Origin: Actinomycetales bacterium
Lineage (GTDB): Bacteria; Actinomycetota; Actinomycetes; S36-B12; UBA5976
DNA: 64,000 nt
Assembly (NCBI GenBank): GCA_027484085.1
Contig: JAIXQF010000004.1
Coordinates: 134,162-198,161, forward strand
Reading direction: 5' to 3'
The notes under the pieces: model-generated
Told to the model about the DNA's origin: nothing
Databases searched by the model: none
The model's input: the letters and a program-made list of their open reading frames with translations, nothing else
Translations under genes and position numbers: made by a program
Part shown: positions 1 to 64,000 of the stretch, one piece after another
Layout of the letters: each line of letters starts with the position of its first letter
Position numbering within the stretch: the first letter of the stretch is position 1

Positions 1-1603
1 AGCACAAACTGATCAGGTAGCACTAGCGGAATTGCAGGATGCCTTTTCAGGTTCACTTGAGTTTGGTACGGCTGGTTTGCGTGGCGCATTAGGTGCTGGT
101 CCAAATCGAATGAACCGCGTATCAGTTTTACAGGCAGCTTCAGGTTTAGCGCAGTACTTAGTTCAACAAGGCTTTGCAGGCCGAAAGGTTGTAATTGGAT
201 TCGATGCTCGCTACAACAGTGACGTCTTTGCCAGCGACACCGCGTTAGTTATGTCAGGCGCCGGTCTCCAACCGATTGTCTTTTCACATGTAGTTCCCAC
301 ACCTGTTCTCGCGTTTGCAATACGTAATCAAGATGCTTGTGCAGGTGTCATGGTCACTGCAAGTCACAACCCACCTCAAGACAACGGATACAAGGTTTAT
401 TTGGGTGATGGCCGACAGATTGTTTCGCCAGCCGATAAAGAGATTGCATCATTCATCAAATCCGTTTCGGATGTCAGACTCATTAATCAGGGTGAAGTTG
501 GAAACATAGTTCAAGACGATGTCGTTCAAACGTACGTGGACCTGACATCGCAGTTGATAATTTCTGGTCCAACCAATGAACTGCAACGCAAAGCAGTGAC
601 TTCGGTTTATACGGCGATGCACGGAGTTGGTTGGAATACTTTGAAATCTGTATTTCAAAAATCTGGGTTTACCGAACCGATTGCGGCAATTGAACAACGC
701 GACCCAGATCCAGCTTTTCCAACCGTGGCATTTCCTAACCCAGAAGAAAAGGGTGCGCTCGATATATCCATTGCGCTTGCCGAAGCTCAAAATGCAGATG
801 TGTTGATTGCAAACGATCCTGATGCCGATCGCTTGGCAATCGCAGTGCCAGACTCAACCGGAAGTTGGATCACGCTACGCGGTGATCAAATTGGTGCATT
901 ACTTGGTTGGTGGATGATCGAACGGGCAAACTTGGCTGGAAATGATATGTCCGGCACCTTTGCAAATTCCATCGTTTCATCCATGTTGCTGGAACCTATT
1001 GCAAAGTCAGCTGGACTTAAGTACGAATCCACTTTGACTGGATTCAAGTGGGTATCAAGAGTTGAAAACTTAGTTTTTGGATATGAAGAAGCACTGGGAT
1101 ATTGCGTAGATCCACAGAATGTCAGTGACAAAGACGGTATTTCCGCAGCTGCGATGTTTATGGAAATGCTGGCGCACTTACAAGGTGTTAACCGCACTGT
1201 TTGGCAGGTCCTTGAAGAATTGGCGAAAGCCTTCGGCCTGCATGCAACCGATCAAGTTTCAATTCGTGTTACAAGCAGTGCCCAAGTAGTGAAAACGATG
1301 CTGGGAATACGGACGAATCCACCCAAGCAAATCGGCAATTTACAAGTTATTGGAATTGATGACTTAGCAACCGGACATGGAAACTTACCCGCAACGGATG
1401 CTGTAATCATTCACCTTGCCGGTGAAAATCAAGTTGAAAAAGCGCGAGTGATTATTCGCCCGAGTGGCACCGAGCCGAAGATTAAGTGCTACTTAGAGGT
1501 TGTAGTTCGTGGTGACGATTTAGAGATTGCTCGACAGACGGCAGATAATGAGTTAAGGCTTATCGCAGCTGATGCTAAGCCATTACTAAGCGGAGGCAAC
1601 TAA
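1..1603 (+). CDS. phosphohexomutase (phosphoglucomutase/phosphomannomutase/phosphopentomutase family), 5' end truncated by window edge
   Basis: ORF open to the left edge in frame; motifs FGTAGLRG, TASHNPPQDNGYK, NDPDADRLAIA, RPSGTEPKIK. Confidence 0.9.
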   Translation, partial: AQTDQVALAELQDAFSGSLEFGTAGLRGALGAGPNRMNRVSVLQAASGLAQYLVQQGFAGRKVVIGFDARYNSDVFASDTALVMSGAGLQPIVFSHVVPTPVLAFAIRNQDACAGVMVTASHNPPQDNGYKVYLGDGRQIVSPADKEIASFIKSVSDVRLINQGEVGNIVQDDVVQTYVDLTSQLIISGPTNELQRKAVTSVYTAMHGVGWNTLKSVFQKSGFTEPIAAIEQRDPDPAFPTVAFPNPEEKGALDISIALAEAQNADVLIANDPDADRLAIAVPDSTGSWITLRGDQIGALLGWWMIERANLAGNDMSGTFANSIVSSMLLEPIAKSAGLKYESTLTGFKWVSRVENLVFGYEEALGYCVDPQNVSDKDGISAAAMFMEMLAHLQGVNRTVWQVLEELAKAFGLHATDQVSIRVTSSAQVVKTMLGIRTNPPKQIGNLQVIGIDDLATGHGNLPATDAVIIHLAGENQVEKARVIIRPSGTEPKIKCYLEVVVRGDDLEIARQTADNELRLIAADAKPLLSGGN

Positions 1604-2274
1604 TGGACCGAAATCAATTAGCAAAACTGATTGATCACACTCTTCTTAAGCCAGAAGCAATAAATTCTGATGTAGTTGCCCTTTGTGCCGAAGCTGCGGA
1701 ATTAGGAACCTTCTCGGTTTGTGTCTCGCCAACCTTTGTTTCGCTAGCGGCAGCAAATGTTTCCAACGGCGTAAAGGTCGCGACAGTGTGTGGCTTCCCA
1801 AGCGGAAAACATGAAGCCGAAATCAAGGCAGCTGAAGCGAAACTCTCGGTCGCGCAGGGAGCCCACGAAGTCGACATGGTTATCGATGTGGGCCGAGCCA
1901 TCATGGGGGATTGGGATTACTTAGAGGCTGAGGTCGCAGCAGTTCGTAAGGCAACGGATGGCGCATTGCTAAAAGTAATTTTGGAAACTGCAGCACTCAC
2001 AGACGAGCAGATTGCCAAGGCTTGCCAAAGATGTGAAAGCGCTGGCGCTGACTTCGTTAAGACGGCGACCGGCTTTCATCCAGCTGGTGGTGCTGATGTT
2101 CGGGCAATCAAGATCATGCACGAAACAGTTGGCGGACGCCTAGGCGTAAAAGCCTCAGGTGGAATCCGCAATATTGAATTTGCAACCGAACTAATCGCAG
2201 CCGGAGCAACTCGCCTTGGACTTTCCAGCTCGCGCGCGATCCTTGATGGTGTCGCAGCTACGGGAAGTTATTAA
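1603..2274 (+). CDS. deoC: deoxyribose-phosphate aldolase
   Basis: [10 protein letters not shown]-terminus, [31 protein letters not shown] motifs. Confidence 0.95.
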
Positions 2275-3359
2275 GCGCCAACCTGTTCGCGAAGTCTGGC
2301 ATAGCCAGGCTTGATCACATGGTTGATGATGTCTAATCTCTGATCAAATGGCAGGAATGAACTTTTCATGCCATTAACGGTTAGCCACTCTAAGTCCCGC
2401 AAAGAGTAATCAAAAGCCTCAACAAGAGATGTCATTTCAGCTGACATCGAAGTATCTGACATCAATCGGTTGTCAGTATTTAGCGTGACTCGGAAATTCA
2501 ATTTACGAAGTAAACCAATTGGATGTTCAGAAATACTTGCAGCTGCTCCGGTATCAACATTTGATTTAGGACAAAGTTCAAGCGGGATCCGTCGATCACG
2601 AACATATGCCGCTAATTTGCCGAGAGTTACCGAACCATCAGGATTAGTAGTGACATCATCAATAATTCGAACTCCATGGCCTAAGCGTTCGGTGCCACAG
2701 AACTGAATTGCTTCCCAAATACTCTTCAAACCAAAAGCTTCGCCGGCATGGATGGTGAAATGAGCATTCTCTCGCTGCAGATACTGGAATGCCTCAAGAT
2801 GTTCAGTTGGAGGGTAACCAGCTTCTTTTCCGGCAATGTCGAAACCAACAACACCACGATCGCGATATTCGACTACAAGTTTTGCAATTTCAAGTGAGAC
2901 ATCAGCCATGCGCATTGCAGTTAATAACGCAACAACTCGAATAGTTTTTCCGGCGGCTTTAGCGGCAGCTTCACCATGGGCAAACCCAATCAAAACGTTG
3001 TCAATAACTTCGCGGTAACTCAAGCCTTTTGCGGTGTGTAATTCAGGCGCGAATCTAATCTCTGCGTAGACAACGCCGTCTTCAGCTAGGTCCTGGGCAC
3101 ATTCGCTTGCAACTCGTTGTAATGCATCCGGAGTCTGCATTACGCCAACGGTATGTGCAAAAGTTTCTAAATAGATTTCTAGTGAACCTTGCACTGCAGT
3201 ATGAAACCAATCACTAAGCTGCTCTTCATTGTCATAAGGCAACGCGGTGTAGTTGTGCTGCTGTGCGAGTTCCAAAATTGTTTTTACTCTAAGCCCACCA
3301 TCTAAGTGGTCATGTAACAGAACCTTTGGAACAGCCTTAATTACGGCCGGCGAAATCAT
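2271..3359 (-). CDS. add: adenosine deaminase
   Basis: [35 protein letters not shown] motifs. Confidence 0.93.
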
Positions 3360-3712
3360 GCTTCCTCATCTCGATTTGCAAGTTCTGGAGAAAATGCTGG
3401 TACGCAGATGGCTACATAATGCGCATCTTCGCGAGTCAGGTAGCGAACCTTTTCACCAGCTCGCGTAATTAGCGCTTGACCGGCACCAACTGTAATTGTT
3501 TTGCCTTCATGTTCAACATCAATCGACCCAGTGATTACGATCGTGAATTCATCAAATGCTGGAGCTTGTGCTGGTTCAGACCAGCCGGCGGGAGCGTGCA
3601 TAACGGCAATCGATACATCGTCATCGCCAGTTTTGACTCGACCGACAAACTCGGCAATTGATTTCCCCCCAGGTACTGGAATCATGGTTGGTTCGCTAAT
3701 TAATTCAGGCAT
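3356..3712 (-). CDS. small cupin-domain protein
   Basis: 118 aa, cupin-like pattern ([29 protein letters not shown]); overlaps add start by 4 nt. Confidence 0.7.
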
Positions 3713-3749
3713 GTATTCAGACTACTTGGGAAAGATTTACAAACAAGTA

Positions 3750-5045
3750 CTAGACAACCCGATCAATGATTAAAGGTAAACGTTGCGAGATTTCGGATTC
3801 GACTCCAATTTCAAAGCCCTGCATTAATACTTCGTGGGCGGCCGCAAATCGTTCCGGTTCGTCAGTATGCAGAGTAAATAACTTCTGGCCCGCAACAACA
3901 GGCTCCCCATGGCCAACATGCCATTGAATTCCAGCGCCAAACTGCACCGCATCTTCTTTTCTGGCCCGACCAGCACCAAGTCGCCAACTAGCCATCCCAA
4001 CAGACAAAGCATCTAACTTGGTCAAGTAACCAGATTTTTCAGCAACCACATCTTGAGTCTCGCGGGCCGTAGGAAGCGGCACAGATAGATCTCCGCCTTG
4101 CGCAGTGATCATGGCGCGCCAAACATCCATCGCTGATCCATCAGATAGAGCAGTCGCTGGATCTTTTAATCCCGAAACACCACTTGCTTCGATCATTTCT
4201 CGCGCCAAAGTTACGGTGAGTTCAACGACATCAGCAGGTCCGCCGCCAGCTAGTACATCAATCGACTCTTGAACCTCTAAAGCATTTCCAGCCGTTCTAC
4301 CCAATGGCACGTCCATGGCAGTTAGCAGTGCTCGAGTTGTTACACCAGCATCGTTGCCGATCCCAACCATAGTTTCGGCAAGCTCACGTGCTTGTTCGAC
4401 TGTTTTCATGAATGCCCCAGAACCGACTTTCACATCGAGTATCAGCGCACTAGTGCCTTCTGCGATTTTCTTGCTCATGATGGATGCCGAGATAAGCGGA
4501 ATTGATTCAACTGTGCCAGTCACATCGCGGAGTGCGTAAATACGACGATCCGCGGGGGCAAGCGTTTGGCTGGCAGCACAGATAACTGCGCCAGTTGAAT
4601 TAAGCACCTCAAACATTTCGGCATTCGTAAGACTTGCTCGCCACCCTTTAATGGACTCAAGTTTGTCTAACGTGCCACCGGTGTGACCAAGCCCTCGGCC
4701 GGAAAGTTGCGGAACACTAACGCCACAGGCTGCAACTAATGGTGCAAGTGGCAGTGTGATTTTGTCGCCGACGCCGCCGGTGGAATGTTTATCTGCAGTT
4801 GGACGGCCAAGCTTGGACCAATCCATAGTTTCGCCAGAATCTATGTAGGCCTTTGTCCAGCGCACGATCTCTCGACGATTCATGCCATTTAGCAAAATCG
4901 CCATTGCCATGGCAGACATTTGTTCTTCAGCAATTACGTTTCGCACATATGCATCTACGAACCAGTCGATCTGTGAATCCGAAAGTTCCTGGTGATCGCG
5001 TTTTGCAGCAATGAGTTCTACCGCAGCAAATGGTTCAGTCCTCAT
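3750..5045 (-). CDS. deoA: thymidine phosphorylase
   Basis: KHSTGGVGDKITLPLAPLVAACG and LSGRGLGHTGGTLDKLESI signatures. Confidence 0.95.
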   Translation of the reverse strand: MRTEPFAAVELIAAKRDHQELSDSQIDWFVDAYVRNVIAEEQMSAMAMAILLNGMNRREIVRWTKAYIDSGETMDWSKLGRPTADKHSTGGVGDKITLPLAPLVAACGVSVPQLSGRGLGHTGGTLDKLESIKGWRASLTNAEMFEVLNSTGAVICAASQTLAPADRRIYALRDVTGTVESIPLISASIMSKKIAEGTSALILDVKVGSGAFMKTVEQARELAETMVGIGNDAGVTTRALLTAMDVPLGRTAGNALEVQESIDVLAGGGPADVVELTVTLAREMIEASGVSGLKDPATALSDGSAMDVWRAMITAQGGDLSVPLPTARETQDVVAEKSGYLTKLDALSVGMASWRLGAGRARKEDAVQFGAGIQWHVGHGEPVVAGQKLFTLHTDEPERFAAAHEVLMQGFEIGVESEISQRLPLIIDRVV

Positions 5046-5120
5046 TTGGTTTCACAACCAATACTGAATGTGGCTTTTGATTTCACTCGGGGAAGTGTCA
5101 TATCAATAAGGTTAATGCGT

Positions 5121-5516
5121 TTAAAGTCGATCCGTTAGATCATGCGCGCCAAATGCATCAGGCAATATTTCAGACATTGACTTAATGCCCGATACCGAAT
5201 CAAGCAGGCAATCTGGACCGCCATGCTCCCAGAGCAACTGTCGGCAGCGACCACATGGCATGAGTGCATTGCCATGACGATCCACACATGCAACTGCAAC
5301 TAGCTTTCCGCCACCTGTACTGATCAAACTTGATATCAGGCCACACTCAGCGCAAAGCGCGACACCGTATGCAGCGTTCTCAACATTGCATCCCGAGACG
5401 ATTCGGCCATCATCAACAAGCCCAGCGACACCAACTGGAAAGTTTGAGTAAGGGGCGTAAGCCTTTGACATCGCTGCACTGGCAGCCGATCGTAATTCAT
5501 CCCAATTGATTTCCAT
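5121..5516 (-). CDS. cdd: cytidine deaminase
   Basis: CNVENAAYG...CAEC and PCGRCRQ zinc motifs. Confidence 0.95.
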   Translation of the reverse strand: MEINWDELRSAASAAMSKAYAPYSNFPVGVAGLVDDGRIVSGCNVENAAYGVALCAECGLISSLISTGGGKLVAVACVDRHGNALMPCGRCRQLLWEHGGPDCLLDSVSGIKSMSEILPDAFGAHDLTDRL

Positions 5517-6730
5517 TAGTGATGATCGCCCTTTCGATATGGAATACCGTCAGCAGCTGGCGGTCTCAGATTCTGCGAAGCAGTAGCCAGAACCAAAAGT
5601 GTTGTGATGTAAGGCGCAACCTGGGCAACTTCAGGTGGGAACGAAGTTGCTGAGAAGTACGCACCAATCATTACGGATCCAAGAAGCAAGAAACCAATTG
5701 CAGAGTTGCGACGAGCCCGACGAAGCATCAAGGCACCAATTGCAAACAGAATTACAGCGCCAAGCAAAATCAAACCTTTAACGTTTTGATTTCCGGTATC
5801 AATTAATCGCAAAGTATCGATATAACCAAACATCATTGCACCAGCTGCCGTGCCACCTGGTCGCCAGTCACCAAAGATCATGGTGGCCAAACCAATGTAT
5901 CCACGACCGGCAGTGTTTCCATTGCGGTAGATCGTCGATGCAATGGATAGGTACGCGCCACCAAGTCCAGCAAGCATTCCGGAGAAAACAACAGCAGCGT
6001 ATTTGAACTGCACAACCTTCACGCCTAGTGAATCGGCAGCCCAAGGGTTTTCACCGGCACTACGTAGGCGCAAACCAAAGGCAGTTTTCCAAAGCAAGTA
6101 ACTGGTTATTGCAAAAAGCAGGAACGTAATGATCGTTAGTAGTGACATGTTGTAGAACAAGCCAGCCAAGATTCCAGCAAAGTCACTTACAAAGAAAATG
6201 CCTTTTTCATGCAGCGAACTCAATGGTTCAACCAAGGAGTTAAATGTGAATGTTGGAATTTCACCCTTAATTGGTGGCGACTGAGCCTGACCACCACCGG
6301 GGGCGTTTGTGAACAACAAGATTGCCAGGAACTTAGTTAAGCCAAGTGCCAAGAGATTGATTGCAGTTCCAGCAATAATCTGATCCACACCGAACGTGAC
6401 CGCAGCTACGGCAAGTAGCAAGCCGCCGATGGCACCAAAGATAACTCCGGCTAACACGCCCGCCCAAACTCCCCATTGCCAACCAGCCCAGCCGGCACCA
6501 AAAGTTCCAAGAATCATCATGCCTTCAAGGCCAATGTTGATTACGCCAGCGCGTTCGGCCCAGATACCAGCAAGACCAGCAAGTGCAATAGGAGAAGCAA
6601 ACACTAAAGCTTGGGCAATAGTTACCGTGCTGGTGAGGTCACCATTTCCAGTAATTGTCCGCGTGATCGAAAGCATCGTGATTGCGGTGAATGCAGCACC
6701 TATAAATCTGCGTGACTTTAAGTAGGTCAT
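5516..6730 (-). CDS. nucleoside-type ABC transporter permease
   Basis: multi-TM, GVINIGLEGMMILGTFGAGW typical of BMP/Nup permeases; operon context. Confidence 0.88.
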   Translation of the reverse strand: MTYLKSRRFIGAAFTAITMLSITRTITGNGDLTSTVTIAQALVFASPIALAGLAGIWAERAGVINIGLEGMMILGTFGAGWAGWQWGVWAGVLAGVIFGAIGGLLLAVAAVTFGVDQIIAGTAINLLALGLTKFLAILLFTNAPGGGQAQSPPIKGEIPTFTFNSLVEPLSSLHEKGIFFVSDFAGILAGLFYNMSLLTIITFLLFAITSYLLWKTAFGLRLRSAGENPWAADSLGVKVVQFKYAAVVFSGMLAGLGGAYLSIASTIYRNGNTAGRGYIGLATMIFGDWRPGGTAAGAMMFGYIDTLRLIDTGNQNVKGLILLGAVILFAIGALMLRRARRNSAIGFLLLGSVMIGAYFSATSFPPEVAQVAPYITTLLVLATASQNLRPPAADGIPYRKGDHH

Positions 6731-7812
6731 ACTGATGCCTCCTGCTTAGCTAATGCTTTAGCAACATTTGTTTGCTCACTCTTAACTTGGTATCGCCTTA
6801 CTACTTCGTAAGAGATGACCACAACGATCACAATCAGCCCCTGCATAATCGTGGAGATTTCTCTTGGAACACCTTCCAGAACTAGCTGACCACTAGAGAT
6901 ATCCAAGAACGCCCAGAGAATCGCACCAAGTGCAATGCCAAGCGGATTGTTTCTACCTAGCAATGCAATTGCAATACCGATGAAGCCCCAATCGGTTGGG
7001 AACTGCAACGTGTAGGAACCAGTGTCACCAAGAAGATAAGGAAGACCAACTAATCCTGCTACTGCGCCAGAGAGCAACATCGTTACATAGATCATGCGGT
7101 TTGATTGCACACCACTAGTACGCGCAGCGGTTGCAGATTTTCCAGTAGCGCGAAGATCGAAACCAAAGCGAGTTCGATTCAGCAAGAACCAATAACCAAC
7201 ACCGATAATTATCGAGATAAAGAAGAAGCCATAAATTGGAGTTCCAGAATCAATGAAGGCACTTCCGCGCAACATGCCAGTTTCTGGAATTGGCTTTGTG
7301 CCTCGAATGTTCAAGCTGGTTTCAGTACCAATGCTGGTGCGAACGATTATGTAACTGATGATTCCAATTGCAATGAAGTTCAACATGATTGTTGAGATAA
7401 CTTCGCTCACGCCTCGAGCTACCTTCAACCAAGCCGATATGCCTGCCCAAACTGCACCGACAAACATCGCAACAATGATTGTGACAGTGACTGATGCAGT
7501 TTTTGGCAAAGTTAAGTTGCTAGCAACGACTGCACCAGCTAACGCACCCAGAACATACTGACCATTAACACCAATGTTGAATAGGTTCATCTTGAAACCG
7601 ATAGATACTGCCAAAGCACTTAGGAAGTAAATAGTTGCCAAGTTGAGCATCAAGGACATGGCACGGGGTGAAGTTCCGTAATTCCACATTGAGGCGAAAA
7701 CGGTTGAAACGCTAGCGCCGATAACTGTCAGGATCACTGCAGTTGCGGCCAGGGAGACGATTAATCCAATTCCTGGTGCAATCAGACTGATTCCAATTCT
7801 TCGGAGATTCAT
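6727..7812 (-). CDS. nucleoside-type ABC transporter permease
   Basis: FNIGVNGQYVLGALAGA motif; 4-nt overlap with neighbour. Confidence 0.88.
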   Translation of the reverse strand: MNLRRIGISLIAPGIGLIVSLAATAVILTVIGASVSTVFASMWNYGTSPRAMSLMLNLATIYFLSALAVSIGFKMNLFNIGVNGQYVLGALAGAVVASNLTLPKTASVTVTIIVAMFVGAVWAGISAWLKVARGVSEVISTIMLNFIAIGIISYIIVRTSIGTETSLNIRGTKPIPETGMLRGSAFIDSGTPIYGFFFISIIIGVGYWFLLNRTRFGFDLRATGKSATAARTSGVQSNRMIYVTMLLSGAVAGLVGLPYLLGDTGSYTLQFPTDWGFIGIAIALLGRNNPLGIALGAILWAFLDISSGQLVLEGVPREISTIMQGLIVIVVVISYEVVRRYQVKSEQTNVAKALAKQEASV

Positions 7813-9338
7813 TAGGCAGCCTCTCCAGCACCGGTCATTGCGGTACCAAGTTCTTGTGGGGTAACAGTTGCTGGATCAGCATCTGCGACAAACTTGCCTC
7901 GAAGTAAAACCTTAATGTTGTCGCTTAATCCAATTAATTCATCAAGATCAGCAGATACCAATAAGACTGCCAATCCTGCCTGCCGAGCATTGCGGATGTG
8001 ATCCCAAATTGCGGCTTGTGCGCCAACATCAACACCACGAGTCGGATGGGCAGCAATTAGAAGTTTTGGCTCACCAGACATTTCACGTCCAACGATCAGT
8101 TTCTGTTGGTTTCCACCTGAAAGTGCACTGGCTAAAACATCGATACTTGGTGTGCGCACATCGTATTCAGCAACAATTCGCTTGGTGTCAGCCTTTGCGC
8201 TGCGCGGAGTAAGCCAAATGCCGTTGGCATTAGGTGTCCTAGTTTGATGTCCTAGCATGCGATTTTCCCAAAGTGGAGCGTCCAGCATCAATGCCTGGCG
8301 ATGCCGATCTTCTGGAATAAATCCAATTCCCAATTCTCGACGATGACGAGTGGATTTATTGGTGATGTCTTCGTCCTTGAATTGAACGCGTCCGGTGGCA
8401 GATTCAATACCCATCAAGGCATCAAGGATTTCTGCTTGACCATTTCCTTCTACGCCAGCGATGCCGACAATTTCGCCAGCTCGAATTTGGAATGAAATGT
8501 CATCAACAATTGCCTTACCACCTTTTGCAAATACCGAAAGGTTTTCGACTTTAAGTACAACTTCATCTTGAATCGTGTCGCCAACAGCCTCAGGAGTTGG
8601 AAGTTCATTACCAACCATCATTTCAGCGAGGTCTCGCGCCGAAACGGTTTGAGTGTGTGGATTCACGCTGCCGACCGTTGTACCTTGACGGATTACTGTG
8701 ATCTCATCAGCGATCGACAGCACCTCATCAAGCTTGTGGCTGATGAAGATAACTGTGAGACCTTCTTTTTTCAGATCACGAAGTGTGTTAAACAATTCAT
8801 CAACTTCATGCGGAACCAAAACTGCAGTTGGTTCATCCAAAATCAAAATCTTCGCGCCGCGGTACAAAACTTTAAGGATTTCGATTCGTTGTCTATCACC
8901 AACACCAAGTTCGCTAACAAGAATATCTGGATCAATAGCCAATCCATTTTCTGCAGCGATATCTGAGATCTGTTTACGAGCTTTTGTGAAATCTAGACGC
9001 ATACCGTTTTTCGGTTCGCTACCTAAAACAATGTTTTCTAAAACCGTAAAGTTATCGGCCAACATGAAATGCTGATGCACCATTCCGATACCAGCATCAA
9101 TTGCATCTGACGGAGAGTTAAAAACTAGGTCTGTGCCATTAATCGAAATTGTGCCTTCATCAGCTTTTTGCATTCCATAAAGGATCTTCATCAAGGTTGA
9201 CTTGCCGGCGCCGTTTTCACCAACGATGGCATGCACTGTTCCGGAAGCGACCTTCAGATTGATGTCGCTGTTTGCGATTACACCTGGGAATCGTTTCCAG
9301 ATCCCATTGAGTTCAACGGCTAGTGAACTTTGGCTCAT
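7812..9338 (-). CDS. nucleoside-type ABC transporter, duplicated ATP-binding protein
   Basis: GENGAGKSTLMKIL, ILDEPTAVL, ALSGGNQQKLIVGREMS. Confidence 0.93.
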   Translation of the reverse strand: MSQSSLAVELNGIWKRFPGVIANSDINLKVASGTVHAIVGENGAGKSTLMKILYGMQKADEGTISINGTDLVFNSPSDAIDAGIGMVHQHFMLADNFTVLENIVLGSEPKNGMRLDFTKARKQISDIAAENGLAIDPDILVSELGVGDRQRIEILKVLYRGAKILILDEPTAVLVPHEVDELFNTLRDLKKEGLTVIFISHKLDEVLSIADEITVIRQGTTVGSVNPHTQTVSARDLAEMMVGNELPTPEAVGDTIQDEVVLKVENLSVFAKGGKAIVDDISFQIRAGEIVGIAGVEGNGQAEILDALMGIESATGRVQFKDEDITNKSTRHRRELGIGFIPEDRHRQALMLDAPLWENRMLGHQTRTPNANGIWLTPRSAKADTKRIVAEYDVRTPSIDVLASALSGGNQQKLIVGREMSGEPKLLIAAHPTRGVDVGAQAAIWDHIRNARQAGLAVLLVSADLDELIGLSDNIKVLLRGKFVADADPATVTPQELGTAMTGAGEAA

Positions 9339-9402
9339 ATGGCTTTGACCGCGCCTTTCAGAAATTGTTACTACCTAAACTTACGACTTTCCGAACCAAA
9401 AA

Positions 9403-9437
9403 GTGAGGCTCGGGTGGAAATTCCACCCGAGCCTCAC
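9403..9437 (-). terminator. rho-independent terminator between the substrate-binding protein gene and the ABC ATPase
   Basis: 16-bp perfect inverted repeat GTGAGGCTCGGGTGGA/TCCACCCGAGCCTCAC followed on the minus strand by TTTTT. Confidence 0.85.
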
Positions 9438-9449
9438 GGTAATGATTTA

Positions 9450-10508
9450 TTACTGAACGGTTGTACCAACTACAACTTCGCCGGACTTGATCTTCTCTGC
9501 AGCAGCATCAGCAGCAGCAGCGAATTCAGATACAGCAGAGTTAGATGTTGCGTAACCTACGCCATCCTTTGATAGGTCGAAGTTCTGGACGCCAACTAGT
9601 GGTGCACCATCAACAACAGCCTTGATGACATCGAATACAGCTACGTCAACGCGCTTCAACATGGATGTCAAGATGATGTCCTTGTATTCAGCAAGTGCTG
9701 GAACTGTGTACTGATCAGAGTCAACACCGATTGCCCATACAGTTGCTCCGCCATCAGCAGCAGCCTTTACAGACTGGAACATACCTAGACCGGAACCACC
9801 AGCAGCAGCATATACAACGTCTGCACCGTTGGCGATCATGCCATCAGTCGCAGTCTTTGCCTTTTCAGGCACGTTCCATGCTGTGTTGTCGCCTGCAGCG
9901 CCCATGTACTTGGATTCGATCTTGATGTCTGGGTTAACAGACTTTGCACCTTCGATATAACCAGCTTCAAAAGCCTTGATTAGATCGATTTCCATGCCAC
10001 CAATGAAGCCAATTACGCCTGACTTGGATGCAGTTGCTGCAATAACGCCAGTTAGGTATGAACCCTGCTCTGCAGCAAAGACTAATGAGCCAACGTTTGC
10101 GGAATCAACAACTGAGTCAACAATTGCGAAAGTTGTTTCTGGGTACTTTGGAGCAACTGCAGCTAATGCTGTGCTGTATGCGAAACCAACTGCGATAACT
10201 GGGTTGTATCCACCATCAGCAAGAAGGGTTAGAAGTTCTTCGCGAGTTGCATCAGTTGCACTTGAACCTGAGTTAACTTCCTTGATTTCTACACCAAGTT
10301 CAGTCTGAGCCTTTGAAAGACCAGCGAATGCAGCATCGTTGAACGAGCCGTCACCCTTACCATCTTGGTCATAGGCCATACCAACTTTGACGCTTGAAGT
10401 CGGAGCCGTAGGCTCTGCACTTTCAGCGGTTTCGCCACTTGATCCACAAGCTGCAAGTGCCAATGAGGCTACAGCTAGGACTGAGGCAAGTTTTACACCC
10501 TTCAACAC
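9450..10508 (-). CDS. BMP-family nucleoside-binding lipoprotein
   Basis: lipobox ASLALAACGSS; BMP family VGMAYDQDGKGDGSFNDAAFAGL; likely GTG start at 10508 behind AGAGGAG. Confidence 0.88.
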   Translation of the reverse strand: MLKGVKLASVLAVASLALAACGSSGETAESAEPTAPTSSVKVGMAYDQDGKGDGSFNDAAFAGLSKAQTELGVEIKEVNSGSSATDATREELLTLLADGGYNPVIAVGFAYSTALAAVAPKYPETTFAIVDSVVDSANVGSLVFAAEQGSYLTGVIAATASKSGVIGFIGGMEIDLIKAFEAGYIEGAKSVNPDIKIESKYMGAAGDNTAWNVPEKAKTATDGMIANGADVVYAAAGGSGLGMFQSVKAAADGGATVWAIGVDSDQYTVPALAEYKDIILTSMLKRVDVAVFDVIKAVVDGAPLVGVQNFDLSKDGVGYATSNSAVSEFAAAADAAAEKIKSGEVVVGTTVQ

Positions 10509-10720
10509 GGAGGGCTCCTCTCTTAACAACACTGCGACAGTCGCAATATCTATAGAAATTGTACGTTGTAGGACTTTTTGGTGCGCGCCTGGAGTACATA
10601 TTTTGATAAGTGCAATAAAGCCGTTACTTAGGGAATCGGCGTTATGTAACACCAGTCACACTGATAACAAAATCCCCAGCCGAGCGATTGTTTTTGAGGT
10701 TCGCCAGTTATTGTGATGAC

Positions 10721-11359
10721 GTGCGCACACTTATTACTGAACATCCATTGATTTCTCATAAGCTCACTGCTCTGCGAGATGAGCGAACAGACTCTCCAAC
10801 TTTTCGTCGGTTAGCTGATGAACTAGTCATGCTGCTGGCCTATGAAGCTACTCGTTCAATTCGTGTGGAACCTGTGACTGTGCAAACTCCGGTTGCTCCT
10901 GCGCAAGGGGTGCGACTATCTGCTCCAACTCCAGTTGTGATTCCAATTTTGCGTGCCGGACTCGGAATGCTCGATGGTATGACGCGATTGCTACCAACTG
11001 CGGAAGTTGGCTTCCTTGGCATGGTTCGAGATCACGATACTTTGCAGCCAACAACTTATGCAGATCGAATTCCTGGGGACTTGAAAGGTCGTCAAGTATT
11101 TTTACTTGATCCAATGTTGGCTACCGGTGGAACTCTGATTGCCGCGATTGATTTGATGTTAAAACGCGGTGCTAATCAAATTACAGCGATCTGCTTGCTA
11201 TCAGCCCCGGAAGGTATCGCCGCCGTTGAAGCTGCACTCGCAGGACGAGATGTTGATGTCACGTTAGTGACAGCAGCAGTTGATGAGAAGTTAAACGAAA
11301 AGGGTTACATCGTTCCGGGCTTAGGCGATGCCGGAGATCGTCTATTCGGCGTCGTTTAA
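10721..11359 (+). CDS. upp: uracil phosphoribosyltransferase
   Basis: [36 protein letters not shown] motifs; GTG start chosen at 10721. Confidence 0.95.
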
Positions 11360-11408
11360 CTTATTTTCTAAATATGCGCTTCCTCTTGTAACGCGAGAGA
11401 ATAAGACG

Positions 11409-12659
11409 GTGAGCGAGATCAATACCGACTTGTTAGTTGTAGGCGCTGGACCTGCAGGTTCTTCAGCAGCAACTTATGCAGCGCGCGCTGGTCGTCAAGT
11501 TGTATTGATCGATTCCGCTACTTTTCCTCGCGACAAACCCTGTGGTGATGGACTTACCCCGCGAGCTATTTCTGAACTTAACGCAATCGGTTTAAGTGAC
11601 TGGTTATCAGGCCGAGCCCGAAACCTGGGACTTCGCGCAGCTGGATTTGGCCAAGAACTGCTGTTGCCTTGGCCGGGGGGATCGCTACCTTCTTATGGCG
11701 GCGCCGCACCCCGCATGGAACTTGATGAACAAATCATGTTGATCGCAAAAGCAGCAGGCGCAACTGTGCTCGAAGGCCATAGCGCAACTGATGTCGTAAT
11801 GGATGCTGGCGTAATCAAAAGCGTGATTGTAAAAACTGAAACTGGGAATGTAACAATCAACGCCAATTCCGTAATCATTGCTGACGGGGCTCGCTCTCAG
11901 TTAGGTCGAAAGCTCGGCCGCGAATGGCACAGAGATACCGCATACGGTGTCGCAGCGCGTGGCTATATAAAGAGTGAGCGCCACGATGATCCGTGGATCT
12001 CATCACACTTGGAATTACGCGGCGACAAAAATGAAATTCTTTCTGGCTATGGATGGATTTTCCCGCTTGCAAATGGTGAAGTGAATGTTGGCGTAGGAAC
12101 TCTTGCAACCAATAAGCGACCAGCAGATGTAAACCTTCGCGCATTAATGAACACATATGCAGATCAACAGCGCGAAGACTGGAAACTTTCAGGTGACATC
12201 CGAATGCCTTGGTCATTCTTGTTACCAATGGGTGGCGCAGTTTCAGGAATCGCTGGCAAGAACTTCATGTTTGTCGGTGATGCTGCCGGTTGTGTCAATC
12301 CACTAAACGGTGAAGGTATTGACTACGGATTAGAAACCGGTCGGTTAGCTGCGCACATGCTTGAAACTGAAAAAGATTTCACAGTTGCTTGGCCAGCTGA
12401 ACTGCGAACCCATTACGGTTATGCGTTCTCAATCGCCCGTCGATTAGCCGGACTACTTACTGTGCCTGGCTTACTTCCAAAAGCTGGTCCAGTTGGAATG
12501 CGCTCTCGCACTGTAATGAAGTTGGCGTTGCGCGTGATGGGGAATTTAGTTACTGAAGAAGATTCAGATGCACTTGCCAGAGTCTGGCGCACCGCTGGAC
12601 GTTTGTCGGTTAAGTTCGACGATCGAGTCCCGTTCCCAGCAGCGGACGTGCGGGTCTAG
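11409..12659 (+). CDS. geranylgeranyl reductase family FAD-dependent oxidoreductase
   Basis: LLVVGAGPAGSSAATYAARAG, FPRDKPCGDGLTPRA, GDAAGCVNPLNGEGIDYGLETG. Confidence 0.9.
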   Translation: MSEINTDLLVVGAGPAGSSAATYAARAGRQVVLIDSATFPRDKPCGDGLTPRAISELNAIGLSDWLSGRARNLGLRAAGFGQELLLPWPGGSLPSYGGAAPRMELDEQIMLIAKAAGATVLEGHSATDVVMDAGVIKSVIVKTETGNVTINANSVIIADGARSQLGRKLGREWHRDTAYGVAARGYIKSERHDDPWISSHLELRGDKNEILSGYGWIFPLANGEVNVGVGTLATNKRPADVNLRALMNTYADQQREDWKLSGDIRMPWSFLLPMGGAVSGIAGKNFMFVGDAAGCVNPLNGEGIDYGLETGRLAAHMLETEKDFTVAWPAELRTHYGYAFSIARRLAGLLTVPGLLPKAGPVGMRSRTVMKLALRVMGNLVTEEDSDALARVWRTAGRLSVKFDDRVPFPAADVRV

Positions 12660-12922
12660 GAATCAGCAGAAGTTTTTTGTCGGCGCTTAACGTTCCAAAC
12701 GGACAACAAACCTAGCGAAACTGGAATTGCTGCTATCAACAAGCCGTTCCCTTCGCGAAGAGAAAATCCAACCAGCGCGCCGGACAAAATTGAAATCGTT
12801 GAGAAAACGTAAGTGACTATTTCAGAGATACGATTCCGTAACCACGAACTTATAAAGGCAATAAATCCGGAACCGTAAACGACCAGAAGCATGACCGTAA
12901 CCAGTAGTGCCAAACTCTCCAT
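12656..12922 (-). CDS. small membrane protein of unknown function
   Basis: 88 aa, three hydrophobic segments; 4-nt convergent overlap with upstream gene. Confidence 0.6.
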   Translation of the reverse strand: MESLALLVTVMLLVVYGSGFIAFISSWLRNRISEIVTYVFSTISILSGALVGFSLREGNGLLIAAIPVSLGLLSVWNVKRRQKTSADS

Positions 12923-12975
12923 CGGGTTTCCTTCCTTTGGTTTCAGAGTAAACCAAGGTTGGTTTGAATTTACCC

Positions 12976-13006
12976 TTGACGTTTAAACATTTCATGAAAT
13001 GATATT
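12976..13006 (+). promoter_or_regulatory. predicted promoter of intergenic small RNA 1
   Basis: TTGACG then A/T-rich TGATATTTATT; preceded by perfect inverted repeat AAACCAAGGTTGGTTT (12950-12965). Confidence 0.5.
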
Positions 13007-13010
13007 TATT

Positions 13011-13078
13011 AGTCAAGGCCGCGATAGAAATGTCTATTCGTTTAGAAGAGCTCCGGACTTATCCGGAGCTCTTCTTGT
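13011..13078 (+). ncRNA. candidate small RNA 1 (short leader, small hairpin, strong terminator)
   Basis: TTAGTCAAGGCCGCG leader, ATAG/CTAT hairpin, 14-bp perfect hairpin AGAAGAGCTCCGGA-CTTA-TCCGGAGCTCTTCT; no ORF; layout shared with the 37.41-kb locus. Confidence 0.5.
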
Positions 13079-13080
13079 CT

Positions 13081-13187
13081 GCGGAGACGAGAGGAACCGT
13101 CGCTTGCTGGCGCGGATAAGGCATTCAGCAGATAGCCAATCCGATTGCAAGTGATCGCGAGCGATCACGCAATCCGCTCCCAAATCC
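13081..13187 (-). repeat. tRNA-tail repeat element A (downstream of tRNA-Ser GCT)
   Basis: minus-strand start GGATTTGGGAGC, inner hairpin GATTGCGTGATCGC..GCGATCACTTGCAATC, end AGCAAGCGACGGTT fused to CCTCTCGTCTCCGC = tRNA 3' tail copy (15 nt exact). Confidence 0.75.
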
Positions 13188-13210
13188 TCACAACTCTTCG
13201 CAACAAAAAA

Positions 13211-13234
13211 GGCCCCACCCAGATGGGTGGAGCC
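13211..13234 (-). terminator. terminator of tRNA-Ser(GCT), possibly bidirectional
   Basis: GGCTCCACCCATCTGGGTGGGGCC followed by TTTTTT on the minus strand. Confidence 0.8.
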
Positions 13235-13240
13235 ATTTTT

Positions 13241-13332
13241 TGGCGGAGACGAGAGGATTTGAACCTCCGAAGGGTTTGACCCCTTACCTCATTAGCAGTG
13301 AGGCGCACTCGACCGGACTATGCGACGTCTCC
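13241..13332 (-). tRNA. tRNA-Ser(GCT), CCA encoded
   Basis: cloverleaf with long variable arm; anticodon loop from CTCACTGCTAATGAG; acceptor GGAGAC/GTCTCC. Confidence 0.93.
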
Positions 13333-13383
13333 TCGAACCTTTAGATTAACTGGTTTTCTAGCCTTTGGCGAAAATCCGAGTTT

Positions 13384-14277
13384 GTGCCAGATGCCACCGC
13401 CCGCAAAGATTGGGACATGTCTAATTTCGGTGTTTCTTCATCAGTGGCCAACCTCAAGCGCGTGGCAGTTCGCCCACCTACTCGTGATGCGGATTATCAA
13501 GCCGCGCATTGGCTGGGTGCCCCAGAACAACTGAATCTCGATGAACTTCAGGCCGACCATGCTGCCTTCGTTGATCTTCTTCGGGAACTCGGTTGTGAAG
13601 TGGATGTCCTTCCAGAAGCCCCAGGACAGGCTGATGCCTGCTTTGTTTATGACCCAGCATTTACAACACCAAGTGGTGTGATCCAGTTACAAGGCGCAAA
13701 AGAAGCGCGAGTGAAAGAACCAGCAATGTTGACTGGTGACATTAACGCTCTTGGCATGCCAACTGTTGGAGTTTTAATTGGCGATGCAACTGCAGATGGC
13801 GGCGACATGTTTTGGCTCGACAACAAGACAGTTGCAATCGGTCGCACCTACCGCACCAACGAAGCTGGTGAAAAACAACTTCGTGAAATTTTTGCTGCCG
13901 AGGGTATTGAAGCACTTTCATTCCACATGCCTCACGCAATGGGACCAGAATATTGCTTGCACTTGATGAGTGTGATTTCACCAATTCGTGATGACTTAGC
14001 TGTCGTTTACGAACGTGAGGCACCCGTTACTTTGTTGCAAGAACTAGCCAAGCGCGGAATCAAAACCGTCTCTGTTCCAGATGAAGAATATATGTCGCTT
14101 GCCTGCAACGTGTTGGCAATCCGTCCCGGTGTTGTGGTGATGCCATCGGGTAATCCAATCACTGCGCAACTACTTCGTGATGCCGGAATTGAAGTTCACA
14201 TTTATAAAGCTGATGTGATCAATCGCGGTGAAGGCGGGCCTACTTGTTTGACGCGTCCGCTGTGGCGCGAAGACTAG
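13384..14277 (+). CDS. dimethylarginine dimethylaminohydrolase / amidinotransferase-fold hydrolase
   Basis: FVYDPAFTTPSGVI, GGDMFWLDNKTVAIGRTYRTN, HLMSVISPI, LACNVLAI motifs. Confidence 0.8.
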   Translation: MPDATARKDWDMSNFGVSSSVANLKRVAVRPPTRDADYQAAHWLGAPEQLNLDELQADHAAFVDLLRELGCEVDVLPEAPGQADACFVYDPAFTTPSGVIQLQGAKEARVKEPAMLTGDINALGMPTVGVLIGDATADGGDMFWLDNKTVAIGRTYRTNEAGEKQLREIFAAEGIEALSFHMPHAMGPEYCLHLMSVISPIRDDLAVVYEREAPVTLLQELAKRGIKTVSVPDEEYMSLACNVLAIRPGVVVMPSGNPITAQLLRDAGIEVHIYKADVINRGEGGPTCLTRPLWRED

Positions 14278-14477
14278 GGTTCATGCGAAGCGCTCTGAAG
14301 CAAAACTTCTAAAGGAAAAGCTCAGGAGCAGGAATCGGTCGATAACGGTTTTCCGATCGTCAGATCTTGGAAAACCGAATATGACTTGGGGATGACGCGG
14401 ATGGTCTTTGACGTAGAAGGTTTTGCGCAGGAGTGCGTCCGCTTAACTCGAAACTAATCTGTCACCTTCGGTGCCAG

Positions 14478-14519
14478 GGCGAGGGAGTAGCACACAGGTT
14501 GATCGCTACTGCGATCAAC
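14478..14519 (-). repeat. second, degenerate tRNA-Ser(TGA) tail copy plus hairpin, tandem to element B
   Basis: GGCGAGGGAG at 14478-14487 equals tRNA acceptor; perfect hairpin GTTGATCGC-TACT-GCGATCAAC 14498-14519. Confidence 0.55.
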
Positions 14520-14567
14520 GCGAGGGAGGGAACCGTCGCTTGCTTACGCAAGCTCCTCCCAAATCCC
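14520..14567 (-). repeat. tRNA-tail repeat element B (downstream of tRNA-Ser TGA)
   Basis: minus strand GGGATTTGGGAGG - GCTTGC-GTAA-GCAAGC hairpin - GACGGTT fused to CCCTCCCTCGC = tRNA 3' tail copy. Confidence 0.72.
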
Positions 14568-14582
14568 TCTGCACTAATCGCA

Positions 14583-14626
14583 GTAATACGAAAGCCCCCG
14601 CGTACCTGCGGGGGCTTTCGTATTAC
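14583..14626 (-). terminator. terminator-like long hairpin downstream of tRNA-Ser(TGA)
   Basis: 19-bp perfect inverted repeat GTAATACGAAAGCCCCCGC/GCGGGGGCTTTCGTATTAC. Confidence 0.75.
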
Positions 14627-14627
14627 G

Positions 14628-14714
14628 CGGCGAGGGAGGGATTTGAACCCCCGGAGGCTTTTACACCTCAGACGCTTTCAAGGCGCCCGCATTCGGCCGC
14701 TCTGCCACCTCGCC
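14628..14714 (-). tRNA. tRNA-Ser(TGA)
   Basis: acceptor GGCGAGG/CCTCGCC, long variable arm, loop CTTGAAA. Confidence 0.93.
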
Positions 14715-14828
14715 AAAATCGTTAATCAAAACGACCAAATGCAAGGTTACGCGAGAATTGCACTGCAGTGAAACTGGCGCTATGCCGTAGGCTTTTGGCA
14801 CTAGCGATTCGCTAATCAGGAGTTCAAA

Positions 14829-15476
14829 ATGTCAGTTAAACCAGTCCGTCAGGTCACACCTCCAGCATCCCGGATTTTGCTTGTTGGGCTTGGTGCAACT
14901 GCCTTGGCAGCAGCAGCAAATGCCGGCTGGTTGTGGATTTCGGTGAATGTTTTTTACTGGGAAATTGTGGTTCCTGAGGCATTTCAAAGTTCGGTCTACG
15001 TTGACGCCTCTGTTCTTCGGGTGACTGTGGCAACCGCAATCGCTGGAGCATTTGCAACCTTGGTTGCCGTTGGATTAGCCAAGCTTCTGATTGGACCTCG
15101 AATTTGGTTCTTAGCTTTCGGATTGGGCGTGGGCTTTGCCTCCGTTTACAGCGCTCTAACTTTGGCGAATGTTTCGTTCGCTGTGAAGTTTGCTCTAAGC
15201 GTGATGCACTTATTGGCAACTTTCATCATCGTGCTGCCAATTGGTGAAGCACTAAAGATTCGCGATTCAGATTTACATCGGGCAGATGTTAAATATCACG
15301 AACACCTAGAAAGCAAAAAATTAGACGACACATCATTTGTGGTCGGAACTACTGCAGCAACTTCAGGTTCGGCAACTGACAACCAGCAAAATCTAAATGA
15401 AACACTTGTAGTGCCGATAGATACACCGACACCAGATGCATCGAGTTCTTCTGATGGTGGATCTAGTTCGGACTAA
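14829..15476 (+). CDS. membrane protein of unknown function
   Basis: four hydrophobic segments, Ser/Asp-rich C-terminus. Confidence 0.6.
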   Translation: MSVKPVRQVTPPASRILLVGLGATALAAAANAGWLWISVNVFYWEIVVPEAFQSSVYVDASVLRVTVATAIAGAFATLVAVGLAKLLIGPRIWFLAFGLGVGFASVYSALTLANVSFAVKFALSVMHLLATFIIVLPIGEALKIRDSDLHRADVKYHEHLESKKLDDTSFVVGTTAATSGSATDNQQNLNETLVVPIDTPTPDASSSSDGGSSSD

Positions 15477-15970
15477 AACTCCGCGGCAATTCGACGAGCC
15501 AGATAAGGCGAAAATTCACCAGCATACTTTTTATGCAAAGCCGGCAGTTGCCAATCTTTACCGGTAACAGTTCCGCGACAAGAATCTGTGCCACATCCGC
15601 AAGTGAATTCGTCATAATCCGAATCATCACAAGTTGCGTAGTCAAAAGTTAATTCTTCGCCAACAGCGATGTCACGGCGAGCTTTCAGAACAGTGGCGCC
15701 CATAAGACCACAACTTGGCTCGCAGGAGTGGTTGAAACAATCGCCAGGTTCGCGTTCTTCGCGGGAAACTAAGTACTGGTCATCATCGACTTGGATTGCA
15801 CGATGTTGACGTTCGAGCTCTAATGTCGCTAAGACTTCACGAGGGATAGACCAGCCACCGAAACTCCCTACCGTTTCGCCAGCACTGATCGGCTCAATTG
15901 CAAAACTTCCCCAACCTTTATCTCCAGCTGAGCGAGCCTGCGCCTTGGGAGTCAACCAGTTCATGTCCAA
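15473..15970 (-). CDS. SET-domain protein (putative protein lysine methyltransferase) with post-SET cysteines
   Basis: GDCFNHSCEPSCG, GEELTFDYA and CGCGTDSCRG. Confidence 0.85.
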   Translation of the reverse strand: MDMNWLTPKAQARSAGDKGWGSFAIEPISAGETVGSFGGWSIPREVLATLELERQHRAIQVDDDQYLVSREEREPGDCFNHSCEPSCGLMGATVLKARRDIAVGEELTFDYATCDDSDYDEFTCGCGTDSCRGTVTGKDWQLPALHKKYAGEFSPYLARRIAAEF

Positions 15971-16095
15971 TGAAGTACCTCATGTCTGTCGATGCAGTAA
16001 GTATTCGAATGCAGAAACGATGCTATCGGGATTTATCTACTGGATACCAAATCCCAAATGAATTTTTGGTGCACTTATTCCTCTATTCTTAAGTC

Positions 16096-17364
16096 ATGAT
16101 CGATTTAGCAGCCCTGCGCCAAGACCCAGATGCCGTCAAGAAATCTCAGGCAGCACGTGGGGAATCTGTTGAATTAGTGGATCAAGTGGTTGTTGCCGAT
16201 GTTGCTCGTCGTGCCGCTTTGGGCGAATTTGAAAGTCTGCGCGCCAATCAGAAGGCAATCGGTGCCCAGGTCGCCAAGGCGCAAGGTGACGAGAAGCAGG
16301 CTTTGCTTGCCGAGACAAAGACTTTGTCGGATCAGGTTAAGGCTGCCGAGTCAGCGTTGCGGGATATTGATGCAAACCTAGATTCTTTGGTCCTTGCGCT
16401 TTCAAACGTGGTCGATCCGGCTGCTCCAGTTGGTGGCGAAGATGACTTTGTTGTTATCAAAGAAGTCGGCACTAAACGAGATTTTGCTGCCGAAGGATTC
16501 GCCGTTCGTGACCATGTCGAGATCGGTGAACTTCTTGGCGCAATTGATATTGAACGAGGCGCGAAAGTTAGTGGTAGCCGTTTCTATTACTTAACTGGAC
16601 CAGGTGCGATGTTGGAATTGGCACTTGTTCAACTCGCAATGAACACTGCGCAGAAAAATGGATTCATTCCAATGATTCCTCCGGCACTAGTTAAGCCAGC
16701 CGCAATGGAAGGCACCGGATTCCTTGGTCAAGCAGCAGAAAATGTTTACCACCTTGAATCAGATGATTTGTATTTAGTTGGAACTGCCGAAGTTCCACTA
16801 GCCGCGTATCACATGGATGAAATCCTTGAAGGAGTTCTACCACGTCGTTATGCAGCGTTCTCGCCATGTTTCCGTCGCGAAGCAGGCAGTCATGGCAAAG
16901 ACACTCGTGGAATTTTCCGAGTGCATTGGTTCGATAAAGTTGAAATGTTTTCTTTCTGTCCAGTGGACGAAGCTGTTGCTGAACACGAACGCTTGTTAGG
17001 TTTCGAAGAAGAATTCTTACAAGCTCTTGAAATTCCATATCGAGTTATCGATGTTGCAACCGGCGACTTAGGTTCAAGTGCTGCGCGCAAGTTTGACTGC
17101 GAAGCGTGGGTGCCATCGCAAGATCGTTATCGCGAAGTCACATCAACTTCGAATTGCACTACATTCCAATCGCGCAGATTAAAGATCCGTGCTCGCGGTG
17201 CCGAAGGCGTAGAACCAATTGCAACTTTGAATGGAACACTGTGCGCTGTTACTCGCACGATCGTGGCCCTATTTGAAAATCATCAAGAAGCAGATGGCTC
17301 GGTACGAATTCCAAAAGCTCTTCAGCCATATCTAGGTGGAGCAAGTCACTTTAAGATCAAGTAG
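16096..17364 (+). CDS. serS: seryl-tRNA synthetase
   Basis: [63 protein letters not shown]. Confidence 0.97.
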
Positions 17365-17372
17365 TTTTAAGC

Positions 17373-17412
17373 AAAACAAAAGCCCCGCTGAATCCAGCGG
17401 GGCTTTTGTTTT
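17373..17412. terminator. bidirectional terminator
   Basis: AAAACAAAAGCCCCGCTG-AATC-CAGCGGGGCTTTTGTTTT. Confidence 0.88.
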
Positions 17413-17419
17413 CGTCTAT

Positions 17420-18805
17420 TTAGACGCCAGCAACCTGAGGCAAGTTAGCCAAGCCTGCAGCTAAGCGATCTTCAGAGAAGTCTTCATCAACCATGCGACC
17501 GCCAAGGTAGGCATCGTAAGCCGCTAGGTCGAAGTGTCCATGGCCACAAAGCGCGGTCAAGATAACGGTTTCTTCGCCAGTTTCCTTAGCCTTTAGAGCT
17601 TCCTGAATTGCAATTGCAATTGCGTGAGTTGGCTCTGGCGCCGGAACAATTCCCTCGGTGCGAGCAAACTGAACTGCTGCGCTGAAGCACTCTGTTTGAG
17701 CTACTGCCTGAGCATCCATCAGTCCAAGTTCGTAGATGTGTGAAATCAACGGAGCCATACCGTGGTAGCGCAAACCACCAGCGTGAATTGGATCTGGAAT
17801 GAAGTCCTTGCCAAGAGTGTGCATCTTCATGAGCGGTGTCATACCAGCAGTGTCACCAAAGTCGTAAGCGTAAGTGCCACGAGTAAGTGATGGACATGAT
17901 GCTGGTTCAGCAGCCAAGATACGCGGGCTAATTTTGCCTGCCATCTTTTCGCGTAGGAATGGGAAGGCAAGTCCACCGAAGTTAGAACCGCCACCGGTGC
18001 AACCAACGATAAGAGTTGGCGTATCGCCAGCCTTCTCAAGTTGCAAAAGCGCTTCTTCACCGATGATGGTCTGATGCATCAACACGTGGTTCAAAACCGA
18101 ACCAAGTGCGTAGCGTGTTTGTGGATCCTGAACTGCAACTTCAACAGCTTCAGAAATTGCGATACCGAGCGAACCACTTAAGTTCTTTGGATCTGCTGCG
18201 AGCATCTTGCCAACTTCAGTTAGCTGTGATGGTGAACGGTGAACTGTGCCACCGAAAGCTTCGATCATAAGTTTGCGGAATGGCTTGGCATCAAACGAAG
18301 CACCAACCTGGAAGACTTCACATTCCATGTCGTAAAGCGCGCATGCAAATGCAAGTGCAGTTCCCCATTGACCTGCACCAGTCTCGGTTACAAGTTTCTT
18401 GATGCCTTCTTGTGCGTTGTAGTACGCCTGTGGCACTGCAGTGTTTGGCTTATGTGAACCAGCAGGTGAAACACCTTCGTACTTGTAGTAGATACGTGCA
18501 GGTGTGCCGAGTGCTTTTTCAAGACGATGTGCCCGGAATAACGGGCTTGGACGCCATTGACGGTAAACATCTAAAACACCACCGGGGATATCGATGTATC
18601 GCTCCTGGCTGACTTCTTGCATGATCAGTTCCATCGGGAACAGTGGAGCAAAATCTTCTGGTCCAGCTGGTTGGTGAGTGCCAGGGTGTAACGCCGGAGG
18701 CGGTGGGGCTGGCAGGTCCGGAACGATGTTGTACCACTGGGTAGGCATCTCGTCTTCGGTCAAGGTGTATTTGTGGGTGCGAACTTCGTCGCTGATCTTG
18801 GCCAT
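17420..18805 (-). CDS. trpB: tryptophan synthase beta-like protein (TrpB2 type)
   Basis: GRPSPLFRA-like WRPSPLFRAHRLEKALGTPARIYYKYEGVSPAGSHKPNTA, ETGAGQWG, GCTGGGSNFGG; long N-terminus typical of TrpB2. Confidence 0.9.
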   Translation of the reverse strand: MAKISDEVRTHKYTLTEDEMPTQWYNIVPDLPAPPPPALHPGTHQPAGPEDFAPLFPMELIMQEVSQERYIDIPGGVLDVYRQWRPSPLFRAHRLEKALGTPARIYYKYEGVSPAGSHKPNTAVPQAYYNAQEGIKKLVTETGAGQWGTALAFACALYDMECEVFQVGASFDAKPFRKLMIEAFGGTVHRSPSQLTEVGKMLAADPKNLSGSLGIAISEAVEVAVQDPQTRYALGSVLNHVLMHQTIIGEEALLQLEKAGDTPTLIVGCTGGGSNFGGLAFPFLREKMAGKISPRILAAEPASCPSLTRGTYAYDFGDTAGMTPLMKMHTLGKDFIPDPIHAGGLRYHGMAPLISHIYELGLMDAQAVAQTECFSAAVQFARTEGIVPAPEPTHAIAIAIQEALKAKETGEETVILTALCGHGHFDLAAYDAYLGGRMVDEDFSEDRLAAGLANLPQVAGV

Positions 18806-18824
18806 GATGCTCCTTTATGAAAAG

Positions 18825-18869
18825 CCCGTAGGGTTGGGGTACGGGTAGTTGAAAACTCTAGCGAGTTTT
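18825..18869 (-). promoter_or_regulatory. two-hairpin leader upstream of trpB2 (possible attenuator)
   Basis: minus strand AAAACTC-GCTA-GAGTTTT then CCCGTA..TACGGG followed by CTTTTC. Confidence 0.35.
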
Positions 18870-18902
18870 TGGGCTATCTGACTAGGTCAAATATCAGGGA
18901 AG

Positions 18903-19727
18903 TTGGTAACGATTGTGACGCGGTTGATCGCCAGCGATCTAGATGGCACTTTCCTCCAAACGGGTGGCACGGTTTCCCCCGAAAACGTTGCGGCTATTGC
19001 TCGAGCCCATGCAAATGGCCTAGACACAATCTTCGTCACCGGACGTCCAAGTCGATGGATGCGCCAGATTCCAGACATGACTGGCCATGAAGGTTTAGCC
19101 CTTGTTTGCAATGGCGCCTTGCTTATGGACCTTAAGACTCAAGAAACGATCTATGCCGATCTAATGTCCAGCGACGCTGGCCTAAAGGCAGCCCAAATCC
19201 TGCAAGAGCTAGATCCAGAAATCTCCTTTGCCGTTGAGCTAGATCGGCACGATGTTTCATTCTTAGTCGATGACAAGTACCGCCCACGCTGGGAAGTAAA
19301 GAGCACTCCTCCAGCAACAGATGTTGAATCTATGTTCGGAACAGAAATCGTTATCAAGTTATTGGCGCGACCAAGTGATCGAGTGCAACAGAATGCCGAT
19401 GAGTTCTTGATTGATGCTCAAGCTGCACTAGATGGACTAGTTGACGTAACACACTCGAACTTCCTTGATCTCATGATTGAAATGAGCGCACTTGGCGTGA
19501 ATAAAGGATCTGGATTAGAGAAGTACGCAGCAAGTCATGGTCTAACTTCTGCAGACGTGGCTGCAGTAGGTGACATGCCTAACGATGTGCCGATGATTTC
19601 TTGGGTCGGACGCGGCGCTGCAGTTGATAACGCGCACGATTGGGTTAAAGAAGCTGCAACCGAATTCTTGCCATCAAATGACGATCATGGCGTTGCTGTA
19701 TTTATCGATCGAATTCTTGCGAGTTAG
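18903..19727 (+). CDS. HAD-superfamily Cof-type hydrolase
   Basis: IASDLDGTFLQ, FVTGRP, AVGDMPNDVPMI. Confidence 0.9.
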   Translation: MVTIVTRLIASDLDGTFLQTGGTVSPENVAAIARAHANGLDTIFVTGRPSRWMRQIPDMTGHEGLALVCNGALLMDLKTQETIYADLMSSDAGLKAAQILQELDPEISFAVELDRHDVSFLVDDKYRPRWEVKSTPPATDVESMFGTEIVIKLLARPSDRVQQNADEFLIDAQAALDGLVDVTHSNFLDLMIEMSALGVNKGSGLEKYAASHGLTSADVAAVGDMPNDVPMISWVGRGAAVDNAHDWVKEAATEFLPSNDDHGVAVFIDRILAS

Positions 19728-20650
19728 GCATTTCGCTTACGTAAGTTTTCCAACCAAACTTGTGGATCAACATTCGATTTCGCAATTTCATTAACCGTGC
19801 CATTTGCACTGGCATTGTCATGACGTGGGTACGAGCCTAAGAATTTAACGTCAGCACAGATCTTTCGGAGTTCGATAAGTGCATCTCCAAGATTCTCATC
19901 ATCGATATGACCAACACAATCAAGGGAGAAGAAGTAGTCACCTAGCTGCTGCTTAGTTGGGCGAGATTCCAAACGCGACAAGTCAACACCACGAACTGCA
20001 AACTCGGTCAGAATGTTTAGCAAAGCACCGGGCTGATTGCGATGCATGAACAGCGACAAAGTTGTTTTGTCATTTCCAGTCGAAGGTTGTGCGTGACCTG
20101 GCTTGCTGACCAATACGAATCGAGTCCAAGCTGAATCGCTATCACCGATTCCTTGCGCCAAGATTTCTAATCCGTAGTGCTTAGCTGCGGCAACTGAACA
20201 AATAGCTGCATCGTAGTTTGCGCCAGTTGATAATTCTTCGGCCGCAGCAGCAGTAGACATTGCTGGCAGGACATGAACGCCTGGAATATTTTTATGTAAC
20301 CAATCAACACACTGTGCGTGCGCATGTGGATGAGTTGCAATTTTTGTAATGTCCGAGATCGAAACACCTGGCTTTGCCAGTAGAGCAAATTCAACCGGGA
20401 TCGCAATTTCATCGATGATTTCGAGTGAGTCCCCATGACCGAGCTCATCTAGTGTCGTAGCAACTGAACCCTCGACTGAATTTTCAATGGGAACCAATGC
20501 GCCAAAAACTTTTCCACTTCGCACAAGGTTTAAAGCCTCACGCACGGATTCAGCAGGAATCAGTTCCGCCCCGTGGGTTATTGGCATCTGTAAAAAGGCA
20601 GCCTCAGTAAAGGTGCCCTTAGGACCTAGATACGCAAATGAGTTGTTCAT
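19724..20650 (-). CDS. pheA: prephenate dehydratase
   Basis: YLGPKGTFTEAA, PIENSVEGSV, ACT-domain NQPGALLNILTEFAVRGVDLSRLESRP. Confidence 0.95.
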   Translation of the reverse strand: MNNSFAYLGPKGTFTEAAFLQMPITHGAELIPAESVREALNLVRSGKVFGALVPIENSVEGSVATTLDELGHGDSLEIIDEIAIPVEFALLAKPGVSISDITKIATHPHAHAQCVDWLHKNIPGVHVLPAMSTAAAAEELSTGANYDAAICSVAAAKHYGLEILAQGIGDSDSAWTRFVLVSKPGHAQPSTGNDKTTLSLFMHRNQPGALLNILTEFAVRGVDLSRLESRPTKQQLGDYFFSLDCVGHIDDENLGDALIELRKICADVKFLGSYPRHDNASANGTVNEIAKSNVDPQVWLENLRKRNA

Positions 20651-20775
20651 AGAAACTCAAGATTACGCGGTTTTTAGTCCCCAATTTTCAGTCGCGTGAG
20701 GGTAAGTCAGGATTCTTAGCAATCTCGGCAAGTAACTCGCAAAAAAATCATTTTTTTCATAGTTTTGTAAGAGTT

Positions 20776-20810
20776 CAGGTGCCACTGCGTCCCCCCGTCG
20801 GTGGTTCCTG
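20776..20810 (+). other. C-rich-loop hairpin in intergenic region
   Basis: CAGG-TG-CCACTG-CGTCCCCCCGT-CGGTGG-TT-CCTG. Confidence 0.35.
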
Positions 20811-20901
20811 GACATTCTTTGTTTTCCTTCATATTTATTGAGGAGCGGGTTTTGGCGCGCCAGTCAACAGGGTTTCCTGCTTACTAAGTGAGAATTGCAA
20901 A

Positions 20902-22056
20902 GTGGAATCAACGGTTTATCGCAGAGGTACTGACGGCAAGGTCGTCGGAACCCCCGAAGCCAATCCGATTGCTAACCAAGTTGATGAACCGATCTTTTCA
21001 GTCTCCACATTTCGAGCGGGAGGAGTCAGCCAGACTCAGACCCCACCAAAGAACTCAGGGGTAGCTTTGCCAAAGTCTGCAGTCAAGAAGAAAAGTAAGT
21101 CTCGCTACCCGCGTCCAATTCGATACATCAGAAATGTTGTACTTGCATACCTTGCTTTCTTTTTGGTTCTCGGATTCCATGCCACTAGCTCATTAGAAAA
21201 GATGCCTGCTTCGGCAATCGTGCCCATCGCTGACACAGCAGGAACCAACTGGCTGCTTGTCGGATCGGATAGTCGTGAAGGGTTAACCGAAGCTGAGATC
21301 AAAGAATTGCACACGGGTAAGGATGAAGGTTCACAACGAACTGACACCATCATGCTTATTCATATTTCAGAGAACGGGAAACCGACTTTAATTAGTTTGC
21401 CGCGCGACTCTTATGTTGTGATCCCAGCCCACATCGCGCTAGATGGTTCATCAGTTGAGGATCGCAAAAATAAAATCAACACTGCTTATGGCAAAGGTGG
21501 TGCACCTTTACTTGTAGAAACAGTTGAACGAAATACCGGCCTACACATTGACCACTACATGGAAGTTGGCTTTAAAGGTATTCGCGATATCACTAATGCC
21601 GTCGGTGGCGTAAACATGTGCATCCCAGCAGATATAACGGATAAGAATTCTGGATTGAATTTGTTGGCTGGTTGCCAGGAACTTGATGGCAAGAATGCTC
21701 TGGCATATGTACGTATGCGTTATGCAGATCCAAAGGGAGACCTCGGCCGCGTTGAAAGACAACAGCAGTACTTGAGTTCGGTTATGAAAAAAGTCGCAAC
21801 TCTGCCGGTGATTCTGAATCCGATCAGTATGTGGAAGCTGGTTGATGCTGGAACTGAATCGGTAAATGTTGGCGAAGGAGATTCCGTTTTGGATGTTGGC
21901 GCATTAGCCAGAGCGATGCGGGGATTGTCTAATGGAAACGGCACATTAATTACGGTGCCCGTCTCAGATCCTGATGCCAACACTGCGGCTGGATCATCCG
22001 TTATCTGGGACAAAGATGCGGCCCGAGAACTCTTTGTTTCATTGGGCGCAAATTAA
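20902..22056 (+). CDS. LytR-CpsA-Psr family cell-wall glycopolymer ligase
   Basis: LLVGSDSREGL, RTDTIMLIHI, LPRDSYV, ALAYVRMRYADPKGDLGRVERQQQ. Confidence 0.93.
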   Translation: MESTVYRRGTDGKVVGTPEANPIANQVDEPIFSVSTFRAGGVSQTQTPPKNSGVALPKSAVKKKSKSRYPRPIRYIRNVVLAYLAFFLVLGFHATSSLEKMPASAIVPIADTAGTNWLLVGSDSREGLTEAEIKELHTGKDEGSQRTDTIMLIHISENGKPTLISLPRDSYVVIPAHIALDGSSVEDRKNKINTAYGKGGAPLLVETVERNTGLHIDHYMEVGFKGIRDITNAVGGVNMCIPADITDKNSGLNLLAGCQELDGKNALAYVRMRYADPKGDLGRVERQQQYLSSVMKKVATLPVILNPISMWKLVDAGTESVNVGEGDSVLDVGALARAMRGLSNGNGTLITVPVSDPDANTAAGSSVIWDKDAARELFVSLGAN

Positions 22057-22163
22057 CCCTCAAAAATGAGCCAGAAGTAATTTCCGTAATAACCCGACCA
22101 AGTACCAACCAAATCCCCTTGATCTCATAAGATTTTTCATTAGAACCCCCAACAAGGAGAACC

Positions 22164-24458
22164 ATGTCTGCACTCGCGCATGTCGCCAGCCAGGAAGTAG
22201 CCCTGACTGGATCCAATTACACAACTGTGGCCATTGTCGCCCTGATTGCTCTAGCTGCACTTGGTGTAGCGGCAGTTTTGGTACGCCAAGTATTGGCAGC
22301 CGACGAAGGCACAGTAAATATGAAGAATATTGCCAAAGCAATTCAGGAAGGCGCATCGGCGTATCTAAATCGCCAATTCCGCACTCTTGCAATCTTTGCA
22401 GTTTTGGTTTTCTTCTTACTATTCCTACTTCCTGCTGACACCCAGAACGAGCGCATTGGTCGTTCACTGTTCTTCTTGGTGGGTGCAGTGTTCTCGGGCA
22501 TCACTGGCTACATGGGTATGTGGCTTGCAGTACGCGGAAACGTTCGCGTTGCTGCCGCTGCCAACACCAGTGGCGAACAAGAAGCAATGAAGATCGCTTT
22601 CCGCACCGGTGGTGTGGCTGGCATGTTCACTGTTGGACTTGGTTTGTTTGGTGCTGCAATTGTGGTTTTGGTTTACAAAGGCGAAGCGCCAAAGGTTCTT
22701 GAAGGCTTCGGCTTTGGTGCTGCACTTCTTGCAATGTTCATGCGCGTTGGTGGCGGTATCTTCACCAAGGCTGCTGACGTCGGCGCTGACCTTGTTGGAA
22801 AAGTTGAACAAGGAATTCCAGAAGATGACCCACGTAACGCTGCAACAATCGCCGACAACGTTGGTGACAACGTTGGTGACTGTGCCGGTATGGCAGCAGA
22901 CCTATTTGAGTCCTACGCCGTAACTCTTGTTGCTGCATTGATCTTGGGTAAAGCAGCCTTTGGCGACATCGGTCTAGTTTTCCCATTGGTAGTTCCTGCC
23001 ATCGGTGTTCTAACCGCAGTCGTCGGAATCTTTGCAGTTACACCTCGCGCAGGCGATCGTTCCGGAATGAGCGCAATCAATCGCGGCTTCTTCCTATCCG
23101 CGGTCATCAGCGCCGTGCTAGTAGCAGTAGCTGCATACCAATTCTTGCCAGCAACACTTGGTGAACTTCAAGGTGCCTCAGACCCATTCCTAGCTGACGG
23201 AGTTGTTGTTAACCCTCGTCACATGGCAATCGGTGCAGTACTTATCGGTATCGTTTTGGCCGCTGCAATTCAGCAATTAACTGGCTATTTCACAGAAACC
23301 AACCGCAAGCCAGTTGATGACGTATCTAAGTCATCATTAACTGGACCAGCGACAGTAATTCTTGCTGGTATCTCACTTGGTTTGGAATCTGCTGTTTACT
23401 CCGCACTTCTAATTGGTGGTGCGGTTTACGCTGCATACCTACTTGGTGGCGCATCAGTGCTTCTCGGATTGTTCGCAATTGCCTTGGCAGGTACTGGTTT
23501 GCTAACAACAGTTGGTGTCATCGTTTCGATGGATACCTTCGGTCCAGTTTCTGACAACGCACAAGGCATCGCAGAAATGTCCGGCGACGTACATGGTGAA
23601 GGCGCTCAGGTTCTAACCAACCTTGACGCAGTTGGTAACACAACTAAGGCCATCACCAAGGGCATCGCGATTGCAACTGCAGTCTTTGCTGCTACCGCGT
23701 TGTTCGGTGCATTCCGCGACACTGTTACAAATGCTGCGAAGAGCTTCACAACAACTGACCTGCAGTACACAGGCACTCTAGACATCTCCAACCCAGCAAA
23801 CCTATTTGGTCTGTTGATTGGTGCTGCTGTTGTGTTCATGTTCAGTGGACTTGCGATCAATGCAGTATCCCGTGCAGCCGGATCGGTGATCTTCGAAGTT
23901 CGCCGCCAGTTCCGCGAGAAGCCAGGCATCATGGCTGGAACCGAACTTCCTGATTACAGTCGTGTTGTTGACATCGTGACTAAGGATTCCTTGCGCGAAC
24001 TAGCAACACCTGGTCTGCTAGCAATCTTGACTCCAATTGCAGTTGGTTTCGGTCTAGGTATTGGTGCCCTTGGTTCCTTCCTTGCCGGCACTATTGCAAC
24101 TGGAACTTTGATGGCTGTATTCCTATCCAACTCCGGTGGAGCTTGGGATAACGCGAAGAAGTTCGTTGAAGATGGACACTTTGGTGGCAAGGGCTCAGAG
24201 GCCCACGCTGCAACCGTTATCGGTGACACAGTTGGCGACCCATTCAAGGACACTGCTGGTCCAGCGATCAACCCATTGCTGAAGGTTATGAACCTTGTCG
24301 CACTGCTGATCGCACCTGCAGTAGTGGCAATGTCACTGGATAACAAGGATGCGATGCGCATTGGCTTGGCACTACTTGCCACTGCCGTAATCGTGGTCTC
24401 AGTGATCATTTCCAAGCGCCGCCCAATCGCCGTTGGCGAAGAGGCGATCGCTGCCTAA
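22164..24458 (+). CDS. hppA: membrane-bound H+-translocating pyrophosphatase
   Basis: GGGIFTKAADVGADLVGKVEQGIPEDDPRNAATIADNVGDNVGDCAGMAADLFESY; GDTVGDPFKDTAGPAINPLLKVMNL. Confidence 0.97.
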   Translation: MSALAHVASQEVALTGSNYTTVAIVALIALAALGVAAVLVRQVLAADEGTVNMKNIAKAIQEGASAYLNRQFRTLAIFAVLVFFLLFLLPADTQNERIGRSLFFLVGAVFSGITGYMGMWLAVRGNVRVAAAANTSGEQEAMKIAFRTGGVAGMFTVGLGLFGAAIVVLVYKGEAPKVLEGFGFGAALLAMFMRVGGGIFTKAADVGADLVGKVEQGIPEDDPRNAATIADNVGDNVGDCAGMAADLFESYAVTLVAALILGKAAFGDIGLVFPLVVPAIGVLTAVVGIFAVTPRAGDRSGMSAINRGFFLSAVISAVLVAVAAYQFLPATLGELQGASDPFLADGVVVNPRHMAIGAVLIGIVLAAAIQQLTGYFTETNRKPVDDVSKSSLTGPATVILAGISLGLESAVYSALLIGGAVYAAYLLGGASVLLGLFAIALAGTGLLTTVGVIVSMDTFGPVSDNAQGIAEMSGDVHGEGAQVLTNLDAVGNTTKAITKGIAIATAVFAATALFGAFRDTVTNAAKSFTTTDLQYTGTLDISNPANLFGLLIGAAVVFMFSGLAINAVSRAAGSVIFEVRRQFREKPGIMAGTELPDYSRVVDIVTKDSLRELATPGLLAILTPIAVGFGLGIGALGSFLAGTIATGTLMAVFLSNSGGAWDNAKKFVEDGHFGGKGSEAHAATVIGDTVGDPFKDTAGPAINPLLKVMNLVALLIAPAVVAMSLDNKDAMRIGLALLATAVIVVSVIISKRRPIAVGEEAIAA

Positions 24459-24474
24459 CAGCAAGATCTCCAAA

Positions 24475-24508
24475 AGAACCCCAGTCGAGCGGCTGGGGTT
24501 CTTTTTTG
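24475..24508 (+). terminator. rho-independent terminator after hppA
   Basis: AGAACCCCAG..CTGGGGTTCTTTTTT. Confidence 0.88.
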
Positions 24509-24633
24509 GCCAAATATCCCTGCGATTAAAGGGGAATGGCCACCATCCACAGTCAATTTCGACTCGCGGAACATTCCCTTCAGTTTGACAATGCCCCTAG
24601 GCGATAAGGCACACTCTCGGAGATAGCGCTTTT

Positions 24634-24651
24634 GACTCTATATATAGAGTC
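24634..24651 (+). promoter_or_regulatory. perfect 18-bp palindrome just upstream of topA
   Basis: GACTCTATATATAGAGTC. Confidence 0.5.
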
Positions 24652-24677
24652 TTTTGCATTTGCCGAAGGGAATCGTT

Positions 24678-27449
24678 TTGTCGACACCACACCGTCTGGT
24701 TATCGTCGAATCACCAGCCAAGGCCAAAACCATCCAAAAATACCTTGGCCCAGGCTACGAAGTGACCGCATCAGTTGGCCACGTTCGCGACTTGCCCGAG
24801 CGCGCAGTTGATGTCCCGGCGGAAATCAAAAAGCAGCCTTGGGGCCGCATGGCTATCGACGTCAATGATGACTTCACCCCGTACTACGTTGTCAGCTCCA
24901 AAAAGAAGGACAAAGTTGCTGAACTAAAGCGGATGCTTGCAGACGCAGACGAATTGCTACTTGCAACTGACGAGGACCGTGAAGGTGAAGCAATTGCTTG
25001 GCACCTAATGGAAATTCTTCGACCAAAAGTTCCAGTGCGTCGAATGGTGTTCCACGAAATTACGCCAGAAGCTATCAGGCACGCAGCAGAGTCCACACGC
25101 GACCTTGATATGCAACTTGTTGATGCCCAAGAAACTCGCCGACTAATTGATCGCCTTTACGGCTTTGAAGTTTCACCAGTGCTTTGGCGCAAAGTTCAAG
25201 CAGGACTTTCTGCAGGTCGAGTGCAATCAGTCGCAACTCGACTAATCGTAGAAAAGGAGCGCGAGCGCATTGCATACAAGCGCGCGTCATACTGGGACAT
25301 CGAAGGAACTTTCGATCCACAATCTTTCAGCGCAAACTTAGTTGCGGTTGACGGCAAAAAGATTGCCCAAGGTAAAGATTTTGATTCCTTAGCTCAACTT
25401 AAAGACTCAAGTCTCGTTCACGTTGACGAAGCAACAGCCAAGAGTTTGTGTACATCACTTAGCGGTGCCAAGTTTGCGGTGCGTTCGGTTGATGACCGTC
25501 CATACTCAAGCAAACCAAAAGCCCCGTTCATGACTTCGACCATGCAGCAAGCTGCGTCAGGTCGATTGAAGTGGGGTGCGCAGCGAACCATGCGTGTTGC
25601 TCAAGCGTTGTATGAACGCGGATATATCACTTATATGCGTACCGACTCCACAACACTTTCGGATACTGCATTGAATGCAGCTCGCAAACAAGCCGCTGAA
25701 CTTTATGGCAGCGACCATGTTTCAGAAGCTCCTCGGCGTTACGATCGCAAAGTTAAGAATGCCCAGGAAGCGCACGAAGCAATCCGCCCAGCTGGCGATA
25801 CTTTCCGCACTCCCGCTGAAGTTGCCGGTGAATTGGTTGGCGATGAGTTTGCACTGTATGACTTGATCTGGAAGCGCACCGTAGCGAGCCAGATGGCAGA
25901 CGCCAAGGGAACTACTGCAACGATTCGCATTGGTGCAACTAGTGGCGATGGTCGCGATGCTGAATTCTCGGCTAGCGGAACCGTGATTACCTTCCGTGGT
26001 CACATGGCTGCTTACGATGATGCCGATGAAGATCAAGATGAGAAGAACGAAGCTCGTCGCCTGCCAGCGCTTAAGGTTGGTGATCCTGTTACGGCAGTAG
26101 CGCTAGAGCCAAGTGGTCACTCAACAAATCCGCCGGCTCGTTACACCGAAGCAACTCTGGTTCAAAAGTTAGAAGAGCTTGGAATTGGTCGACCTTCAAC
26201 TTATGCCGCAATTGTGAGCCGAATCATCGATCAGGGTTACGTGTGGAAGCGTGGTAGCGCATTAGTTCCGCACTTCTTGGCATTCACTGTCACTCGATTG
26301 ATGGAAGAGAATTTCACTCAACTTGTTGACTACGACTTCACTGCATCGCTGGAAGAAATTCTTGATGAAGTTGCCAATGGCGAACAAGGTCGACTTGAAG
26401 TTCTAAAGCGTTTCTACTTTGGCGAGAAAACCGAAGGTTCAATCTTCCCTGGTTTGGCGCCATTGGTTTCGGTTTACGGCGACATCGATGCTCGTGCGAT
26501 GGCATCCCTTCCAATCGAAGGCCATGAAGGAATCATTCGCGTTGGTAAGTATGGTCCGTACTTGGAACGCGGCGAAGGCGAAACCTTGCAGCGCGCAAAC
26601 ATCCCGCAAGATCTTGCACCGGATGAAATGACTGCCGAGAAAGCCGAAGAATTATTCAATGCACCATCAGGTGAGCGTGAACTTGGCATCGATCCCGAAA
26701 CTGAACGAGTCATCATGGCGAAGACTGGACGTTATGGTCCATACTTCACTGAAGTATTGCCAGAAGGTGCGCCAAAGAAAGAGAAGCCGCGCACGGCATC
26801 ATTGTTCTCAACAATGGATGTTGAGCAGGTCACTCTTGACGATGCACTTCGCATGTTTACTTTGCCTCGTGAGATTGGCTTAGACCCAACCGAAGGTGAG
26901 CCGATTACTTCACAGAATGGTCGATATGGACCGTACTTGTTGAAGGGTAAGGACTCGCGAACTCTGCCAGACGAAGAGTCAATCTTTAGCTGCACTCTTG
27001 AAGAGGCGCTGGCACTATTTGCTCAGCCAAAACTTCGTCGCGGTCGAGGGCAGGCTGCCGGTCCACTTAAGGTCGTTGGCGTTGACCCTTCAACTCAAAA
27101 AGAAGTTGTGGTTCGCGAAGGAAGATTTGGAATTTACATCACAGACGGCGAAACTAATGCCTCCTTGCGTGGTGGCGATTCAGTCGAAACTATTTCAATC
27201 GAACGCGCATCTGACTTATTGGCTGAGCGTCGCGCAGCGGGACCATCGGTAAAGAAGCCAGCGGCTCGAAAAGTCGCTGCGAAGAAGCCACCAGTGAAAA
27301 AGAAGTCCACTGCAAAGAAGAAGGCTGCAAAGAAAACGGTCGGTACCACGAAGGTAATTAGCGGAGCAGCGGCAAAAAAGGCTGCAGCAAAAACTAAGAC
27401 TGGCGTTGGTTCAGCGACAGTTGAATCTGAAGTCACACCCGTTAGTTAG
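24678..27449 (+). CDS. topA: DNA topoisomerase I with Lys/Ala-rich C-terminal tail
   Basis: RLVIVESPAKAKTIQKYLG, ITYMRTDSTTLS, KPPVKKKSTAKKKAAKK tail; likely TTG start at 24678 behind GAAGGGA. Confidence 0.96.
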   Translation: MSTPHRLVIVESPAKAKTIQKYLGPGYEVTASVGHVRDLPERAVDVPAEIKKQPWGRMAIDVNDDFTPYYVVSSKKKDKVAELKRMLADADELLLATDEDREGEAIAWHLMEILRPKVPVRRMVFHEITPEAIRHAAESTRDLDMQLVDAQETRRLIDRLYGFEVSPVLWRKVQAGLSAGRVQSVATRLIVEKERERIAYKRASYWDIEGTFDPQSFSANLVAVDGKKIAQGKDFDSLAQLKDSSLVHVDEATAKSLCTSLSGAKFAVRSVDDRPYSSKPKAPFMTSTMQQAASGRLKWGAQRTMRVAQALYERGYITYMRTDSTTLSDTALNAARKQAAELYGSDHVSEAPRRYDRKVKNAQEAHEAIRPAGDTFRTPAEVAGELVGDEFALYDLIWKRTVASQMADAKGTTATIRIGATSGDGRDAEFSASGTVITFRGHMAAYDDADEDQDEKNEARRLPALKVGDPVTAVALEPSGHSTNPPARYTEATLVQKLEELGIGRPSTYAAIVSRIIDQGYVWKRGSALVPHFLAFTVTRLMEENFTQLVDYDFTASLEEILDEVANGEQGRLEVLKRFYFGEKTEGSIFPGLAPLVSVYGDIDARAMASLPIEGHEGIIRVGKYGPYLERGEGETLQRANIPQDLAPDEMTAEKAEELFNAPSGERELGIDPETERVIMAKTGRYGPYFTEVLPEGAPKKEKPRTASLFSTMDVEQVTLDDALRMFTLPREIGLDPTEGEPITSQNGRYGPYLLKGKDSRTLPDEESIFSCTLEEALALFAQPKLRRGRGQAAGPLKVVGVDPSTQKEVVVREGRFGIYITDGETNASLRGGDSVETISIERASDLLAERRAAGPSVKKPAARKVAAKKPPVKKKSTAKKKAAKKTVGTTKVISGAAAKKAAAKTKTGVGSATVESEVTPVS

Positions 27450-27459
27450 AGTTTGAGTC

Positions 27460-28080
27460 GTGACTACTGGTTTATTTATTGCAATTGAAGGCGGTGAGGG
27501 CGCTGGAAAATCTACACATTCCAAGCGCCTAGCTGAATACTTGCAATCCCTTGGTCATGAAGTAGTTCTGACGCGTGAGCCAGGTGGCACCCCAACTGCG
27601 GAGAAGATTCGCAAGATCTTGCTTGACCCAGAAATCACTGACATGCCTGATCACACCGAGGCCTTGCTTTTTGCAGCCTCGCGTGCAGATCATGCGGCAA
27701 ATTTAATTCGACCAGCTCTTGAACGCGGTGCCACCGTAATCTGCGATCGGTACTTCGATTCGTCCGTGGCCTATCAAGGATTCTCTCGAGGGCTAGGCGC
27801 TGAAAAGGTGCGAGACCTAAGCCTTTGGGCAACTGGAAATTTGATTCCTGATTTCACGATTTACCTAGATGTTCCGGCCGAAGCTGGCGAACAACGCATG
27901 GATGGCACAGATCGAATGGAAATTCAGTCGCGTGATTTTCATGAGGCAGTTCATCAAGCCTTCCGAGATATTGCTGCTGGATCTCCGTACCCAAATGTAG
28001 TTATCGATGCGACTGCGCCTAAAGACGATGTTGCCGCTGCAATTCGAATCGCTATTGACGGAGTCCTTGAATCACGATGA
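27460..28080 (+). CDS. tmk: thymidylate kinase
   Basis: FIAIEGGEGAGKSTHSKRLAEYL, LTREPGGT, CDRYFDSSVAYQG. Confidence 0.96.
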   Translation: MTTGLFIAIEGGEGAGKSTHSKRLAEYLQSLGHEVVLTREPGGTPTAEKIRKILLDPEITDMPDHTEALLFAASRADHAANLIRPALERGATVICDRYFDSSVAYQGFSRGLGAEKVRDLSLWATGNLIPDFTIYLDVPAEAGEQRMDGTDRMEIQSRDFHEAVHQAFRDIAAGSPYPNVVIDATAPKDDVAAAIRIAIDGVLESR

Positions 28081-29270
28081 GTGTTTTTGATTCGTTGATT
28101 GGTCAAGAGCATGCTGTCGAAGAAATGAAACATGCCGTCGCTGACGCTGCAAAAGTTGCAATCGGTGAGCGTGGTGACGCAATGACGCATGCTTGGTTAA
28201 TTACTGGGCCGCCTGGAAGTGGCAGAAGCACGTTGGCATTAGCGTTCGCGGCCTCACTTGTTTGTCCAAATGGGGGTTGCGGTGAATGCATCGAATGTCG
28301 AAACGTAGCAGCCGGCGTTCATCCAGATGTCGAACACATCATTCCGGAAGGCATCAATTACAAAGTTGAAGCTACGCGCAATCTAATCGAACGAGCATCG
28401 TTACTGCCTACTCGCTCACCGTGGCACATCATCGTGGTTGAAGATGTCGATAGATTCCGCATTGATGCAGCTTCTACTCTGCTCAAGTCTTTAGAAGAAC
28501 CACCACCAGCCACGGTTTGGCTGCTATGTGCTCCGACGGTTGATGATGTATTCCCAACAATCCGCAGTCGTTGTCGCCATGTCGCGTTAACTTCTCCGAC
28601 GTTTGCGGCCATCTCCCAACAGCTAACAACTCGGTTTGGAATCGATGCTGCGATGGCTGCTTGGGCAACACGTGCCGCGCAAGGACACATTGGTCGTGCC
28701 AGAGCACTTGCAACAGACGAGAACGTGCGACTTCGTCGAAAACAAATTTTAGATATCCCAACAAATCTGCGAGTCGTAAGTTCTTGCTTTGATCAGGCAA
28801 ACAAAATCGTTGCTAGTGCGAATGCAGATGCTGATGCCATCGTTACGCCACTTGACCATGATGATGATCAAGACATTAGAACGGCATTTGGTGAAGGCGC
28901 TGAAGGTAAGGGCCTGAAGTCTGTCGAACGTCAAATGAAAAGTGCACTTAAGGATCTAGATGATCGGGCAAAATCTCGCCGCCGCCGAGTGTTAAGCGAT
29001 CAATACGATCGAGTTCTATTGGATTTGACCGGTTATTACCGTGACGTATTGGTGGTTCAAGCAGGAGCCGAAGTTGAACTTATCAACGAGGAATTGCGTG
29101 AATCCATCGAACGGGTAGCAGGCACCGATGATGAATCTGCAACCTTAAGAAGAATCGCTGCAATCAATGAAGCTCGTGATCAGATTAATTCCAACGTCAA
29201 TCCACTAAATGTGTTCGAGTCTCTGTTGGTAAGCCTGCGCGACCCAAGACTTACCGCAATTGTTGGATAG
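28077..29270 (+). CDS. holB: DNA polymerase III subunit delta'
   Basis: ITGPPGSGRSTLA, CxxC-rich GGCGECIECRN, SLEEPPPATVWLL. Confidence 0.92.
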   Translation: MSVFDSLIGQEHAVEEMKHAVADAAKVAIGERGDAMTHAWLITGPPGSGRSTLALAFAASLVCPNGGCGECIECRNVAAGVHPDVEHIIPEGINYKVEATRNLIERASLLPTRSPWHIIVVEDVDRFRIDAASTLLKSLEEPPPATVWLLCAPTVDDVFPTIRSRCRHVALTSPTFAAISQQLTTRFGIDAAMAAWATRAAQGHIGRARALATDENVRLRRKQILDIPTNLRVVSSCFDQANKIVASANADADAIVTPLDHDDDQDIRTAFGEGAEGKGLKSVERQMKSALKDLDDRAKSRRRRVLSDQYDRVLLDLTGYYRDVLVVQAGAEVELINEELRESIERVAGTDDESATLRRIAAINEARDQINSNVNPLNVFESLLVSLRDPRLTAIVG

Positions 29271-29314
29271 TTTCCTATTTATCTTTTCTGGTTTAAAGTC
29301 AGGGTAAATACTTT

Positions 29315-30862
29315 TTGGGAGCCTTCTTGCGAAAATTTCTGGTAACTGGCCTAGCCCTTTTTGTTGGAATAGTTGCAACGCTTGGTTACCAGTTAGCCCA
29401 ATCTGATTCCAGTGAAAATGGCTCACCAAAGCCAAATCAAAGTGCGACAGTGCCTCAAGGGGAGGGACTTGATGGATACTACGCGCAGCAACTCGATTGG
29501 TCTGAATGTAACGACGGATTTGAGTGCGCAACCTTTAATGTGCCAATAGATTACGCAAATCCCGCTGACGGTGCATTGCAAATTTCAGTCATTCGGGTAC
29601 TTGCCACTGGTACGGCTAGGGGATCACTGGTTTTGAATCCGGGTGGCCCTGGCGGATCTGGTATTGAATACGCCACTTATGCCGAGTATGTTGTCAGCGA
29701 AACATTGCGCGAGAATTTCGACATCGTTGGTTTTGATCCTCGCGGCGTAGGCGAAAGTACTCCGGTTGAATGTTTGGACGATACCCAAACCGAGCAGTAC
29801 ATCGCGATAGATGGCTCACCTGATAACCAAACTGAAGTTGATGAAGCCCAAGCCATGTCTAAGTTGTTTGCGCAAACTTGTGCAACTAACTCACCGGATA
29901 CATATAAGTTCCTCGACACCGTTAGTGCCACAAGAGATATAGACATTCTGCGCGCGCTATTGGGTGACGAGAAGTTGAACTGGCTTGGCAAGAGCTACGG
30001 CACTTTCCTCGGCGCAACTTATGCGGATCTTTTTCCAGACAGAGTTGGTCGAATGTTGCTTGATGGCGCCATCGATCCAAAGTTGAATAACGAACAGCTT
30101 TCTTATGGGCAAGCGCTCGGTTTTGAACTTGCTTTGAAAAGGTTCGTAGCTGATTGCGCAACCAGAGGTGACTGCCCACTTTCTGCTGGCGGCAAAGTTG
30201 GAATTAGCGAAGTTACTGAACTGCTTTCAGATCTTGATTCAAATCCGGTAACTCTCGATGATGGTCGTCTTTTCACGCAAGCAATGGGAACTTTAGGTGT
30301 TGTTGGCTCGTTGTATGACAAGCAATATGGATGGCCAGATCTGCGAACGAACTTAAGTCTTGCCTTCACCGGCGATTTCTCTGGACTTGCAACCAGTGTT
30401 GATTTTTATACCGGCAGACAGATGGATGGAAGTTTCAAAGACAACTCAAATGATGCAATTGCTGCGGTTAATTGCCTGGATCGACCAGATCGCGCCACAA
30501 CAGAACAAACTATTGCTTTGGCTAGTAAGTGGAAGAAGGTAGCGCCGAACTTTGGTGAGTACCTTGCCTGGAGCAACATCAGTTGCAGTTACTGGCTAGC
30601 GGAAGCAACTGGTGTTCCAAAGGAGATTTCGGCGCCAGGCACTCCAACCATTTTGGTAGTTGGAACTGTAAACGATCCGGCAACTCCTTATGCCTGGAGC
30701 CAGGCATTAGCCGCGCAGCTATCAAAGGGAGTTTTGTTAACGCTGGATGGGGATGGCCACACTGCTTATTACCAAGGGTCTGACTGTATCGACGAAGTAG
30801 TCGACAATTTTTACCTGACGGGTGAAGCTGAATCAGACATTATCTGCACCGATGGACCATGA
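29315..30862 (+). CDS. secreted alpha/beta-hydrolase (tripeptidyl aminopeptidase-like)
   Basis: LVLNPGGPGGSG, FDPRGVGEST, GKSYGTFLGATYADLFP, C-terminal VGTVNDPATPY. Confidence 0.88.
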   Translation: MGAFLRKFLVTGLALFVGIVATLGYQLAQSDSSENGSPKPNQSATVPQGEGLDGYYAQQLDWSECNDGFECATFNVPIDYANPADGALQISVIRVLATGTARGSLVLNPGGPGGSGIEYATYAEYVVSETLRENFDIVGFDPRGVGESTPVECLDDTQTEQYIAIDGSPDNQTEVDEAQAMSKLFAQTCATNSPDTYKFLDTVSATRDIDILRALLGDEKLNWLGKSYGTFLGATYADLFPDRVGRMLLDGAIDPKLNNEQLSYGQALGFELALKRFVADCATRGDCPLSAGGKVGISEVTELLSDLDSNPVTLDDGRLFTQAMGTLGVVGSLYDKQYGWPDLRTNLSLAFTGDFSGLATSVDFYTGRQMDGSFKDNSNDAIAAVNCLDRPDRATTEQTIALASKWKKVAPNFGEYLAWSNISCSYWLAEATGVPKEISAPGTPTILVVGTVNDPATPYAWSQALAAQLSKGVLLTLDGDGHTAYYQGSDCIDEVVDNFYLTGEAESDIICTDGP

Positions 30863-30904
30863 CACCTGGTTTGAATAACGCGGGATTGCATTAGAGTTAA
30901 AAGC

Positions 30905-31522
30905 GTGTCCAGCAGAATTGGAAGCGAATTAATGGAAACCGAACTAGAAACTAAGAGCTATCGTCAAACGGCGTGGATTCTTCTGGTCACTGGAATCATT
31001 GGCATTTTCGCCTCCATCGAATTGATAATTCAAAAAATTGCGGTACTAAAGAACCCTGATTTTGTTCCAAACTGCGACATAAACCCAGTGCTCTCTTGTG
31101 GATCAGTAATCAATACCGAGCAAGCATCCTTGTTTGGATTCCCAAATCCGATCCTTGGCGTAATTGGCTTCACCGTTGTGATTATGTTTGGTGCACTTCT
31201 ATTGACCGGTGTAGTTCTACCGAAGGCGATGTGGCTTGGACTGAACCTTGGCGCGTTGGCTGGAATGGTTTTTGTTATCTGGTTGGTAACCCAAAGCCTT
31301 TACGTAATCGGTGCGCTTTGCCCATGGTGCATGGTGGTTTGGTCAATAACAATTCCAATTTTCTGGCAAGTGACAACCGACAATCTTGTAAGCAATCGAT
31401 TGAGTCTTGGTAAATCTGTTTCTGAAATCATTGTGACTTTGAAATGGATCCTCGTTGGTGCGTCCTACTTAATCATCATTGCTTTGATTTTTGTTCGTTG
31501 GCAAGACTTTTGGCTTAAGTAG
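30905..31522 (+). CDS. vitamin K epoxide reductase family protein
   Basis: multi-TM; CDINPVLSCGSV and CPWCMVVW motifs. Confidence 0.9.
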   Translation: MSSRIGSELMETELETKSYRQTAWILLVTGIIGIFASIELIIQKIAVLKNPDFVPNCDINPVLSCGSVINTEQASLFGFPNPILGVIGFTVVIMFGALLLTGVVLPKAMWLGLNLGALAGMVFVIWLVTQSLYVIGALCPWCMVVWSITIPIFWQVTTDNLVSNRLSLGKSVSEIIVTLKWILVGASYLIIIALIFVRWQDFWLK

Positions 31523-31542
31523 CCACTTAAGTTTCTATAGGT

Positions 31543-32235
31543 ATGGCCTCTTCAAAACAACTTGTTGCTACTCTTCGAAAAAAATTCTCGAAACATGCTG
31601 ATCAAGAGATAGCTGATGGCGCTGCCGCGTATATGCGGAATCAATTTGAATTTCTTGGAATAAAAACTCCACTGCGCCGCGAATTAGCAAAAAGCTTGGT
31701 GCAAAAATCCAAAGATTTGTCCGAGTCTGAATTGGTTGCGTTGTGTAAAGAATTGTGGATGCAGCCAGAGCGAGAGTTTCATTACATTGCATGTGACCTG
31801 TTGGCAAAGAATGCTAAGCGACTTTCACCTACCTATGTAAAACGAGATGCCCCATGGTTCATCAAGAACAAGTCATGGTGGGACACCGTAGATTCAGTTC
31901 GTAAATCAATTGAGATTGTTGTATCGGCAAATCCGGAACTTAAATCCGAAATGGAAAAGTGGATCGTTAGCAATAACATTTGGATGGTTCGATCCGCATT
32001 GATTCATCAACTGACACTTGGCCGTAAAACTGATGCAGACTTGCTGTTTAAGTTCTGTGAAATTCAGGCCACCGAAAAAGAATTTTTTGTATCCAAGGGT
32101 TTGGGCTGGGCGCTTCGCAGCTACTCTTACGTTGACCCAAAGGCGGTCAAGAAGTTTGTCAAAGACCACCCCGAACTCACGCCACTTGCAAAGCGCGAAG
32201 GTCTGAAGGCAATTAACCGAAAATCTGATTCCTAG
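31543..32235 (+). CDS. DNA alkylation repair protein (AlkD-type HEAT-like)
   Basis: GIKTPLRRELAK, WWDTVDSV, KGLGWALRSYSYVDPKAVKKFV. Confidence 0.88.
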   Translation: MASSKQLVATLRKKFSKHADQEIADGAAAYMRNQFEFLGIKTPLRRELAKSLVQKSKDLSESELVALCKELWMQPEREFHYIACDLLAKNAKRLSPTYVKRDAPWFIKNKSWWDTVDSVRKSIEIVVSANPELKSEMEKWIVSNNIWMVRSALIHQLTLGRKTDADLLFKFCEIQATEKEFFVSKGLGWALRSYSYVDPKAVKKFVKDHPELTPLAKREGLKAINRKSDS

Positions 32236-32271
32236 AGTTCTAATAGAATGTCAAAGTTGCTTTCGCAGCAC

Positions 32272-32343
32272 GCCACCTTAGCTCAGGGGTAGAGCAACGC
32301 ACTCGTAATGCGTAGGTCCAGGGTTCAAATCCCTGAGGTGGCT
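32272..32343 (+). tRNA. tRNA-Thr(CGT)
   Basis: acceptor GCCACCT/AGGTGGC, loop CTCGTAA, T-loop TTCAAAT. Confidence 0.95.
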
Positions 32344-32377
32344 CGAACAAATCTTAGATTTGCGAGAGCCTCTATTT

Positions 32378-32475
32378 GGGATTTGGGAGCCGATTGCATG
32401 ATTTGTATGAATCATTTGCAATCGGAATGGCAATTTGATTTTGCTTTCTTACGACGGTTCTGACAGGTGGCTCGA
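32378..32475 (+). repeat. tRNA-tail repeat element C (downstream of tRNA-Thr)
   Basis: GGGATTTGGGAGC, inner hairpin CCGATTGCATGATTTGTATGAATCATTTGCAATCGG, end CGACGGTTC followed by AGGTGGCTCGA = copy of tRNA 3' end and flank. Confidence 0.75.
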
Positions 32476-32562
32476 TGGTATTCCTTAGGGATAACCCCAG
32501 ACTTTGCCCAATAGTGGCCAAAATTTTCTCCACATCCAATTAACTGCTGGTAACTTTCTGGC

Positions 32563-33921
32563 ATGAAACTTTCTAAGGTCAGCATCGTTGGCGCTCTTGC
32601 ACTCGCTTTTTCATCTTTAGTCGCTCCTTCACAGGCATCAGTGACTTATCCGATCGAGTTTGCTGAATTTCCGGCTTGCTCTGCCCCGTCAAGTACGAAT
32701 TGCTATTCAAATCCGGAAGTAAAACTCCCTGGCGAATCCGATTGGTCAACACCACCTTCTGACATTTACTTCAGAATCTCTGGATTCGACATCGCACGTA
32801 GTCCGTCTTTAGTAATTGACATGCGTCGGAACTACGGTTACATCGGCGATCAAGATTTGAGTCCGGTGCTTCCTTATGGCACTGAAATAAAGGTCGATGT
32901 CAACACGGGCACATGGCAACCAAACCCGCAAGCTAATGGAGTTAGTGTTGTCCGTAGCTTTTCTCAAGCCAAGGATTCAAATCAAAATTGGATCACATCC
33001 GTCCACTTCTCTACGATTAATTGGTCACCAGCTTCAAATTGCTATATCGAAGAAAACTTCGCAGATAGTTGCTTGAATCCCGGTACCCCAGGTGAATTTG
33101 ATGAGCAGGGTTTCTGGGAGGACTACCAATCATTTGCTCAAGTTGTTTTCTGGGGTGTGGAGCTTTCAGCTGACGCAGAAACTCTTGCTCAACGTCGCTT
33201 GTGGGATGGCATGATTATTTCCAGTAATGCCTCAAGCAGCGGAAGCCCTTACTTCGATCAAGCGTCGAGTAGTTGGATAATTAAAACCGCAGGTCCTGGA
33301 CGATACAAAGACGGAACCACAACAAACTGGCTTTATTTCCAGGCGTTTATTCCAGATCGTTCGATTGAAGCGCTACTGGGCACGCCAGCCGGAGAAAGCT
33401 TGAGTAGCATCAGCTTTACGCGCCAAGATGCCAATACCGCAACGGCAAGCACTCCATCAGGTTCCAGAATAGAACGGGTTACCGGTGGAATCTTGATCAC
33501 AATGCCACGTTACACATTTGACACGAATCCAGGAACGCCACCGAGTGTTTACTCCGTGCGTAATGTGGCGACTACGCGACAAGCAGATTCTTTCGCTCCC
33601 AGTTTCGTAGCCGCACCTCGGGCTAGTACTTTTAAGATCACGATCAAGAAGAAGGCTGCCGCTGTTATTCCGCCGAGCAAGCCATCCTTTAAGAGTGCCA
33701 GTGTGCGCAGTAAGACAATTACATTAGTTGCGAAAGCTACTGCACGTGCAACCTCTTATCAAGCAAGTTGCAGCAAGGGTCGCACAGTTAAATCCGTGAC
33801 ATCCCGCACAACGACACTCAAATTCACCAATATGGCAAAGGGGACTTGGACCTGCAAGATTCGTGCCAAGAACTCAAAAATTGGTGCTTGGTCATCAACA
33901 AAGAACCTTAGAATTCGATAA
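32563..33921 (+). CDS. secreted protein of unknown function with C-terminal Fn3-like domain
   Basis: signal peptide MKLSKVSIVGALALAFSSLVAPSQA; basic Thr/Ser-rich beta C-terminus. Confidence 0.65.
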   Translation: MKLSKVSIVGALALAFSSLVAPSQASVTYPIEFAEFPACSAPSSTNCYSNPEVKLPGESDWSTPPSDIYFRISGFDIARSPSLVIDMRRNYGYIGDQDLSPVLPYGTEIKVDVNTGTWQPNPQANGVSVVRSFSQAKDSNQNWITSVHFSTINWSPASNCYIEENFADSCLNPGTPGEFDEQGFWEDYQSFAQVVFWGVELSADAETLAQRRLWDGMIISSNASSSGSPYFDQASSSWIIKTAGPGRYKDGTTTNWLYFQAFIPDRSIEALLGTPAGESLSSISFTRQDANTATASTPSGSRIERVTGGILITMPRYTFDTNPGTPPSVYSVRNVATTRQADSFAPSFVAAPRASTFKITIKKKAAAVIPPSKPSFKSASVRSKTITLVAKATARATSYQASCSKGRTVKSVTSRTTTLKFTNMAKGTWTCKIRAKNSKIGAWSSTKNLRIR

Positions 33922-34043
33922 GTTAACAAAAAATTGTGGCTCTGATGATTTAGAGCCACCATTTTTAATTTGCTTTTGATTCCAAAACTGCAAGGTATTC
34001 AAATTGCAATTTAGTAACCCTAGCGGAATCTGAATCTCTGCGA

Positions 34044-35048
34044 CTACAAATTCGTCTTGAAAAACGCAACCGAACGTTGCATCGAGAGTTCCCATTGCGG
34101 ACCAAAGGCGTGCTGTTCACCATCGTAAATATGCAAAGTGACGTCCTTGTTTAGCGCCTTCATTTGAGAGGTGGCTCTTTCCGACCAGGCAACCTTGCAG
34201 CTCTCATCATTTGTTCCATGATGAATCATGATCGGATCAGCAATTTTGTCGAAGTAGTTCTCTGCAGAAATCCCGGCCCAAAATTTTGGTGTTTCCTCTG
34301 GACTTCCATGCCTTGCGACAATCGGATTCTCGATTTCCGGATTTCCTCTGCCCCATTTGTTGAAATTGTCGACATAGTTGGCACTTACTGGTGCGTACAA
34401 AACGATGGCATCGAATTCATTTGGGGCAACTGTAGCGACGTTGTAACCAATACCGCCGCCCATTGAACGACCCAAGTAACCAATCTTGTTGGTATCTACT
34501 TGGGAAAGCCCGGATGTCTTCAAAGCTTTAGCAGCTGCAATTACATCAATGGTGTAACCGAGTCTTAGGTTGTTTGAATTTTCTGGATCATCATCACTTC
34601 CCGCATGATTTCGGTAATCAGTGTGCAACACGATGTATCCCTGATTCGCGAGATAGTCCTGTTCTCGCTTAAGGCCACGCCCAGAGGTGTAAATTGCCGG
34701 ATCAATGTAGCCGTGTCCTAAAACTAAAGTCGGAAATGGACCATCGCCTTTTGGAATATTCATAATTCCAGAGATGGTTAATTCATTCGCTTTGTATGTA
34801 ACCGCATACCTGGTGTACTTCGCAGCATTACTAATCGCTTTACCCACAACAAGGTTGCTTCCGGAAATCTCAGTTTCCATTAGGGCAGGTAGTGAGACCG
34901 GGTCAAAGGTTTCGGTAGGTGTAGGGCTAACTGAAGGTAATGACGATTCACTAGGTGATGCGGTGCTAACTGCGGATTCACCAGCACCAGCGCAACCGGC
35001 TAACAAGAGTGCACCAACAATAACTAGAGGAATCAAGCTTCGCTTCAT
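34044..35048 (-). CDS. alpha/beta-hydrolase lipoprotein (acylaminoacyl-peptidase-like)
   Basis: lipobox LLLAGCAG; GRSMGGGIGYNVA; VTLHIYDGEQHAFG. Confidence 0.85.
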   Translation of the reverse strand: MKRSLIPLVIVGALLLAGCAGAGESAVSTASPSESSLPSVSPTPTETFDPVSLPALMETEISGSNLVVGKAISNAAKYTRYAVTYKANELTISGIMNIPKGDGPFPTLVLGHGYIDPAIYTSGRGLKREQDYLANQGYIVLHTDYRNHAGSDDDPENSNNLRLGYTIDVIAAAKALKTSGLSQVDTNKIGYLGRSMGGGIGYNVATVAPNEFDAIVLYAPVSANYVDNFNKWGRGNPEIENPIVARHGSPEETPKFWAGISAENYFDKIADPIMIHHGTNDESCKVAWSERATSQMKALNKDVTLHIYDGEQHAFGPQWELSMQRSVAFFKTNL

Positions 35049-35091
35049 ACTCCTAAAAGTAAGTTACTTTTAGGGTTCGCGCAGACTTTCC

Positions 35092-37125
35092 TTATATACC
35101 TCGACAAACTCGGGCAGCATCCAAAATCGCGGAGTGAATTCCTCGGCTGCTGATGGCATCACCAATTCGGAATAATTGAAATTTTCCATCAGGATTTCGT
35201 ACCGAGGTTTGCGGTCTGCCATTGATTAAAGCCTCAATCAAAACTTCGCCACCGTTACTAGAAAGTGAAACTAGTTCATCGTAAAGTTCTGAAATTGCTG
35301 TGGTTCCAGTTTCTGCAACAACTGCATTAACAATTCGAGACTCTTCCCAAGTCTCATCTTCCATGCCTAGCGAAACCGTAAAGGTCCCATCAGCATTCTT
35401 TTCAACCCGCTTAAGTTCACGCAGGATTGTGAATTTAACCCCCAGCGCAGATAGAGATTTGAAGTAGGAAGAAGCCACCATGCCGCCAACATCAACGGAC
35501 ATATTTCTTTCAGGCGTTACCACTTCAACCCTCGCTCCAGACTTAGCCAGATTCTCGGCCAAGTCCAAAGCCTGGTTTCCACCGTGATCGTCGTAAACCA
35601 AAACTTCGCCAGTCAACCGGTTAGAACCTGAAAGCACATCCCAACTTTCAGTCACATGCTGACTACCTGGAATCTCTAAAGTCTTTGGCATTCCGCCGGT
35701 GGCTACCACTACCGCATCGAATCCAGCATCAGCTATGTCGGAAGCCTCGACGTAGGAATTCAGTTTCACAGTGACACCGAGGCGCTTTAATTCCTGAGTA
35801 CGCCAGTCAATGATTCCTTGTAAATCGCGACGGCGAGGCGAGCGAATTGCAATGTTTACTTGACCACCTAAAGAATCATTGGCCTCATGCAAGGTAACTG
35901 CATGCCCTATTTCAGCCAAAGTTCGTGCCGCTTCTAATCCGCCTGGACCGCCGCCAATTACAACCACATTCTTACGATTCGATGCGGCGTCTATTTCTTG
36001 TGGCAATTCCAATTCACGCCCAGTTGAAGGATTGTGAATACAAAATGCAGCACCTGCGGTGTAAATGCCATCGATACACATACTGGCGCCGACACAAGGG
36101 CGAATCTGATCTTCGGTTTTGTTAGCAATCTTTGTTGGTAAATATGGATCTGCAATCAATGCTCGAGTCATACCTACTAAATCAAGCAACCCAGCTTCAA
36201 TCGCATATCGAGCAGTGGGAACATCTGCAATTTTGCCGGCATGCATTACTGGAACGTTTAGTTTTTGCTTGATCTCGCCAATGAGTTCAAGGTGCGGCGC
36301 GGATGCCATACCCATAATCGGAATCATTCGAGTTAAGCGAGCATCGGAATCAATAGATCCACCCAAAGCGCTAATTACATCCACACCACCATCGATGATG
36401 TCCTGGGCAACTGTGAGGAGTTCGCCTGGCCCTAATCCGTTTTCCCGGAGTTCATCGAAACTCATTCGAGCGCTAATTATGAAATCTTCCGGCACAACAG
36501 CTCGAATTGCTTTGATTACCTCAAGCGGATAGCGCATTCGATTCTCGTGTGACCCACCATATTGATCAGTGCGATGATTCCAAAACGGAGTCATAAACGA
36601 ATCTAGGTAGTGCCCATGAATCATCAGGTCAATGCCATCCATGCCGGCAGCAACACAGCGCTGTGCTGCAGTTACATAATCGTTCTTGATTCGATCTAAA
36701 TCCCAATCTTCCGCTTCCTTAGTGAAAGAGCGGTGAGCGCGTTCTCGAACCGCGCTGACAGAAACGGTAGGTAACCAATCTCCGGAGTAACTACTACTTC
36801 GATGACCTAGGTGAGTCAGTTGAATCATTACCGCAGCGCCATGTTCATGCACTTCATCGGTTAGGAGGCGAAGCCAATGAGCAGATTCATCTTTCCAAAG
36901 CTGCAGGTTTCCAAATGCGGGAGCGCTTTCCCGACTGACGATCGAGCTGCCACCAATCATGGTTAGGCCGACGCCACCTTTAGCTTTCGCAACGTGATAT
37001 GCGCGGTAGCGATCTTTTGGTAGTCCATCTTCACTGTATGAAGGTTCGTGCGAGGTACTTACGATGCGATTCCGTAACGTTAAGTTCTTTAGCGTGTATG
37101 GCGTAAGTAATGGATCAGTCGACAT
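35092..37125 (-). CDS. NADH:flavin oxidoreductase / 2,4-dienoyl-CoA reductase-like
   Basis: OYE-like N-terminal barrel, CVGASMCIDGIYTAGAAFCIHNP Fe-S cysteines, VVIGGGPGGLEAARTLAEIGH. Confidence 0.88.
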   Translation of the reverse strand: MSTDPLLTPYTLKNLTLRNRIVSTSHEPSYSEDGLPKDRYRAYHVAKAKGGVGLTMIGGSSIVSRESAPAFGNLQLWKDESAHWLRLLTDEVHEHGAAVMIQLTHLGHRSSSYSGDWLPTVSVSAVRERAHRSFTKEAEDWDLDRIKNDYVTAAQRCVAAGMDGIDLMIHGHYLDSFMTPFWNHRTDQYGGSHENRMRYPLEVIKAIRAVVPEDFIISARMSFDELRENGLGPGELLTVAQDIIDGGVDVISALGGSIDSDARLTRMIPIMGMASAPHLELIGEIKQKLNVPVMHAGKIADVPTARYAIEAGLLDLVGMTRALIADPYLPTKIANKTEDQIRPCVGASMCIDGIYTAGAAFCIHNPSTGRELELPQEIDAASNRKNVVVIGGGPGGLEAARTLAEIGHAVTLHEANDSLGGQVNIAIRSPRRRDLQGIIDWRTQELKRLGVTVKLNSYVEASDIADAGFDAVVVATGGMPKTLEIPGSQHVTESWDVLSGSNRLTGEVLVYDDHGGNQALDLAENLAKSGARVEVVTPERNMSVDVGGMVASSYFKSLSALGVKFTILRELKRVEKNADGTFTVSLGMEDETWEESRIVNAVVAETGTTAISELYDELVSLSSNGGEVLIEALINGRPQTSVRNPDGKFQLFRIGDAISSRGIHSAILDAARVCRGI

Positions 37126-37208
37126 TGTTCCTCAATCTCTTGAGAAAACTTTACAAGCATTGGCAAGAACTTGGCGCAGTATCACGCCAAGTCCTCACAC
37201 AATTGGGA

Positions 37209-37280
37209 GCGCCTGACGGGATTCGAACCCGCATCCTCACCATAGTCGGTGGTGCGCTCATCCTTTGAGCTACAGGCGCA
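37209..37280 (-). tRNA. atypical tRNA; nominal anticodon GAC with non-canonical loop CCGACUA
   Basis: GCGCCTG/CAGGCGC acceptor, D-arm GCTC-AAAGGAT-GAGC, 5-bp stem CACCA/TGGTG, T-arm GCGGG-TTCGAAT-CCCGT; no U33, U at 37. Confidence 0.65.
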
Positions 37281-37375
37281 CCCCCAAAGAATTTTTTCCA
37301 TTCCACGATTATCAGGAGCAACTATGGTGCAGGTGTGAAGAAGTGTTTGGTGTGAATTTGTGACCTACCAATTGC

Positions 37376-37407
37376 TTGACATTTGTCTAGTATTAGAGGA
37401 ATATATT
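37376..37407 (+). promoter_or_regulatory. predicted promoter of intergenic small RNA 2
   Basis: TTGACA and AATATATT; upstream box TTGGTGTGAATTT also found (one mismatch) ahead of small RNA 1. Confidence 0.5.
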
Positions 37408-37410
37408 GTT

Positions 37411-37487
37411 TAGTCGGTGGTGCGTGCAGTTAAATGCAAGCTCAAGCCTTTGAAAGACCCTCGCAGTATCGTGAGGGTCTTTCGCTT
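37411..37487 (+). ncRNA. candidate small RNA 2; 5' end antisense to the neighbouring atypical tRNA anticodon arm
   Basis: TAGTCGGTGGTGCG identical to 37243-37256; small hairpin GCAGTTAAATGC; terminator GAAAGACCCTC..GAGGGTCTTTC 37452-37483; no ORF. Confidence 0.55.
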
Positions 37488-37580
37488 TGAGTTGATCGAC
37501 ATTGGCTCGTAAAAAATGATGATCCAAGGCAGAAATTCGATACCGTTGCTATTTACTGATCTCAGGCGTAGCCTGAAAAT

Positions 37581-38024
37581 ATGAGCAATCAAAAAGCGAA
37601 TCGAGTACTCGGACTTGTTGTAGCTGCGATTTCTATCGTGGCCTTAATAGCAGTATTTGCGGTAAAGGACACAACTCCACAGTTGGACGTAACCACTCCC
37701 GAAGGAACGCTCCAGCAGTACCTTCAATCAGTAACAACACGTGATTTTGATACCGCAATCACATACCTGGCAGCGGATACCAAGTGCAAAATTGAAGATT
37801 TTGATCAGTCATACATTCAAGACTCAATTCGAATTTCGTTGTCCGATTCAACAATCACTGGTGATTCAGCATCAATCAAGGTAAGTATTGAAAATTCCAA
37901 CGGTGACCCATTCGGTGGCACTTACACCGAATCTCAAGCTTTCCGGCTATCTAAGTCTCAAAGTGGTTGGAAGATAGCGGGAATTCCGTGGCCGGTGTAT
38001 CAATGTGGTGGGGTGTACAAATAA
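37581..38024 (+). CDS. membrane-anchored small secreted protein (DUF4878/lumazine-binding-like)
   Basis: N-terminal TM followed by TPEGTLQQYLQSVTTRDFDTAITYL. Confidence 0.55.
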   Translation: MSNQKANRVLGLVVAAISIVALIAVFAVKDTTPQLDVTTPEGTLQQYLQSVTTRDFDTAITYLAADTKCKIEDFDQSYIQDSIRISLSDSTITGDSASIKVSIENSNGDPFGGTYTESQAFRLSKSQSGWKIAGIPWPVYQCGGVYK

Positions 38025-39736
38025 TGTCAATCATTTTTTCATTCATCCCACTATTGCTAATGGTCGCAATCGTGGTTCTAGTAGTTCGGAAAGTTTCTAA
38101 TAAGGGAATTAAATCGAACTCTTCGGCGCAACCAGTTCGACTATTTTTTCAATATGCGTTAGCTCTTGGATTATTCATCACGTTAACCGTTGGTCTGTCT
38201 GGACTGCTAGGTAGAGTCCTCGGCGCATCAACAGATGTCGTTTCAGATCAAACCTCACTTGCCAGCAATTTAGCGTTTGTCGTAGTCAGCGGGCCACTAC
38301 TGGCCTGGTTAATTATTTGGCTGAAGAGATCAATTGCTGCTAATCCACATGATGCAGCCGGATTCGTTCCAACCTTCTTCGCCACGCTATCTGCAATCAT
38401 TTCACTGCTTACTTTCTTATCTTCGGCGATTGCAGCCGCGTACAACGTAATCGATGGTGACTCAGCCGTTGGATACACCAGCGCACGAGCAATCGTTTGG
38501 GGTATTGCTTTGGTCGCAGTACTGCGGGTTTCGAATGCAGTAATTCCTAAAGACGACTTTCGGATTCAGTACTTTGTTGGATCACTCATTACTGCGATTG
38601 CGGCAATTGTTGGATTGATTAAGGTCTTGAGCAATCTGCTTGCAGAATTGCTTTCGCAGTTAACTGTTTCTGAAACTCAATCACTTGAGATGGTCACAAC
38701 CATTGATCGAGCATTCGATGGCTTCGTAGTTTTGGCGTTTTCAAGTGCACTTTGGTTCTATTACTGGATCAAGAATGCGAACGTAAAGATGAATCAGCCA
38801 ATTTGGCTTCTTTATGTTTTGGTAGCCGGTGTCGGCGGCAGTTTGGTTCTCGGACTTACATCGCTAACCATCACCATTTATCAAACCTTTGTTTGGTTCA
38901 TAGGTAATCCATCTACCCAGGTAGCTGCCGAGCATTTCGATGGCCTTCCGTCAGCTGCAGCCAGTGCAGTCGTTGGCTTGCTCGCTTGGTGGTACCACAA
39001 GTCACTTTTGCCAAATGATTCAGTCAGGTCAGAAACTCAACGAATTTATGAGTACTTGGTTGCAGCTATTGGATTGGTAGCAAGCACGGTCGGATTAGCA
39101 ATCATCATCGTGGCAATAATCGAGTCCTTTAATGTGTCCGTGATCATTGGTGATGATGCTGCAAATACTTTGATTGGTGCGGCAACTGTGATTCTGGTTA
39201 GTGGACCAGTTTGGTGGCGATTCTGGAATCGTATCCAAAGCCTTGTAAAGACTTCCCCAGATCAGGAACTAGCGAGTCCAATTCGAAGAATTTATTTATT
39301 CTTACTATTTGGCGTGGGCGGCATCGCAGCAATCATTTCCTTAATCATTGTTGTGTTCCAAGTGTTTGATGGCATTCTAAGTTCAAACTTTGGTAACAAC
39401 ACCCTTAATGAAATGCGATTTGCACTTGGCATCTTGATCAGTACCGGTGTAGTTGCCACGTATCATTGGGCAATTTTCCGACATGAAAAAGATGTTGAAG
39501 TTGAGTTTGGCACAAAGACAAAATCCGTTGTTTTAGTTGGACCAAGCGATGCGAATTTAATTAATGAGCTAAAGGCTGCCACTGGTGCGCACGTTACACT
39601 TTGGCAACGCACTGACGTCAAGGACATATCCTGGCCGAGCGAAAAAATTATTGAACTAGTTGAGCAAACCGAAGGTGAGCAGCTATTAGTTGTCTTGAGT
39701 TCAACTGGAGTAATTGTAATTCCAGTGGCTCACTAG
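38024..39736 (+). CDS. polytopic membrane protein (DUF5671-like repeats)
   Basis: about 12 hydrophobic segments, internal repeats of RxIYxYLVAAIGL type; ATG overlaps upstream stop (TAATG). Confidence 0.65.
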   Translation: MSIIFSFIPLLLMVAIVVLVVRKVSNKGIKSNSSAQPVRLFFQYALALGLFITLTVGLSGLLGRVLGASTDVVSDQTSLASNLAFVVVSGPLLAWLIIWLKRSIAANPHDAAGFVPTFFATLSAIISLLTFLSSAIAAAYNVIDGDSAVGYTSARAIVWGIALVAVLRVSNAVIPKDDFRIQYFVGSLITAIAAIVGLIKVLSNLLAELLSQLTVSETQSLEMVTTIDRAFDGFVVLAFSSALWFYYWIKNANVKMNQPIWLLYVLVAGVGGSLVLGLTSLTITIYQTFVWFIGNPSTQVAAEHFDGLPSAAASAVVGLLAWWYHKSLLPNDSVRSETQRIYEYLVAAIGLVASTVGLAIIIVAIIESFNVSVIIGDDAANTLIGAATVILVSGPVWWRFWNRIQSLVKTSPDQELASPIRRIYLFLLFGVGGIAAIISLIIVVFQVFDGILSSNFGNNTLNEMRFALGILISTGVVATYHWAIFRHEKDVEVEFGTKTKSVVLVGPSDANLINELKAATGAHVTLWQRTDVKDISWPSEKIIELVEQTEGEQLLVVLSSTGVIVIPVAH

Positions 39737-40326
39737 CCAACTTTGTAAATGTGACCAGTCTTTTTGCCGTTTACTGACTTGGCATAGGCCTTGCCACATG
39801 CCTTAAGTGTTACTTGTTCAAAGCCAACGAAATACGGATGGTAGCCAGTGGCTTCGACCAACACGCTTGGGCTAACTACGTTGATACGAATGTTGCGGGG
39901 CATTTCTATAGCAGCTGCCATTGCAAAGGACTCCAAAGCACCATTCGATAGCGAAGCTACTGCGCCGGTTGGAATTGGTTCTCGCTCGAGGATTCCAGTT
40001 GTTAGCGTGAATGAACCACCATCATTTACATAGTCCAAGCCTTGCCGAACGAGCTCTACTTGTCCCAAAACTTTGTCATTGATACCTGACTGGTAATCAG
40101 CCAACGTCAATTCAGTAATTGATTTAAATGGCACCTTGCCAGTGGCAGATATCACTGCATCAACTTTGCCTACTTTTTGATACATCGCAGCAATTGAGCT
40201 CGGATCAGTTAAGTCAACAGCTACATCACCAGTACGAGAAGCCTGAATGATTTCATTGCCTTCGGATAGTGCGGCAACAGCTCCTGATCCAAGTAGTCCG
40301 TTAGCGCCAACAATAAGAATCTTCAC
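39733..40326 (-). CDS. short-chain dehydrogenase
   Basis: KILIVGANGLLGSGAVAAL; SNGALESFAMAAAIEMPRNIRINVVSPS. Confidence 0.82.
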   Translation of the reverse strand: MKILIVGANGLLGSGAVAALSEGNEIIQASRTGDVAVDLTDPSSIAAMYQKVGKVDAVISATGKVPFKSITELTLADYQSGINDKVLGQVELVRQGLDYVNDGGSFTLTTGILEREPIPTGAVASLSNGALESFAMAAAIEMPRNIRINVVSPSVLVEATGYHPYFVGFEQVTLKACGKAYAKSVNGKKTGHIYKVG

Positions 40327-40420
40327 AATTACTCCTTGGTGTAGTTCAAGTCTTCTGAGTCTAGGGCAGGGTTGTGGATAAAGAATCGGCTTCCTTGATA
40401 CAAGTAATTACCGTTAGGGA

Positions 40421-40882
40421 ATGCAAAATCTCCTTCCATTATTGGTTTTCGCTGGTTTTGGGTCTGTCCTATCGGCAATTGACCTCAAGACTCACCGGCT
40501 ACCTAACCGCCTGGTCGGTTTCTTCGCTGTGACTCAATTACTGACACTCCTGGTACTCAACCTGAGCGAAAAGAAACCAGTCACCCATTCACTTTTAGTA
40601 GCTGGGGCTACTACCGGGACCTATCTGGTTCTGTTTGCAATTAGTAAAGGCTCCCTAGGAATGGGCGATGTAAAGTTTGCGTTTCCTTTGGGCCTATCAA
40701 TTGGTTGGTTTTGCCCTGACTTATGGCTGGTAGCTATTTTCATCTCCTTCTGTTTGGCGGGGATTGTCGCCGCCCTGGGATTGGCAATGAAGCGAATTAC
40801 GCCAAGTTCTCAAATAGCGTTTGGGCCATATATGTTCTTTGGCTCATTATCGGTCTGCGCATTTTCGATTTTGTCTCGCTAG
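40421..40882 (+). CDS. prepilin peptidase-like A24 protein
   Basis: SAIDLKTHRLPNRLV and GSLGMGDVKFAFPLG aspartyl motifs. Confidence 0.85.
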   Translation: MQNLLPLLVFAGFGSVLSAIDLKTHRLPNRLVGFFAVTQLLTLLVLNLSEKKPVTHSLLVAGATTGTYLVLFAISKGSLGMGDVKFAFPLGLSIGWFCPDLWLVAIFISFCLAGIVAALGLAMKRITPSSQIAFGPYMFFGSLSVCAFSILSR

Positions 40883-40931
40883 AACAACAATTACTGAAAC
40901 AATATGGAATCTAGACCTAGGAGATTTCGTA

Positions 40932-42227
40932 ATGAGCAGCAAGTGTGACGCAGTTGTAATTGGCGCCGGTGTAATTGGGTCGTCTGTTGCCTATGAACTT
41001 GCTCGAAAAGGACTTTCAGTGATTGTGGTTGATAAAGCTGCAGCACCTGGACTTGGTTCCACCAGTTCATCAAGCGCGGTGATCAGATTCAACTATTCAA
41101 CTTACGATGCTGTCGCACTTTCTTGGGAAGCATTTCAATGCTGGAAAAATTGGAGCAGTCATCTAAATGCGCCAGCGGACGAAGTGATTGCCGAGGTTCG
41201 CAATATCGGAGTAATGATGGTGAAGGTTCCAGTTGTTTCGATCCCACTTACTCAAAGACTGTTTACTGAAGTTGGCATTGAACATGAAGTTGTTGATGCG
41301 AAGCGAATGCAAGAGATTGTTCCAGGAATCGATACTGGAAAGTATTGGCCACCCAAAAAAATCAATGATGAGGAATTTTGGGAAGATGCCAAAGATTCAA
41401 TTGAGGCCATGTACACACCAGAAGGTGGTTACATAAACGACCCGCTGCTGGCCACAGTTAACTTAGCCAATGCCGCAATGCGTCTTGGTGTGGAATTCAA
41501 ATTCAAGAAACAAGTTGTGGAGATCCTCAAGTCTGATGGGCGCATTTGTGGCGTTGAATTAAATGATGGAGAGCAAATCGAAAGCCCGATAGTCGTAAAC
41601 GTTGCTGGTCCATGGGCCAGCAGAATCAATGAGCTAGCGGGAGTTGGCTCCGACTTCACGGTTTCTGTGCGTCCAATGCGACAGGAAGTCCATCACGTAG
41701 CAGCACCAGAGCAATTTGATAGAAATCCGATCATTGGCGATTTAGATTTGGGTGTTTACATTCGCCCTGAATCAGGCCATGCATTCTTAGTTGGTGGCAC
41801 TGAACCTGAGTGTGATGAATTTCAATGGGTTGAAGATCCTGACAATGTAAATATGGTTCGCACCCAAGAGTTATTCGATGCGCAAGTTACTCGCGCAGCT
41901 CGTAGATTGCCAGACCTAAAGGTCCCATCGAGTGCCAGTGGTGTGGTTGGAGTTTATGACGTTTCCTCGGACTGGACTCCGATCTATGACAAGAGTGAAT
42001 TACCTGGTTACTACATGGCAATTGGTAGCAGTGGCAATCAATTCAAGAACGCGCCAACTGCCGGACGATTAATGGCAGAACTAATAACTGCAGTGGAAGC
42101 CGGGCATGATCACGACGCTGATCCCGTGGTCTATCGCACCGAACACACGCATCAAGACATCAACCTAGGAACCTTCTCGCGCAAGCGTGCCCTGAATGAA
42201 AATTCATCCGGCACCGTGATGGGCTAA
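40932..42227 (+). CDS. FAD-dependent oxidoreductase (sarcosine oxidase beta / DAAO family)
   Basis: AVVIGAGVIGSSVAYELARKGLSVIVVDK; ATG at 40932. Confidence 0.85.
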   Translation: MSSKCDAVVIGAGVIGSSVAYELARKGLSVIVVDKAAAPGLGSTSSSSAVIRFNYSTYDAVALSWEAFQCWKNWSSHLNAPADEVIAEVRNIGVMMVKVPVVSIPLTQRLFTEVGIEHEVVDAKRMQEIVPGIDTGKYWPPKKINDEEFWEDAKDSIEAMYTPEGGYINDPLLATVNLANAAMRLGVEFKFKKQVVEILKSDGRICGVELNDGEQIESPIVVNVAGPWASRINELAGVGSDFTVSVRPMRQEVHHVAAPEQFDRNPIIGDLDLGVYIRPESGHAFLVGGTEPECDEFQWVEDPDNVNMVRTQELFDAQVTRAARRLPDLKVPSSASGVVGVYDVSSDWTPIYDKSELPGYYMAIGSSGNQFKNAPTAGRLMAELITAVEAGHDHDADPVVYRTEHTHQDINLGTFSRKRALNENSSGTVMG

Positions 42228-43312
42228 CTGTTTAGTGCTTCGATCGCACCTCGGCGAGTCACTGCAAGACCAAGTTGAGTTAAAGCCACAGTCGCTTCAC
42301 CCATGGTGCTTTTCTCACCTGCAGCAGCCCCAAGTTGTTGACCACTCAAATTTCTATGGTGAATTGATTCCATAATTACCGCGAGCTTGAAACAGGCAAG
42401 CGCAACACATTCATCTAAGTGAGAAATATCTAGGCCAGTTTGTGAAACGTAGCGATCCAAGACTTGCTGTCTGGACCAAAAACCTGGACCACTCGTTACG
42501 TCTTCTGCAACTGGAATCTTCTTGCGCAAGGTATCGGTGGCTTGACTCCAATAGACAAGTGAAATCGCGAGGTCAGAAATTGGATCACCAAGTGTCGACA
42601 TTTCCCAATCCAGTACCGCAACGATTTCACTCTTACTGCTTGCAAGAATCACATTGTCGATTCGATAATCGCCATGGACAATTGAGCTTGGTAGAGATTC
42701 AGGAACTTTTGCAATCGCTGCTTCTAGCCAAGCGTGGAGAGTTTCGATCTCCGGAAGTTCGCGAGTCTTAGTAATCTGCCACTGTTCACCCCAGCGTTTA
42801 ACTTGTCGCTGTAAGTAGCCAGTTGGTTTTCCAAGTTGATCTAAGCCAGCAGCAACAGGGTCAACAGCATGCAATCTCGCCAAAGTATCTACGAGTTCTT
42901 GTGAGATCTCACCGGCTTGCTGCTCAGAGAGAATTGAAGCGGTCTGGGCAGACTCAATTACTCGACCATCAACAAAATCCATCATCATGAATTTGGCACC
43001 GATAACAGATTCATCTTCGCAATACCCTCGGGTTGCTGGCGTTGGGAATGAAACTTTATTCAGTCCAGAAAGTACGCGAAATTCTCGACCCATGTCATGC
43101 GCAGAAGGCATGATGTGACCAAGTGGCGGTCTGCGAAGGACCCAACTCGAACCACTTGCGTCCGTGAGTTTGTAAGAAACATTCGAGCGACCGCCAGCAA
43201 GCAACGTTGCTTCAACTTGGTTAGAACTGTCGAATCCAGTGATGTTTTCTTGCATCCATTTGGAAAGCGATGCTAATCGCAATCCTGGCGGATCAGAAAC
43301 TTGATTTGTCAC
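42224..43312 (-). CDS. APH-type phosphotransferase (acyl-CoA dehydrogenase-associated)
   Basis: IVHGDYRIDNVI and AVLDWEMSTLGDPISDLA. Confidence 0.88.
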   Translation of the reverse strand: MTNQVSDPPGLRLASLSKWMQENITGFDSSNQVEATLLAGGRSNVSYKLTDASGSSWVLRRPPLGHIMPSAHDMGREFRVLSGLNKVSFPTPATRGYCEDESVIGAKFMMMDFVDGRVIESAQTASILSEQQAGEISQELVDTLARLHAVDPVAAGLDQLGKPTGYLQRQVKRWGEQWQITKTRELPEIETLHAWLEAAIAKVPESLPSSIVHGDYRIDNVILASSKSEIVAVLDWEMSTLGDPISDLAISLVYWSQATDTLRKKIPVAEDVTSGPGFWSRQQVLDRYVSQTGLDISHLDECVALACFKLAVIMESIHHRNLSGQQLGAAAGEKSTMGEATVALTQLGLAVTRRGAIEALNS

Positions 43313-44502
43313 GCCCAGTCTCCAGGCAACTTGCCTGCCTGTGAATGGCGAACTGAACGACGCGAGATTGACCAGCGATGTACTTCTGATGGGCCATCGT
43401 AAATTCGAAATGGTCTAATGTCTCGGAAAATTTGTGCGATCGGTAGCTCGCTCGAAGTACCTTTAGCGCCACAAAGTTGCATCGAGCGATCCACGATTCT
43501 AAAAGTTGCTTCAGCTACGAAAGTCTTTGCAATTGAAGTTTCAGCTCGGGCTGGCAAGCCTTGATCCAGTACCCAAGCAGCTCGGTGGATAAGGGCTCGA
43601 CAGGCAGAAATATCAATTTCATTGTCTGCAATCATTTGCTGTGCCATTCCCAAGGAAGCCAACTCAGTGCCAAACATTGGACGATTAGCAGCGTAATCAA
43701 CTGCAGATTCATGTGCCCTACGCGCCGCACCTAGCCAACGCATACAGTGTGTTAAGCGTGCTGGGCCTAATCGAACTTGGGCATTAACAAAGCCTTCGTC
43801 AACTTGTCCGAGAACGGCATCATTTGAAACTTCACAATTTGAAAAGTCGACAACTCCATGTCCACCCGTGAATGCACTATCCAAGGTGTCAAGACTGCGA
43901 ACCACCTTCATACCTGGGTTATCAGCATCGACCAAGAACATGGTGGCGCCACCAGAGGTTTTGGCCATAACAATTGAGAACCCCGAGCCATCGGCGCCAG
44001 TGATTAACCACTTATTTCCATTGATTACCCAACCTGAGTTGGTTTTCTCGGCAACAGTGGAAAGTAGATTTGGATCAGCGCCAGCGCCCGGACTTGGCTC
44101 GGTCATTGCAAACGAAGATCTAATCTCGCCGCGGGATAGCGGTGCAAGGTACTTGTCACGTTGGTCGGGCGTTGCGATTTTGTTGAGCAACAAAATGTTG
44201 CCCTCATCTGGAGCTGCACAGTTAAGTGCAGTTGGTCCAAGCAAACTTCGTCCTGATTCCTCAAGGATTACGGCTTGTGCTACATGGTTAAATCCATGCC
44301 CACCAAATTCTTTAGGAGCTGTGGGAGCAAAAACTTTTGCATTTCGCGCTTTCTCTTGCAAAATTACACGAAGTTCAGGATTGATGCCGTGAGAATTTGG
44401 ATTTAACTCTGGTTCGTGCTGGATAACTTCGGAGTTAATAAAGTTGCGAACACGCAATGCAAATTCTTTTACTTGGGGATCTTGATCAAACTCATAGCTC
44501 AT
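43309..44502 (-). CDS. acyl-CoA dehydrogenase
   Basis: FAMTEPSPGAGADP, RSMQLCGAKGTSSELPIAQIFRDIR. Confidence 0.92.
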   Translation of the reverse strand: MSYEFDQDPQVKEFALRVRNFINSEVIQHEPELNPNSHGINPELRVILQEKARNAKVFAPTAPKEFGGHGFNHVAQAVILEESGRSLLGPTALNCAAPDEGNILLLNKIATPDQRDKYLAPLSRGEIRSSFAMTEPSPGAGADPNLLSTVAEKTNSGWVINGNKWLITGADGSGFSIVMAKTSGGATMFLVDADNPGMKVVRSLDTLDSAFTGGHGVVDFSNCEVSNDAVLGQVDEGFVNAQVRLGPARLTHCMRWLGAARRAHESAVDYAANRPMFGTELASLGMAQQMIADNEIDISACRALIHRAAWVLDQGLPARAETSIAKTFVAEATFRIVDRSMQLCGAKGTSSELPIAQIFRDIRPFRIYDGPSEVHRWSISRRSVRHSQAGKLPGDWA

Positions 44503-44594
44503 GTGAGGAATCCATAACAATAGTTTTCGTATTCATAATTCTATCTTCCGTTATGCTTTGATTTGTAACTTCTCAAATAATAGGGCTGTTCGAA

Positions 44595-45242
44595 ATGACT
44601 GATTCGTCACCAAAAGGTTCACTAACCTTTGAAGCCCTGACCTTACTTCGGGACGAAATCATTCAGGGCAAGATCCGGCCAAATGAAAGATTGATTGCAG
44701 TCGATCTGGCTGAGCGCCTTAGAACATCTCGCACTCCAATTCGTGAAGCACTCCAACTCTTAGAAGCCGAAGGTTTAGTCGTTGCAGCTAAACGCGGTTA
44801 TGTTGTGCGCGAGCACACTCGTGACGAAATAGTTGAGATTTATGAAGTCCGGGCCAGCTTGGAAGGTATGGCAGCTCGCCTTGCTGCTCAGAAATCAGGC
44901 ACTGCGGCCTATAAAGAAATTGAAAGTATTGGCGCTCATAAAGATTCACTAATCACGTCGAATGATCGAGATCTAATTGTTGACTTGAACGATCGATTCC
45001 ATGCGGCAATCTTCACCGCATGCGGTAACTCTCGTTTGGAGAGAATCAACCGAAGCAATAGCAAGCACTTTTTCAACCATCGCATTGCTGAGATGTACTC
45101 CAAGGAAGAGACAAAGCTTTCAATCAAAGGACATGCAGCAATTCTTAAGGCGATTAAGAATCATGATCCTGATGATGCAGAAACCCAAGCCCAGCAGCAT
45201 GTATTTGATGCGCTCGAAGTTACTTTGCTAAAACTGCGCTAA
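44595..45242 (+). CDS. GntR-family transcriptional regulator (FCD type)
   Basis: LRTSRTPIREALQLLEAEGLV wHTH; FCD C-terminus. Confidence 0.92.
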   Translation: MTDSSPKGSLTFEALTLLRDEIIQGKIRPNERLIAVDLAERLRTSRTPIREALQLLEAEGLVVAAKRGYVVREHTRDEIVEIYEVRASLEGMAARLAAQKSGTAAYKEIESIGAHKDSLITSNDRDLIVDLNDRFHAAIFTACGNSRLERINRSNSKHFFNHRIAEMYSKEETKLSIKGHAAILKAIKNHDPDDAETQAQQHVFDALEVTLLKLR

Positions 45243-45249
45243 CGATTGA

Positions 45250-46005
45250 TTAGGTGTTTCCGTTTATGGTGATGCCACCATCTACGGTAATTGTTTGCCC
45301 TGTGATGTAACTGGAGTCCGAAGACATTAAGAATTTAACTACAGTCGCAATTTCATGTGGTTCGGCTAGACGCTTTTGTGGAATTCGTGACGTTAGTGCC
45401 GCTTCCGAAAGTCGGCCGTCCTTTATTCCGCCTGCAACCATTTCAGTTCTGGTCCACCCAGGTGCAACTGCATTTACCCTGATATCTCGATCGGCCCATT
45501 CCAAACCAAGGGTTCGGGTTAAACCTTCAAGCCCGGCCTTAGCTGCGGTGTATCCAGCCCGTCCTGCGATTCCAACGCTGCCTGCAATTGAGCCGACATT
45601 CACTATAGTTGCGCCTTGTGATTTTTCTAGATCCGTAAATGCTGCTTGGCTACACCTAAAGACACCACTTAGATCGGTATCAATCACTGTCTCCCAGTCC
45701 GCTTCACTCAACACTTCAGATTCATCGCGAATGATCACACCTGCGCAATTGATTAATGAATCAAGGCTTCCGAATTCATTTCGAGTGTCATCGATTACGG
45801 AATCAATAGATGCTCTATCTCGCACATCCATAACTCGGCCAATTGCGTTGCCGGGACCTTTACCTAAACCGGAAACTGCAGAATCAATTGCTTGGGCATC
45901 ACGGCCAGTGATTACAACATTCCAGCCATCAGCAATTAGTTGCTGACTAATTGCTAGCCCGATTCCTTTTGCGCCGCCTGTTACTAGTGCAGTCTTCATA
46001 CTCAA
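45250..46005 (-). CDS. SDR-family oxidoreductase
   Basis: ALVTGGAKGIGLAIS, YTAAKAGLEGLTR, SDSSYITGQTITVDGG. Confidence 0.92.
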   Translation of the reverse strand: MSMKTALVTGGAKGIGLAISQQLIADGWNVVITGRDAQAIDSAVSGLGKGPGNAIGRVMDVRDRASIDSVIDDTRNEFGSLDSLINCAGVIIRDESEVLSEADWETVIDTDLSGVFRCSQAAFTDLEKSQGATIVNVGSIAGSVGIAGRAGYTAAKAGLEGLTRTLGLEWADRDIRVNAVAPGWTRTEMVAGGIKDGRLSEAALTSRIPQKRLAEPHEIATVVKFLMSSDSSYITGQTITVDGGITINGNT

Positions 46006-47265
46006 CTACTTGCGGTAAGTGCGAACGACAAATGGTTCCATGTCGATTTCAGGTTTGCGCCCAGCAATGATGTCAACAATTGCAGCGCTGGATCCACTAG
46101 ACATAGTCCAGCCCATGTGACCATGACCGGTGTTGTAGAACAAGTTTTTGTGCTTCTTGCCTTTACCAATGATTGGAGGACCATCCGGTGTCATCGGACG
46201 TAGTCCAGCAGTCATTGAGCCGCCATCCCAGTCAGCAGCATCTGGCCAAAGTTCTTTCGCGGTGCTGCGAATTGCCGCAAAATCTTCTGGCTTATGAGAG
46301 CGATCGAAACCAGAGAACTGTGCTGTGGAAGACATGCGCAACTGATCACCCATAGGCGACCAAGCAACTAAAGTTTTTTCGTCAACGCCACCTAGTTCCG
46401 GAGCCTTTGATTTGTCCTTAATGTCAAAGGTCATCGAGAAACCTTTGGCTGGATAAACCGGAAGATCTTGTCCAACTGTGCGAGACAGTTTTGGACTCCA
46501 AACACCCATTGCCAGCACGTAGTTATCAGCTGTCAATAGTCCTTGATCTGTTTGCAAGCCAGTGATTCGATCGCCATCTGCAATGAATGACTTCGCAGTA
46601 ACGCCAAGTTTGAATTCGACGCCCTTACTGATTAGAAGTTCCGTGAGTTTACGGGTGAACAATTCGGAGTTACCGCTGCCATCGTTAGGTGCGTGGATTG
46701 CACCAGCAAGTTGAACGGTGGCATTTCCAAATGCGGGATCAACGGCAGCCAATCCCTTCATATCTAATTGTTCAAGTTTCTGACCATTGTCAGTAAGCAG
46801 CTTCATCTTGCCCATACCAAGCTCGAGTTCTGCTGCATCGCGATACAAGTAAAGCAATCCCTTATCGATGCCTTGGTAATCAATTCCTTCAGCTAAGGCA
46901 ATTTCATCAAGTTTCGTTTGGCTGTAATCACACAAATGCATTTTCGCCAAAGTATTGATTGCCGCACGCTCTGTTGTGCATTCGCGCATGAACTGTAAAC
47001 CCCACCATAAGAACCTTGGGTTCAATGTGGGCTTAACTCGAATCGAAGTCTTTTCGCCGAATAGCGACTTAACTAGCATCTTGGGTGCAGCTGGTGATGC
47101 CCAAGCAAAGCAGTGCCCAGGTGCAATCAAACCCGCATTCACAGCAGTTGCTTCAGATCCAACTTTCGAAGCTTTGTCGACTACGACTACTTCATGACCT
47201 TCTTTAACTAAGTAGTAAGCAGTTGTAACACCAACAACGCCACCACCAACAACGATTGTGCGCAC
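46006..47265 (-). CDS. dadA: D-amino acid dehydrogenase (small-subunit type)
   Basis: TIVVGGGVVGVTTAYYLVKEGHEVVVVDK, GLRPMTPDGPPIIG, NTGHGHMGWTMSSGS. Confidence 0.93.
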   Translation of the reverse strand: MRTIVVGGGVVGVTTAYYLVKEGHEVVVVDKASKVGSEATAVNAGLIAPGHCFAWASPAAPKMLVKSLFGEKTSIRVKPTLNPRFLWWGLQFMRECTTERAAINTLAKMHLCDYSQTKLDEIALAEGIDYQGIDKGLLYLYRDAAELELGMGKMKLLTDNGQKLEQLDMKGLAAVDPAFGNATVQLAGAIHAPNDGSGNSELFTRKLTELLISKGVEFKLGVTAKSFIADGDRITGLQTDQGLLTADNYVLAMGVWSPKLSRTVGQDLPVYPAKGFSMTFDIKDKSKAPELGGVDEKTLVAWSPMGDQLRMSSTAQFSGFDRSHKPEDFAAIRSTAKELWPDAADWDGGSMTAGLRPMTPDGPPIIGKGKKHKNLFYNTGHGHMGWTMSSGSSAAIVDIIAGRKPEIDMEPFVVRTYRK

Positions 47266-47300
47266 CAGAATCTCCTTGAGGTTTAACTAACGACAGTCTT

Positions 47301-48035
47301 TCAGCAAATTCCCTGATAGTCACGAGGAACCGTTGCGTTATAGACATAAGTAATGAAATTTGCCCAATCAAAGACAGGCAAACCCGTAGCTGCTTCGATG
47401 GCCTTGCTATACGGTGGCAGATCGCTGCATTCCAGCATAAATGCCCGAATTTTTGGATCGCGTTTCAAAACATCTTTGGCTGCTTGAACCACTTCGGCTC
47501 GCATCTTGTCTTCATCAAGAGTTCCAAGTTCTTTCAAGATCACATCGTTGAAATGTGAATAAGTTTCCATGCCTTGCACAGTTAAGCGCGAGCTGTCGCT
47601 AATTCCAGCACCAGCTAAGAGTTCGTCGGTTAGAGATGCTGAGTTTGCAGTCAAAACGCCAATGTTGTGATCTTTGCCGAACATGTTTAGCAACATTGGA
47701 ATTTGTACCAAGCTAGTTAAGAAAACGGGGATGTTAACTTGGCTGGCAACTTCTTCCTGGAACGAAGCCATAAATCCGCAGTTACCTGTGATTGCCCGAA
47801 CGCCTTCGGCCTCGAGCTTCTTTGCAGCAGCAACCATGATGCTGGAATAGCTTTCACCATTGCCACGCAAGACGTCGGCACCTGATACGCCTTTCACAGA
47901 TTCGTAGCGCACTGGAAACGGAAAGGTCCCGGCATTGTTTAGATCACCAGGAATGAATGGAATGTGCCACTCGGCACAAAGCATCCCAATTGCGTACCCA
48001 TAGGCAACCTGTCCGGCTCTGGCTTGGTAGATCAT
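47301..48035 (-). CDS. aspartate/glutamate racemase superfamily protein
   Basis: TGNCGFMASFQ, SLVQIPMLL, AFMLECSDLPPY motifs. Confidence 0.75.
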   Translation of the reverse strand: MIYQARAGQVAYGYAIGMLCAEWHIPFIPGDLNNAGTFPFPVRYESVKGVSGADVLRGNGESYSSIMVAAAKKLEAEGVRAITGNCGFMASFQEEVASQVNIPVFLTSLVQIPMLLNMFGKDHNIGVLTANSASLTDELLAGAGISDSSRLTVQGMETYSHFNDVILKELGTLDEDKMRAEVVQAAKDVLKRDPKIRAFMLECSDLPPYSKAIEAATGLPVFDWANFITYVYNATVPRDYQGIC

Positions 48036-48175
48036 ATGAGTCCCTATTTGATTCGAGATTCGAGAGAATCTGTATGCATTAGTGCATGCACTAATCATTC
48101 TTTGCCCAGAAAGTCCCTAAGTCAAGCCTGTTTTGCCACTTGCCAATGCTGGGCGCAGCGTGGAAGAGTGCAATC

Positions 48176-49261
48176 ATGAGCGAATCGCGGTTTTTGCCGA
48201 ACTTTGAATCAATCGCTCCATTTAGCCGATTGACCGAATCTGGAATCCTCGATTCCGGTGAATCCCCAATGTCTGATGAAGCAGTCTTAGAGGCACTTCG
48301 CTACATGACGCTGACTCGGGTTTTCGATGACAAAGCAACCAGCATGCAACGACAAGGCCGCTTTGGAACATTTTCATCCGTGCGTGGCCAAGAAGCATCC
48401 GTCGTTGGCGCAGCTTCAGCGCTAGATCCAGCGAAAGATTGGATCGTTCCGCAATACCGGGAATTTCCGGCATTAATTCGACACGGATATCCAATTGAAA
48501 ATTTCGCTCTGTATTTCATGGGCAACCCAAAGGGTGGAACTATCCCAGCGAACGTAAACATGTTGCCAATGCAGATATCCCTAGCAGCGCAGATCCCCCA
48601 GGCAACCGGTTTGGCGTGGGGTTTAAAGATGCAAGGTAGCGATGGCGTTGCGATAACTTTCTTTGGAGATGGCGCATCGTCAGAAGGCGACTTTCACGAA
48701 AGCCTAAATCTTGCAGGAATTGTGAAAGCACCGGTTATCTTCTTTTTGCAGAACAACGGCTGGGCAATTTCAACCCCTCGAGAGAATCAAACTGCTGCAC
48801 GATCATTTGCCGAACGTGCGATTGGCTATGGCGTTGAAGGTGTGATCGTTGACGGGAATGATCTACTTGCAGTTCACGAAGTAACTGCGCGCGCGGTAGC
48901 TAAAGCACGCGCTGGCGATGGCCCAACACTGATTGAATCAGTGACGTATAGAACAGGCGCACATAACACCGCTGATGATCCAACGCGATACATCGATCAA
49001 CAAGAACTTGAAAAATGGCAACAGAAAGATCCAGTAGAGCGCATTAAGAATTACTTACGTAGTCGTGGAATCTGGAATGAAACTTTAGAACAGGAAATGC
49101 TAGACAGTTGCGCGGCACAAATTGATGAAGCAATGGAGATAGCTCGCAATACTCCGCTCGCCACCAGTGATGCACTGTTTGATCACGTTTACGCTGAACC
49201 ACCACAGCGCATGCTTGACCAAAAGCTTGATTGGGCAAATCGAAATGGTGGTGCCCGATGA
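48176..49261 (+). CDS. thiamine-dependent 2-oxoacid dehydrogenase E1 alpha
   Basis: FFGDGASSEGDFHESLNLAGI, YRTGAHNTADDPTRY. Confidence 0.93.
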   Translation: MSESRFLPNFESIAPFSRLTESGILDSGESPMSDEAVLEALRYMTLTRVFDDKATSMQRQGRFGTFSSVRGQEASVVGAASALDPAKDWIVPQYREFPALIRHGYPIENFALYFMGNPKGGTIPANVNMLPMQISLAAQIPQATGLAWGLKMQGSDGVAITFFGDGASSEGDFHESLNLAGIVKAPVIFFLQNNGWAISTPRENQTAARSFAERAIGYGVEGVIVDGNDLLAVHEVTARAVAKARAGDGPTLIESVTYRTGAHNTADDPTRYIDQQELEKWQQKDPVERIKNYLRSRGIWNETLEQEMLDSCAAQIDEAMEIARNTPLATSDALFDHVYAEPPQRMLDQKLDWANRNGGAR

Positions 49262-50241
49262 GCGAAAAGACAATGATTGAAGCGATTCGCGAATGCCTTG
49301 GTCAAGAAATGGATGCCGACAGTCGTGTTGTTGTAATCGGTGAAGACGTTGGCGTACTTGGTGGCGTATTCCGTGCAACTGATGGTTTGCAGGCGCGCTT
49401 TGGCAAAGAACGGGTAGTTGATATGCCACTTGCCGAAGGCGTAATTGTTGGTTCCGGAATCGGATTAGCGATGAGCGGTCTTCGTCCAGTTATTGAATTG
49501 CAGTTCTTAGGTTTTGGTCACCAAGCATTTCATCAAATCGGTCAGCAAGTCGCGCGCCTGCGTTACCGTTCACAAGGTAGGCATGCACTTCCACTTGTGA
49601 TTCGTTCCCCATTTGGTGGTGGTGTTCGCACTCCGGAACTTCACTCTGATGCCTTTGAAGCTTTTTACACGCACACGCCCGGTTTGAAAGTTGTTGCTCC
49701 GGCAACTGCATACGATGCAAAAGGCTTACTTGCAGCAGCGATGGAATCAGATGATCCCGTACTTTATCTAGAGCCGCTTAAGGGCTATCGCTTAACTAAA
49801 GATGAAGTACCTGACGAGCGCTACACAGTTCCCCTTGGCAAACTTCGAGTTGCTCGAGCTGGAACAGCTGTAACTTTGATTGCCTGGTCTGCCGCAGTTA
49901 ACGTTGCCGAACGCGCAGCCGAGGAACTTTCGGAACAGGGAATCAGTGTTGAAGTTCTTGATCTACGATCGCTAAATCCATTAGACATCGATGGCATAGC
50001 CGAATCTGTTTCAAAAACAGGTCGAGTGGCTATCTTGCATGAAGCTCCGCTTACTGGCGGTTTTGGTGGCGAGTTAGTTGCAACGATTCAGCAAGAATGC
50101 TTCTACAGTTTGGAAGCACCAATCATTCGTATCTCTGCGCCCGACACCCCGTATCCACTTGGTGGTGTTGAAGATCTTTACATCCCAGACGTTGATCGAG
50201 TAGTCGATGAAGTAGCAGCTTTGGCAAAGGCATCGGCATGA
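49258..50241 (+). CDS. 2-oxoacid dehydrogenase E1 beta
   Basis: VIGEDVGVLGGVFRATDGL, PVIELQFLGFGHQAFHQI. Confidence 0.93.
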   Translation: MSEKTMIEAIRECLGQEMDADSRVVVIGEDVGVLGGVFRATDGLQARFGKERVVDMPLAEGVIVGSGIGLAMSGLRPVIELQFLGFGHQAFHQIGQQVARLRYRSQGRHALPLVIRSPFGGGVRTPELHSDAFEAFYTHTPGLKVVAPATAYDAKGLLAAAMESDDPVLYLEPLKGYRLTKDEVPDERYTVPLGKLRVARAGTAVTLIAWSAAVNVAERAAEELSEQGISVEVLDLRSLNPLDIDGIAESVSKTGRVAILHEAPLTGGFGGELVATIQQECFYSLEAPIIRISAPDTPYPLGGVEDLYIPDVDRVVDEVAALAKASA

Positions 50242-51458
50242 GCAACTTGATTGACTACAAACTTGCAGATGTTGGCGAAGGTATCGCTGAAGCCGAAGTT
50301 ATCGAATGGCTTGTTGCAATAGGCGACATGGTTAAAGAGGATCAGCCGGTAGTTGTAGTTGAAACTGACAAGTCTCAGATTGAAATTCCTGCACCAGTAA
50401 CTGGAATCGTAAAATCTCTCGGCGCAAAAGTTGGTGACGTTTTAGCCGTTGGTTCAAGCCTGATGCAGATTGAAGCTACTGGTGCCATATCGAAAGACAT
50501 CGCTGCGCATGCATCTGCGCCGGTGGCAGAAGTCAAGCAAGCTTCAAAATCTGCAGCAACTCCAGCTCGAGCCACAAATGTGCGACCACTGGCAAGTCCT
50601 AGCACTCGAAAGCTTGCAGCTTCACTTGGAATCTCACTAGATGCAGTAACTGGATCAGGACCGAACGGCCGAATTACTGCTGAAGATGTCACAAATGCAA
50701 AGTCAGGTACAAGTTCCCAATCAGTCCCACATGACACTTCACCATCGATCTCTCAAGTAGATGGCAACGGAATTACTTTGATTCAACTGCGCGGGCTTCG
50801 CCGGCAAATTGCAACCAGCATGTCGGAAGCACTTCGCATCCCACACATCACAGAATTTAAAGAAATTGATGCCACTGCACTTATGGCATTACGCAGCGAG
50901 CTTGCTCCTAAGTTTGAGAAAGATGGAATTAAATTTTCTGTCACTCCGCTCCTAATGCGCGCTTGTGTACTTGCATTAAAGAATCACCCGTCATTTAATG
51001 CGCGCTTTGATTCCGAAATGGGAGAGATTCGCCAATACGATGACATCAATCTAGGGTTTGCAACTGCTACGGATGATGGCTTGATCGTCCCAGTAATGCG
51101 TGGAGCGAATGATTTCACAGTCGAAATGTTGGCTGAGCAAACTGAGAAGCTTGCGGAATTAGCAAAGACTCGCAAGGCAACCTCGGACCAACTAGGCGGC
51201 GGAACATTTACCGTTACAAACTTTGGATCCTTTGGTACTTGGCTAGGCACGCCAATCATCCGGCCACCTGAGGTGGCAATTGCAGGATTTGGTCGCATCG
51301 CCGAGAAAGTAATCCCGGTCGATGGTGCGCCTGCAGTACGAATGGTTTTACCAATCGTGGTAGCCGCTGATCATCGAATCAACGACGGTGCACACCTCGG
51401 GGCATTTGTTTCTGACATTGCAAAGTTGCTTTTGAACCCAGAAACTTTAGTGAAGTAG
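50238..51458 (+). CDS. 2-oxoacid dehydrogenase E2 (lipoyl acyltransferase)
   Basis: lipoyl ETDKSQIEIPAP, E3-binding domain, C-terminal ADHRINDGA. Confidence 0.93.
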   Translation: MSNLIDYKLADVGEGIAEAEVIEWLVAIGDMVKEDQPVVVVETDKSQIEIPAPVTGIVKSLGAKVGDVLAVGSSLMQIEATGAISKDIAAHASAPVAEVKQASKSAATPARATNVRPLASPSTRKLAASLGISLDAVTGSGPNGRITAEDVTNAKSGTSSQSVPHDTSPSISQVDGNGITLIQLRGLRRQIATSMSEALRIPHITEFKEIDATALMALRSELAPKFEKDGIKFSVTPLLMRACVLALKNHPSFNARFDSEMGEIRQYDDINLGFATATDDGLIVPVMRGANDFTVEMLAEQTEKLAELAKTRKATSDQLGGGTFTVTNFGSFGTWLGTPIIRPPEVAIAGFGRIAEKVIPVDGAPAVRMVLPIVVAADHRINDGAHLGAFVSDIAKLLLNPETLVK

Positions 51459-51468
51459 GGAAGTCACA

Positions 51469-52896
51469 GTGGTTGTTGGAGAAATGCCTTCATCGGTTGA
51501 TTTATTGGTTATAGGTGGCGGACCTGGCGGCTATGTAGCGGCAATTGCGGCAGCCCAACTGGGACGCCAAGTTGTTCTAGTAGATGCCCAGGGTGAAGCT
51601 GGGCTGGGCGGCGTTTGCGTGAACGTTGGTTGCATACCCTCAAAGGCTTTAATCGGATTAGCCCACGCAACGCATGACATATCAGGATGGAGCAAGCGAG
51701 GCCTAAAGGTTTCCAGTGAACCAGCTGTCGACATGAAGGAATTCCAGAATTGGAAATCCGAAGTAGTTACTGGATTGAATGGCGGTGTTCGCCAACTTCT
51801 TAAAACTGCAGGCGTTGAAGTTCGTCAAGGCTTCTTTAGATTTACTCGGAAAGATCAAGGCGTGCTCGAGTACGGTGATGCTCCGCCAACACACATTCAA
51901 TTTAAGAATTGCATTATTGCTACTGGCTCTCGGCCGACCGTTATTCCTGGCTTACCACGTGATGGAAAACGAATTCTGGATTCATCGGATGTTCTGGCTC
52001 TTGACGTTTTGCCCAAATCAATTGCAGTTGTGGGTGGCGGATACATCGGAGTTGAACTTGGCACTGCCCTAGCTCAGCTTGGATCAAAGGTCACAATGAT
52101 TGAAGCTGCAGAAAGATTATTGCCGGCACTTCCATCAACATTGGTGGCTCCAGTAGCCCGCCGTCTTGGTGAACTTGGTGTTGATGTTCGGGTCAATACC
52201 AAGGTGGTTAGCGACAACGGTAAGGCATTAACAGTCACGGCCGATGGGACTGAATCTGAAATTGATATTGATTATGTTGTGGTTGCAATTGGTCGTACAC
52301 CTAACACCGATGACATCGGACTTGAAGTTATTGGGATCAAGCCAAACGCACGGGGCATTCTTGAAGTTGGTCCAGATCTCTTGGTTACGCCAAAGATTGC
52401 AGCGATTGGCGACATTACTCCTGGTCCTGCACTGGCACATAAGGCAAGTGCCGAAGCGCATGTGGCCGCTGAAGTATTGAGTGGTCACGATGCCAAGTTT
52501 GATCCAACTGCAATTCCGGCAGTCGTGTTTAGCGATCCAGAAATTGCAATGACAGGCTTTACAGTCGAGGAAGCAAAAGAGGCCGGATATCAGGCTCAAG
52601 CTGCAATGTTCCCAATGGCTGCTTCAGGTCGAGCTTACACACTTGGCGAAAAGGCTGGATTTGCTCAACTCGTTCACACACCAGATGGTGTTGTGCTCGG
52701 TGCCCAAATTGTCGGACCTCACGCCTCGGAATACATTGCCGAAGTTACTTTGGCAATCGAAATGGGAGCAAACCTGCAAGACTTAAGTGACACGATCCAC
52801 CCACATCCATCAATGAGCGAAACCTTGCCGGAAGCTGCTCGCGTTGGTTTGGGATTTCCAATACATGTTTCACCAAAACGCCAACGCAATACCTAA
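51469..52896 (+). CDS. lpdA: dihydrolipoamide dehydrogenase
   Basis: GGVCVNVGCIPSKALI redox site; IHPHPSMSE C-terminus. Confidence 0.95.
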   Translation: MVVGEMPSSVDLLVIGGGPGGYVAAIAAAQLGRQVVLVDAQGEAGLGGVCVNVGCIPSKALIGLAHATHDISGWSKRGLKVSSEPAVDMKEFQNWKSEVVTGLNGGVRQLLKTAGVEVRQGFFRFTRKDQGVLEYGDAPPTHIQFKNCIIATGSRPTVIPGLPRDGKRILDSSDVLALDVLPKSIAVVGGGYIGVELGTALAQLGSKVTMIEAAERLLPALPSTLVAPVARRLGELGVDVRVNTKVVSDNGKALTVTADGTESEIDIDYVVVAIGRTPNTDDIGLEVIGIKPNARGILEVGPDLLVTPKIAAIGDITPGPALAHKASAEAHVAAEVLSGHDAKFDPTAIPAVVFSDPEIAMTGFTVEEAKEAGYQAQAAMFPMAASGRAYTLGEKAGFAQLVHTPDGVVLGAQIVGPHASEYIAEVTLAIEMGANLQDLSDTIHPHPSMSETLPEAARVGLGFPIHVSPKRQRNT

Positions 52897-52917
52897 GAAG
52901 GGAAGTACGTTTTAACT

Positions 52918-54240
52918 ATGCGTATTACAGAAGCCGACAAGAAGTTCCTCAAGGCTGACATTGAGGTTCTAAAGGCACCAGAGTTAGATTCCCCGCCAGC
53001 ACAACGACTACCAGAAGTAATCGAAACTGTTTCGAAGATGCTTTCTGATATTGAGAAGAACGGTCTTGATGCCGTTAAGAAGTATGCCCGCGATCTTGAT
53101 AAGTGGGACAAGGATTTCGAGTTGAGTGCCGCCGATCTTGCCAAGACTGGTGACAAGCTTTCACCAGAACTTCGCAAGGCACTTGAGATTGGTTCAGAAC
53201 GTACCAAGATGTTTGCAGTTGAAACACGCAAGCACTTAGTTGATTTCGAGCTAGAAACCACTCCCGGCGTTGTTTTGGGCCAGAAGTACATCCCAATCGA
53301 ACGTGTTGGTGCTTACTTGCCTGCAGGTAACTTCCCAATTCTTTCTTCTGCTTTCATGACTGTTGGGGTATCCAAAGTTGCTGGCGTGCCAATGACTATG
53401 GCTTGCACACCTCCTATGTCTGACACAGGTGGCAATGACGCAGTTCTTTACTCTGCATATCTATCTGGCGTGGATCGCACCTTCATTCTTGGTGGTGTTC
53501 AAGCCCTTGCTGCAATGACATTTGGTCTACTTGGCGAAAAACCAGTCGACATCCTTGTTGGTGCAGGCAATGCTTACGTTGCAGAAGCCAAGCGTCAGCT
53601 GTTCGGCCGCGTTGGTATTGATCTTCTTGCAGGTCCATCTGAAGTAGCAGTTATCGCAGATGAAACTGCTGATGCCCGCATGGTCGCTTGCGATCTTTTG
53701 GGTCAAGCAGAACATGGCATGCAATCGCCTGCTTCGCTGGTAACAACTTCGCGCGAATTAGGACTTGCTGTTATCGAAGAAGTTAAGCGCCAGCTTGCTG
53801 AACTTTCTACCGAATACATCGCCGGTCCAGCGTGGCGCGATTACGGAACTGTTTACCTAGTCAAGACACCAGATGAAGCCATTGAAGTTATGGACACTTT
53901 GGCACCAGAGCACCTAGAAATCCTGACTGGTGATAACGACTACTACCTAAAGCATCTTAAGAACTACGGCTCACTTTTCATTGGCGAATGGTCCACAGTT
54001 TCTTATGCAGACAAGGGAACAACTGGTACCAACCATGTGCTTCCAACTGGTGGTGGCGCGAAGTACACATCTGGTTTATCGGTTGGTCGCTTCCTAAAGC
54101 CAGTTACTTACCAAACTTCAACTCGCGAATCCACAATGCAGGTTGCACCTCACAACTCTGCAATCGCAGGATTCGAAGGCATGTCAGCACATAAAGCAAC
54201 TGCAGACTTGCGTATCGAGATGCTAAACGCTGGAAAGTAA
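52918..54240 (+). CDS. histidinol dehydrogenase family protein, divergent paralog
   Basis: VLGQKYIPIERVGAYLPAG, IDLLAGPSEVAVIAD, QAEHGMQSPASL; no other his genes nearby. Confidence 0.8.
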   Translation: MRITEADKKFLKADIEVLKAPELDSPPAQRLPEVIETVSKMLSDIEKNGLDAVKKYARDLDKWDKDFELSAADLAKTGDKLSPELRKALEIGSERTKMFAVETRKHLVDFELETTPGVVLGQKYIPIERVGAYLPAGNFPILSSAFMTVGVSKVAGVPMTMACTPPMSDTGGNDAVLYSAYLSGVDRTFILGGVQALAAMTFGLLGEKPVDILVGAGNAYVAEAKRQLFGRVGIDLLAGPSEVAVIADETADARMVACDLLGQAEHGMQSPASLVTTSRELGLAVIEEVKRQLAELSTEYIAGPAWRDYGTVYLVKTPDEAIEVMDTLAPEHLEILTGDNDYYLKHLKNYGSLFIGEWSTVSYADKGTTGTNHVLPTGGGAKYTSGLSVGRFLKPVTYQTSTRESTMQVAPHNSAIAGFEGMSAHKATADLRIEMLNAGK

Positions 54241-54245
54241 ATCTC

Positions 54246-54290
54246 AAAAACAAAGGCCCGCTCTAGAAAGTTAGAGCGGGCCTTTGTTTT
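54246..54290. terminator. bidirectional terminator
   Basis: CAAAGGCCCGCTCTA-GAAAGT-TAGAGCGGGCCTTTG flanked by A/T tracts. Confidence 0.88.
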
Positions 54291-54295
54291 GCTAT

Positions 54296-56185
54296 TTATA
54301 GATCTATACGAGTTCCAATTGTGATTACGCGGTCATATGGCAACCCATAGAACTCAGTTGGAGCCACAGAGTTTCTGTGAAGTAATTCAAACAAGGCCTC
54401 AGTTCGGTGTCCGATAGAGCCATGGTCGGACGCTAAGAAGTGACGCTCCGAAAGGTAATACGTTGCAACCTTTTCTTTTTCGCCGAGTACTTCTCGTTCA
54501 AGTACCTCTGGCAAGTTGATGGTTTCCATATAGCCTGCATACACTGTGACGCGACATAAGCGATCTGAAATGTGATCACACAAAACCGGTGTTGTGCTAA
54601 CTGGTTGGGTATCTGACTTAACTGTCACGACAATTACTTCCTCAGGCAAGGAATGCATAACCGTAACGTGCGAGATCAAAGCAGCCGGAACCATTTCTGC
54701 TGGTGATGCCATAAAGATTGCAACACCTGGAACGCTTGCAATCTCGCCAGTTTCTAAGCCTTGATAAATATCCTGCCAAGTGCGAGTGGATTCACGCATT
54801 CTTCGGTTCAAAGCTCGGTTTCCAGATCGCCAGATACTCATGATCGCGAACACCAAGCCACCAAGTGCAATTGGAACCCAACCACCATCGAAAACATTGC
54901 CAGCAGTTCCAATAAGGAAACTTAAATCAACAACTAAGAACGTCACAGTCAGTGGCAAAACCTTAGCCAGGGACCACTCCCAAACTTGGCGAGCCACAAT
55001 ATGGAATGCAAAGGTTGTTATCGCCATTGTTCCTGCGATCGCTAGCACATACGCGCTAGCAAGTGCTGAGGATGACTTAAATCCGATTACCAGCGCAATA
55101 CTCGAAATACCCACAAGCCAATTCACGATTGGAACATAAATTTGTCCTTCATGCTCTGCACTTGTATGACGAATTGTTAGGCGTGGGAATAGACCTAGCT
55201 GAACAGCTTGTCGGGATAGTGAAAATACGCCAGTGATCAACGCTTGGCTAGCGATGACAGTGGCGAGCGTTGCAGAAATAATCAAAACTACGAGCATCGT
55301 TTGGTTAGGCGCCAAACCGAAGAATGGATTTGATGCTGCCTCAGGATTGGTTTTGACTAAAGCTGCCTGACCTAAGTAGCAAAGAATTAACGCCGGACCA
55401 ACTAGAAACATCCATGCCCATCGAATTGGGTTAACTCCAAAGTGACCCATGTCGGCATACAGCGCCTCTGCTCCGGTTACGCACAAAATTACAGACGCCA
55501 GAATTGCAAAAGTCTTGAACCCATTTTGTCCGATGTATTCAAACGCATACACCGGTGATAGCGCCTTGATTACGGATGGTTCACCAAGAAATCTGTATAC
55601 CCCGAGCCCACCAATTAATCCGAACCACCAAAGCATTACCGGACCAAATACATTTCCAATGGCATGAGTTCCGCGTGACTGCACAAGAAACAGCGAAGCA
55701 AGAATAAGAACGGTAAGCGGAACTGCAACTTTTTCTAAGTCTTCATTAAGTAAAGCCAAGCCTTCGGTTGCAGACAAGACCGAAATTGCAGGAGTTAATA
55801 CGCCGTCACCAAATAAGAGTGCAGTTCCCACCAAAATCAAAATCAAAGCTGCATTATGCTTCGCGGTTTTCGGTCCGCGGATCTTGCGAGGCATCAGTGA
55901 AAGTAGCGCGAGAATGCCACCTTCACCTTTATTGTCAGCGCGCATTACGAAACTCAAGTATTTGACGGAAACAACCAGAGTAAGGGTCCAGAAAAAGAGG
56001 GAAACAATTCCGTAGATGTCATCCGAAGCAGCACCTGATCTATGCAAGGTTTCTTTCAGCGCGTAAATCGGGCTAGTTCCAATGTCACCGAATACAACGC
56101 CAGTGGCACCCAAAATTAAACTTGCTTGTCCAGCTAGCTTGGATTTCTTTTGCGATGTTTCCGAATTGCCACTTTGCTTAGACAT
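54296..56185 (-). CDS. kup: KUP-family potassium transporter
   Basis: GVVFGDIGTSPIYALKE; GVLTPAISVLSATEGL; ALYADMGHFG. Confidence 0.95.
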   Translation of the reverse strand: MSKQSGNSETSQKKSKLAGQASLILGATGVVFGDIGTSPIYALKETLHRSGAASDDIYGIVSLFFWTLTLVVSVKYLSFVMRADNKGEGGILALLSLMPRKIRGPKTAKHNAALILILVGTALLFGDGVLTPAISVLSATEGLALLNEDLEKVAVPLTVLILASLFLVQSRGTHAIGNVFGPVMLWWFGLIGGLGVYRFLGEPSVIKALSPVYAFEYIGQNGFKTFAILASVILCVTGAEALYADMGHFGVNPIRWAWMFLVGPALILCYLGQAALVKTNPEAASNPFFGLAPNQTMLVVLIISATLATVIASQALITGVFSLSRQAVQLGLFPRLTIRHTSAEHEGQIYVPIVNWLVGISSIALVIGFKSSSALASAYVLAIAGTMAITTFAFHIVARQVWEWSLAKVLPLTVTFLVVDLSFLIGTAGNVFDGGWVPIALGGLVFAIMSIWRSGNRALNRRMRESTRTWQDIYQGLETGEIASVPGVAIFMASPAEMVPAALISHVTVMHSLPEEVIVVTVKSDTQPVSTTPVLCDHISDRLCRVTVYAGYMETINLPEVLEREVLGEKEKVATYYLSERHFLASDHGSIGHRTEALFELLHRNSVAPTEFYGLPYDRVITIGTRIDL

Positions 56186-56261
56186 CTAGAATCTTTCGTT
56201 AGCAGTCGACGGTGCGAGTAGCACCCTATTTATCTTATGCACTTGATGTGGATGGACTGAC

Positions 56262-57689
56262 TCACGTTGGGACTTTCGCCACCTTTAATGTTTGAATTTT
56301 TGGCGGCACTGTAGGACTCATCAGAATTTCAATTTCTACCAAACCTGAATCACTCGAAACTTGCCATTTAGCGTGTGCTGGCGTGGTACTAGAAAGCGTG
56401 CCAGGTATGCGCGTGATTGCGCTGGCATTGCCAACAATCTCAATGATCGATGACATTCGCTCATGTCGAGGTTGATCCAGATCCATATTCACAGCAAACC
56501 AGTCATCTGCTTTTTGATCACTCCAGTTCTGCAGCAAATTTTCAACAGCATTCATTGCAGATGCAGTTTCAAACCAAAGGTCTGATTCAGAATATGTTCT
56601 TGCTGGTGCATGGTCACGAACGATTATGTTCATCGCCTCACTCGCAGCTGGCATCATCGGCGCATACGTGCGATTGCCAAGTGCCACGATTCCCCAGCCA
56701 GATTGCGGATGCCAACGCATGTGAGAGCCAAAGCCTGGGTAGCCGCCACTGTGCGAAACAAATCGACCAAGCAACGAATCATCATCAACCAGTAAGCCAT
56801 AGCCATATGAAGTAGTTATTGATTTAATTTGATCGGTATGGCTATCCAAAAATGCAGCAGTGCGCGCATGTCGTTGCGGCTCTTGCATTTCGCGTCTACT
56901 CCACCTTTGCAATGGATGTGTCGATGACTCATTCCATGCCGACTGGAAACCAGCAACCCATTTTGCTAAGTCTTCAACGTTGCTAAGCAGACCCCCCATA
57001 GCGCTGAATGCACCGGGAATTGTCAGTGGCTCAGGAACAAAGCCACTCGCAAATTCGGCATATCCCTGGACGAATCGTTCATTCGCAACTTCGGATTGAT
57101 GGAATGTCGTTGAAGACATTTTCAGCGGATTATGAATCTCTGATTTAACGAAATCGAGGTAATCAACTCCACTAACAACGGTGATCACACGACCCAGCAA
57201 TGCATATCCAAGGTTCGAATACTCAAATCCCATTCGTGGTGTTCTCGTAAACGAAAGCCCTTGACTTACAAGGTCGTCAAAGGCTTCAATTTCTAAACTT
57301 TCTTGCCGATCGCCCCATGGGTCATCAGTTGGGAAACCTGCATTCATAGTTAGTAAATCCCGAATCGTAATCGGGTGACCGGATTCTGGAACACCGATGC
57401 TCGTTGTCCAAGGAAGATATTCGGTTACGGCATCATCGAGCCGGAGCTTGCCAGTGTCCCGCAACAACAAGATTGCGGTGGCGGTAAAACTTTTCGTCAT
57501 TGATGCAATTCGAAACACACTTGACTGATCTGGACATGCCGTTGAATCCAAGACGATTTCGCCAAAGCCTTTGGAATGGACAAGCTGGCCGTCTTTAATC
57601 AGGCCATATGCAATTCCTGGGATCCTTTTCTCTTGCTGATGTTTTGAGAAGTGTTGATCCATCAAGTCAAAGGTGTGCTGGTAATCCAT
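56262..57689 (-). CDS. beta-lactamase-family serine hydrolase
   Basis: FRIASMTKSFTA (SxxK), YSNLGYALLG (YxN). Confidence 0.9.
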   Translation of the reverse strand: MDYQHTFDLMDQHFSKHQQEKRIPGIAYGLIKDGQLVHSKGFGEIVLDSTACPDQSSVFRIASMTKSFTATAILLLRDTGKLRLDDAVTEYLPWTTSIGVPESGHPITIRDLLTMNAGFPTDDPWGDRQESLEIEAFDDLVSQGLSFTRTPRMGFEYSNLGYALLGRVITVVSGVDYLDFVKSEIHNPLKMSSTTFHQSEVANERFVQGYAEFASGFVPEPLTIPGAFSAMGGLLSNVEDLAKWVAGFQSAWNESSTHPLQRWSRREMQEPQRHARTAAFLDSHTDQIKSITTSYGYGLLVDDDSLLGRFVSHSGGYPGFGSHMRWHPQSGWGIVALGNRTYAPMMPAASEAMNIIVRDHAPARTYSESDLWFETASAMNAVENLLQNWSDQKADDWFAVNMDLDQPRHERMSSIIEIVGNASAITRIPGTLSSTTPAHAKWQVSSDSGLVEIEILMSPTVPPKIQTLKVAKVPT

Positions 57690-57773
57690 GTCCTCAAGTT
57701 TGCCATTTAAGTTACGAAAGAACCCACAGACATTTAGATAGGCTCAATTCGGTATTTAGTCGAAGGAGATATC

Positions 57774-58205
57774 GTGGATTTAAGTTCCGTTAGCTGGACC
57801 GGCGTTCTGGCTGTCTTTGTTGTTAACTTCTTAATCGGTTTTGCTTGGTTCAATGGCAAGACGTTTTATCCACTTTGGTGGAAGGCACTAGGTAAATCTC
57901 CTTCTGAAGAACCGGGCCAGGGTCAAAGTATGGGCGCCGTTTTCGGATCCACTATTTTGGCAGGAATTGTGCTTTCCACAGCAATGTCAGTTTTGGCGAG
58001 TTTGGTTACGCAGGCAAGCGGTACAGATTTCACAATCGCTAATGGAATTTCGCTTGGCTTGTTTGTAGGTGTTGGCATAGTCTCCGCACAATCTCTCAGC
58101 CATAAACTTTTCGGCCAACAAGGTTGGATGGTTTGGCTGATTGAATCTGGTGGCGATGTTGCAGCCGCAGTTGGCATGGGCATAGCTCTAAGTTTTATTT
58201 ACTAA
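57774..58205 (+). CDS. DUF1761-like membrane protein
   Basis: 143 aa, four hydrophobic segments, FNGKTFYPLWWKALGKSP. Confidence 0.7.
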   Translation: MDLSSVSWTGVLAVFVVNFLIGFAWFNGKTFYPLWWKALGKSPSEEPGQGQSMGAVFGSTILAGIVLSTAMSVLASLVTQASGTDFTIANGISLGLFVGVGIVSAQSLSHKLFGQQGWMVWLIESGGDVAAAVGMGIALSFIY

Positions 58206-58277
58206 TTCTTCAATTCTGCGAAGACTGCCTACTTCTCATAGATTTGAGGGTAGGCAGTTTTTCTTAGGAGACATCAA

Positions 58278-59204
58278 GTGGCAGCAAATGCGTTACAAGA
58301 ACGCTTTGGCACTCGATTTCGCCGAATCATTACCAATACCGAAGATGGCGTCCCACCTTGGATGGATGCGGTTGAGTCCGGTGAAACCCGAGGACTTTAT
58401 CTCCCGCACGATGCGCCGTGGGTGGTTCATGGAGATGTTGCAACTTTAATTGGCGGTATTCGCGCATTACTTATGCAGGCATTGCACCCGGGAAGTCTTG
58501 CCGGTGTTGAACAGCACTCTCGGTATGAGCACGATCCACTTGGTCGACTTGCTGGCACCACAAAATGGCTCACGATAGCAACCTTTGGCTCTGCTGAAGC
58601 GTTAGCTAATGAATCTGCTCGAGTGAATCGAATGCACGACCATGTCAAAGGTGAATACACAACAGGCAAAGGCGAAGCCAAGGCCTACAAAGCTGCAGAC
58701 CCAGATTTACTCGCTTGGGTTCACATTGCCTTTACTGATTCATTTTTAACAACACACGAACTTTATGGCGCCGAAGAAATTCCAGGTGGTCCTGATGAGT
58801 ATGTTTCACAGTGGTCAAAGTCAGTGGCTCCACTTGGATTAATCGATGCCCCTATGTCTAGAGCCGAACTAAAGCGAGAGATTAAGCGCTATCGCGACGA
58901 AGGCATTTTGGCCACAAGTGAAACGACGAAACAAGTTGTGGAGTTTATTCGCAAGCCACCACTTTCTAAGACTGCGTTAGTTGCCTACGATCGAATGTTT
59001 GATGGGGCAGTCGCATCAATCCCAGCGGAATTCCAAGAAATGTTGGGACTTAAGGGGAAGAGCTTGAAAATCGCGGGACCAATTACCCGTGGCTTACTAA
59101 CTTCACTCCGCATGGCTCTGGGTCCAAGTTCACCGATGGAAGATGCTGCGATCGCACGCTTGATTCGCATCGGTGAATTGCCCCAAGACTATTCCGCTAG
59201 TTAA
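58278..59204 (+). CDS. oxygenase MpaB / DUF2236 family protein
   Basis: LLMQALHPGSLAGVEQHSRYEHDPLGRLAGT; VHIAFTDSFL. Confidence 0.85.
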   Translation: MAANALQERFGTRFRRIITNTEDGVPPWMDAVESGETRGLYLPHDAPWVVHGDVATLIGGIRALLMQALHPGSLAGVEQHSRYEHDPLGRLAGTTKWLTIATFGSAEALANESARVNRMHDHVKGEYTTGKGEAKAYKAADPDLLAWVHIAFTDSFLTTHELYGAEEIPGGPDEYVSQWSKSVAPLGLIDAPMSRAELKREIKRYRDEGILATSETTKQVVEFIRKPPLSKTALVAYDRMFDGAVASIPAEFQEMLGLKGKSLKIAGPITRGLLTSLRMALGPSSPMEDAAIARLIRIGELPQDYSAS

Positions 59205-60585
59205 AGTCCACGTATTCGTCGGCGATTGCCAGCTGTAGCCATTGACGTGAATCTTCAGAATCACTTTCACTTAGTAAATAAGCCGGAAGCAAAATAATCG
59301 AGCCATCGTTTAGGTACCAAGAAATCAAACTTGTTTCTACTTTGGAAATTGTTACTCGGTAAACACCTGCATCTAAAATTGGCTGGCCTACCTGATTGCG
59401 CGCTACCGCCAATGAATTTCCACCGATCGTTAGATCCCCTGGATAGACCATCCCGTCCTTAAAAACTTCCTGTGATGCCAAATTCACCCAAAGTCCATTC
59501 TGGGAGCGCTCAATTGCAGTCCTGGCACCAACAATTTTGTACTCAGCCGTCGGAACAAATTTGGCAAAGAAACCATTAGCACTCAAGATCTTGTTATCTG
59601 GGCCAACCGTCATCGTCCAAAACTGATTTGATGCAATTCCATCGATGGATACCTCTGCAGTTACCAACTTGTAAACACCTGCGAGTTCAGTGCCGTAGCC
59701 CCACGTACCACCGTTGTCGCTAACCGACCAGGAAGCTGATTCAGAATTGAATCCAAGCGCAATGAATTTTTCTTTAGCTAATGCCAAGGCAGACTCATCA
59801 GTTGGAAAATTTCCGCCAGGTGTTTCACATTCACTTGGCGCTGGCATTGGTTTAGAAGTTGCACCCGGCTCTGCTGTTGCTACATCAACGCCCGACACCC
59901 CTGCCGAAGAACTGGACTTGGTGTCATACATAGGTATGTCACCGCCGCAGTAACTGGGGTTAACCGATGAGTCAATGTAATTCCAAGTTACTAACTGACT
60001 TAAATCCCAGCTTGACCCACTGATTTGGGCGACTGCTTTGGTATAACTTTTGTCACCAACGAAGTAACCATCTGTCTTGCTTCCAGTAATTTTTCCATCA
60101 ACTAAAAACGTATTTGCGATTACTTCAAGCTGAGCTTTGCGATCAACATCGCTGGCATCAAATGTGTAACCAACTTGAACACCTGAAGTATTAGAAATAT
60201 CTGAGCCAGCTTCTAGGTAAGCGCGGCCACCCCATCCTGCAAAATCACCCGCTAGTGACAATTTTTGATCTTGCGCTCCTACTGCCGAGCTTCTTTCAGG
60301 TGCAGAAATGGGAGAATAAACAAACCATGAATCGGAACTAGATTGCGCTGCAATCGTGTATCCAGCCCCGCCACCTACGAATAACGCAACGCTCGCTGCC
60401 ACAGCAACTGGCGCAAGCCAAGAACGCTTAGAGATAGTTACTACTTTGTTTGATTCAGCCAGAACTGAGGCACGAATAGCGGCTAGATCTGGAACAGATG
60501 CTGAGTTGGCAGGATCATTTGCCCGCAACAACTCCCAAGCCTGGTCGCCTTCATTGCCAAATTCTTTGCCGAATTCGTTAGTCAT
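59197..60585 (-). CDS. single-pass membrane protein, putative anti-sigma factor partner
   Basis: cytoplasmic N-terminus, one TM (WLAPVAVAASVALFVGGGAGYTIAA), large extracytoplasmic domain; divergent from sigma factor. Confidence 0.6.
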   Translation of the reverse strand: MTNEFGKEFGNEGDQAWELLRANDPANSASVPDLAAIRASVLAESNKVVTISKRSWLAPVAVAASVALFVGGGAGYTIAAQSSSDSWFVYSPISAPERSSAVGAQDQKLSLAGDFAGWGGRAYLEAGSDISNTSGVQVGYTFDASDVDRKAQLEVIANTFLVDGKITGSKTDGYFVGDKSYTKAVAQISGSSWDLSQLVTWNYIDSSVNPSYCGGDIPMYDTKSSSSAGVSGVDVATAEPGATSKPMPAPSECETPGGNFPTDESALALAKEKFIALGFNSESASWSVSDNGGTWGYGTELAGVYKLVTAEVSIDGIASNQFWTMTVGPDNKILSANGFFAKFVPTAEYKIVGARTAIERSQNGLWVNLASQEVFKDGMVYPGDLTIGGNSLAVARNQVGQPILDAGVYRVTISKVETSLISWYLNDGSIILLPAYLLSESDSEDSRQWLQLAIADEYVDFN

Positions 60586-60729
60586 GATTTCTCCTATTTG
60601 CTCTGTACCCTTCTTATGTCACTTGCCCCCTAAATCTTTCACTTAGATTTAAAGGTATTTGGCTAATCGTGAAAGAAACCGTTCAGTTTCGACATAAATT
60701 GATGGCAAGAGCGATTTAGGGAGTATCTG

Positions 60730-61200
60730 GTGTCCGCACTTGAGTTCGAGGAGCTCTACGAACGCCATGCTCTGGATGTTTATCGATACATATCCCGTCG
60801 TCATATTGGTAACGATTCCCAAGATTTAACGAGTGATGTCTTTGTTATTGCGTTGCAAAAAATTAACTCGATACCTGTTGGGTCAGAGTTACCCTGGCTT
60901 TATCGCACCGCATGGAATGTCTTAGCAAACGCTCATCGAAAAAATGATCCGATCCCCACAGATTTTGTGTTGAGTGAAGTTGAACCTGATTGTGCCGACG
61001 AAGTTATAACCAATGACCAACTAAGCAAAGCCTGGAAACTTGTTCCTGAAAAAGATCGTGAAGTTTTGCGGCTGGCAGCTTGGGAAGGCCTTAACGGAAA
61101 AGAATTAGCGCAAGCAATAGGTATTTCCGAAGGTGGTGCTGGCGCTGCATTGTCCCGAGCCCGAGCAAATTTGCGCAAAGCTTGGGAAGAAGAAAACTAA
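60730..61200 (+). CDS. ECF-type RNA polymerase sigma factor
   Basis: sigma2 FEELYERHALDVYRYISRR, sigma4 REVLRLAAWEGLNGKELAQAIGISEGGAGAALSRARANLRK. Confidence 0.9.
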   Translation: MSALEFEELYERHALDVYRYISRRHIGNDSQDLTSDVFVIALQKINSIPVGSELPWLYRTAWNVLANAHRKNDPIPTDFVLSEVEPDCADEVITNDQLSKAWKLVPEKDREVLRLAAWEGLNGKELAQAIGISEGGAGAALSRARANLRKAWEEEN

Positions 61201-61956
61201 CTACATTCTTAAGTAAGAGGCGCCATTGAAATCAAGAACTGCGCCACTTGCCCAAAGCGAATCTTTTGAGGCTAAGAAGTAAATTGCACGAGCTAATTCA
61301 TCAGGTTCAGCAACGCGACCAAATGGACTTTGATTACGAATGTCATCACCAGTTGGACCATCAAGAAGTTCAGCTGCCATTTCAGTGTCAACAAAACCTG
61401 GCGCCAATGTGGTGACGCCAATACCTTCTGGTGCAAGAGCCTTAGCAATTGACTGACCAAAGGCAACAATGGCTGCTTTGCTTGCGCCGTATGCCGGGCT
61501 AACTGGCTCACCGCGGAAAGCTCCACGGGAACCGACATTAACAATTCGGGAATCGCCGTGGCGTGGCATGTGTTGCAGCGCGCACCATGTGACATTTGCA
61601 GCGCCAGTTAAGTTAACGCCTAAAGTGTCAGCCCAAGCTTTTTGCCAAACTTCGTAACTCGAAGATTCAATTGGGTGATCAAAGAAAACCCCAGCATTGT
61701 TAATCAAAATGTCGATGTGACCAAATTCTTTAGCTACCGCATCGACCATTACTTTGATGGCGTCAGCATCACGTAGATCAGCTTGCGCAATCATGTGCCC
61801 AGAGCCTTGAAGTGACGCCATTACCTCTTGGGCAAGGTCACCATTTGAACTGTAGTGAACTGCAATGCGATCACCTTGCTCAGCGAAGTGCTTTGCAATG
61901 CTGGCACCAATTCCACGCGAGCCACCGGTTACTAATACTGTGCGCTGGGTTGTCAT
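61201..61956 (-). CDS. SDR-family oxidoreductase
   Basis: VLVTGGSRGIGASIAKHFA, NNAGVF, YGASKAAIVAF. Confidence 0.92.
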   Translation of the reverse strand: MTTQRTVLVTGGSRGIGASIAKHFAEQGDRIAVHYSSNGDLAQEVMASLQGSGHMIAQADLRDADAIKVMVDAVAKEFGHIDILINNAGVFFDHPIESSSYEVWQKAWADTLGVNLTGAANVTWCALQHMPRHGDSRIVNVGSRGAFRGEPVSPAYGASKAAIVAFGQSIAKALAPEGIGVTTLAPGFVDTEMAAELLDGPTGDDIRNQSPFGRVAEPDELARAIYFLASKDSLWASGAVLDFNGASYLRM

Positions 61957-61968
61957 ATCAATTACTTC

Positions 61969-63012
61969 CTAGATCGTTGCGGTATCAATTACAAAGCGGT
62001 AGCGAACATCACTGGCAAGTACTCGCTCGTATGCCTCATTGATTGCACTGGCTGGAATGATTTCGATGTCACTAACGATGTTGTGCTCACCACAGAAATC
62101 CAGCATCTCTTGGGTTTCTTTGATGCTTCCGATGTTGGAACCAGAAAGGCTTAGTTGGCGACCCATCAGGATGCTGCCATCTATTGAGTAAGGCTTGCCG
62201 GGCGCACCAACTACAACCAAAGATCCCCATTGACGAAGAGTTCCGATGTAACGACGAATTTCAATTTCCGCAGACACAGTATTGATAATGAGATCGAAGG
62301 TATTGGCAAGTTTCTTTAGTTCTTCTTTGTCAGAAGTAACCACAAAATTCTTTGCTCCCATGGCAAGTGCGTCTTCGCGCTTACCTTCACTGTGACTCAT
62401 CACGGTAACCTCTGCGCCCATTGCTACGGCAAGTTTCACAGCCATGTGCCCAAGTCCACCTAGACCCATAACAGCAACTTTTTTGCCAGGTCCGGCATTC
62501 CAGTGACGAAGTGGCGAGAACGTTGTGATGCCAGCACATAAAAGTGGCGCTGCTCCTGCGCGATCAAGATTCGCTGGCACGTGTAATGCGTAGTCAGCTT
62601 TAACTACAACGTTCTTTGAGTAACCACCGTAAGTAGGAGTAACACCATCGCGTTCCATACCGTTGTAGGTATAGGCCGAGTTGTCTAGGCACCAGTGATC
62701 GTTTCCATCTAAGCAGTATTCGCAAGTGCCACAAGAATCAACAAAGCAACCAACGCCCGCAACGTCACCGACTTTGAACTTGGTTACATTTGATCCAACT
62801 GCTACAACGGTGCCAACGATTTCATGTCCGGGCACCATAGGAAAAATTGCTTCGCCCCACTCTTCGTTAACTTGATGAATATCAGAGTGACAAATACCAG
62901 CAAACTCAATGTCGATAGAAATATCATTTGCGCCCACTTCACGGCGCTCAAACTCCCACGGCTCAAGTTTTCCGTTAGCAACCTGTGCGGCGTAACCCTT
63001 GGTCAATGACAT
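61969..63012 (-). CDS. zinc-dependent NAD(P) alcohol dehydrogenase (YahK/AdhA-like)
   Basis: GICHSDIHQVNEEWG, PGHEIVGTV, CGTCEYCLDGNDHWC, GLGGLGHMAVKLA. Confidence 0.93.
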   Translation of the reverse strand: MSLTKGYAAQVANGKLEPWEFERREVGANDISIDIEFAGICHSDIHQVNEEWGEAIFPMVPGHEIVGTVVAVGSNVTKFKVGDVAGVGCFVDSCGTCEYCLDGNDHWCLDNSAYTYNGMERDGVTPTYGGYSKNVVVKADYALHVPANLDRAGAAPLLCAGITTFSPLRHWNAGPGKKVAVMGLGGLGHMAVKLAVAMGAEVTVMSHSEGKREDALAMGAKNFVVTSDKEELKKLANTFDLIINTVSAEIEIRRYIGTLRQWGSLVVVGAPGKPYSIDGSILMGRQLSLSGSNIGSIKETQEMLDFCGEHNIVSDIEIIPASAINEAYERVLASDVRYRFVIDTATI

Positions 63013-63066
63013 TTGAACTCCTGTTTTGCGCCGGTGATGACGCGATAACTTAACTGGGCGAGACTC

Positions 63067-63633
63067 TTATGATACTTCGGAATGTGGTTTCCACTTGATG
63101 CTGCCAAGCGCAATTAGTGCAGCAATCATCAGCACTTGAATGGCGATTGCACTTGGTGAAGTGAGCGAAGCAAGCAATACATCTCCAAATGATGATGCGG
63201 CAACGGCAGATGCCCCAGTAACAGTGATGCTGTAAGTGACAAGTCGACCGGCAGCAAATGCAAGCACCAGCGGTTTGATTTCAATCGCCTTCATGATTCC
63301 AGCAGCTTCGAAGAGCTGAGCCGAGGAAAGTGGGGAAATTAGAAAAAGCGCAAGGAGGGCACGAACATGATGTTGAGACTTGGTCAAGTGCGAAGCAGCA
63401 TTTTCCATGTTTTGGACGTAAGAGTTTGGCAACTTATCTCGGTAGCGGCGAAACAAGATTGCTAGAGTCCAGCGTCCGGTTGAAGCTGCAAGGATTCCCG
63501 TAGCGATTAAGACAACATCCGCCATTCCAAGAGTCAAGGCGAAGTATGCAAGTACCGTCCAGGTTGGCGGAGCAAATGCTGGAAGTAAATTCATTCCATA
63601 AACAATCGCAAAGACCATGAATATCTCGAGCAC
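63067..63633 (-). CDS. membrane protein of unknown function
   Basis: 188 aa, several hydrophobic segments. Confidence 0.6.
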   Translation of the reverse strand: MLEIFMVFAIVYGMNLLPAFAPPTWTVLAYFALTLGMADVVLIATGILAASTGRWTLAILFRRYRDKLPNSYVQNMENAASHLTKSQHHVRALLALFLISPLSSAQLFEAAGIMKAIEIKPLVLAFAAGRLVTYSITVTGASAVAASSFGDVLLASLTSPSAIAIQVLMIAALIALGSIKWKPHSEVS

Positions 63634-63653
63634 GATCTAAGAATAGGTGTGGA

Positions 63654-64000
63654 TCAGAAAGTGAAGCCTTCGTGTGCCAAAAGTTTGGCTTTAAGGTCAA
63701 CACCAAATCCATAGTTACCAATAGCGCCGCCAGTCTTTACCACTCGATGACATGGCACGATCGGTGCGATTAAGTTCGTTGCCATTGCGGTTCCGGCGGC
63801 TCGAACAGCCAAGGGACGCCCCGCTTTTGCAGCTAGGTCGGCATAACTAATCACGCTTCCTGCTTTAACTTTGCGCAACGCCTTCCAGACATCTTGGGTG
63901 AATTCGCCACCAGGCTGACGAACCTTCAAGGAGTTGAATGCATCCAGGTCTCCATCGATCCAGGATTTAACTACCGAAGTTACCCCGGCAAGTTTTGGAT
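63654..64000 (-). CDS. methylated-DNA--protein-cysteine methyltransferase family, 5' end truncated by window edge
   Basis: IVPCHRVVKTGGAIGNYG active site; frame stays open to the right edge. Confidence 0.9.
   Translation of the reverse strand, partial: PKLAGVTSVVKSWIDGDLDAFNSLKVRQPGGEFTQDVWKALRKVKAGSVISYADLAAKAGRPLAVRAAGTAMATNLIAPIVPCHRVVKTGGAIGNYGFGVDLKAKLLAHEGFTF

Follow-up and report, generated by a model that had tools for sequence, protein, structure and literature searches.

Why does a hairpin element of one family, followed by a partial copy of the neighboring tRNA, stand behind most of the tRNA genes of one stretch of DNA? The window analyzed here is a 64,000-nucleotide stretch of an Actinomycetales genome. 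ARAGORN finds four tRNA genes in it, and three of these four carry the element in a constant orientation to the tRNA, as the first-pass annotation had counted; every sequence that it quoted was found where it had been placed. Elements A and C have a long hairpin, and element B belongs to a short type that is more widespread. The features are, by position in the window:

32272..32344, plus strand: tRNA-Thr(CGT), host gene and putative dock of element C (ARAGORN, Rfam RF00005)
32324-32330, plus strand: T-loop TTCAAAT of tRNA-Thr(CGT)
Between 32331 and 32332, plus strand: tRNA-Thr insertion point AAATC^CCTG (sister genome G010 versus the window)
32332..32344, plus strand: tRNA tail CCTGAGGTGGCTC, the regenerated 3′ end carried by the proximal unit (sequence, G010 comparison)
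32345..32377, plus strand: short hairpin CAAATC/GATTTG in the terminator position, and spacer (sequence; same layout in other copies)
32378-32389, plus strand: element C 12-mer GGGATTTGGGAG (sequence)
32379..32389, plus strand: element C left foot GGATTTGGGAG (sequence)
32390..32425, plus strand: element C long-type hairpin CCGATTGC...GCAATCGG (homologs, covariation, fold score)
32426..32450, plus strand: element C linker from hairpin to right foot (homologous linker in other long-type copies)
32451..32460, plus strand: element C right foot ACGACGGTTC (sequence)
32461..32475, plus strand: element C displaced tRNA tail copy TGACAGGTGGCTCGA, with an apparently older T-stem and the same acceptor strand
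14627..14714, minus strand: tRNA-Ser(TGA), host of element B (ARAGORN)
14530..14566, minus strand: element B, short type, GGATTTGGGAGGAG-CTTGCGTAAGCAAG-CGACGGTTC (sequence)
14519..14529, minus strand: displaced tail copy CCCTCCCTCGC behind element B (sequence)
13241..13332, minus strand: tRNA-Ser(GCT), host of element A (ARAGORN)
13094..13187, minus strand: element A, long type, GGATTTGGGAGC ... CGACGGTTC (sequence)
13081..13093, minus strand: displaced tail copy CTCTCGTCTCCGC behind element A (sequence)

The order at element C is tRNA-Thr(CGT), short hairpin, spacer, left foot, long hairpin, linker, right foot and tail copy. Within its left foot, GGATTTG is the reverse complement of CAAATCC in the T-loop. 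The tail had been described as an 11-nt copy of the tRNA-Thr 3′ end, which holds for AGGTGGCTCGA at 32465-32475, a repeat of 32336-32346, but not for the T-stem part, where the copy reads TGAC against CCTG in the present tRNA-Thr. Several sister species retain the TGAC stem, which appears to be an older allele. Behind element B (14460-14520, minus strand) lie another, degenerate copy of the tail, TACTCCCTCGCC, and the palindrome GTTGATCGC/GCGATCAAC, apparently remnants of an older unit.

Anatomy of the element

We drew the anatomy from 82 distinct short-type copies located at most 130 bp behind a tRNA, which bear out the earlier proposal of a single family with an orientation fixed relative to the tRNA. 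The tails had also been called tRNA-specific; they are 90% identical to their own tRNA, compared with 47% to other isotypes. Nearly all short-type copies end in GGATTYG on the left and CGGTTCC on the right. Read as its reverse complement, the left foot reproduces the T-loop of the tRNA that hosts it, and the two covary in all 76 readable cases: tRNAs with AAATC pair with a TTT left foot (60 times) and those with GAATC with TTC (16 times). A CTC left foot stands behind the one GAGTC tRNA, and three Thr copies have another left end. Between the feet, the hairpin arms are unrelated from copy to copy yet complementary, with a mean stem of 5.2 bp versus 0.6 in shuffles, and the base pair at the hairpin foot covaries (G-C in 62/72, A-T in 6/72). 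We do not claim an outer pairing of GGATTYG with CGGTTCC, which has a T-T mismatch; a K-turn reading of the element foot is possible on paper.

The loops are mostly GNA or GNNA. Triloops are GNA in 14 of 22 cases (P = 2e-11) and tetraloops GNNA in 9 of 15 (P = 2e-7; both binomial, with shared ancestry ignored), and four of these nine tetraloops fall outside the RNA-type GNRA rule. For the long type, the paired hairpin substitutions noticed in the window were confirmed by the covariation check that the first-pass annotation had named, with double compensatory changes at 7 of 13 pairs among 12 homologs. Element C itself has a single-stranded DNA fold z of -3.5. Hairpins of the d(GCGAAGC) type are extraordinarily stable as DNA (PMC10527192, and general knowledge). 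The combination of GNA/GNNA loops with arbitrary complementary arms points to folded single-stranded DNA.

Distribution of the family

Taken alone, the 12-mer gave 7 matches with up to 2 mismatches where 5.7 were expected, which is not significant, but its association with tRNAs and tails is. Searches for the family used patterns built on the feet, with the reversed pattern as a control that gave no or nearly no matches. The element was found with these patterns behind tRNAs in 19 of 60 relatives, in 41 of the 166 genomes of the order (Nanopelagicales genomes among them), and in 19 of 395 genomes spread over the class, representing 13 of the 138 genera sampled. Across Nanopelagicales and the class, the host tRNAs are Ser, Met, Ala, Pro, Leu, Arg and Thr, and a survey of tRNA 3′ flanks in the window's own genome located more of them behind Ala(GGC), behind Met(CAT), where two stand in tandem, and, in a variant form, behind Ser(GGA). 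The common short type consists of GGATTYGGGAGGAG, any stem-loop, and CGACGGTTC. The long type, with homologous hairpin and linker, occurs behind Ser, Thr and Pro tRNAs of the genus; thus, the same long element stands behind different tRNAs, with the local tail each time. All genus matches with readable context lie behind a tRNA, and none is dispersed in intergenic DNA.

That no named repeat has this design, as had been stated, agrees with Rfam, where the locus matched only tRNA at the gathering threshold and only tRNA-derived or sub-threshold chance hits in a relaxed search. Open-access papers on the element and its analogues yielded no description of it. Viral contigs gave no match to the full motif and 18 to a looser one, all lacking stem or tail; we consider these 18 as chance and reject viral carriage. 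Matches outside Actinomycetota, which lacked the stem and tRNA tail, were not counted, as about 100 are expected by chance (our estimate).

Other arrangements were also seen. A variant foot, GGATTTGAGGAGGA-hairpin-(TGAC)GGAG followed by a TCC tail, is found at L048 (tRNA-Ser(GGA)), L342, L338 and L341, where the right end has changed together with the left. Behind tRNA-His(GTG) of the window's genome (L023), a perfect 30-nt copy of the T-arm and acceptor end lies about 117 bp downstream, accompanied by two copies of a different hairpin module, CTGACGGCCTGCTGAGCGAAAGCGGCAGGACGTC; this is possibly a second element family. The same genome has inverted and direct tRNA 3′-end copies behind tRNA-Gly(TCC) (L012) and tRNA-Phe(GAA) (L011), in a layout that differs from the main family. 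On the reverse strand of L064 (7661-7810), an array of ~38-bp repeats (GCGAAGCGACGGTTCCTCTCCCCGC plus a 14-bp spacer) repeats the tail and right foot without the left foot, and is open in several frames.

Insertion history at tRNA-Met and tRNA-Thr

The repeating unit comprises a tRNA tail, terminator, spacer and hairpin element, and measures ~110 bp (range 60-130 bp). By comparison with sister genomes, units were inserted exactly at the T-loop RAATC^C, the newest beside the tRNA, and the tRNA end was regenerated each time. For example, tRNA-Met and its terminator stand bare in two genomes with empty sites (G017, G006), while the window's genome (G000) carries two units at AAATC^C, with the native tail and terminator preserved distal to them. 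In G013 these two units are joined by a third nearer the tRNA; this third unit, common to G001, G007 and G016, copies the native terminator and spacer. The second unit, with a similar terminator and spacer, has different hairpins in G000/G013, G001/G007 and G004. Similarly, at the window's own tRNA-Thr, the sister genome G010 holds the window's unit and one more, exactly at GGTTCAAATC^CCTGAGG. Within the window's genome, elements occur on 6 of 20 RAATC tRNAs and on 0 of 23 others (hypergeometric P ~0.006).

RAATC^C and GGTTC^C have TCC in common, which leaves the exact base of the cut ambiguous. Once the insertion point is set at RAATC^C, there is no need to suppose that five bases of the T-loop were lost at the right junction, and that reading was dropped. 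We also rejected a group I or tRNA-intron reading, with GGATTYG as guide and the tail as exon, since the proximal tRNA is complete. Overall, the aligned genomes show, at the level of sequence, precise serial T-loop insertion with tRNA regeneration, one hairpin element per unit and a left foot that covaries with its target. This insertion pattern is strong; the recombination mechanism set out below is an inference. The serial insertions, the inverted T-loop copy in the left motif and the related sites that bound gene cassettes were all invisible to the first-pass annotation.

Gene cassettes bounded by the sites

In the window's genus, units are mostly empty; sister families have gene cassettes of 1–6 kb closed by the same sites. 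In one sister family, displaced 3′ halves of tRNA-Thr, beginning at the anticodon loop, contain the short element within their T-loop. The ortholog of the window locus in G085, with topA, tmk and holB as neighbors, holds a 1.1-kb phd/parE toxin-antitoxin cassette between the intact tRNA-Thr and the site, and in G083 this cassette is flanked by two sites separated by 1.0 kb. The genes in front of the site are Fic genes in G152 and G153 and AbiEi/AbiEii in G143. Two sites, each an element (hereafter E) with its tail, lie 4.5 kb apart behind tRNA-Met in L064 (a block of 4.4 kb) and 5.7 kb apart behind tRNA-Ser in L112 (5.6 kb), with metabolic genes between them; judging by shared downstream sequence, L131 seems to be the L064 locus without the block. 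Gene-bearing cassettes bounded on both sides number only four (G085, G083, L064 and L112). No integrase gene was recognized in the 1.1-5.7 kb cassettes read, and the small units are only 60-130 bp.

Such loci could also be scars of tRNA-targeting islands, in which a past tyrosine integrase duplicated the tail (attR), the island body was lost, and the hairpin is a REP-like repeat that settled there. By definition, an island end is marked by a displaced 3′ fragment of the tRNA (PMC4383910), and the toxin-antitoxin and Rieske cargo is typical of islands. Furthermore, the Thr cassettes duplicate the tRNA from the anticodon loop, a classical sublocation; since ordinary islands start there as well, these cassettes could be islands to which E was added later. 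However, the position of E is always precisely that of the tail junction, and the left motif of E changes in step with the T-loop; the units are small (~110 bp) and nested, with no integrase found beside them. None of this is expected of random secondary insertion. We regard the island account as unlikely, though it retains some weight.

A 400-bp "cassette" in G076, absent from G087, was rejected: with its inverted repeats, it is the end of an IS481-like transposon. IS481-like transposon ends (GTCCCGGGACATCGTTAACCCC inverted repeats) lie directly behind the Thr-type tail in L366, L367, L368 and L372, and this site is an insertion hotspot for such transposons. About 150 bp before the Thr-type site, L365, L368, L370 and L268 share a stretch of 100-150 bp (82-86% identical) while their cassette genes differ; the stretch may belong to the recombination site. 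On another contig of the window's genome (C6; 13,655 bp), tRNA-Ser(GCT) is present at 261-349 and 13373-13461, on the same strand and near both ends, an arrangement suggestive of a ~13-kb tRNA-Ser island or of a circular form.

A proposed mechanism and the search for a recombinase

Our preferred reading, to which we give about an even chance, is an integron-like, tRNA-anchored cassette system in which E works like attC. What stands behind the tRNA would then be the right-hand terminus of a small mobile unit that had entered the tRNA gene. As the genome comparison shows, such units enter tRNA genes whose T-loop reads TTCRAATC, at the boundary of RAATC with the 3′ strand of the T-stem; they regenerate the tRNA 3′ end and move the former tail downstream, and repeated rounds build an array with the newest unit next to the tRNA. 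E, composed of GGATTYG-GGAGGAG, an arbitrary stem-loop and CGACGGTTC, would probably be a folded single-stranded DNA recombination site with an attC-like function, its fold presumably given by the hairpin and the tandem-GA foot. GGATTYG may pair with, or imitate, the T-loop half-site and so direct insertion there. The hairpin strand would be the recombining substrate, joined by a recombinase acting in trans to the tRNA T-arm, which would play the part of attI.

A search for a dedicated recombinase, covering integron integrase in the 166 genomes of the order and Y1 and tyrosine recombinases in the genus, found none. Integron integrase (TIGR02249 above cut-off) was detected in 0 of the 166 genomes, the E-bearing ones included. 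Genus genomes have only about two tyrosine recombinases each, XerC/XerD-like, and we infer that XerC/XerD are the only ones apparent in most of them. It also counts against the cassette reading that no circular intermediate was seen.

The Y1 search bears on another candidate, a REP-like element moved by a Y1 (HUH) transposase, with GGATTYG guiding cleavage at RAATC^ as in IS200/IS605. Guide-like covariation with the T-loop, insertion after RAATC, a right end of GTTC and DNA-type loops would all suit it, as would the GGAG-hairpin-CGA core, which resembles REPs. Yet Y1_Tnp (PF01797) was found in 0 of 23 genus genomes, though many of these have young species-specific units; E is confined to tRNA tails and not dispersed, and the unit carries a tail. 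This makes a Y1-driven element improbable. We consider it very unlikely that E is an RNA device whose read-through GGAUUYG masks the tRNA's CRAAUCC while the second tail competes for the tRNA body, controlling 3′ maturation. The rtT RNA of E. coli tyrT is a loose precedent, and the exact T-loop complementarity with covariation and the conserved tail copies would fit, but E lies behind strong terminators, its loops follow the DNA (GNNA) and not the RNA (GNRA) preference, species differ by gain and loss of units, and E is found as well in displaced tRNA halves beside unrelated DNA. Simple tandem duplication, arising from slippage or from unequal recombination, with template switching as the source of the junction hairpins, would match the exact head-to-tail repeats of some units (L077, L125, L181) and unit U0 at tRNA-Met, which copies the native terminator and spacer, but is scarcely credible because the feet GGGAGGAG/CGACGGTTC are conserved across the whole class and cannot stem from local templates.

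Relation to known systems and significance

In integrons, the single strand of attC is recognized by its structure and not its sequence (PMC2727003). As in integrons, the sites described here have a variable palindromic center and conserved ends, and each cassette has a single site at its 3′ end; cassettes bounded by sites occur in tandem and include toxin-antitoxin genes, in few examples (G085, G083, L064, L112); and insertion at a fixed primary site is polar, newest first, in the tRNA-Met and tRNA-Thr comparisons. Unlike in integrons, the primary site is a tRNA T-arm, and every cassette brings a replacement tRNA tail. The R boxes of attC are GTTRRRY / RYYYAAC, which the ends GGATTYG and CGGTTCC do not match, and no IntI was found. 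With no integron integrase in 166 genomes and no R boxes, the system is not an integron.

Like tRNA islands (Islander; T-loop and anticodon-loop classes), the units regenerate the tRNA 3′ end, and a displaced fragment marks their far end; unlike islands, they are mostly gene-free, ~110 bp long and without an integrase, and the displaced fragment has a structured hairpin in its T-arm. A GGAG-type foot beside a short palindrome and a hairpin at the DNA level recall REP/BIME palindromes, but E differs from REP/RAYT systems in being tRNA-bound, with an unconserved stem sequence and no RAYT in the genus. In E. coli, the tyrT locus likewise has tandem repeats following a tRNA and opening with a copy of that tRNA's 3′ end. 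E differs in having no Rfam match to rtT RNA, and to our knowledge the tyrT repeat has neither an E-type hairpin nor a T-loop complement.

Site-specific cassette insertion at tRNA genes is of a known kind, and there is a substantial chance that the element is a system of its own. More tentatively, it may be a class-wide, tRNA-docked cassette system of Actinomycetota, independent of integrons, with a folded single-stranded DNA site that carries a T-loop complement and is moved by a recombinase, possibly the host's XerC/XerD. If this is true, tRNA genes would serve as docks for gene cassettes without an integron, and the hairpin site would carry its own address. It would also explain the common, so far unexplained, partial tRNA copies behind actinobacterial tRNAs. 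The pattern GGATTYGGGAGGAG-hairpin-CGACGGTTC would then provide a sequence handle for mapping cassette arrays with toxin-antitoxin and other genes, and the identity of the enzyme that recombines folded DNA hairpins with tRNA T-arms would become a question accessible to direct test.
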